Assembly (NCBI GenBank): GCA_011620315.1
Contig: WOZO01000110.1
Span: 1-32,814 of the forward strand
DNA from: Sideroxydans sp.
Lineage (GTDB): Bacteria > Pseudomonadota > Gammaproteobacteria > Burkholderiales > Gallionellaceae
DNA length: 32,814 nucleotides
Reading direction: 5' to 3'
Of this stretch, positions 1-32,814 are shown one piece after another (position 1 is the first letter of the stretch; every line of letters begins with the position of its first letter). The notes beneath the pieces were generated by a model. It was not told the DNA's origin, did not search any database, and was given only the letters and a program-made list of their open reading frames with translations. A program made the translations under genes and the position numbers.

Positions 1-515
1 AGCACGCCGGCCAGCTCGGCTTCGTTGTTCATGCGCGCGAGCAGCCCCTTGGTGATGAACACGTAACCGCCCGGCGCGGCGAAAGCGTTGATGTCCGCAT
101 CGTCCAGCACGCCGAACTGCCACGGGATGTCGGGGCGTTCGGTCTGCAGCGCGATCCAGCGGCCGACGCGGTTCACATAGCGCTGCACTTCGGGGTTGTC
201 GAGCAAGGGCGCGGCCCCCAGCAGGTTGCTGGCAATGCCGCTGCCCAGCTCGATCTCCTGCGGTTCGCTCACGTCCTCGTTGGCCTTCTTGATCTTCTGC
301 ACCGTCTTCACGGCTTTCTCCAGATCGAAGTTGCCGAAATCGAATGCCTGTGCCGGAACAGTCAGGCTCAATGCCATCAAGAGTATGAAACTCGCGTAGC
401 GATTCGTTCGCCCCCTCTCCCTCCCGGGGAGGGTTGGGGAGGGGGAAACGGGCTTTGCAAATTTCATTGCAGGGGGTAGCGCTGCTGACAAGATTGTTAG
501 TATGAGTGTTCTCAT
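1..515 (-). CDS. M48-family metalloprotease, 5' part only (gene runs off the window)
   Basis: This is the N-terminal ~171 residues of a periplasmic M48 zinc peptidase of the BepA/LoiP kind, which in the family degrade or assist misfolded outer-membrane proteins. The typical stretch before the active site is present: ELGSGIASNLLGAAPLLDNP, then the near-invariant NAFAAPGGYVFITKGLL. The HEXXH zinc motif would lie just beyond position 1. The start at 515 is supported by a GGGAGGTGA ribosome site and an ATGA overlap with the stop of the upstream SH3 gene. The N terminus is odd. MRTLILTILSAALPPAM looks like a signal peptide, then a repeat-derived stretch PSPTLPGRERGR follows, then a second signal-like segment ending LSLTVPAQA. 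A start at 467 is possible but has no ribosome site. Family assignment is firm; the exact substrate is unknown. Confidence 0.85.
   Translation of the reverse strand, partial: MRTLILTILSAALPPAMKFAKPVSPSPTLPGRERGRTNRYASFILLMALSLTVPAQAFDFGNFDLEKAVKTVQKIKKANEDVSEPQEIELGSGIASNLLGAAPLLDNPEVQRYVNRVGRWIALQTERPDIPWQFGVLDDADINAFAAPGGYVFITKGLLARMNNEAELAGV
411..445. repeat. REP-like palindromic repeat inside the M48 reading frame
   Basis: A C/G-only style palindrome: CCCCCTCTCC on the left, GGGGAGGGGG on the right, with an inner CTCCC-G-GGGAG hairpin. Read on the minus strand it adds PSPTLPGRERG to the peptidase N terminus. Such stretches are familiar as dispersed extragenic palindromes in proteobacteria. 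No second copy was noticed in this window. Confidence 0.65.
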
Positions 516-1006
516 CGCTCACCTCCCGGCAGATAGTCGACCTGTTGCGCTTTCAGTTTTCCCGCCATGGCGAAACGTTTCGCCTCGGCCTTGCTGGCGG
601 CGTACTGTTTGGATTCTTCCAGTCCCTGCGGGTTAGGCTTGGCGTTCTTCAGGTCTTCTTCCGACAGCCCGCGCACGCCGGTGGTGACGGTACCGCCGCC
701 GCGTCCGGTCTGCGCCACGTTGAACAGCGAGCGCAGGCCGTTGTCGGCGCGGCGCTGCGTGGTGCCGCGTACCAGTTGCAGGCTGAGCATCTTCACCCAG
801 CCGGTAGACTGGCCACTCTTCACTTGCGTCCATGAGGCGCGCCGCTGCAGCACTTGCACCTTGCTGCGTTCCGGCAAGGTCAGCAGGGTCTGCGCATCGC
901 TGTAGGGCTTGGCCTTCATCTCGGTGCTGCGCAAGGTAATGGCCTCCTCGGCTGCGGCGCTGGCGACCAAGCCGAATGCCAGACAGGCTACGATCAATCT
1001 CTTCAT
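512..1006 (-). CDS. SH3-domain periplasmic protein
   Basis: A 164-residue exported protein. Residues 1-19 are a clean signal peptide ending ASAAA. Residues ~20-80 form a bacterial SH3 (SH3b) fold, with the usual start ITLRSTEMKAKPYSDAQ and the tryptophan core WTQVKSGQSTGWV. The C-terminal half is low-complexity and charged, without a recognised domain. SH3b modules generally bind peptidoglycan or peptides, so a cell-envelope role is likely. The ATG overlaps the stop of the cyclase gene (ATGA), with GGAGAG upstream, and its own stop overlaps the start of the M48 peptidase gene. The three are therefore translationally coupled, which suggests they act in one envelope-related process. The specific function is unknown. 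Confidence 0.8.
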   Translation of the reverse strand: MKRLIVACLAFGLVASAAAEEAITLRSTEMKAKPYSDAQTLLTLPERSKVQVLQRRASWTQVKSGQSTGWVKMLSLQLVRGTTQRRADNGLRSLFNVAQTGRGGGTVTTGVRGLSEEDLKNAKPNPQGLEESKQYAASKAEAKRFAMAGKLKAQQVDYLPGGER

Positions 1007-2853
1007 GCCAACTCTCCTTTTCTGGACGGGGCGAACAGTTCCACTTCCTGCTCGCGCCCTTTCACCTTGAACGATCCGAACGACTGGAATTCGAAAGCAT
1101 CCCCGCAGGCCTGCATGGTCTCGCGCGAGACGAGGATGCGCGACACGCCCTTGGTCAGGCCCTCGATGCGGCTGCCCAGGTTCACCGTGTCGCCGATGGC
1201 GGTGTATTCGCGGCGCTGCTCGCTGCCGATCAGGCCGACCACGGCCGGGCCGCTGTGGATGCCGATGCCTACGTCGAAGGTCGCGTCTTCTTCACCCAGT
1301 TCCTTTTTGAACTGCTGCAACACTTCGCCCATCTCCAGCGCGGCTTCCACCGCGTGTTTTGCATGATCGGAATCATCCAGCGGCGCGCCCCAGAAGGCCA
1401 TGATGCAATCGCCGATGAACTTGTCCAGTGAGCCGCCGTGGCGGAACACCACCTCGACCTGCAGGCTGAAATAGCGGTTGAGCAGTTCCACCACCTGCTC
1501 CGGCGTGCGTTTCTCGGACAGCGTGGTGAAACCGCGGATGTCGGAAAACAGGATGGTGATCTGGCGGCTCTCGCCTTGGCGGCTGAGACCGCCGTGCGCC
1601 ACCAGTTCCTGCACCACATGCGGATTGACGAAGCGGCTGAACAGTTGCACCGCCTGTTCGCGTGACTTGCGTTCGCGCAGATAGGCGCGCAGGGCAAAGG
1701 CGACATAGGCCAGCCAGGCCAGCAGCAGCGGCGACAGCACCGGCAACAACAGCAGGTTGCCGACCGCCAAGTATTCCGCCAGCAACAGCAACACGGTGAC
1801 CAGCAGCATGCCCTGCCCCACTGTCAGCGCATTCATGCCGCGCATGAATGCGATGCTCAACACACCGATCAGCAACAGCGCGAGGCCACTCGGGAAGCCT
1901 TCATCGGCGCGGCGCATGGAGCGGCCGTTCTTCAGGTTGTCGATGGCAGTGGCCAGCATCTCCACACCGGGATAGAGGCTGGCCAGCGGCGTCACTCGCA
2001 CATCGTGCATGCCGGTGGCGGCGGTGCCGATGATGACGATCTTGTCTTTCAGTTCGTCTGCCGGACGCTGACGCTGCTCACGACCGAAGTCGGCATACAG
2101 GTCGGCATAGGAGATATGTTTGAAGGCGCCCGGCTGGCCGCGCCAGGCGAGGATCATGTCTGCCTGCTGCGGCACGTCATAGCCCAAGTCTTGCGCAACG
2201 CGGGCGGGCAGCGAGGGGATGCGCCAGCCGTAGGCATCTGTGTAAAGCTGGTAGCGGCGACCGACGCCGTCCGCGTCTTCCTCGAAGTTGATGGTGCCGA
2301 CGCGCCAATGTTCCGGGTCCAGCGCCAGCGGCGGCAGCATGGCGAGCTTCGCCTTGTCGTCCGCCTCTTCGCCGCGTTGCAGGCCAAGCATAGCTGCGAT
2401 GTCGGTGACCGGCGCACCCTGCGCATCCATCGCAGCATCGCGCCGCACCATGGGGAAGTAGACATTGTTCAGACCTTGCAGCGACTGGTTAAAGGCCTCG
2501 TCACTATCGGGACGGAACGCATCGCGCTCGCTGAACAGGATGTCGAACACAATGGCTTTGGGTTGCTGCGCCGCGATACCCTGCAGCAGTTCGCCGTGGA
2601 TGGCACGCGGCCAAGGCCAACGTCCGGCGTCGTTCTCCAGTTGCGCCAGACTGGTGTCGTCGATGTCGACGATGACGATGTCTGAATCGGGCGTCAGCGT
2701 CGCTGCCTGCATGCGCACGAAAGCATCGGAGAGTCGGTTCTCCAGCGGAGAAAGCGCATGCAGGAACAACAGCTCCAGCAAAGCGAGCAACATGAAAGCC
2801 AGCCCGATGTGTTGGGCGCTCTGTCTATCTGCGGTGCGGCGCGCGTTCTGCAT
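1003..2853 (-). CDS. CHASE2-domain class III adenylate cyclase
   Basis: A 616-residue membrane sensor cyclase. Residues ~15-32 are a first membrane helix, ~35-310 an extracytoplasmic CHASE2 sensor (IVIVDIDDTSLAQLE, WPWPRAIHGELL), and three hydrophobic helices follow at ~320-390. The cytoplasmic cyclase domain spans ~430-605. The two metal-binding aspartates are in LFSDIRGFT (D438) and IGDCIMAFWGAP (D482). The purine-selecting pair is K478 and D555, and the transition-state residues are N558 and R562 in AIGDTVNLGSRIE. All catalytic residues are present, and the K/D pair predicts cAMP rather than cGMP. The gene starts 4 bases after the truncated-hemoglobin stop and overlaps the SH3 gene. The ligand sensed by CHASE2 is unknown. 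Confidence 0.92.
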   Translation of the reverse strand: MQNARRTADRQSAQHIGLAFMLLALLELLFLHALSPLENRLSDAFVRMQAATLTPDSDIVIVDIDDTSLAQLENDAGRWPWPRAIHGELLQGIAAQQPKAIVFDILFSERDAFRPDSDEAFNQSLQGLNNVYFPMVRRDAAMDAQGAPVTDIAAMLGLQRGEEADDKAKLAMLPPLALDPEHWRVGTINFEEDADGVGRRYQLYTDAYGWRIPSLPARVAQDLGYDVPQQADMILAWRGQPGAFKHISYADLYADFGREQRQRPADELKDKIVIIGTAATGMHDVRVTPLASLYPGVEMLATAIDNLKNGRSMRRADEGFPSGLALLLIGVLSIAFMRGMNALTVGQGMLLVTVLLLLAEYLAVGNLLLLPVLSPLLLAWLAYVAFALRAYLRERKSREQAVQLFSRFVNPHVVQELVAHGGLSRQGESRQITILFSDIRGFTTLSEKRTPEQVVELLNRYFSLQVEVVFRHGGSLDKFIGDCIMAFWGAPLDDSDHAKHAVEAALEMGEVLQQFKKELGEEDATFDVGIGIHSGPAVVGLIGSEQRREYTAIGDTVNLGSRIEGLTKGVSRILVSRETMQACGDAFEFQSFGSFKVKGREQEVELFAPSRKGELA

Positions 2854-2857
2854 GGCT

Positions 2858-3256
2858 TTATTCTGCCTGATTGCGCATGAAGTCAGCGACTTTCTGGAAG
2901 GCGTCCTTCAGTTCCTTGCGCAGCGCATCGTCCTCCACCACGTCGTCCAGCGCCTGCGACATGCACATCATCCACTGGTCGCGCTCGGCGTCGCCGACGG
3001 CGAATGGCAAATGGCGCTGGCGCAGACGCGGATGGCCGAACTTTTCCACATACAGTTGCGGCCCGCCCATCCAGCCGGCGAGGAACATGAACAGCTTCTC
3101 CTCCGAGCTCTTCAGGCTGATGTGGTGCATCTTGCGGATGCGGTGCGCCTCGGGCAGTTCGTCCATCAGTTGATAGAAACGCTGCACCAGCTCGCGTATC
3201 TTGGCCTCGCCGCCGATGCGCCGGTAATGGTCGTTCTGGGGTTCTGTCACTTGCAT
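2858..3256 (-). CDS. Group II truncated hemoglobin
   Basis: A 132-residue heme globin of the 2/2 fold, group II. The hallmarks are visible: B10 tyrosine in RFYQLMDELPEA (Y28), the region FGHPRLRQRHLPFAVG with the likely proximal histidine in RHLPF (H82), and the group II tryptophan in DQWMMCM (W95). These proteins bind O2 and NO and serve in NO detoxification or redox chemistry. ATG 3256 was chosen because it is preceded by GGAGTGA and lies 2 bases after the methyltransferase stop; a much longer open frame upstream is only the antisense-like extension into that gene. Its place between a methyltransferase and a cyclase, in a run of overlapping genes, suggests co-transcription. Confidence 0.93.
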   Translation of the reverse strand: MQVTEPQNDHYRRIGGEAKIRELVQRFYQLMDELPEAHRIRKMHHISLKSSEEKLFMFLAGWMGGPQLYVEKFGHPRLRQRHLPFAVGDAERDQWMMCMSQALDDVVEDDALRKELKDAFQKVADFMRNQAE

Positions 3257-3258
3257 GT

Positions 3259-4107
3259 TCACTCCGTAAAGAATCTTGTGCTCAATTCTTGCAGACCGAG
3301 CATCTCCAGCATCTCGCTCAATCTTTGCGCCGCCTTCTGGCGCGGCAGGTCTTTGTGGCTGGCGATGATGAGCTCGTTCTTCATCGAATGCTCCCAGCCC
3401 ACCAGTTCGGTCACCGTCACTTGATAACCGTGCGCTTCCAGTTGCAGGCAGCGCAGCACGTTGGTGGCATGGCTGCCGAATTCGCGCGTGTGGATGGGGT
3501 GACGCCACAGTTCGGTCAGCGTGTTCTTCAATGCGCTGCCCTTGTTCTTGCGCAACACCGCAGCGACTTCGGCCTGGCAGCACGGCACCAGCACGATGTG
3601 CTTGGCCTGCTTGGCGAGTGCGAACTTGATGGCGTCGTCGGTCGCGGTGTTGCAGGCATGCAGCGCGGTCACCACATCCACCTGCGCGGGCAATTGGTCC
3701 GAAGTGATGGAATCCGCCACCGACAGGTTGAGAAAGGACATACCGCCGAAGCCGAGATGCTGCGCCAGATCGCGCGAATGGGTGACCAGCTCTTCGCGCG
3801 TCTCGATGCCGTAGATATGCAAAGCATCTTTGAGCGCCTTGAAGAACAGGTCGTACAGGATGAAACCCAGATATGACTTGCCCGCACCGTGGTCGACCAG
3901 CGTCAAGGCCTGATGCCCATGTTTCACTTCCTGCAACAACGGTTCGATGAACTGGTACAGGTGATATACCTGCTTCAGCTTGCGCCGCGAATCCTGGTTC
4001 ATCTTGCCGTCGCGCGTGAGGATGTGCAGCGCCTTCAGCAGTTCGACGGACTGGCCGGGGCGGATCTCGGGATACTCGGGGGTTTGTGTTTTCTTCATGC
4101 GCTTCAT
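3259..4107 (-). CDS. Class I SAM-dependent methyltransferase (Methyltransf_32-like)
   Basis: A 282-residue soluble protein with a Rossmann methyltransferase core. The SAM-binding loop is VDHGAGKSYLGFILYDL near residue 90. Further conserved strands are VDVVTALHACNTATDDAI and HIVLVPCCQAE; the CC-containing motif is characteristic of the GSTCD/Methyltransf_32 group. The substrate is not known for this family; RNA has been suggested. The start overlaps the mnmC stop (ATGA), and the stop is 2 bases before the hemoglobin gene. A second in-frame ATG three codons on (4098) is also possible. Because it is coupled to a tRNA-modification gene, an RNA substrate is plausible, but that is inference. Confidence 0.8.
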   Translation of the reverse strand: MKRMKKTQTPEYPEIRPGQSVELLKALHILTRDGKMNQDSRRKLKQVYHLYQFIEPLLQEVKHGHQALTLVDHGAGKSYLGFILYDLFFKALKDALHIYGIETREELVTHSRDLAQHLGFGGMSFLNLSVADSITSDQLPAQVDVVTALHACNTATDDAIKFALAKQAKHIVLVPCCQAEVAAVLRKNKGSALKNTLTELWRHPIHTREFGSHATNVLRCLQLEAHGYQVTVTELVGWEHSMKNELIIASHKDLPRQKAAQRLSEMLEMLGLQELSTRFFTE

Positions 4108-5930
4108 TTTCCTGTATTTCTGAATCTATGCAACGGCGATAGCGCTTGCAGCAATGCCTGCGGCAGCGGCGGCACAGTCCCGCACATCTGCGCGGCGATG
4201 ATCTCGGCCGATATGCCTGCCGTGAGCAGGCCGCGCGTGCCGTGCGCCAAGCTGCAATACAAGCCCGGTGCCACCTCGCCCACCAGCGGCGTCGCACCTG
4301 GCACGGAACAGCGCACAGCGGCGCGCCCGCTCACAGGCTGCGTATCGCCCAATGACTGCCATAGCGTTGGCATGTGCGCGGACAGCCTGGCGATATTCTC
4401 GGCATGATCGACCTCGCGGATATCCGTCCCGTCATCGTCGAACGATGAAGTCGCCCCTGCCACATGCATGCCGTCCTGCGCGGGCGCGCAATAACCCTCG
4501 GCACACAGCACCGCATTCAATTGCGCACTTGCTTCGGTTGCGGGCAGTACGCTGATCTGGCCGCGCACCGGCTGCAAGGTGAATGCGGTGAACTGCGCCA
4601 GTTGCTTCGCCTGATGCGCGGCGCACACCACGGCCTGCTCCGCCTCGACGGCGAAACCTGCCCCGCTGGCGCTCCAACCCCTTGCGGTGCGTTCCAGTGC
4701 AGTGACTTCGCTATCCAGTCGCACAGTGATGTTCTGGTGCTGCACCAGTCCGGCACAGACCTCGGGCGGCACTACCCAGCCACCTGCGGGAAACCACAAG
4801 CCGCCGTGTGCCATCTCCATGCCTGTCAATTGCGATGCCTGCGCCGCATCTACCGCTTGCAGCAAGTGCGGCGGCCATTCCTGCGCGGAAAGTTTGTCTA
4901 TGCGCTTGGCTTCGGATTCGGTGGCGGCCAGTTGCAGCAAGCCGCATTCGGCACGCTGCACATCGTCCACCGGCATCACTTCATCCAGCAAGGCCAGTGC
5001 GTGACCGTAGGCCGCCAGCACGAAACGATGCAGCGCGCTCATGCCTGCACCGAAGCGTGCATGCAGGATGCCGCGCGGATTGCCGGAGGCGGCACTGGCG
5101 AGTTGCGCGGCCGATTCGATCAGCGTGACCTGTATGCCGCGTTGCGCCAAAGCATGTGCCGTGGTGCAACCGGCGAGGCCGCCGCCGATGACGAGCGCGG
5201 TACGCGGTACCCGCCTTTCGATACGTCCGCTCTGCGGGAGATTCGGGGCGAGCCGGCCTTGTGTCATCTCCCACTTGCGGCCATAACCCGGTACGCGCTT
5301 CACCTCGAACCCTGTCGCCTGCAGACTGCGTCGCACCCAGCCTGTGCTGGTATAGGTGGCCAGCGTCGTCCCCTCATGCGAGGCGCGGGCGACGGCGGCC
5401 AGCACGGCTTCGCTCCACATCTCGGGATTCCTCGCGGGCGCGAAGCCGTCGAGGAACCATGCGTCCACGCTAGCGGGCTGAAGTTGCGGCAAGGCTTGCG
5501 CCACATCTTCCATCGCCAGCGTCAGACGGATGCGTCCGTCGGCGAAATGCCAGCGGTTCCAGCCCGGCACGCGGCGTTTCCAACGAGCAAGCAAAGCCTT
5601 CGCTTCGGCAGCCAGCTCCGGCCACAAAGCCAGCGCTGCTTGAAGCTCATCGTCGTAGATGGGGAATCTTTCGGTGCTGAAGAAATCCAGACTGGCCCCG
5701 GGCGGCGCGCTCTGTTCGAACAACCGCCAGGCGCAGAGGAAATTCAGCCCGGTGCCGAAACCGGTCTCGCCGATGCAAAAGCTGTCGCCGTCGCGCAGCG
5801 CCGCGAAACGATGCGCCAGATCGTTGCCTTGCAGGAACACATGGCGCTTCTCTTCCATACCGGATTCGGCAGAGAAATACACATCGCCGAAACGGGATGA
5901 GAAAGGTTGGCCGTCTTTCCAGGCAAGCAT
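4104..5930 (-). CDS. mnmC: Bifunctional tRNA mnm5s2U34 biosynthesis protein MnmC
   Basis: MnmC completes the mnm5s2U modification at wobble position 34 of tRNA. Its FAD-dependent oxidoreductase half removes the carboxymethyl group and its MnmD half methylates the product. The MnmD part is N-terminal: LAWKDGQPFSSRFGDVYFS at the start, SAM loop GETGFGTGLNFL (~54-65) and active-site strand WFLDGFAPARNPEMW (~158-172). The FAD domain opens with ALVIGGGLAGCTTAHALAQ (~245) and runs to the end. The 608-residue length is near the family norm. ATG 5930 was preferred because homologs begin just before the LAWKDGQP-like motif; no strong ribosome site is visible there. The stop overlaps the methyltransferase start. 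Confidence 0.95.
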   Translation of the reverse strand: MLAWKDGQPFSSRFGDVYFSAESGMEEKRHVFLQGNDLAHRFAALRDGDSFCIGETGFGTGLNFLCAWRLFEQSAPPGASLDFFSTERFPIYDDELQAALALWPELAAEAKALLARWKRRVPGWNRWHFADGRIRLTLAMEDVAQALPQLQPASVDAWFLDGFAPARNPEMWSEAVLAAVARASHEGTTLATYTSTGWVRRSLQATGFEVKRVPGYGRKWEMTQGRLAPNLPQSGRIERRVPRTALVIGGGLAGCTTAHALAQRGIQVTLIESAAQLASAASGNPRGILHARFGAGMSALHRFVLAAYGHALALLDEVMPVDDVQRAECGLLQLAATESEAKRIDKLSAQEWPPHLLQAVDAAQASQLTGMEMAHGGLWFPAGGWVVPPEVCAGLVQHQNITVRLDSEVTALERTARGWSASGAGFAVEAEQAVVCAAHQAKQLAQFTAFTLQPVRGQISVLPATEASAQLNAVLCAEGYCAPAQDGMHVAGATSSFDDDGTDIREVDHAENIARLSAHMPTLWQSLGDTQPVSGRAAVRCSVPGATPLVGEVAPGLYCSLAHGTRGLLTAGISAEIIAAQMCGTVPPLPQALLQALSPLHRFRNTGK

Positions 5931-6009
5931 GCTGTGATCGGCGGGGAGTCGCCTGTAGGGATTCCGGAACTTGGGCGGCGGATTATACGCGGCGGCAGGA
6001 GATGCCGGT

Positions 6010-6396
6010 CTAAGCCATCCTGGACAGACTGGCGAAGAAGATACTGTCAAAGCGGCGGCCAAGATGGTGCTTCAATCGTTCGTGTCCGTCGCCTTCGAAG
6101 CGGGAGAATTCGATCTCGGTCAAAAAATCCCCCTCATGCGCCACAGTGATCAGACTGCGCCCCACCAGCTTGACCAGGGCATGGTCACCGCCCTGATCCA
6201 GCGGCGGGATCTTCAGCATGATCGCCACGTCCTTCCCGCTGCAGATGTGGTGGTCGCTACGGATGCGCATGGTGCAGGAAGAGATATCGTGGACGAAACC
6301 TTCTCGTATGGTGATCGGCTTGCCTTGTTTCTTGCAATCACAGATGAACCGGACCGGCCAGTTTGCTGGATAGCGGGTTACATGCGCTTCTTTCAT
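6010..6396 (-). CDS. PilZ-like domain protein
   Basis: A 128-residue single-domain protein that resembles PilZ, the c-di-GMP receptor fold. The beta-barrel strand HDISSCTMRIRSD corresponds to the usual DISxGG(M/A)xI motif, and an arginine pair precedes it (RYPANWPVRF). Two glycines of the canonical D/NxSxxG motif are replaced by C and T, and the RxxxR spacing is stretched. Nucleotide binding may therefore be lost or altered. ATG 6396 is favoured by GGAGA seven bases upstream; an upstream in-frame start at 6468 would add 24 unlikely residues. It lies 79 bases before mnmC on the same strand and could be the first gene of that operon. Confidence 0.65.
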   Translation of the reverse strand: MKEAHVTRYPANWPVRFICDCKKQGKPITIREGFVHDISSCTMRIRSDHHICSGKDVAIMLKIPPLDQGGDHALVKLVGRSLITVAHEGDFLTEIEFSRFEGDGHERLKHHLGRRFDSIFFASLSRMA

Positions 6397-6479
6397 CGCG
6401 ATTCTCCAATGCGGCTTTACACGGAATTCAGGTCGGTTGAAGTATCCGCCGTGAAGATATCGCGTCAATATGCCGAACA

Positions 6480-6541
6480 GCCTATATAAATTTGCGGGGA
6501 TATAGACGGCGGCCTATATATCCACCACTACGGGCTATACC
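6480..6541. promoter_or_regulatory. Spaced direct repeats between PilZ-like gene and rsuA
   Basis: The 9-mer GCCTATATA occurs at 6480-6488 and 6512-6520, exactly 32 bases (about three helical turns) apart. A related GGCTATACC follows at 6533-6541, two turns further on. GGATATA at 6498-6504 is the reverse complement of TATATCC within the second repeat. The arrangement in a divergent intergenic region fits a multi-site binding region for a transcription factor, but no known factor was recognised. Confidence 0.4.
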
Positions 6542-6646
6542 TTGCGCAAACATCGCGCGAAGGACTCAATGACCTCCTTTGCCGTACAATCTCACGTGTT
6601 CAACGTTAATTGCTTCACGCGCATGGTCCCGTCGCATTCGAATCCT

Positions 6647-7366
6647 ATGAGCAAGCAAACCCTGGAACGCATACTGCAATCACAAGGCTTCGGCACCCGC
6701 AAATGGTGCGTCGGCCTGCTCGCCGCAGGAGAGGTATCGCTGAACGGCGAGGTCATCACAGATGACCGGGCCAAGTTCGAGACAGACGGGCTGGAATTCA
6801 GCGTGTACGGCGAGCCCTGGTTGTACCGCGAGCATGTGTACATCGCGCTGCACAAACCCGCCGACTACGAATGTTCGCGCAAACCGTCACACCATCCCGG
6901 CGTGCTTTCCCTGTTGCCGGAACAATTCTCCAATCGCGACGTACAGCCTGTGGGCCGTTTGGATCACGACAGCACCGGCCTGCTGCTGATGTCGGACGAC
7001 GGCTCGTTCATCCACAAACAGTCTTCACCCAAGCACCATGTGCCCAAGGTGTATGTCGCCACCACACACGAACCGGTGACGCCGCAACTGGTGGAGCATC
7101 TGTTAAAGGGGGTGAATCTGAACGACGAGCCTTCGCCGCTGGCTGCGGTATTGTGCGAACAGCTTGGCGAACAGCAACTGAAGATCGTGCTGGAACAGGG
7201 CAAATACCATCAGGTAAAACGCATGCTGGCCGCCGTCGGCAACCATTGCACGGCGTTGTGCCGCACGCAGATCGGCGGGCTGACGCTGGACGCGCTGGGG
7301 CTGGCGGAGGGGGAATGGCGCTATCTGAATGCCGGCGAACTGGCCATGCTCAAACCGCTTGAATAA
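6647..7366 (+). CDS. rsuA: 16S rRNA pseudouridine(516) synthase RsuA
   Basis: RsuA isomerises uridine 516 in 16S rRNA to pseudouridine. The 239-residue protein has an N-terminal S4 RNA-binding domain (residues 1-60, TLERILQSQGFGTRKWC) and a catalytic domain with motif VGRLDHDSTGLLLMSDDG, where D106 is the nucleophile. The downstream elements SPKHHVPKVYVATT, GKYHQVKRMLAAVGNHC and RTQIGGLTLDALGLAEGEWR follow E. coli RsuA closely, more so than RluB/E/F. ATG 6647 was chosen because homologs start a few residues before the S4 domain; the frame is open upstream to 6542 but that extension has no domain. No good Shine-Dalgarno is visible before 6647. It stands alone, divergent from the PilZ-like gene. 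Confidence 0.92.
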   Translation: MSKQTLERILQSQGFGTRKWCVGLLAAGEVSLNGEVITDDRAKFETDGLEFSVYGEPWLYREHVYIALHKPADYECSRKPSHHPGVLSLLPEQFSNRDVQPVGRLDHDSTGLLLMSDDGSFIHKQSSPKHHVPKVYVATTHEPVTPQLVEHLLKGVNLNDEPSPLAAVLCEQLGEQQLKIVLEQGKYHQVKRMLAAVGNHCTALCRTQIGGLTLDALGLAEGEWRYLNAGELAMLKPLE

Positions 7367-7605
7367 GGGCTGAGCATCATTGCGCCCGACTTTGTATCGC
7401 CATGTCGAAGGCGCATAATACCCGCCAGCAGCTTCGCAGATTCCTTCAAACAAGATGCAACTTTCTATCCGTCCCGGCTCTGCAGTGATGGAAACGGAAC
7501 ATCTGAAAGTTGCGGTGCAGTCCGATTCAACCTCGGTGAGCTGGCACAAATCGTTCTAAAGCGGGACGAATTGCGGGCGGTGCATCTCCGGCATAGCGAT
7601 GGCGT

Positions 7606-8892
7606 TCAGTCTGTGTATCGGCAGTACGTCTCGCGCACGAACAGGATCGCGACCAGTCCCGTCAGCGAAAATCCCAGCATGATGCCCATGCCTGCCTGAT
7701 AGTCGGACAGCCCCAGCGGCAGCTCGCTGCCCGCATGGGCACGGTCGATGGCCCAGCCCACCAGCGGTTGCATGATGGCGGTGCCGAGGAAGCCCCCCAC
7801 GTTGACCACACTGGTCGCCATGCCCGACAGTGCGGGCGGATTCACTTCCTTGGCGCAGGCCCAACTCAGCGTAAAGCTCGGCGCACTCAAACCCATCGCC
7901 AGAAACAGAAAATAGCTCAGCGTGCCGCTCATCTGCGCGCCGCTCCAAAGTATCACCCAGCACAAGCAATACACCAGCGCCCCGACGAACATCACCGGCT
8001 TGCGTCTGCCCATGCGATCCGACAGCGTGCCGATGAAGAATGCGCCGATGGCGAAACCCACCAGCAGCAAGGTCGTGTGGTCGGTCGCCACGGCGCGATC
8101 CATGCCGTACACATCGCGCAGGAAAGGCACGGCCCACAATCCGCCGAAGGCGAACAGCGTGCCGGCGATACCCATATTCACCCACAGTCCGGGCCAGGTG
8201 GCGCGGTTCTTCACCACCACCAGCAAGCCGTCATACCAGTGCCCTTCATGCGCGGGATGCGATGCCTTGCCGTCCAGTTCGCGCAGGCTGGGCAGCCCTG
8301 CTTCGCCGGGATGGTTGCGCACATACCACCATGCCAATGCTGCCAGCACCAGTGAAATCACGCCGACCGCGACGAACACCGTACGCCAGGAGACGAAGCC
8401 CAGCGCCCATGCCAAGGGTGCCGCAGCCAGCACGGAACCCAGATTGCCGAGCATGATGGTGGCGCCGGTCGCCGTGCCGAAATGGCGGTCATGGAACCAC
8501 ACGGCATTCAGTTTGAGCATGCAGATGAACGCGACCGACACACCGAGGCCGACCAGCAGGCGTCCGGCGGAGGCCATCGCCAGCGTGTCCGCCATACCGA
8601 ACATGATCGAACCGATACCCGCGATGACGCCGCCGATGGCGACCACACGGCGCGGCCCCAGCGTGTCGGCGAGGATGCCGGCGGGGATCTGCATCACGGT
8701 GTAGACGTAGAAATACGTCGCGGCCAGTCCGCCCAAAGAGGCACCCGTCGTATTGAAGGCGAGTTGCAGATCGGACGAGATCACCGCCGGTGCGAAGCGA
8801 TGGAAGAACGACAGCACATAAGCCAGGCCGACGATGGCGAACGCCGTCCAGCGCAGGCGCACCAACCGGGCCGATTGATGGATATTCAGCAT
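7606..8892 (-). CDS. Major facilitator superfamily transporter
   Basis: A 428-residue inner-membrane protein with about twelve hydrophobic helices. The two MFS loop signatures are present: GILADTLGPRRVV between helices 2 and 3, and its C-terminal echo GTLSDRMGRRKPVM. A cytoplasmic loop rich in E, H and K lies near residues 215-230. The opening RWTAFAIVGLAYVLSFFHRFAP resembles the anion/sugar-phosphate permease group, so an organic anion substrate is a reasonable guess, not a demonstrated one. It begins only 6 bases after the MscS gene stop and has a poor ribosome site, so it is likely translated from the same transcript. Confidence 0.85.
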   Translation of the reverse strand: MLNIHQSARLVRLRWTAFAIVGLAYVLSFFHRFAPAVISSDLQLAFNTTGASLGGLAATYFYVYTVMQIPAGILADTLGPRRVVAIGGVIAGIGSIMFGMADTLAMASAGRLLVGLGVSVAFICMLKLNAVWFHDRHFGTATGATIMLGNLGSVLAAAPLAWALGFVSWRTVFVAVGVISLVLAALAWWYVRNHPGEAGLPSLRELDGKASHPAHEGHWYDGLLVVVKNRATWPGLWVNMGIAGTLFAFGGLWAVPFLRDVYGMDRAVATDHTTLLLVGFAIGAFFIGTLSDRMGRRKPVMFVGALVYCLCWVILWSGAQMSGTLSYFLFLAMGLSAPSFTLSWACAKEVNPPALSGMATSVVNVGGFLGTAIMQPLVGWAIDRAHAGSELPLGLSDYQAGMGIMLGFSLTGLVAILFVRETYCRYTD

Positions 8893-8898
8893 ATTGGT

Positions 8899-9942
8899 TT
8901 AAGCGATTTTATTTACAAACAGTGTCTGCGACGGGTAGGCAAATTCGATGCTTTCTTTTTCAAACGCGTCGAAGATCGCCAGATTGATGGCCTGCTGGAC
9001 ATCCATGTACTTGGTGTAATCGGCACCGATCACGTAATACACGAACTCGAAATTCAGGCTGAAGTCACCGTAGTTGGCAAAATGCCCGCGGTCGAATTCG
9101 GCATCCTGCTGCGCCACGATGATGTCCTTGACCAGTTGCGGGATGCGTTTCAGTTTCTCCGATGGCGTCTGGTAGGTCACGCCGAGTTTGAACACGATGC
9201 GGCGCTTTTCCATTTTTTTGAAATTGTGCACGCGCGAGTTGGTCAGGTCGGTGTTGGAAAAAACCAGTTGTTCTCCACCCAGTGCGCGCAGGCGCGTGGT
9301 CTTGATGCCGACTTGTTCCACCACGCCCATCTTGTCGCCCACCACGATGAAATCGCCCACCGCGAACGGCTTGTCGAAGAAGATCACGAAGTAACTGAAA
9401 AGATCGCCCAACACCGCCTGCGCCGCCAGCGCCACCGCGATACCGCCGATGCCAAGGCCGGCCACCACCGCCGATATCTTCACGCCCAGGTTGTCGAGCA
9501 GGAACATCAGTGCCAGCACCCAGATCACGAAATTGAGCAGCCCGCCTATCCCCTTGAGTTGTTTTTCCCCGTCCTCCGAACCCGAGGTGACTTTGAAATA
9601 ACTGCGCAAAAGATGGTGTACCGCCGCAGTCAGGGCGCGTACCGCCAGGATGGTGATCAGCACAACGGCGGCAATATTGAAACCGCGCTCGAATTCCTTG
9701 CTCAGGTGCAGCGTATGCACGGAGGCGTACAACACGCCGAGATACATGAGGGGAACCAGCGTGCGCCCGATCATTTTGACCAGCAGATCGTCGATATTGG
9801 TAACGGACACCTCGGCCAGTTGCTTCATGCGCGCGAGGATATAGCGCTTGAATACATAGATGGCAGCCATGCCTCCCGACAGGATGGCGAGCGAGGTGAG
9901 GTAATCCAGCACGGTATTGCCGAAATATGAATGTTCTAGCAT
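8899..9942 (-). CDS. MscS-family mechanosensitive ion channel
   Basis: A 347-residue small-conductance mechanosensitive channel, which opens under membrane tension to release solutes on hypo-osmotic shock. Helices at ~10-30, 60-100 and 125-145 precede the pore helix, whose glycine/alanine packing is visible in VVAGLGIGGIAVALAAQAVL, followed by GDLFSYFVIFFDKPFAVGDF of the beta domain. The C-terminal alpha/beta domain ends at SQTLFVNKIA. The ATG has GGAAG upstream. It heads a two-gene unit with the MFS transporter. Confidence 0.9.
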   Translation of the reverse strand: MLEHSYFGNTVLDYLTSLAILSGGMAAIYVFKRYILARMKQLAEVSVTNIDDLLVKMIGRTLVPLMYLGVLYASVHTLHLSKEFERGFNIAAVVLITILAVRALTAAVHHLLRSYFKVTSGSEDGEKQLKGIGGLLNFVIWVLALMFLLDNLGVKISAVVAGLGIGGIAVALAAQAVLGDLFSYFVIFFDKPFAVGDFIVVGDKMGVVEQVGIKTTRLRALGGEQLVFSNTDLTNSRVHNFKKMEKRRIVFKLGVTYQTPSEKLKRIPQLVKDIIVAQQDAEFDRGHFANYGDFSLNFEFVYYVIGADYTKYMDVQQAINLAIFDAFEKESIEFAYPSQTLFVNKIA

Positions 9943-10055
9943 GAGTTTCAGTCTTCCTTTGTTTTGGATCCGGCAGAGTCCCCGGTCGCGCCGCGCAATA
10001 CGCTATGCTTACGCCCCCGCGCATTGTGCCGCAATGCACCGTAACAGGAAAATAC

Positions 10056-10592
10056 ATGGCAATCAAAGCGACCGTATTCAAAGCCAATCTGCAGATCGCG
10101 GATATGGAGCGACATTATTACCAGGACCACGCGCTCACGCTGGCGCAGCACCCCTCCGAGACCGAAGAAAGACTTATGGTGCGCCTGCTGGCATTCGCCC
10201 TGCATGCGCACGAGCATCTGGAATTCGGACAGGGCATGACCGACGAAGACGCGGCCGACCTGTGGCAGAAAGACCTGACCGGCAGCATCGAACTATGGAT
10301 AGACGTCGGCATTCCCGACGAGAAGCTGATCCGCAAAGCCTGCGGTCGTGCCCTGCAAGTGGTGGTTTATTGCTACGGCGGGCGCGTGGCCGATATGTGG
10401 TTCGCGCAGCACCGCGCGCAGTTCGAGCGCCAGAAGAACCTCGCCATCATCAATCTGCCGCCCGAGAGCACGCGCGAACTGCCCAAGCTGGTGCAGCGCA
10501 CCATGAATCTGCAATGCACCATACAGGATGGTCAGGTGTGGCTGAGCGACGGCGAACACAGCGTGGAGATCGAGCGCATCAAGCTGCGCTGA
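10056..10592 (+). CDS. yaeQ: YaeQ family protein
   Basis: A 178-residue soluble protein matching YaeQ throughout: MAIKATVFKANLQIADMERH at the start, TLAQHPSETEERLMVRLLAF, and the core DLTGSIELWIDVGIPDEKLI and YCYGG. YaeQ has a compact PD-(D/E)XK nuclease-like fold; the cellular role is unresolved, although E. coli YaeQ was once reported as able to suppress loss of RfaH. ATG 10056 follows AGGA at the right spacing. A TATGCT -10-like hexamer lies about 45 bases upstream. It is a single gene, convergent with grxD. Confidence 0.9.
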   Translation: MAIKATVFKANLQIADMERHYYQDHALTLAQHPSETEERLMVRLLAFALHAHEHLEFGQGMTDEDAADLWQKDLTGSIELWIDVGIPDEKLIRKACGRALQVVVYCYGGRVADMWFAQHRAQFERQKNLAIINLPPESTRELPKLVQRTMNLQCTIQDGQVWLSDGEHSVEIERIKLR

Positions 10593-10604
10593 TGCGCGCG
10601 CAGA

Positions 10605-10940
10605 TCAGGCTGTAGCGGTCGCTTTTTCGATCAGCGGTTGCAACTCGCCCTGCTCGAACATGGCCAGCATGATGTCGGAACCGCCGATCAGCTCGCCGTT
10701 GATATAGAGCTGCGGGAAGGTGGGGAAGTCGGCGTAGAACTTCAGGTAGTTCCAGGACACCGGGTCTTCCAGCACGTTGACGGCCACATAGTTGGTCACG
10801 CCCGCCGCCTTCAGCACCTGCGCGGCGCGGCCGGAAAAACCGCATTGCGGGAATTGCGGCGTGCCTTTCATGTACAGCACGACGGGGTTCTCGGTCACCG
10901 TCTTGCGGATGATGTCCAGCGCGATCTCTTTTTCGTCCAT
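10605..10940 (-). CDS. grxD: Grx4-family monothiol glutaredoxin
   Basis: A 111-residue monothiol glutaredoxin that carries and delivers [2Fe-2S] clusters, usually as a homodimer or with BolA. The active site is CGFS with C33 (TPQFPQCGFSGRAAQ). The glutathione-binding elements K25, the cis-proline region FPTFPQLYINGELIGG and SDI are all present. The WNYLKF-type insertion and overall length match E. coli GrxD. The ATG is preceded by AAGGAAA. It is the last gene of the tusE-bolA-grxD unit, 10 bases after bolA. Assignment is firm. Confidence 0.96.
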   Translation of the reverse strand: MDEKEIALDIIRKTVTENPVVLYMKGTPQFPQCGFSGRAAQVLKAAGVTNYVAVNVLEDPVSWNYLKFYADFPTFPQLYINGELIGGSDIMLAMFEQGELQPLIEKATATA

Positions 10941-10950
10941 TGCTATTTCC

Positions 10951-11190
10951 TTATTGGTTGTTGGCCCACTGCGCGGGCGTCATGGTCTTCATCGACAGGG
11001 CGTGAATCTTCTCCATCTTGCCGCCCAGCACCTGATACACCAGCTTGTGCTGTTGCAGCATGCCCTTGCCTTCAAAATCCTTGCTCACGATCACCGCCTC
11101 GAAATGGCGACCGTCGCCTTCGACCTGGATGTGTTCACAGGGCAGGCCCTGCAGGATGAAATCCCTGACGTTATCGGGTGTGACTTTCAT
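10951..11190 (-). CDS. BolA-family protein, IbaG-like
   Basis: A 79-residue BolA protein. The family sequence HFEAVIVSKDFEGKGMLQQH leads to the conserved histidine of IHALSMKTMTPAQW, which serves as a cluster ligand in BolA-glutaredoxin complexes. Short length and sequence are closer to IbaG (YrbA) than to BolA itself. GAGGAA precedes the ATG. Sitting directly upstream of the monothiol glutaredoxin gene, it is the expected partner of Grx4 in a [2Fe-2S] heterodimer used for cluster transfer or iron sensing. Confidence 0.93.
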   Translation of the reverse strand: MKVTPDNVRDFILQGLPCEHIQVEGDGRHFEAVIVSKDFEGKGMLQQHKLVYQVLGGKMEKIHALSMKTMTPAQWANNQ

Positions 11191-11199
11191 TGATATTCC

Positions 11200-11493
11200 T
11201 CAGACGCAGCCGGTCGGCTTGGGCATGCCGCCGTATTTGGTGATCGGCTTCATGGGGCCGGTCATCCACAAGTCGAACACGTCTTTCTGGTCTTCTTCGA
11301 TGTACTTGGCGAATTTGCGGATCGGCGGCACCGAGGTGAATTCCTCGTAATACGCGCGCGCCTTCATGATCTGCTGCCACTTCTTTTCGTTCAGCTCATA
11401 GCCGTCCGCCTCCGCCATGGCACGGCCGATCTCCTCGCTCCAATTGTTCATATCTACAAGATATCCGTCACCGTCACGTTCTGGTAATTGCAT
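11200..11493 (-). CDS. tusE: TusE/DsrC-family sulfur relay protein
   Basis: A 97-residue sulfur carrier. The C-terminal signature GGMPKPTGCV carries the penultimate cysteine (C96) that holds the persulfide. The second cysteine found in dissimilatory DsrC, about ten residues earlier, is absent: the segment reads WMTGPMKPITKYGG. It is therefore TusE-like, a relay for 2-thiouridine synthesis in tRNA, rather than a sulfite-reductase partner. AGGGG lies before the ATG. The partner genes tusBCD are not in the window. It is first in an operon with BolA and Grx4, which links sulfur transfer and Fe-S chemistry, and mnmC elsewhere in the window acts on the same wobble base. Confidence 0.9.
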   Translation of the reverse strand: MQLPERDGDGYLVDMNNWSEEIGRAMAEADGYELNEKKWQQIMKARAYYEEFTSVPPIRKFAKYIEEDQKDVFDLWMTGPMKPITKYGGMPKPTGCV

Positions 11494-11525
11494 GGTCTGC
11501 CCCTCTCTGGTGAAAAAGTGCAGTC

Positions 11526-11554
11526 ATTTAACCCAACCTGAGTAAATTAGTCAA
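11526..11554 (-). promoter_or_regulatory. Sigma70-type promoter of tusE-bolA-grxD
   Basis: On the minus strand, -35 TTGACT (11549-11554) and -10 TTAAAT (11526-11531) are separated by exactly 17 bases. The expected start of transcription is near 11519, giving a short leader of about 26 bases before the tusE ATG at 11493. Confidence 0.7.
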
Positions 11555-11558
11555 TTAC
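11534..11558 (-). promoter_or_regulatory. IscR type-1-like operator over the tusE promoter
   Basis: Read on the minus strand, these 25 bases match 20 of 25 positions of the E. coli IscR type-1 consensus as I recall it (ATASYYGACTRWWWYAGTCRR... ), keeping the full left half TTGACT and most of the right half (ACTC, AGG). It also sits within an inverted repeat GAGTAA-N9-TTACTC (11540-11560). It covers the -35 element, so binding would repress. Whether an Rrf2-type regulator really binds is inference. Confidence 0.5.
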
Positions 11559-11597
11559 TCCTATTGGGGGGATGGAGGCTGATCACCCGCAACGGAA

Positions 11598-13154
11598 TCA
11601 GTGACGGGTCAGTTCCACCAGTTTGGCATCCTCAACGCGGATGTGGTGGATCAACCAGTCGCGCAAATAAGTTAGCACGTCGAACTGGGCGACCAGCGGG
11701 TTGGCATGCAGTTCTTCGTAGAATTCCGCAATCTTCTCTTCAAAGGCATGATGCTGGTGCAATTGGCGATCAATGCCGGAAAATGCGTAGTGAATCATCA
11801 TCTGCTCTTCCGAACGGAAGTGGATCTTGGCATAGGCATCCAATGATTTGATCAGCCGCGCCACTTCACGCGCACCGCGTTTTCGGATCACCACCTGATA
11901 CAGGTCGTTGATCAGATCGAACAGATAACGGTGATGCTCGTCGATGACATCGATCCCCACACTCAGGCTGTCGTCCCAAGGCATCCATTCGTTCTCGCGA
12001 TGACGGATAGGAGGCAGGGTCAGCACTTGTTTGGGGTCGATGATATCGTCGCGGTACAACTCGCGGATGCGCAGGATCTCGGGCATCGAGGCATCGAAGG
12101 CGCGCACCACTTCCGGATCGAAATGCTTGCCCACTTCGCTCATCACCCAGTCATGCGCCTGTTCCACCGTCCAGGGATCCTTGTAGGGACGGGTAGAAGT
12201 GAGCGCATCGAACACGTCGGCCACGGCGCAGATACGCGCCAGCAGGGGTATCTCGTCGCCCTTCATGCCGCCGGGGTAGCCTTTGCCATCCCAGCGTTCG
12301 TGATGACAACCGGCGATATCGCGCGCCGCCTTGATCAGTTCGTCCTTGCCTTCGAGGATGGTGACGCCGATATTGGTGTGCGTCTTCATCACCTCGAATT
12401 CTTCGTCGGTCAGCTTGCCCGGCTTGAGCAGCACCGCATCGGCGATGCCGATCTTGCCCACATCGTGCATGGGTGCCGCGATGTACAGCAGGTCGCGCTG
12501 TTCCTCGGGCAGATGCATGGCCCGGGCAATGGATTGCGCATAGTTGGTCATGCGCATGATGTGCCAGCCGGTCTCGTTGTCGCGGTATTCGGAGGCCACG
12601 CCCAGACTGCGGATAGCATCCGCACGGGCTTCTTCCAGTTCCAGCTCGCGTATGCGCAAGGTCTCCATCGACAAGGTGCGCTGCACAAGACCGGACAGGG
12701 CGCGCGACAGATCGTTGAAGAAATCCTCATAGACCTCGCACAACTCGTATCCCATCGGCACGAACATGGCCACGTAGCCGATGTAACGGCCCTCGACGCG
12801 CAACGGCAGCAGCATGATGCGGGTATGGACGATGCCGCCGGCAGCGGGATCCTCGCAGGAGAACTGTTTTGTATGGCAGCGTTCGACTGCACCGGGTTCG
12901 GGTAGTTTGAGGACCTCCCAATCCAGCGTGTTGTCCCATGCGGGCGGCATGCCGAACTGCGCGACCTGGAAATACTTTCCCCTGGGGTTAAGCAACAGGA
13001 TCGCACCACGTGACTCCACAGGAATATCGCGATATTCTTTCAGCAGAATGAACAGATGCTCCAGCAGGTTGTCCAGGTCGCCTGAATCATTGCCAGACAT
13101 CGTCAACTCAAAGACCAGCTTGCTTATCGCCAGCTTTTCCTGACCGCGTCCCAT
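11598..13154 (-). CDS. HD-GYP c-di-GMP phosphodiesterase with C-terminal hemerythrin domain
   Basis: A 518-residue soluble signalling protein of three parts. Residues ~1-165 resemble a GAF-type sensor, followed by a helical linker. Residues ~180-360 are an HD-GYP phosphodiesterase with the HD pair in MHDVGKIGIAD (H230/D231) and HHERWDGKGYPGG (284-296). Residues ~390-515 are a bacteriohemerythrin: WDDSLSVGIDVIDEHH, then H445/E449 in HFRSEEQMM, then H504 and D509 in HHIRVEDAKL. The third ligand pair is unusual: LHQHHAF replaces the usual HxxxH spacing. It should degrade c-di-GMP in response to O2 or NO bound at a diiron site. It is monocistronic and divergent from the nitroreductase gene. Confidence 0.9.
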   Translation of the reverse strand: MGRGQEKLAISKLVFELTMSGNDSGDLDNLLEHLFILLKEYRDIPVESRGAILLLNPRGKYFQVAQFGMPPAWDNTLDWEVLKLPEPGAVERCHTKQFSCEDPAAGGIVHTRIMLLPLRVEGRYIGYVAMFVPMGYELCEVYEDFFNDLSRALSGLVQRTLSMETLRIRELELEEARADAIRSLGVASEYRDNETGWHIMRMTNYAQSIARAMHLPEEQRDLLYIAAPMHDVGKIGIADAVLLKPGKLTDEEFEVMKTHTNIGVTILEGKDELIKAARDIAGCHHERWDGKGYPGGMKGDEIPLLARICAVADVFDALTSTRPYKDPWTVEQAHDWVMSEVGKHFDPEVVRAFDASMPEILRIRELYRDDIIDPKQVLTLPPIRHRENEWMPWDDSLSVGIDVIDEHHRYLFDLINDLYQVVIRKRGAREVARLIKSLDAYAKIHFRSEEQMMIHYAFSGIDRQLHQHHAFEEKIAEFYEELHANPLVAQFDVLTYLRDWLIHHIRVEDAKLVELTRH

Positions 13155-13311
13155 CTACTTCCGTCCCCCTTCTCTATGCCCGATCTATTTGTGTATCTGC
13201 TGCCTTTCGCCGAACTGCCCGCATTAGGACACATTTCATTCTGGGAGACAATTCCAGTTCGCACTTTTTCGTAATATTTTTTCCTCACGAATATATCCGC
13301 CTGAAAACGAG

Positions 13312-13342
13312 GTGACCGGCATCGGATTATCAGGTGATAATC
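13312..13342 (+). promoter_or_regulatory. Promoter with operator-like inverted repeat for the nitroreductase
   Basis: A perfect inverted repeat, GATTATC-AGGT-GATAATC (13325-13342), overlaps a good -10 hexamer GATAAT (13336-13341). A weak -35, GTGACC, lies 18 bases upstream at 13312-13317. A repressor bound here would block transcription of the gene starting at 13387. The regulator was not identified. Confidence 0.5.
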
Positions 13343-13386
13343 GGGCAACGGCACCGCTGAACGAAACCACCGAAAAGGAATCCATC

Positions 13387-13983
13387 ATGCCCCATACCCA
13401 ACTGAATCAAGAGGCTCTGGATCAACTCTTCCTGGCCGCACACACCCACAACGCCTGGACCGACAGGCCTGTAACGGACGGGCTGTTGCACCGGCTCTAC
13501 GACACCTTGCGCATGGGCCCGACTTCGGCCAACTCCTGCCCGGCGCGCATCGTGTTCGTAAAATCGAATGACGCAAAAGAAAAATTGCTGCCGGCACTTA
13601 TGGAAGGCAACCGCGCCAAGGTCATGGCCGCTCCCGTCACGGCCATCATCGGCTACGACCTGCACTTCTACGACAAACTGGGCAAGCTGTTCCCCAACGC
13701 GCCGGATGCGCCGAGCTGGTTCAACGGGGACGAGAAGACCGCCTTCACCAACGCTTTCCGCAACGGCACTTTGCAGGGCGCTTACCTGATCATCGCGGCG
13801 CGCGCACTGGGCCTCGATTGCGGACCGATGTCCGGCTTCGACAACGCCAAGGTGGACGAGCTGTTCTTTGCGGGAACGAGTGTGCGGTCGAACTTCATCT
13901 GCAGCCTCGGCTACGGCGACCCCAAAGGGGGCTATCCGCGCAATCCGAGACTGAGTTTCTGGGAAGCCTGCCGCATCGAGTAA
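13387..13983 (+). CDS. RutE-like NADH/malonic semialdehyde reductase (nitroreductase family)
   Basis: A 198-residue FMN enzyme of the nitroreductase family. It follows RutE closely: [18 protein letters not shown] near the FMN site, [18 protein letters not shown], the run [19 protein letters not shown] with MSGFD after it, and the end SLGYGDP...[10 protein letters not shown]. RutE reduces malonic semialdehyde in pyrimidine catabolism, but no other rut gene is nearby, so here it is more likely a general quinone/aldehyde/nitro reductase. The start follows AAGGA. A bidirectional-looking hairpin lies just after the stop. Its control by the upstream inverted repeat suggests inducible expression. 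Confidence 0.85.
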
Positions 13984-14003
13984 GATGACACCCCTGAAAT
14001 AAA

Positions 14004-14032
14004 AAAGCCGCGATCAGGACGCTCGCGGCTTT
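14004..14032 (-). terminator. Intrinsic terminator between convergent genes
   Basis: AAAGCCGCGA (14004-14013) pairs with TCGCGGCTTT (14023-14032) around a 9-base loop. On the minus strand the stem is followed by a run of six T, so it ends the FabMG-like gene. On the plus strand the T run is short, so it may help end the nitroreductase gene as well. Confidence 0.85.
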
Positions 14033-14044
14033 GCTTCGTATCGA

Positions 14045-15361
14045 TCAGACGTGCATCCGGTTCAGTTGCTTGGCGACCACATCGTGATTCAGCCACAGCA
14101 CAGGACCGGACGGATTGGATGTCTCATGAAACATCAGCGGGCCTGTGCCTTCCAGCACCAGCGCGCTCAACACATCGGTCACCAATGCGTCGCGCGTCTT
14201 GTGCATCTTGGTGATGGCTTCCGACGTGCCAATCATTACATCCGCCAATTCGGCGGTATTGTCCATCGGCCAAGCTTCAAAATTGCGGAAGTGCTTCATC
14301 ACTGCGCTGTCGTTGTAGGCGTCGATGGTGTCCAGCAGATTCTCCAGCGATTCGCCTTCCTGCAACACCTCGCGGCAGGCTTGCCATTGCGTCTCGGCCC
14401 AGGCACCGCCGCCTTCCTGCTTCAAGGCTTTCAGCAGCGGGAACAGCGACAACTCCACGCCGACGAAGATGTCGGAGGAATTGGTGCGGATCTCGGGGCA
14501 GTTGTACACCGTCGCCTTGATGCCCTGCGCCCAGGCCGCTTCCGCGTGCTGCTCCAGACGCATCTTGGCGCGGCCCTGCGTGTAGTTGGTATAGGTCTGC
14601 CATTCGTACTTGCCGCCGATCAGGATCTCGGTACCGTGGTAACCGTAAGCGGTGTAACGCACCTGCACGCCGGTCTTTTCCAGACGCGCGCGGATAGCGG
14701 CGCTACCATCGATCAAATACTGGAAAGTATTGGCCGTGACTTCGTCGAAATTCATCAGGATCAGCTTGCCCAGATCACTGTTGACCAGCGCGCTGGACGG
14801 CATGAAACGCTCGCCGCGTCCCTTGTAGATGCGGTTGGCGATGGCGAGGAACACCTTCACCTTGGGGATGCCGCCGGCCATGGTGTGCGCGAAGAAGGCA
14901 TTGGCACCATCCGGGATCATGCCGTCCAGCTCGGCCATCGCTTTGGCGACCGAATCCTTGAAACGCCGCACACCGGCCGCACGGCAGCGCTCGATCTGCG
15001 CCCAGTCCAGCTTGTCTGTCTGCCAGCTCTTGAGCGACATATCGGAGAGCAGATCGGTCGGGGTCGGCTCACCGGCCGGCGCATCCAGATCGAAACCGGC
15101 CATCAGCGGCACGTTGATGATGCGCCCGCCCAGATTCTGTTCGGCAGTCGCCAGCTCTTCCGCAGTCAAAGCACGCAGCGCGTTGTTCTCGTCGCGCCGT
15201 CCCACCGTGACACCGACGATGGTCATGCCGACTTTGCGCGCTTCGTTGATCAGACCGTTGGCATACCCCCGCCCGAACAGCTCACCGAACAACACAAAGA
15301 CATCGCCTTTGCGGAAGATGTTGGACTGCGGAACGTTGCGTAAAGGGATCGGTGCTTTCAT
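14045..15361 (-). CDS. FabMG-like enoyl-ACP reductase family protein (tentative)
   Basis: A 438-residue soluble protein, highly conserved in appearance, with the nucleotide-fold start FRKGDVFVLFGELFGRGYAN and the strand GMTIVGVTVGRRDEN. Later blocks include ANAFFAHTMAGGIPKVKVF, RYTAYGYHGTEILIGG and VELSLFPLLKALKQEGG. From memory it belongs to the group annotated as FabMG-type enoyl-ACP reductase, described from a metagenomic clone giving triclosan tolerance; I cannot confirm this by search. If right, it would reduce enoyl-ACP in fatty acid synthesis in place of, or beside, FabI. ATG 15361 has GGAGT upstream. It is a single gene with its own terminator. An unrelated role is possible. Confidence 0.5.
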   Translation of the reverse strand: MKAPIPLRNVPQSNIFRKGDVFVLFGELFGRGYANGLINEARKVGMTIVGVTVGRRDENNALRALTAEELATAEQNLGGRIINVPLMAGFDLDAPAGEPTPTDLLSDMSLKSWQTDKLDWAQIERCRAAGVRRFKDSVAKAMAELDGMIPDGANAFFAHTMAGGIPKVKVFLAIANRIYKGRGERFMPSSALVNSDLGKLILMNFDEVTANTFQYLIDGSAAIRARLEKTGVQVRYTAYGYHGTEILIGGKYEWQTYTNYTQGRAKMRLEQHAEAAWAQGIKATVYNCPEIRTNSSDIFVGVELSLFPLLKALKQEGGGAWAETQWQACREVLQEGESLENLLDTIDAYNDSAVMKHFRNFEAWPMDNTAELADVMIGTSEAITKMHKTRDALVTDVLSALVLEGTGPLMFHETSNPSGPVLWLNHDVVAKQLNRMHV

Positions 15362-15483
15362 ACAATGGACTCCGTTTAATGTTTTGTAGCAAGACGAGCC
15401 GGCAGGCCGCTCGCAAGCGTGTAATTGTACAGCAGAAGATGCCAAAACGGCTCGCCTTGGATACCTGCATCCCGCCGCGACGT

Positions 15484-15675
15484 TCAATCCGGCAGCGTAA
15501 CGGCGGCGACAGCTGACATCTTGTCTATATCGAACTGCAATTCGCAAAATCCATCCAGATCGTTCAGCGGCGTCGGGTCATCTGCACAACTACAGTCGGC
15601 GATTACGCTCTTGAAAAATATCCCGACCCGCGCGCGGATGACGGGGCCCGCATCGTCGATGCGTTTGATAATCAC
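15484..15675 (-). CDS. Small conserved-looking protein with CxCADDPTP motif
   Basis: A 63-residue reading frame starting at GTG (15675), which overlaps by two bases the TGA that ends the decayed sensor fragment upstream. The sequence has no compositional sign of being a shadow: RIDDAGPVIRARVGIFFKS, then ADCSCADDPTPLNDLDG, then FCELQFDIDKMSAVAAVTL. The pattern CxCADDPTP...CEL...DIDK resembles uncharacterised small proteins I have seen in related bacteria, but I cannot name a family. Three cysteines and clustered aspartates suggest metal or redox chemistry, as inference. It may be the tail of a longer protein, since the frame stays open upstream. Confidence 0.45.
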   Translation of the reverse strand: MIIKRIDDAGPVIRARVGIFFKSVIADCSCADDPTPLNDLDGFCELQFDIDKMSAVAAVTLPD

Positions 15676-16022
15676 ACTGAACCGTGGAAGAACACGATGG
15701 CCGCGCCCCAGCACAGCCCCTGCAACACGCTGCAGCACGATCTGCCAGTTGCGCGCGACCGGGATGCGCGCATGCGGCAACGGCTGTTGCAACCAGCGGC
15801 CGGAGAGCACATAGGTGATACCGTCGGACAGGCTGTTGAGCAGCAGCCAGCCGAGCAGCCAGAACCAGGGCGTGGTTTCCCACGCCAGCCAGGCGATGTA
15901 CAGCGTGCTAGCGGTGCCATCAGCGAAGCCAGACGCGCGCGCTCCAGCAGCGTCCGGAAACACAATACTTCTACTTCTTCCCCATCTTCCGGAGAGAGAC
16001 TTTCCGTCCACTGTTCTTGCAT
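15672..16022 (-). pseudogene. Frameshifted N-terminal fragment of a membrane sensor protein
   Basis: An excellent ribosome site (GGAGGGGAA) precedes ATG 16022, and the first ~35 residues (TLLERARLASLMAPLA) look like the cytoplasmic lead-in of sensor kinases or diguanylate cyclases. The frame then has to drop back one base to continue into the membrane segment TLYIAWLAWETTPWFWLLGW and LLLNSLSDGITYVLSGRWL. It must shift again, in the opposite sense, to read VLQGLCWGAAIVFFHGSV before the stop. Two compensating single-base shifts, and no output domain after the stop, point to a decayed gene or to sequence errors. About 117 codons remain. Confidence 0.55.
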
Positions 16023-16169
16023 TTCCCCTCCAGACGGCCCGAGTCCAATTCCCCGGGGCGCGTTTTGCCAGAAACCCTTCCATACGCACCGCTTTAAGGG
16101 ATGGTCCTTCAGGAGTACCATGTGCTTGCCAATCGGTCATTTCCCGATCCGGGTTCGGGGGAGAAGAAA

Positions 16170-16964
16170 ATGGATCCCATCAGCAACATCAATCCCAATC
16201 TCTATCTGGCCAGCATCCTCGCCAATGATGCAGTCACGCCATCCTACGACTTGCTGACGGTCGAACTGAGCCTTTCCACTCCGGGTATCTTCAACAACAG
16301 TTCCACCTATGTCGGCATCTCAACCAGAGGGCAGTTACTGTCGGCGGTCGTGCTGTTCCAGAATACGCTGCGGCTGGGTGCCGCCGCAGAACCGGATATC
16401 GAAAGCCTGACCGGCACGGCGCAAAGACTGGTTGATAGCTTCAACCACCTGCAATTGGGTGTCGCCGATCTCAGTGTGCCGAACGGCTTTCCGGCCACCG
16501 GTATCACGGCTGCATCGAGTCTGACCCAGCCACTCAATGTGCAGGCCCAGGCGAACTATGCCAACGGCGATTCAGCGCTGACGCAACTATCCCAACTGGG
16601 CATCACCTTCCAGGCTCCCGTATTTCCCGGCGCAACCGCCAGCCTGAGTCTGGACCAGGACACACTGCAGGCCGCTTTCGAAAGCGATGCCGCCGGTGCG
16701 GCTGCCCTGTTATCCAAAGCCACCAGCGCATTCAGCGACGTGGCGGGCAGGTTCATCAGTCAATCGGGCAGTCAGTACGCATCACTCGACGCACTGCTAC
16801 AATCCACGTCGGATTACTCGCTACTGTTCAACACCCCGCAGCGGCAAAGCTTCGACGACTTGTTCAGCCTGATATCCAGCCAGCCTCAGTCCGGCAACAG
16901 GAATTGGGGCAGCGTGTTCTCCGCCATCAACGAATACAACCTGGTCTCGCAACTGTTCGGTTAA
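16170..16964 (+). CDS. FliD-like hypothetical protein
   Basis: A 264-residue protein rich in S, A, L, N and Q with no cysteine or signal peptide. Parts resemble the C-terminal region of the flagellar cap FliD: LTGTAQRLVDSFNHLQ, LTQLSQLGITFQ and SLSLDQDTLQAAFESDAAGA. It is much shorter than FliD and no flagellar genes are near, so it could be a stand-alone filament-type or secreted protein. ATG 16170 has GGGGGAGAA upstream; an earlier in-frame start at 16101 would add an unlikely stretch. Its stop overlaps that of pepD on the other strand through a shared TTAA. The function is not known. Confidence 0.5.
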   Translation: MDPISNINPNLYLASILANDAVTPSYDLLTVELSLSTPGIFNNSSTYVGISTRGQLLSAVVLFQNTLRLGAAAEPDIESLTGTAQRLVDSFNHLQLGVADLSVPNGFPATGITAASSLTQPLNVQAQANYANGDSALTQLSQLGITFQAPVFPGATASLSLDQDTLQAAFESDAAGAAALLSKATSAFSDVAGRFISQSGSQYASLDALLQSTSDYSLLFNTPQRQSFDDLFSLISSQPQSGNRNWGSVFSAINEYNLVSQLFG

Positions 16965-18445
16965 GCGACCGGCTTGGCCAAAGCCCGCAACACCGCCTGC
17001 AACAGCGTCCAGCAGTGTCCGACCGACGCGATCTCCACCCTCTCGCCCGGCGCATGCGCGCCGCGAATATCCGGCCCGAACGAGATCATGTCCAACTGTG
17101 GATGGCTGGCCGCGAGCAAGCCGCATTCCAGTCCGGCATGGATCACCTGCAACGAAGCCGGTGCGCCGAACTGTGCCTCGTACACCTGCTTACACAAAGC
17201 CAGCAGCGGCGAAGCCGGATTCGGCATCCAGCCCGGATAGGCACCGTCCTTCCAGGCGCGCAAGCCATAGCCGGCAGCGAACGACACTAGCTTGTCAGCC
17301 AGCACATCCGCGCGTGCATCCAGCAGGGAACGTACTTTGAAGGTCGCCTTGCTCTCACCTTGCGTCAGCTTGACCACTCCAAGATTGCTCGACGTATCGG
17401 TTACATCAGGGAAATCGCTGCTGATGCGCGACACGCCGTTGACCGCGTTATCGAGGAAGCCGAGCAGGCGGTCCCGCTCTGCCATGGTCACCGCCTGCCC
17501 CACCGGCAGATCATCCAACTCATAACGAAAGGCGATACCCGCATCCACATCCGCGAAGCGGTGCTGCCATGAAGTCAGACGATGCTCCACCCATTCATCG
17601 ATGCCGGATACCGCAGCGATGGGCACCGCACAGATCGCGAACGCCTCGCGCGGAATGGCATTGCGCGCACTGCCGCCCTGCATCTCGATCAGGCGCACAT
17701 CGGTATGCGCGGCCAGATCGCGCAACGCTTCGGCCAGCAGCTTGATGGCATTGCCGCGCCCGAGATGGATGTCGATACCGGAATGGCCGCCGCGCAAGCC
17801 GGACACATCGAAACGCAGCACCGCGTAGTCCGGCGGCAGCGCTTCCATCTCACTGATGTGGCGCACTTCGACATCCACCCCGCCCGCGCAGCCCAGATAG
17901 AAATGCCCCCATTCCTCCGTATCCAGATTGATGAGCGACTTGCCCTGCAAGGTGCCGGGTGCCAGACCGCGCGCGCCGTCCATGCCCGACTCTTCATTGA
18001 TGGTCAGCAACACTTCCAGCGCCGGATGCGCCAGCCCCTGCGCCTCCAGCGCGGCCAGTGCCAGCGCCACACCGATGCCGTTGTCCGCGCCCAGGGTGGT
18101 GTTCTCCGCCACCACCCAGCCGTCTCGCAGCACGGTCCGGATGGCATCGCGCTCGAAATCGTGCACCGTGCCCGCGTTGGCTTGGCACACCATGTCGAGA
18201 TGGCCTTGCAGGATCACGCCCGGCGCGGACTCGCAACCGGGGCTGGCCGGTTTGTGCAGGATGAGGTTGCCGACCGCATCCTCGAAATGCGCGATGCCGT
18301 GCGCATCGGCCCATGCGGCCAGATTTTGCTTGAGCGCCGCTTCGTGATACGACGGGCGCGGGATCGCGCACAAATTCGCAAAGTGCGACCAGACCAAAGT
18401 CGGCTGCAAGCTGCTCAAGTTGGATGTTGTTTCTTTCATATTCAT
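16961..18445 (-). CDS. pepD: Aminoacyl-histidine dipeptidase (cytosol nonspecific dipeptidase)
   Basis: PepD is an M20-family zinc dipeptidase of the cytosol with broad specificity including Xaa-His. The 494-residue protein has the metal-site motifs GVILQGHLDMVCQ, TTLGADNGIGVALALA (bridging aspartate), the catalytic pair in TINEESGMDGARGL and INLDTEEWGHFYLG, plus HAGLECGLLA near the end. The lid domain lies in the middle (~205-390). Length agrees with E. coli PepD. ATG 18445 was chosen because it overlaps the upstream stop as ATGA with GGAG before it; 18439 is an alternative. It is coupled to the conserved hypothetical gene before it. Confidence 0.93.
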   Translation of the reverse strand: MNMKETTSNLSSLQPTLVWSHFANLCAIPRPSYHEAALKQNLAAWADAHGIAHFEDAVGNLILHKPASPGCESAPGVILQGHLDMVCQANAGTVHDFERDAIRTVLRDGWVVAENTTLGADNGIGVALALAALEAQGLAHPALEVLLTINEESGMDGARGLAPGTLQGKSLINLDTEEWGHFYLGCAGGVDVEVRHISEMEALPPDYAVLRFDVSGLRGGHSGIDIHLGRGNAIKLLAEALRDLAAHTDVRLIEMQGGSARNAIPREAFAICAVPIAAVSGIDEWVEHRLTSWQHRFADVDAGIAFRYELDDLPVGQAVTMAERDRLLGFLDNAVNGVSRISSDFPDVTDTSSNLGVVKLTQGESKATFKVRSLLDARADVLADKLVSFAAGYGLRAWKDGAYPGWMPNPASPLLALCKQVYEAQFGAPASLQVIHAGLECGLLAASHPQLDMISFGPDIRGAHAPGERVEIASVGHCWTLLQAVLRALAKPVA

Positions 18446-18867
18446 CGATCTCCAAACAGCTTCTGCCACCAGCGGCGACGGTTTCCCGGCAGCGGTGCGA
18501 CGTCTACGACAAGCGACGGCGGCATGCGGCTCAGCATCCAGCGCGGCGGCACCGGCGTGCTGCTGCAGGAACTGCCGATGCTGGACGGATCGTGGATCTT
18601 GATGAATGCGGGTTGCTCGATATCATCGGCATAGACGATGCCGCAGTGCGTGCAGTCATGTTCGCGCCGCAACAGCGCATCCACTTCCGTGATGAAATTG
18701 TGCAGCGCCTCGACTGCCATCGTCTGCGGCACAGGTACCTCGCCGACCATGCTGATGTACCAGCCTTCCGGTTGCGCGCGCACCGACGCCCACAATGCAT
18801 CCAGATCGGACCAGTGCAGCATGCCGCGGAACGGTCCTTTCAATCTATCCTGGAATTCACGACTCAT
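18442..18867 (-). CDS. Conserved hypothetical protein coupled to pepD
   Basis: A 141-residue soluble protein of unknown function. It resembles a family seen in other betaproteobacteria, recognisable by KGPFRGMLHWSDLDALWASV, GWYISMVGEVPVPQ, the cysteine pair DCTHCGIVYADDIEQP and KIHDPSSIGSSCSS before PPRWMLSRMPPS. The last ~20 residues are basic (GNRRRWWQKLFG). The start has AAAGGGGAA upstream, and the stop overlaps the pepD start. The cysteines and aspartates could bind a metal, but nothing shows it. Confidence 0.7.
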   Translation of the reverse strand: MSREFQDRLKGPFRGMLHWSDLDALWASVRAQPEGWYISMVGEVPVPQTMAVEALHNFITEVDALLRREHDCTHCGIVYADDIEQPAFIKIHDPSSIGSSCSSTPVPPRWMLSRMPPSLVVDVAPLPGNRRRWWQKLFGDR

Positions 18868-18922
18868 GTTTTCCCCTTTGAAGCGCCCCGGACCTGTTTC
18901 TTCTCGAACTCGGCATCACAGA

Positions 18923-20089
18923 CTACCCCATACTGGCGTTGGAGCGAACGACCCGGTTGCGACCGGCCTGCTTGGCCTGATACATCGCGCTATCTGCTTC
19001 CAGCAACAGGCCTTTCAATTCGCGCGAACCGATCGTCGTGCAACAGGTGAAGCCGATACTCACCGTGATGGAAATCTCGCCTTTCTCGGTTTTGAGCGGT
19101 GTAGTCGCCAGTATCTCGCGCAACGACTCGGCCAGCACCTGCGCGCCCTTGGACTCGGTATCCGGCGCGATCACACAGAATTCCTCGCCGCCATAGCGCC
19201 CCAACATATCGCCGGCACGCAGGCGTTTCTCCATCAAGGCGGCAGCCTGACGCAACACCTCATCACCGGCCGGATGGCCGTAGGTATCGTTGATGCGTTT
19301 GAAGTGATCGATATCGATCATCAGCAATGACATCGGCAGACCACTGCGTTGCGCCCGCATCACCCCCGCCTGATACATCAGGGCGCGGCGGTTCGGCACG
19401 CCGGTCAAACTGTCGGTCATGGCCATGTGCATGTTCTCGCGGTCCGTGCGCTCCTTGATCAGCAGCACGAACCCGACCGAACCGAGCAAAGCAGTCGCCA
19501 TCACGGAAGCGAATGTAATGACCTGCACCCAATGCATGGCGACATGGTTCTGCGGCTGGGCAAAGTCGACCATGCCGGACAAAGCCGCCACTGCGCGCAT
19601 GCCCAACACCGCCAGGATCATGAGCGCACCGCCCAACAACAAGCGCCATGCGCGGCCCTTGCGCATTTCCGCATCCGACCACAGCGCCCGCACGATCAAC
19701 ACCACCTGAAACGCATAGATCAGGCCGCACCAGACAAAGCGTCCCGCAATATCCTCGATCAGCAAACCGGTCGTGATCAGCATCAGCACAAGCGGCACGA
19801 AGAATTTCCAGGGCGCGAACTTGCGCCGCTGGAATTCGTAGATAGCCGCCAGAATCAAAGCATGGGAAGCCACCATGAACATATTGGCGGCAACGATGGA
19901 TAACTCATCCGGGATCGCGCCGCGCGCGGCGACCAGCAACCACGTGAGCGTTTCGAGCAATATTGCCGATGCCCACTTGTTCAGACCCTGTGCCTGCCCT
20001 TTGGCCGGGGAGGCGACGAACAGGCTCAAAACCATGAATGCATTGATCAGAATCAAAGAAAACAACAGGGTACGGGGATCGAGAAGCAT
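18923..20089 (-). CDS. Membrane diguanylate cyclase (GGDEF)
   Basis: A 388-residue inner-membrane enzyme making c-di-GMP from GTP. The N-terminal ~210 residues hold about six hydrophobic helices and no periplasmic domain large enough to be a sensor. The GGDEF domain starts at DSLTGVPNRRAL (~226) and contains MIDIDHFKRINDTYGHPAGD and the active-site signature GGEEF (300-304). The inhibitory site RxxD (RAGD, 291-294) is present, so product feedback is likely. The C terminus AMYQAKQAGRNRVV is typical. It is the only gene in its unit, so its signal has to be inferred from elsewhere. Confidence 0.93.
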   Translation of the reverse strand: MLLDPRTLLFSLILINAFMVLSLFVASPAKGQAQGLNKWASAILLETLTWLLVAARGAIPDELSIVAANMFMVASHALILAAIYEFQRRKFAPWKFFVPLVLMLITTGLLIEDIAGRFVWCGLIYAFQVVLIVRALWSDAEMRKGRAWRLLLGGALMILAVLGMRAVAALSGMVDFAQPQNHVAMHWVQVITFASVMATALLGSVGFVLLIKERTDRENMHMAMTDSLTGVPNRRALMYQAGVMRAQRSGLPMSLLMIDIDHFKRINDTYGHPAGDEVLRQAAALMEKRLRAGDMLGRYGGEEFCVIAPDTESKGAQVLAESLREILATTPLKTEKGEISITVSIGFTCCTTIGSRELKGLLLEADSAMYQAKQAGRNRVVRSNASMG

Positions 20090-20151
20090 GGGAAATTACA
20101 GTTGCAAATGAAGGGAAAAGCCTGAGCGGGCGCGAAGGATAGGCGGCCAAG

Positions 20152-20163
20152 TGACCGGGGTCA
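20152..20163. promoter_or_regulatory. 12-base palindrome upstream of the diguanylate cyclase
   Basis: TGACC-GG-GGTCA is a perfect dyad 63 bases before the start codon of the diguanylate cyclase, in the short gap after the small membrane protein gene. A second G4/C4 pairing follows (GGGG...CCCC). It could be an operator; no known regulator is recognised. Confidence 0.25.
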
Positions 20164-20213
20164 AACTTTCGCCCCGTTACTCCACACCAAAATTAGGGAT
20201 TTGCAGGCATGCA

Positions 20214-20477
20214 TCAACGTTGCATCTCGCCCAATTGCTTCAGCAACCGAGATGCGTCTTGCGACACTTCCACTTGCGGCTGCGGCCCTACCACCCAATC
20301 CACCAGTTCTCCCGAGCCCCAGGCAACCAGATAGGCCAGCACGAACACCGCCAGACCGCGCGTCATACCTTTGGGGATGCCTTGCTCATTGAGCCAGCGA
20401 TTGAAATACCACACCGCCACGAAAAACACGATGGTGGAGATCACGATATTCCATACGGAAGGGAGTGCCAGCGTCAT
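20214..20477 (-). CDS. Small two-helix membrane protein
   Basis: An 87-residue protein with two hydrophobic helices: VWNIVISTIVFFVAVWYF (~8-25) and GLAVFVLAYLVAWGSGELVD (~41-60). A basic loop between them (NRWLNEQGIPKGMTRG) and a short soluble tail follow. It resembles many unnamed small membrane proteins and has no recognisable domain. The gene lies in the same direction as the diguanylate cyclase, 124 bases upstream. Confidence 0.6.
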   Translation of the reverse strand: MTLALPSVWNIVISTIVFFVAVWYFNRWLNEQGIPKGMTRGLAVFVLAYLVAWGSGELVDWVVGPQPQVEVSQDASRLLKQLGEMQR

Positions 20478-20701
20478 AGATATGCCCGATACTCAAATTG
20501 AAGGTTGCAGAATGTACTTGTTTGGCCATCGCCACAAGCCCGCTTCAACCCGAAGTGCAGGTCTATATATTTTTATCTGTTTACAAAGCAAGGGGCAGGC
20601 GGTAGCGTTACGTCAGGTTCGCAGAACGCCCAAACACTGAGCTGCGACGTCAGGGCGATTACCGCGATTGGATAACTACAACACAGCCATCGAGGACCAT
20701 C

Positions 20702-20935
20702 ATGCACCGCACATACATACGCATTCCCGCCCACTTCTATCGCATCACGCTGCACAACCCAACAGACAGCGTCACCATGGCACTGGTACCCGACGAGAAC
20801 AATGCCACCCTCATCGCCCATCTGCTCACCGAACATTACGGCCTGCGCAAGGACGAGCACATCACCGTCACCACCACGGTGATCCGCCACGAAGACGAAC
20901 GCACCACGGGTCAAGTCGTGCTCTCCAACAACTAG
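20702..20935 (+). CDS. Small hypothetical protein
   Basis: A 77-residue acidic, Thr/His-rich protein (MHRTYIRIPAHFYRITLHNP, LIAHLLTEHYGLRKDEHI). GAGGA before the ATG supports translation. No domain is recognised. It is convergent with the spermidine-synthase-like gene, and the two stops share the tetranucleotide CTAG (20932-20935), so their 3' ends overlap by four bases. Confidence 0.6.
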   Translation: MHRTYIRIPAHFYRITLHNPTDSVTMALVPDENNATLIAHLLTEHYGLRKDEHITVTTTVIRHEDERTTGQVVLSNN

Positions 20936-21678
20936 ATCCGCAGGCGGCCTTGCTCGCAGCCGGGCAGCGTCGCCAGCCGGTCCAGCATCAGCGACAACGC
21001 CAATCCTGAATCTTCCTTTGCCGCCCTTTCCTGTAGCGCTTCCAGGGAAATATCGACCCGCGCACCCGTCGCCGCGAAGGCGATGGTGTTGCCGCTGGCG
21101 CAGCGCGGGAATCTCACCGCGCGCTGCTCGAAGGCGGATTCGATGAAAGCGAAACCGCCCTTCACGCCGTCGCTCAAGCCGATCAGATTGACCGCCAGGA
21201 TGCCCTGCTCGGTCAGCTTCTCGCGGCATGCCTTGTAGAACGGAAAGGTGTTCAGATCGCCCGGATGCGAGTGATCGTTGAAACCGTCCACCATGATCAG
21301 GTCGTAGCGCTGCCCGGTGCGGTGCACGAATTCCACCCCGTCGCCCACCACCACCTCCAGCCGCGCCGCATCCTCCGGCAAGCAGAACGACTCTCTCGCA
21401 ACCGTCACCACCTTGGGTTCGATCTCCACCACGGTCAGATGCGCCGCCGGTCTGTGCCGGTACAGGAACTTGGTCTGCGAACCCGCGCCCAGCCCGATCT
21501 GCAATACCGTCTCCGGAAAGTCGCCATCGCGCAGCAACAGCGCCGCCATCATCACCCGCGTGTATTCGAACGCCAGCTCGAACGGGTGGTCGATGCGCAT
21601 CGCGCCCTGCATCCACGCCGAACCGAAATGCAGCGAGCGCAGCCCGTCGCTCTCCTTGACCTCGACCGTAAAGCTCAT
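20932..21678 (-). CDS. Spermidine-synthase-like methyltransferase/aminopropyltransferase
   Basis: A 248-residue soluble Rossmann protein of the SpeE superfamily. The nucleotide loop is VLQIGLGAGSQTKFLY (~58-73), with the acidic strand LTVVEIEPKVVTVARESF after it. Beyond this lie VVVGDGVEFVHRTGQRYDLIM and DGFNDHSHPGDLNTFPFYKA. The canonical spermidine-synthase active site, with its DxxDP and GPA pattern, is replaced by the VDGFNDHSHPGD segment, and the N-terminal substrate domain is short. It may thus not make spermidine; a methyltransferase-like role is possible. The upstream neighbour, 15 bases away, is the DUF455 ferritin-like protein. Confidence 0.7.
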   Translation of the reverse strand: MSFTVEVKESDGLRSLHFGSAWMQGAMRIDHPFELAFEYTRVMMAALLLRDGDFPETVLQIGLGAGSQTKFLYRHRPAAHLTVVEIEPKVVTVARESFCLPEDAARLEVVVGDGVEFVHRTGQRYDLIMVDGFNDHSHPGDLNTFPFYKACREKLTEQGILAVNLIGLSDGVKGGFAFIESAFEQRAVRFPRCASGNTIAFAATGARVDISLEALQERAAKEDSGLALSLMLDRLATLPGCEQGRLRI

Positions 21679-21693
21679 GATGGCGCTTCTCCC

Positions 21694-22506
21694 TTACGTA
21701 TCCTGCGCCTGTAGCGCAGCCAACTCCGCCTCGCTGAATCCCGCCGCGCGTCGTGCTTCCAGATTGAACGGCCCGCGCAACGGCGCGGGATGGTATTGCG
21801 CGAACAAACCGGCATAGGTCGCGAGCGGCTCCAGCCCGCGTTGCGCGCACAAAAAATTGAACCAGCGGTTGCCGATCTGCACATGCCCCACCTCGTCGCG
21901 CAGGATCACCTCCATGAGGGGCGCGATCACCTTATCGCCGGCCTGCACCAGTTTGGTTTTCATGCCCGGCACCACATCCAGTCCGCGCGCCTCCAGCGTG
22001 CGCGGCAACAAAGCCATGCGCGCCAGCACATCATGCTGCGTCTGCAGCGCCATATCCCACAAGCCGTTGTGCGCGGGGAAATCACCGTAGGCGAAGCCCA
22101 GCGTCTGCAAATGATCCGCCAGCAGGGTGAAATGTAAAGCCTCTTCGTCCGCCACCCGCAGCCAGTCCGCGTAATAGTCGCGCGGCATATCCGCAAAACG
22201 CCACAGCGCATCCAGCGCCAGATTGATCGCATTGAATTCGATATGCGCCATCGCATGCACCATCGCCGCGCGTCCTTCCTGCGTATGCATGGCACGACGC
22301 ACCACGTCGCGCGGGGCGATCAATTCAGGTCTGGCGGGATGTCCGGGGATAGGCAGGGTGCAAGCTAGGCTTGCATCGGCAGCCAGTGCAAGCCGACCGA
22401 CCGACCAGCGCAGCGCCAGATCGCGCACACCGGCACACTTTGCGGCCACATCGCATTCAGCCAGCCAATGCAGTGCCGCCAGTCTCAATTCGGTCGGATT
22501 GAACAA
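21694..22506 (-). CDS. DUF455 ferritin-like diiron protein
   Basis: A 270-residue all-helical protein of the DUF455 family (ferritin-like fold). The likely diiron ligands are visible in a carboxylate/histidine arrangement: E90 in MAHIEFNAINLALDAL, E122-x-x-H125 in DEEALHFTLLADH, E172, and E205-x-x-H208 in RDEVGHVQIGNRWF. The family is related to tRNA hydroxylases such as MiaE, so an oxygen-dependent hydroxylation is possible; no substrate is known. The start appears to be TTG at 22506 with AGGGA eight bases upstream, since no ATG or GTG fits. It lies 16 bases after the DUF4389 gene and 15 before the SpeE-like gene, so the three form an operon. Confidence 0.8.
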   Translation of the reverse strand: MFNPTELRLAALHWLAECDVAAKCAGVRDLALRWSVGRLALAADASLACTLPIPGHPARPELIAPRDVVRRAMHTQEGRAAMVHAMAHIEFNAINLALDALWRFADMPRDYYADWLRVADEEALHFTLLADHLQTLGFAYGDFPAHNGLWDMALQTQHDVLARMALLPRTLEARGLDVVPGMKTKLVQAGDKVIAPLMEVILRDEVGHVQIGNRWFNFLCAQRGLEPLATYAGLFAQYHPAPLRGPFNLEARRAAGFSEAELAALQAQDT

Positions 22507-22522
22507 CGGATATTCCCTGTGG

Positions 22523-22801
22523 TCACTCGCCAGTCGGCCACTCGCTGAACGGAAAAGGCATGGTCTCCGTCACGAAAGTCAGATAGTTCACGATCTGCCG
22601 CAAGTAGTTAGCCAGACTGCGGCCGAATACAAGCAGCCGCGCATTGGGTGAACCGTTCACCAGCACGATCACAAACTGGATCACCGCAATGACAGCCAGC
22701 ATCGTCCCGCTCACATGCAAGGCAAAACCCATCAACAACATGAACAAACCGCGCATCCAGATGTTGCGCTTGCGCTCAGTCGAACCGGAAAACTCACCCA
22801 T
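22523..22801 (-). CDS. DUF4389 small membrane protein
   Basis: A 92-residue protein matching DUF4389: KRNIWMRGLFMLLMGFALHV and a long hydrophobic helix (~30-55, TMLAVIAVIQFVIVLVNGSP) followed by FGRSLANYLRQIVNYLTFVT and the ending PFPFSEWP. It should sit in the inner membrane. The function is unknown. GGGGGAA precedes the ATG. It is the first of a three-gene minus-strand set with DUF455 and the SpeE-like protein, divergent from a tiny plus-strand gene. Confidence 0.8.
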   Translation of the reverse strand: MGEFSGSTERKRNIWMRGLFMLLMGFALHVSGTMLAVIAVIQFVIVLVNGSPNARLLVFGRSLANYLRQIVNYLTFVTETMPFPFSEWPTGE

Positions 22802-22868
22802 GCCATTCCCCCGCAGCCCCTACAGTAGCGGGAAATATATCCGATATAAGATTTAAACGGAGGACATC

Positions 22869-23021
22869 ATGGTCAATATCTACCTCACCACCGACCCGCA
22901 CACGCAACGCGCGCTGTACGACAGCGAAGCCAGATTCCTCGGACTGTACGAGTCGATGCGTGCCGCTTATGAAGCCCTGGGCGATCTGCTGAATTTCTGC
23001 ACCATCCGCTCCGCCCGCTAG
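22869..23021 (+). CDS. 50-residue small protein
   Basis: A complete short gene: GGAGGA six bases before ATG, 50 codons, and a hairpin terminator directly after the stop. The sequence begins MVNIYLTTDPHTQRALYDS and continues RFLGLYESMRAAYEALGDLL to NFCTIRSAR. It is amphipathic and probably helical, with one cysteine, and has no signal peptide. No family is recognised. It lies in the divergent region upstream of DUF4389, 67 bases from that start. Strong initiation and termination signals argue that it is expressed. Confidence 0.65.
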   Translation: MVNIYLTTDPHTQRALYDSEARFLGLYESMRAAYEALGDLLNFCTIRSAR

Positions 23022-23027
23022 TCTGCT

Positions 23028-23046
23028 CGCCATGCCCGGCATGGCG
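23028..23046 (+). terminator. Hairpin terminator after the 50-residue gene
   Basis: CGCCATGC (23028-23035) pairs perfectly with GCATGGCG (23039-23046) and is followed by TTTG on the plus strand. It lies six bases after the stop of the small gene. On the minus strand there is no T run, so it probably does not serve the EI24 gene. Confidence 0.7.
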
Positions 23047-23051
23047 TTTGC

Positions 23052-23789
23052 TCAATTGGCGATACGCGCTTCAGTCTGCACACGCAGTTGTTGCAGTTCA
23101 TCAAGGCACAGATGTATGAAAGCCAGCGCGACATACACCGGCGCGATGAAGTTCAGCAGCGGCACGAACTGCACCAGTCCCGCCAGCGCACCCAGCAGAT
23201 AAAGTTTCCCCGAAGCGCGTTCCACGACCTGATCGATCTCCTCGCGACTGGCATGCTCGGCCAGTGCGTCATAGCGGAACAGACGCTGGTTCAGATACGC
23301 CATGAGCACGATGGGCAAGACCAGCGCGAAGGGTGAGAACAACCACAAAGGCAGACTGACGATCCAGCCCAGGCAATACACCGACACAGCCAGCAGCGCG
23401 TTGCCCACGCTGCCCGCCACCGTACCGCCCTGCATGCGCGCCAACTCTGGATAATTCTTTTCCGCGACATGATTGACCATCGCCGGCATCGAAAAGATCG
23501 CGGTGATCAGCAGCGCCGTCACATAGATCGCCGGCAACAGCAGCAACACCAGCACGGTGGCGATCAGATAGTGCGTCGCCACCGCCAGGAAGCCCTGCGC
23601 GATCCACTGCTCCAGACCGGTCTGCTGCACCAGTGCGGTCAGCCCCGCCATCCAGTTGCCCCAGAAAATGAACGCGACCCCTACCCACAACCCCATCGCC
23701 AGCAGCATCGGCCACAGCACCAGTGCCAGCATACGGGGATGGAAGAAGGTTTTGAGCGCGGCGAACAGTGCCGCGAAGACTGCATTCAT
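23052..23789 (-). CDS. EI24-domain membrane protein (CysZ-like)
   Basis: A 245-residue inner-membrane protein of the EI24/CysZ family, some members of which import sulfate. Four or five hydrophobic segments are visible: MLALVLWPMLLAMGLWVGVA, VATHYLIATVLVLLLLPAIY, ALLAVSVYCLGWIVSLP and the C-terminal QFVPLLNFIAPVYVALAFIH. ATG 23789 was chosen because it overlaps the GNAT stop (ATGA) and has GGGGAAA upstream; a start at 23810 would add seven residues. It is the last gene of the TIGR03546-TIGR03545-GNAT-EI24 run. The transported substrate, if any, is unknown. Confidence 0.8.
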   Translation of the reverse strand: MNAVFAALFAALKTFFHPRMLALVLWPMLLAMGLWVGVAFIFWGNWMAGLTALVQQTGLEQWIAQGFLAVATHYLIATVLVLLLLPAIYVTALLITAIFSMPAMVNHVAEKNYPELARMQGGTVAGSVGNALLAVSVYCLGWIVSLPLWLFSPFALVLPIVLMAYLNQRLFRYDALAEHASREEIDQVVERASGKLYLLGALAGLVQFVPLLNFIAPVYVALAFIHLCLDELQQLRVQTEARIAN

Positions 23790-24367
23790 TTTGTTTCCCC
23801 GCTTGGGCATGCAGCACCCAAACTTTTTTCCAGCACCTCGAACTGCAAACCCGCCACCTTGGGCAAACCGAACCTGGGTTCATTTGAAGGGAACGGTTTG
23901 AACACCCCGGCACGCTTGAATCCGCGACGTGCATAGAAAGCAATCAACTCTTCGCGCAAGGTAATCACCTGCATCTGCAAACGCGAGACGCCCCACTGCT
24001 CCATCAGAAATTTTTCCGCCTCGTCCAGCAAGCGGCTGCCCAGCCCCCGCCCCTGCAAACCCGGCTGGGTGACCAGCATCCCCAGATAGGCCGTGTCCGC
24101 ATCCTGCCGCAGCAAGTGCACCGAACCGGCGATCTCGCTATCGCGCACGCAAAGCATGAATTCCGACCCCGCCTCGGCGATCAGGCGCGCGATCTCCTCC
24201 TCGTCCGTGCGCTGCCCGCCCAGGATATCCGCCTCGGTCGTCCAGCCCGCGCGGCTGGAGTCGCCACGGTAGGCTGAATTAACCAATGCAACGATGGCCG
24301 CCACATCGCTCTGCAACGCGTTGCGGAATGACAGCTCATTGATGAAGGTCTGTGCGCCGTTCGCCAT
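23786..24367 (-). CDS. GNAT-family N-acetyltransferase
   Basis: A 193-residue acetyltransferase. The acetyl-CoA loop is QGRGLGSRLLDEAE (the Q/RxxGxG motif), preceded by TAYLGMLVTQPG and followed by QVITLREELIAFYARRGFKR, the usual C-terminal YxRxGF element. The substrate is unknown. ATG 24367 is favoured; the frame is open to a GTG at 24391 inside the previous gene. It starts 11 bases after the TIGR03545 stop and overlaps the EI24 start, so it belongs to that operon. Confidence 0.87.
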   Translation of the reverse strand: MANGAQTFINELSFRNALQSDVAAIVALVNSAYRGDSSRAGWTTEADILGGQRTDEEEIARLIAEAGSEFMLCVRDSEIAGSVHLLRQDADTAYLGMLVTQPGLQGRGLGSRLLDEAEKFLMEQWGVSRLQMQVITLREELIAFYARRGFKRAGVFKPFPSNEPRFGLPKVAGLQFEVLEKSLGAACPSGETK

Positions 24368-24378
24368 CGCGCAGTCCG

Positions 24379-26283
24379 CTAGCGCCGCCACTTGTCCAGC
24401 AGCTGGTTCGCATCCTGTTTCAGCTTCTGCTTCTGTGCATCCGTCGCGGCGTTCTTGCGCTGCTCCAGATCGCGGCGCGCGGCTTCCAGATCGGCGCGCA
24501 GTTTGTCCACCTGCGCCTGCTTGTCCGCCAGTGCAGACTTCAGGCGCGCTTCGAGTTCGGCGCGGCGCGCTGTCAGCTTCTGGCGCTGGGCGGCGACTCG
24601 CTGGTCCACCTGCGCCTGGATGCGCTTGCGTGCCGCATCCATCTTCTCCTGCAGGTAGCGCTTCATGCCTTGCGCCAACGCATCGCCCAGATTCGTCGAC
24701 AAGTTCCAGTCCAGATCGCCCCAGGTGCCCTGCACTTTGGCATCCATACTCACTGTCTTCAGCCCCGCCAGGGAGGCATTCATCATCTCGCGCACCACGG
24801 CAGACTGCGCCGTCGTCTCGAACGCCACGTCGCGGAAGCGGTTGCTCGCCTGTATCGCCACCCGCTCGCCGCGCAGCTCGGCCGTAAAGCCCGCCGCCGC
24901 CGTTGCCTGTGCGAAACCCAACGTCACATTCTGGCTGTCCACCAGTGAACGGCCCGCCACACCATAACGCGCCACGGACAGTTCCATGCGCTCCACCGGT
25001 TCGGCTTGGGTGTGATCGACCACCAGTTCCACCTTGATCCCTGCCACGCCCTGCTGCGGGAAGTCGCCCTGCAGTGTCGCGATCATCGGGCGGCCGACCA
25101 AGCTCTGATCGGTCGCCGCATCGCGTATCTCGCCGGTCAGGCCTTTACCGCCCGGCAGTGTCGAAGTCACCCGCGCGCGGCGCAGCCAGAAAGCCGGATA
25201 GCCCTTGGGATGGCCGAAGGCGTAGTCGCGCCCCTTGTGGATGTTGCGCGGTGCGGGCTGGTCCGCCTGCTTGCCCTTGGTCGGCATGTACTGGCGCGCC
25301 TGCTCCATGTAAGCGCGCGCCTGCTGCAGCTTGTTCAGCACATCCATGCCGAACAATGCGCGCGACAGATTGCCCGCATCCAGCGTGGGCAGCTTCATGC
25401 GCGACTGAAGCCCTTGCACATCCTCGCGCACCACGTCATCCAGGCCGGCGAACGAAGTTTGCAATCCCTGCAGGTCGTCCGACAGACTGGCCCCCGCCTC
25501 GACTACGGGTTTGCTCTTCGCGTCGAACTCGTCGCGGATGGCCTGCAACTCTTTCACCGCCGCCTGCAGCTGCGCCACATCCTTGACCTCTTTCACCTGC
25601 ACATTGCCCAGCCGCGTGCGCAAGGCACTGAAATCCTCGCCGCGCGGCAAGGCCGCCATGCGCGTATTCCACTGCTGCCCGGTCTCGTCCATCGAACGCT
25701 GCAGCTCGGCCATATAGGAATCGCTCTTCAGCTCGCCGCCGATCTGCTGCAGTTGCTCGGAAGGATTCGCCCCGGCGGCGATGGCGGCCAGATCGCCGAC
25801 CACATTGCCGGAGAATTCCTCCTTCATCTTGGCCAGCATCTTGTCGGCAGCGCTCGGCCCGGACTGCGGCGCAGGCGGCGGCAACACCTTGCCGGCCTGC
25901 TTGCGCGGCGTATCGATCTGCACATTCTCGATAGTCGCCTCGTCGATCATCACCTTGCCGCGCAGCAAGGCGTCCCACAGCATGCCGAAGCGCACTTCGC
26001 CGATCTGCACGCGGTTGCGCTGCGGCTGCAGCGGGTCGGTCATCTGCACATCACCGATCAGCACCGTCGCCTTGAACACGCTGGTCTGCAGCCGCCCGAT
26101 ATTCACCTCCGCACCGTTCGCCTGCGTCGCGCCGTACTCCAGGCCGCGCCGCAGGTGCGCATCGAAGAACAGCGAGAAATACAGCGCGGTCGCACCGACC
26201 ACGATCAGCATCGGCACCACCGCCTCGACGCGGATCGCTCCCTGCTTCTTCACGGGCTTGTTGTTGTCGGTCGTCTTATCCAT
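24379..26283 (-). CDS. TIGR03545 family protein
   Basis: A 634-residue envelope protein with a single membrane helix near residues 20-40 (VVPMLIVVGATALYFSLFF) and a very large extracytoplasmic part. Early segments (IGDVQMTDPLQPQRNRVQIG, MLWDALLRGKVMIDEATI) resemble AsmA-like lipid-transfer repeats. The mid-protein motif KGRDYAFGHPKGYPAFWLRR is characteristic of the family. The last ~75 residues are a strong coiled coil (RAELEARLKSALADKQAQVD, DLEQRKNAATDAQKQKLKQD). ATG 26283 follows GAGAAG and overlaps the end of the TIGR03546 gene. The two families are known to occur together. The function is unknown. Confidence 0.88.
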   Translation of the reverse strand: MDKTTDNNKPVKKQGAIRVEAVVPMLIVVGATALYFSLFFDAHLRRGLEYGATQANGAEVNIGRLQTSVFKATVLIGDVQMTDPLQPQRNRVQIGEVRFGMLWDALLRGKVMIDEATIENVQIDTPRKQAGKVLPPPAPQSGPSAADKMLAKMKEEFSGNVVGDLAAIAAGANPSEQLQQIGGELKSDSYMAELQRSMDETGQQWNTRMAALPRGEDFSALRTRLGNVQVKEVKDVAQLQAAVKELQAIRDEFDAKSKPVVEAGASLSDDLQGLQTSFAGLDDVVREDVQGLQSRMKLPTLDAGNLSRALFGMDVLNKLQQARAYMEQARQYMPTKGKQADQPAPRNIHKGRDYAFGHPKGYPAFWLRRARVTSTLPGGKGLTGEIRDAATDQSLVGRPMIATLQGDFPQQGVAGIKVELVVDHTQAEPVERMELSVARYGVAGRSLVDSQNVTLGFAQATAAAGFTAELRGERVAIQASNRFRDVAFETTAQSAVVREMMNASLAGLKTVSMDAKVQGTWGDLDWNLSTNLGDALAQGMKRYLQEKMDAARKRIQAQVDQRVAAQRQKLTARRAELEARLKSALADKQAQVDKLRADLEAARRDLEQRKNAATDAQKQKLKQDANQLLDKWRR

Positions 26284-26800
26284 GGAACTTCTCATAGCTG
26301 GAATACCACTTGAAGAAAGTCGTCCCGCTCCACAGCTTCCAGAACGGACTGCTCTTGAATCGCGCAACCACCTTCGCGCGATACAGCGCGATCAGTCGCT
26401 TGCTGCCGAAGAACACTGGCGGTGCCAGCAAGATACTCAGCACACCGGCCCCCATCACCACGCTGTTATAGAACTGCGTGAGCGGCACCAGCGGCAGGTT
26501 GTACAAGGTGGTGAACAAGGGACGCAGCGATTCCGTTTCCAGAATGGCCGAACCGAGCGCATGCGACACCGGATCGAATAGCCAGGCCAGCATCGCGAAC
26601 AGCACCGCCGATGCCAGCGCCGCCCCGATCTGGATGCGGAACAGGAACATGCACAGGAACACCAATAATCCCTGCAACGACAGCATGGGCGCGAAACCGA
26701 GGACCAGGCCGCAGGCCACGCCTGCCGAGATCTGGTTGGTGCCCGTGTCGGAATTGAGCAGGCGCAGCAGTGCAAACAACTGCTTGAGCAACAGAGTCAT
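26276..26800 (-). CDS. TIGR03546 family protein
   Basis: A 174-residue membrane protein, the regular neighbour of TIGR03545. It has hydrophobic segments at ~26-52 and ~55-75 and ~110-130, with the motif SDTGTNQISAGVACGLVLGF near the N terminus, similar to DUF2062-type proteins. The C terminus is basic and aromatic (FWKLWSGTTFFKWYSSYEKF). Its stop codon lies inside the first codons of the TIGR03545 gene (8-base overlap), so translation is coupled and the products probably form one envelope complex. Confidence 0.87.
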   Translation of the reverse strand: MTLLLKQLFALLRLLNSDTGTNQISAGVACGLVLGFAPMLSLQGLLVFLCMFLFRIQIGAALASAVLFAMLAWLFDPVSHALGSAILETESLRPLFTTLYNLPLVPLTQFYNSVVMGAGVLSILLAPPVFFGSKRLIALYRAKVVARFKSSPFWKLWSGTTFFKWYSSYEKFHG

Positions 26801-26826
26801 CTTGTATTACCCGAAAAAGTGGTGGA

Positions 26827-27312
26827 TCAATAACGCCCCTGCGTCTTGGTGATGTAGTTCGCCAGCTCCCTGGTCTCCTGGTTCATGCGCGAGAGGTTGG
26901 CATGGGTGACGCGGAACAGGGCGCGCATCACCATGAAAGCGAGGCGCGGCTCGACATCCAGCAATGCTTCGAAATCGGCCGGCGTCAGTGTGTAGACGGT
27001 GGAATCGCCCAGCGAACGCAATGTCGCTTTGCGCGGCGAGCGCTCGACAAAGGCACGGGTACCGGCGCATTCGCCTTCCTTCATGGTGTAAACGGCCTGC
27101 TCCACACCCTCGGCATCCTTGCTGGTCACCGCCAGTTTGCCGGCGGCAAGGATGAACAAAGTCTGGTCGGCTTCGCCTTCTTTCACCAGCAGCTCGCCGT
27201 TTTTCAGTTGGCGCACGCCCAGTTTGGCGGCCAGCAGTTTTGCCTTGTCCTCGGTCAGCTCGGTGCCGACCGTGGAATTGCGAACGATCTTGTGATCCGC
27301 GACTGTACTCAT
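26827..27312 (-). CDS. Cyclic-nucleotide-binding domain protein without output domain
   Basis: A 161-residue protein consisting of one CRP-type cyclic nucleotide-binding fold (~30-130) and a short helical tail; there is no DNA-binding helix-turn-helix. The roll is seen in NGELLVKEGEADQTLFILAA and GKLAVTSKDAEG. The phosphate-binding cassette is altered: GTRAFVERSPRKATLRS keeps the arginine of PRxAT but has T in place of the usual glutamate that holds the ribose. Binding of cAMP is therefore uncertain. A GGAGATGA site precedes the start. It lies 26 bases upstream of the TIGR03546 gene and may lead that operon. Confidence 0.8.
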   Translation of the reverse strand: MSTVADHKIVRNSTVGTELTEDKAKLLAAKLGVRQLKNGELLVKEGEADQTLFILAAGKLAVTSKDAEGVEQAVYTMKEGECAGTRAFVERSPRKATLRSLGDSTVYTLTPADFEALLDVEPRLAFMVMRALFRVTHANLSRMNQETRELANYITKTQGRY

Positions 27313-27557
27313 AAATCATCTCCTCTCAATGATGGTTATCTGTGACAACTGAAGAATCACGCCCCGAATGCTAAGGCTCGCCTGTTACAACTTTACAGCG
27401 GCACCGCCTGTTGCCGCATCGCATCGTTCGGTTTCATTCTTTCCTCTTCGCACATGCGCGCCATTCGCAGCTGATTCGAAGATGACCCGCATTATCGTTC
27501 ATACCGGGCCCGCCAGGATTCCCACTTTCATCCTGCCATCCAATACCGTTGTTTTGC

Positions 27558-28724
27558 CTACTCCTTCTGCCACCGGGCCGTAGCGATACCCTCGCCCAGA
27601 TCTGCCTCAACCAGACGGCGGCGCACTTCCAGCAGGCGCGCGATCAGCGCCGGTTCGTGCCGGGCATAGGCATCCGCATCGGGTATGCGGTTCACCACCA
27701 CGCCGAGCAATTCGGTGATCGCGTTGCCGATGGAATTCTGGCTGATAGTCACGATCAGCTTGCCCGCGTCGTTGCGGTAGATGATCTGCTTGAACGCCGG
27801 TTGCCAGCGGATGGCATTGGCGTATTTCGCATCCACGATGCAGTGCTCGCGCACCTTCTTGGCCGTCTTCATGAAATCGTTGTTGAACAGCAGCACGCTT
27901 TCCACCTGCCCGGGGAAATGCACGTCCGGCAGCATCGGCGCATTGTGCGTGGAGACCTGCGAAAAGAAGGTGCGGTAAAAATCCAGGAATCCCTGCAGCA
28001 CCTCGTCGTACTCTTTCCAGAAATGCACATCCTTGAGCGCGCCCGCCCCGCCCTGTATCTCCCAACTGGGCAGGCCCTGCGGATAGCCGGTCAGATGGAT
28101 GCGCGCATCCTCCTCGCTCGCCGGTTTGAGTATCTTCAGGCTCAGCGCCTTGTCGAAGAAGTCGCGATACACATCGCGCATATACGCCTGGAACAGGCTG
28201 TGCTGGCCGCCGTCGGTCAGATTGGGATTGGCGGCATCGGCCGGCTTCGCCTCGCGCAATGCCCGCATGGGAAAGACCACGAAGTGATTGTGCAGCATGC
28301 GGATGCTCGGCACGCCGGGCGAGGTCAGCGGCCAGGTCGCATCCAGACTGGCCTCGCCCGCCAGGATCAAGGCCTCGGCCGGATCGGGATACTGCTCCAG
28401 CATGTAATCGATGATGATCTGGTTCATGCGGTTCCACACATGCTTCACGTCGTCCGCCACCTGCGTGCGCCGCACCGGACGCCCCAGCGGATTGAGGATG
28501 GTCTTGGAAGTGTTGTAGATGATCGAACAATCGAACTCGGTGCTGTGCCCCAGCGCCTTGCGATACAGCAGCAGATTTTCCTGGTTCACCAGCAGACCGT
28601 TGTTGTTCACCAGATCGTTCAGGTTCTCGGTGCTGTTGAAGAACTCGTTGTGCTTCATCCCCTCCGGCACCTGCAGCGGGATGGCTCTAAAAGGCGTTAC
28701 GATCTCGCGCGGTCCGGTTTGCAT
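27558..28724 (-). CDS. Unrecognised 388-residue protein
   Basis: A long soluble protein I cannot place in a family. It has no signal peptide or membrane helix. Notable blocks are EFFNSTENLNDLVNNNGLLV, STEFDCSIIYNTSKTILNPL, and SIRMLHNHFVVFPMRALREA, followed by GGQHSLFQAYMRDVYRDFFD and VSTHNAPMLPDVHFPG. The HNHFVVFP segment recalls the HxHxxxxP of HIT/GalT-type nucleotidyl transferases, and STHNAP could be a second histidine site, but this is a weak resemblance. Codon use matches its neighbours. The start has GGGGATGAC upstream. It follows the rhodanese-like lipoprotein gene by 30 bases, so the two may act together. Confidence 0.6.
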   Translation of the reverse strand: MQTGPREIVTPFRAIPLQVPEGMKHNEFFNSTENLNDLVNNNGLLVNQENLLLYRKALGHSTEFDCSIIYNTSKTILNPLGRPVRRTQVADDVKHVWNRMNQIIIDYMLEQYPDPAEALILAGEASLDATWPLTSPGVPSIRMLHNHFVVFPMRALREAKPADAANPNLTDGGQHSLFQAYMRDVYRDFFDKALSLKILKPASEEDARIHLTGYPQGLPSWEIQGGAGALKDVHFWKEYDEVLQGFLDFYRTFFSQVSTHNAPMLPDVHFPGQVESVLLFNNDFMKTAKKVREHCIVDAKYANAIRWQPAFKQIIYRNDAGKLIVTISQNSIGNAITELLGVVVNRIPDADAYARHEPALIARLLEVRRRLVEADLGEGIATARWQKE

Positions 28725-28754
28725 CGTGTCATCCCCGTTGTGCTTTGAAAAAGG

Positions 28755-29228
28755 TCACTGCTGCTTCAACTGCTCTATCTCCCGCTGCAGCTGTTCCAGT
28801 TCCTGTTCCTGCTCTTGCTGTATCCGATCTTTTTCCATCTGCATTGCCATGGTCTCGATAGGCAGACCGGCTTTTCCCCATTCGGCGATGCCGCCCTTGA
28901 CGATAGTCACCCGGATGAATCCGGCCTTTTGCAGTGCCTCCCACGCTCTGGGCGCGCGCAGTCCGGAATGGTCGATCACCACAATGGGCTTGTCCTTGTA
29001 TGCCCCCAATTCCGCCAAGCGCGACTGCATGCGCCCGAACGGGATGTTGGTACTGTCCGGGATATGGAACTCTTTGTAATCGTCAGCCTCGCGCACATCC
29101 AGCATCAACTCGCCGCGCGCCTGCAGCGCCGCAGCCGCCTTGGCATCCACAAACTGGTCTTGCTGCGGACCGCAGCCGGCTAAAAGCAATGCGGCCAGCG
29201 CGACGATATATTTGTTTATTCCAGTCAT
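28755..29228 (-). CDS. Rhodanese-like lipoprotein lacking the catalytic cysteine
   Basis: A 157-residue lipoprotein: the lipobox is ALLLAGCGP near residue 20. Residues ~35-125 form a rhodanese domain (ELMLDVREADDYKEFHIPDS, then GGIAEWGKAGLPIE). The active-site loop, normally CxxGxR, reads IDHSGLRAPRAWEAL, with D where the catalytic cysteine should be. Sulfur transfer is therefore unlikely, and a binding role is more probable. The last ~30 residues are a glutamine/glutamate coiled coil. ATG 29228 was chosen as the start of a normal lipoprotein signal; a start at 29249 would add seven residues. It is upstream of the unrecognised 388-residue gene. Confidence 0.82.
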   Translation of the reverse strand: MTGINKYIVALAALLLAGCGPQQDQFVDAKAAAALQARGELMLDVREADDYKEFHIPDSTNIPFGRMQSRLAELGAYKDKPIVVIDHSGLRAPRAWEALQKAGFIRVTIVKGGIAEWGKAGLPIETMAMQMEKDRIQQEQEQELEQLQREIEQLKQQ

Positions 29229-29293
29229 CTTGCGCAACTCCCTGGTCAAATCTTGATGCGGCGATATGGCGTGATTCTATCGCGCGCCTCACA

Positions 29294-29321
29294 AACGCAC
29301 ATCGCCCTTGCGGGCGATGCG
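29294..29321 (-). terminator. Strong hairpin between the basic peptide gene and the lipoprotein gene
   Basis: CATCGCCC (29298-29305) pairs with GGGCGATG (29310-29317) around a TTGC loop, with three more pairs beyond one mismatch. On the minus strand it is followed by TTTG, a modest T run, so it may end or attenuate transcription after the 24-residue gene. On the plus strand no T run follows. Confidence 0.5.
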
Positions 29322-29352
29322 TGAAAGCAATTTCGATACCGACCGTCCCAAA

Positions 29353-29427
29353 TTATTTCGCTGCCGGCACCGGCTTGGGTTGCGGTTTCTTGCCCTTTGA
29401 TTCTTTCTTCTTGTCCTTGCTGCCCAT
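29353..29427 (-). CDS. 24-residue Lys/Pro-rich peptide
   Basis: A tiny gene with an ideal Shine-Dalgarno (AAGGAG) seven bases before ATG. The product starts MGSKDKKKESKGKKPQPK and ends PVPAAK. It is highly basic and disordered, similar in kind to short lysine-rich peptides found in other betaproteobacteria. It may bind RNA or a ribosome, but nothing proves it. A hairpin follows the stop. It is divergent from the ABC-F gene. Confidence 0.5.
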   Translation of the reverse strand: MGSKDKKKESKGKKPQPKPVPAAK

Positions 29428-29626
29428 GATGATCTCCTTTGGTTGTTGACCAACTGCCTTGTACTGCAAAACCCCCTCCTGCACCAACTTTACTGCCTTT
29501 CAACCCGGAATCTCTGGCTCGACCGGCTTGCTGCCATCCCCGCGCTGATCGTCTGTCCGCGCAATATACTCGACTATCCCCGGCAAATCTTGCGGTGTCT
29601 CTGCGGGCCGGAACACCCCACCCCTC

Positions 29627-29635
29627 TGCTATCAT
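29627..29635 (+). promoter_or_regulatory. Extended -10 promoter of the ABC-F gene
   Basis: TGCTATCAT is an extended -10 (TGn-TATnAT). The predicted start of transcription, six to eight bases on, is at or next to the ATG at 29643, and no Shine-Dalgarno precedes that ATG. No good -35 is visible, as is usual for extended -10 promoters. This predicts a leaderless or near-leaderless message. Confidence 0.4.
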
Positions 29636-29642
29636 CGCGCTC

Positions 29643-31499
29643 ATGCTCAATATCCAGAATCTGACTTACCTGCAAGGCGGCACCCCGCTACTCCAGAACG
29701 TGAATCTACAGGCCTTCGCCGACCAGCGCATCGGTCTGGTCGGCAAGAACGGCTGCGGCAAATCCACGCTGTTCCGCCTGATACGCGGCGAGATCAAGCC
29801 CGATGGCGGCGAAGTCTCCATCCAGTCCGGCAAGACCATCGCCTTCGTCGAACAGGAGATCGCCAACTCCGACCTGCCCGCGCTGGAGTTCGTGCTCGAC
29901 GGCGACGTGGAGCTGCGGCTGCTGGAAAAGACGCTGGCGCAAGAGAAACACGACGCCGCATGGTTCGACGCGCAGCACCGCTATGAAGCCATCGATGGCT
30001 ACGGCGCCAAGGCGCGCGCCGCACAACTGCTGAACGGCCTGGGTTTCGCCAACGACACGCTGGAGCGCAAAGTCGAAAGTTTCTCCGGCGGCTGGCGCAT
30101 GCGTTTGAACCTGGCGCGCGCGCTGATGCACCGCGCCGACCTGTTGCTGCTGGACGAACCCACCAACCACCTCGACCTCGAAGCCATCCTCTGGCTCGAA
30201 CAATATCTCGCGCGCTATCCCGGCAGCATCCTGTTGGTCTCGCACGACCGCGAGTTCCTCAATGCCTGCGTCAACCGCATCGCGCACGTGCACGACTGCA
30301 CCATCGACACCTACAGCGGCGACTACGACGACTTCGAGCGCGCCCGCGCCGAGCGCATCACCCAGCAGAACCAGGCCTTCGAACGCCAGCAGGAAAAAAT
30401 CGCGCATATGGAAGACTTCGTGCGCCGCTTCCGCGCCCAGGCCACCAAGGCCAGGCAGGCGCAGAGCCGCATCAAGGCGCTGGAGCGCATCGAACGCATC
30501 GCCGCCGCGCACCTCACCGACGGCCATTTCGAACTGGAGATCGAAGCGCCCGAGCGCAGCCCAGACCTGCTGCTGCGCGCCGAGAAGATGGGCTTCGCCT
30601 ATGGCGACAAGACCTTGTTCAGCAACATCGAACTGGTGCTGCGTGCCGGCGCGCGCATCGCCCTGCTCGGCCCCAACGGCGCGGGCAAATCCACGCTGAT
30701 CAAGTTATTGGTGGGTGAACTGCGACCCACCACCGGCAAGCTCGAATTCACGCCCGACATCCGCATCGGCTACTTCGCCCAGCACCAGCTGGAGAATCTG
30801 GACAGCGCCGCCACGCCGCTGCAACACATGGAACGCGTCGCACCCAAAGAGACCGCGCTCACGCTGCGCAGCTTCCTCGGCCGCTTCGGACTGGCCTCCG
30901 ACAGCGAAGATCGTCCGGTCGCCACCTTCTCCGGCGGCGAGAAGAGCCGCCTCGCACTGGCGCTGCTTGCCTGGCAAAAACCGCACCTGCTGCTGCTCGA
31001 CGAACCGACCAACCACCTCGACCTCGACATGCGCGACGCGCTCACCATCGCGCTGGAGGAATACACCGGTGCCGTGGTGCTGGTGTCGCACGACCGCAGC
31101 CTGATCCGCGCCGTGGCCGACGAACTGTGGTTGGTGGCGGACGGCGAAGCGAAGCTGTTCGACGGCGATCTGGAAGACTACAAGCGCTGGATCGAGACGC
31201 GCCGCCCGCGCGAGACCGTGGCGCAGACTGTGCAAGAGAAACCCAAAACACAGGCCGCGCCCAGACAAAACCGCAAAGCACTGCAGTCGAAACAGAACAA
31301 ACTCGAAGCAGAGTTGAACAAGGTGCAGACCGAACTGGCCGCCGTCAACCGGCAACTCGCCGATCCGGACACCTACGCCAACCCCGACCGCGCCAAAGTC
31401 GAGAAGCTGAATGCCGAGCACGCGCGGCTGCAGGCAAAAGTGGCGGAGCTGGAAGAAGGCTGGCTGGAACTGGAGATGGTGAAGGAAGAAGCGGGCTGA
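29643..31499 (+). CDS. ABC-F ATPase (YheS/Uup-like)
   Basis: A 618-residue soluble protein with two ABC ATPase domains and no membrane part, as in ABC-F proteins that act on ribosomes. The first domain has Walker A GKNGCGKST, signature SFSGGWRMRLNLA and Walker B LLLLDEPTNHLDLEA. The linker (AQATKARQAQSRIKALERIE) is the helical ribosome-contact arm. The second domain has GPNGAGKST, TFSGGEKSRLALALL and LLLLDEPTNHLDLDM. The last ~90 residues are a coiled coil (KQNKLEAELNKVQTELAAVN). Length and sequence suit the YheS group. ATG 29643 begins the first beta strand; the longer open frame upstream has no matching sequence. Confidence 0.93.
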   Translation: MLNIQNLTYLQGGTPLLQNVNLQAFADQRIGLVGKNGCGKSTLFRLIRGEIKPDGGEVSIQSGKTIAFVEQEIANSDLPALEFVLDGDVELRLLEKTLAQEKHDAAWFDAQHRYEAIDGYGAKARAAQLLNGLGFANDTLERKVESFSGGWRMRLNLARALMHRADLLLLDEPTNHLDLEAILWLEQYLARYPGSILLVSHDREFLNACVNRIAHVHDCTIDTYSGDYDDFERARAERITQQNQAFERQQEKIAHMEDFVRRFRAQATKARQAQSRIKALERIERIAAAHLTDGHFELEIEAPERSPDLLLRAEKMGFAYGDKTLFSNIELVLRAGARIALLGPNGAGKSTLIKLLVGELRPTTGKLEFTPDIRIGYFAQHQLENLDSAATPLQHMERVAPKETALTLRSFLGRFGLASDSEDRPVATFSGGEKSRLALALLAWQKPHLLLLDEPTNHLDLDMRDALTIALEEYTGAVVLVSHDRSLIRAVADELWLVADGEAKLFDGDLEDYKRWIETRRPRETVAQTVQEKPKTQAAPRQNRKALQSKQNKLEAELNKVQTELAAVNRQLADPDTYANPDRAKVEKLNAEHARLQAKVAELEEGWLELEMVKEEAG

Positions 31500-31521
31500 A
31501 GCGAAAGGCGCGGCCTGATCG

Positions 31522-31908
31522 CTATTCCAGCGCCCCTTGCCAGAGCATGTCGTAGCCCAATTCCTTGGTCTCGACACACAGCTTGGCCAAGGCCGCGAAT
31601 TTATCCTTGAATGCCTTGTCGGCGTGCGAGCGCTCATGCTCCTCGAACGACTTCCAGTAAGTGATGATCGCGATATGTTTCTCCGCCGAGCCCGGATCGC
31701 CCAGTGTGCCTTCTGCCGAAAGGAAACCGGAGAATGAATACACCTGGCCGGCAATGAAACCGCCCTTGTCGCCGCCGTAGGTGTCTTTCACCACATTGCA
31801 CATCTCGGCCAGCGCCACTTCGACATCCTCGAAAGCCACGCCGGGTTTGATCGTGGCCGTATTGAACAGCATCTTCGCCCCGAAAGGGACAGTGACAGGT
31901 GAGAACAT
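31522..31908 (-). CDS. ABM-like dimeric alpha-beta barrel protein
   Basis: A 128-residue soluble protein whose order of strands and helices (MLFNTATIKPGVAFEDVEVA, YGGDKGGFIAGQVYSFSG, HIAIITYWKSFEEHERSHAD) resembles antibiotic-biosynthesis-monooxygenase-type ferredoxin-like folds. The WKSFEEHERSHAD segment is typical of such domains. It may bind a hydrophobic ligand or heme, but the substrate is unknown. AGGAGG stands at an ideal distance before ATG 31908. It is convergent with the ABC-F gene, 22 bases away. Confidence in the fold is moderate. Confidence 0.6.
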   Translation of the reverse strand: MFSPVTVPFGAKMLFNTATIKPGVAFEDVEVALAEMCNVVKDTYGGDKGGFIAGQVYSFSGFLSAEGTLGDPGSAEKHIAIITYWKSFEEHERSHADKAFKDKFAALAKLCVETKELGYDMLWQGALE

Positions 31909-32506
31909 GATGGCCTCCTGTTGAAGTGAAGCAGATTAAAAAGAACCGCTCAAGCCAACTACAGGCAGTCCACTTTGGACCTATGCAGACATTCCTTCAA
32001 CCATTTTCCAATCAGTGTCACTGCATCACTGAAGAAACTCTCGGAGCCCAAGAACATCGTGAGAACAGTCTACGGTTTTCACACTACCGCTTCAAAAACC
32101 GTGGGCCAACCCCGATTGTTCGTGTCCCAGATTGTTCTGAAAGCTATAGCGGGACTGGCACCCATGGCTTCCCAACGCCGACACAGCGCGGCGGAAACGT
32201 CAGCATGAGGGCGGTTTTCATGGAATGGTCCCCAGGTAGGACCGCTCGAACACTTGAGAACGTTCGCTCCCATGTCAAACTTCCTGGCGGGCAAGCCCCA
32301 TAATTACGCCGTCTCTCCGCCCAGTAGCAGCATCACGCTCAAACCGGCGCGCCGTGATCGCATGCTAGCCGGAGCAAATCGCCGGGATGGACTATGCGAA
32401 GTTTGCGTTCAGGTTGCTTCGCCATAGTTTGCTTTCTGAAAAACCCCGGTCTGGGCCGCCCACTTTGATTGCGCTTTGATTTGAGAACCAGAGCGAGCCG
32501 GCCCGT
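31909..32506. other. ~600-base stretch without a convincing gene
   Basis: This gap separates the ABM-like gene from the partial gene at the right edge. Its base and codon texture differ from its surroundings. On the minus strand a frame opens at ATG 32273 (MGANVLKCSSGP..., WGPFHENRPHADVSAALCRR) and ends at 32079. After two stops the same frame continues with MFLGSESFFSDAVTLIGKWL to 31960. That could be a broken gene or chance. No transposase, tRNA or attachment site was recognised. One stem-loop is listed separately. Confidence 0.4.
32391..32428. repeat. Imperfect inverted repeat (stem-loop)
   Basis: ACTATGCGAAG (32391-32401) pairs with CTTCGCCATAGT (32417-32428) over eleven pairs with one bulged base, around a 15-base loop. 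There is no T run on either side, so it is not a clear terminator. It may be part of a small RNA or a relic of a mobile element. Confidence 0.4.
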
Positions 32507-32814
32507 TCACTCCAGCGTGAACGCGTCACTCAGCAAGGACGAAGCCACTTTGAAATCGCCCATGATCTTTTGCCAATCCGCGCCGGGGTGGGTGCCGATG
32601 TAATCGACGAAGGACGCATCGGGGTCGTTCAGCAGGATGGTGATCGCGCAGCCTTCGACATTATCCCAGGCCTTCATGATCACATCGTATTTCGTACCGG
32701 TCGCCAGCGGATCGTCGGCCAGCACCGGTGCCTGGTCGAAGAACACCTGCGGGATGTCATAGATCAGCGACAGGGTGAAATCGTGGGCCAGTGCTGCCTT
32801 GGCCTCATCGAAAC
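32507..32814 (-). CDS. Unrecognised protein, C-terminal part (gene runs off the window)
   Basis: The last 102 codons of a gene whose start lies beyond the right edge; the frame is open to position 32814. The visible part includes FDEAKAALAHDFTLSLIYDI, PQVFFDQAPVLADDPLATGT, KYDVIMKAWDNVEGCAITIL and ASFVDYIGTHPGADWQKIMG. No signal peptide or membrane helix is seen in this part. An internal GTG at 32746 should not be taken as the start. I do not recognise the family. Confidence 0.65.
   Translation of the reverse strand, partial: FDEAKAALAHDFTLSLIYDIPQVFFDQAPVLADDPLATGTKYDVIMKAWDNVEGCAITILLNDPDASFVDYIGTHPGADWQKIMGDFKVASSLLSDAFTLE

Follow-up and report, generated by a model that had tools for sequence, protein, structure and literature searches.

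A three-gene operon encoding a single-cysteine protein of the TusE/DsrC family, a BolA-family protein and a Grx4-type monothiol glutaredoxin is very likely under the control of IscR in Sideroxydans sp. The operator is recognized by its sequence and by its conservation among relatives, and from these we infer binding and repression. The operon lies on the minus strand of a 32,814-nucleotide stretch of DNA, referred to below as the window.

Genes of the operon

The first gene (11200..11493, minus strand) encodes a protein of 97 amino acids with the C-terminus KPTGCV, hereafter the carrier. It is followed by the gene of the BolA-family protein (10951..11190, minus strand; 79 amino acids) and that of the glutaredoxin with a CGFS motif (10605..10940, minus strand; 111 amino acids). 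The three open reading frames are present as a sequence-only reading of this DNA had described them, spaced 9 and 10 bases apart. Pfam searches assigned the products to the DsrC (81.9 bits), BolA (63.6 bits) and Glutaredoxin (57.8 bits) families, respectively. The third gene product contains CGFS and passes the Grx4 model TIGR00365 of NCBIfam (130; cut-off 117.1). The second passes the BolA family PF01722 (63.6; cut-off 25.7) and fails the BolA equivalog (37.3; cut-off 137); we take it to be an IbaG-like member of the BolA family. The sequence-only reading had named Grx4 and BolA as established [2Fe-2S] partners. Heterodimers of a CGFS glutaredoxin and a BolA protein, bridged by a [2Fe-2S] cluster, are described in PMC11327457, as is the sensitivity of E. 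coli grxD mutants to iron chelation. The genes of a CGFS glutaredoxin and a BolA-family protein, as in the known Grx4-BolA/IbaG complex, are adjacent in the window, but here they follow a gene of the DsrC family that has an IscR-type operator. Further upstream on the same strand, 104 bases away, a gene at 11598-13154 encodes a protein that joins an HD domain of the c-di-GMP phosphodiesterase-like kind to a bacteriohemerythrin at its C-terminus; such a gene precedes the carrier in 6 of 64 same-family loci, including this one.

Operator and promoter

The putative operator, GTAATTGACTAATTTACTCAGGTTG (11534..11558, minus strand), was scored as matches out of 25 against the IscR type-1 consensus ATASYYGACTRWWWYAGTCRRSTAT as printed in PMC6599224. 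It matches at 20 positions and spans the -35 box, as had been proposed from the sequence. For comparison, the sites at E. coli iscR reach 24 and 22 on this scale. Conservation in type-1 sites is reported to be among the highest at the three bases of either end (PMC6599224), and the ends in the window, GTA and TTG, are weak.

The -35 element TTGACT (11549..11554, minus strand) is assigned by its sequence and by column conservation in 53 sites of relatives chosen by score. A spacer of 17 bases separates it from a -10-like element, TTAAAT (11526..11531, minus strand), at whose position these 53 sites have TTnAAT. The sigma70 promoter of the sequence-only reading has this arrangement (TTGACT, 17 bases, TTAAAT), with the caveat that TTAAAT unusually lacks an A at the second position and that a sigma70 scan of 10400-11700 listed no promoter.

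Conservation of the operator

Of 120 same-family genomes, 64 have a close orthologue of the carrier gene, which is broken in one of them. Within 130 bases upstream of these 64 loci, a site of at least 20/25 is present in 43 and one of at least 19/25 in 48. A scan of named genomes for the carrier returned 415 places, of which the best 80 were taken; among these, the nearest were MAGs labelled Gammaproteobacteria and Sideroxydans, followed by other Gallionellaceae labels. Pooling the 64 family loci with these best 80 of 415 and 20 from an order search gave 164 loci, 113 of them distinct; 150 bases of upstream sequence were available for 111, including our own. Sites of at least 20/25 were found in 69 of the 111 loci and of at least 19/25 in 79, although kinship among the relatives means that locus counts overstate the number of independent events. 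The operator is thus kept upstream of orthologues, a point that the sequence-only reading had named as a check. In 4440 dinucleotide shuffles of the 150-base upstream stretches, the best site reached at least 20/25 in 0.07% and at least 19/25 in 0.63%, and among 340 other genes of the same loci a single one had a site of at least 19/25, which scored 20. The remaining 32 upstream regions fall below 19/25, among them all eight from loci labelled Rhodoferax. In five loci labelled Rhodoferax or Polaromonas (L149, L156, L157, L162 and L177), the carrier gene lies behind a gene for a YeeE/YedE-type sulfur transporter (assigned by Pfam in L149), in some with a thioredoxin-like gene in between, and has no IscR-type site.

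TTGACT is the best-conserved part of the 53 score-selected sites, as it would be if the conserved stretch were just a strong core promoter whose -35 element resembled half an IscR site by chance. This is very improbable, since the spacer and upstream positions are conserved in these sites too, only one of the 340 other genes has such a match, and the same motif marks iscR.

Gene order around the carrier

The operator stays with the carrier gene while the neighbouring genes differ. The sequence-only reading had proposed to look for conservation of the tusE-bolA-grxD order. In the 64 family loci, bolA-grxD directly follows the carrier in 11, in 10 of which the first gene is intact, and we therefore rejected the three-gene operon as a general arrangement; contig ends cut some of the 64 loci, and a few linkages may be missed in this count. 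One extra gene separates bolA-grxD from the carrier in G001 and G054, bolA-grxD lies upstream of the carrier in G075 and G003, and in G050 a grx gene is found about 2.2 kb upstream. In G093 (L100) the carrier gene is broken and the operator and bolA-grxD are retained; DsrH was not found in that genome. We also rejected an operator at every bolA-grxD, because a site of at least 19/25 is present in 4 of 14 bolA loci with no carrier in the stretch retrieved around them. A recurrent neighbour of 489 amino acids, considered as SufB, proved in one representative to be SelO. In three more distant relatives (L184, L200 and L202), genes for a short protein lacking annotation and for a Bax1-I (YccA-like) protein, as assigned by Pfam in L200, come after that of the carrier.

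IscR and specificity of the motif

The draft genome (2.95 Mb in 233 contigs, 94% complete) encodes two Rrf2 proteins. One is IscR: its gene adjoins iscS, and it shares C92, C98, C104, H107 and E43 with IscR of E. coli. The other, encoded beside nor-like genes, looks NsrR-like by its translation. The iscR promoter of this genome carries the motif at 22/25. A pattern allowing three mismatches, written after sites of this kind had been seen, matched only the iscR and carrier promoters in the whole draft, and its reversed control had no match there. At the 30 closest iscR loci, a site of at least 20/25 was found within 200 bases in all 30. A second pattern, with one mismatch allowed, gave 52 matches in 34 members of the genus and two with its reversed control. 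The 52 comprise 33 at iscR, 15 at the carrier, one at bolA-grxD (in G072, which has no carrier) and three others, namely at a cysteine-less DsrC paralogue (G050), an exported-looking protein (G069) and an unnamed ORF (G063). This pattern found a site in 15 of the 26 carrier-bearing genomes of the genus and missed that of the window. Because both patterns were built from known sites, their match counts speak for specificity and are not independent discovery. The motif is conserved upstream of orthologues and an IscR is encoded in the genome, so neither of the two outcomes that the sequence-only reading had named as refuting it was observed, and the case for control by IscR is stronger than the sequence alone had allowed.

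The presence of two Rrf2 proteins leaves room for another regulator at the site, such as the NsrR-like one. We consider this very unlikely, since the motif is the same as that at the iscR promoter, from which the NsrR motif differs, and an IscR match is found in 119 of 120 family genomes, strong in 116 (E 9e-27 or better) and weak in three (E 8e-7 to 8e-4), with none in one genome. The draft of G049, which is 72% complete, contains the carrier with a site of 21/25, and the only Rrf2 match found there is weak (E 8e-4).

Control by IscR, then, gains in likelihood because sites occur in 69 of 111 loci against 0.07% of shuffles and at one of 340 other genes, and because all 30 iscR loci carry the motif. 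Counted against it are the 32 loci without a 19/25 site, the kinship of the relatives, the second pattern's yield of 15 in 26 carrier-bearing genomes of the genus, the weak site ends, the unusual -10 element and the weak Rrf2 match of G049. The arrangement resembles the known IscR type-1 regulon (isc, nfuA and tpx of P. aeruginosa; iscR of E. coli) in its consensus, its overlap with the -35 element and the IscR ligands, and the isc promoter of this genome carries the same motif as the carrier promoter. It differs in its target, since a member of the DsrC family is encoded here together with BolA and Grx4.

Identity of the first protein and its partners

By its sequence, the first protein is a single-cysteine member of the DsrC family and not a true TusE. 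It belongs to the same superfamily as E. coli TusE and, like it, has a single, penultimate cysteine (C96). However, it is only 35% identical to E. coli TusE, with a gap of seven residues in the alignment, and fails the TusE equivalog model NF008562 by far (53.1; cut-off 191), on which E. coli TusE scores 243.7. It also differs in having an IscR-type operator and in that no TusB beyond DsrH was found in the draft. It passes the model of the TusE/DsrC/DsvC subfamily (TIGR03342; 75.1; cut-off 53.5), and the solved structures nearest to it by sequence are DsrC proteins, 1yx3 first. Its Pfam family and the C-terminus KPTGCV connect it to DsrC, but it has a Thr at the position of the second DsrC cysteine, is 33% identical to the genome's own DsrC, and is encoded outside the dsr-type cluster. 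Between that DsrC and E. coli TusE, the identity is 51%.

The 94% complete draft has a single TusB/DsrH homologue, encoded beside dsrC and two DsrE-family genes, and two further DsrE-family genes elsewhere. DsrH is present in 72 of the 120 family genomes, in one copy each. Both carrier and DsrH occur in 59 genomes, the carrier only in 5, DsrH only in 13 and neither in 43 (Fisher p = 2e-15 over all 120 genomes, a value inflated by shared descent). The corresponding numbers for 86 good genomes are 45, 3, 6 and 32. This co-occurrence may reflect just a common sulfur-oxidizing lifestyle and descent.

The sequence-only reading had a TusE-like carrier tie tRNA thiolation to Fe-S status. That link is unsupported, because the protein misses the TusE cut-off by a wide margin, belongs to the DsrC family with its single cysteine and co-occurs with DsrH, the lone TusB/DsrH homologue being encoded beside dsrC. 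A related explanation is that the carrier is a working TusE which feeds MnmA for the 2-thiouridine of tRNA, with DsrEFH replacing TusBCD and IscR matching thiolation to IscS. E. coli TusE likewise has just the penultimate cysteine and a Thr in place of the other one, which would fit, as would the strong co-occurrence with DsrH and the Bax1-I gene downstream in some distant relatives (tested in L200), given that yccA adjoins tusE in E. coli. We nevertheless regard it as unlikely, since the genome's DsrC is closer to E. coli TusE (51% against 35% identity) and the equivalog score is so low.

DsrC receives a persulfide from DsrEFH at its penultimate cysteine, according to PMC3397948. Without a second cysteine, the carrier would hand sulfur to biosynthesis, that is, Fe-S assembly or thiolation, and not to sulfite reductase, a tentative hypothesis. 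The carrier might instead serve dissimilatory sulfur oxidation as a helper or regulator of DsrC, with IscR coupling the pathway to the Fe-S supply of its enzymes. The DsrH co-occurrence is compatible with this, and dsrAB is reported to be restricted to iron oxidizers among Gallionellaceae (PMC10734462). A. vinosum has four extra DsrC-family genes, of which three are reported to go up on pyrite together with iscR and the fourth down (PMC11267869); that report has iscR and DsrC-family genes in one transcriptome and draws no link between them. However, the carrier lacks the second cysteine, which is reported, with few exceptions, only in organisms with DsrAB (PMC3397948), is linked to bolA-grxD in 11 of the 64 loci and is not linked to dsr genes in its own genome. 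A role in sulfur oxidation thus appears rather doubtful.

Other IscR-type sites

Within 420 bases upstream of a second DsrC paralogue, which has no C-terminal cysteines, sites of at least 18/25 were found in 18 of 23 loci of the genus (3.7% of shuffles) and of at least 20/25 in 10 of 23 (0.13% of shuffles), reaching 23/25; one further locus was too short and was left out of the 23. The copy in the genome studied here lies at about 4502-4855 of contig C61 (L333, L005) and has a palindrome of 18/25 upstream. Contig C152 of the same genome bears the two other DsrC copies, whose best sites within 400 bases do not exceed 16/25.

A second gene with such sites encodes an exported-looking protein of about 255 amino acids, which matches no Pfam family above the cut-off. 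The gene follows that of the carrier in G050, G057, G001 and G054, and also in G003, which belongs to another genus; L040, L048, L055 and L082 are loci with this order. In three genomes (G069, G081 and G107) it stands apart from the carrier and has a 19/25 site 177-311 bases upstream; loci with an IscR-type site and no carrier are L303 (1039-1848), L305 and L306. Upstream of the gene in G091 and of two distant copies, no site exceeds 16/25.

Proposed mechanism and significance

In P. aeruginosa, type-1 sites over the -35 element are reported to accompany repression, as at nfuA and tpx, and to require the [2Fe-2S] cluster (PMC6599224). By analogy, [2Fe-2S]-IscR would occupy the 25 bases around the -35 box and keep the operon from being transcribed. 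When Fe-S clusters are short, IscR without its cluster would release the site and the operon would be expressed, and a shortage of clusters would thereby bring more of the sulfur carrier and of the cluster-trafficking proteins. The carrier, probably a persulfide carrier, would most likely take sulfane sulfur from DsrEFH. It is conceivable, if speculative, that IscR of Gallionellaceae governs a class of DsrC-family proteins, the carrier together with the cysteine-less paralogue, and so switches DsrEFH persulfide into Fe-S building under scarcity.

Among the open-access papers surveyed we found no report linking IscR control to tusE/dsrC or bolA-grxD, and the main text of Leyn et al. 2016 (PMC5343134) does not mention IscR. 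Cells have to divide their sulfur between energy metabolism, the thiolation of tRNA and Fe-S clusters. A conserved IscR-type operator on a DsrC-family carrier would offer a genetic handle on this division in bacteria that use iron and reduced sulfur compounds, and hints at roles for the orphan paralogues of DsrC/TusE in sulfur oxidizers.
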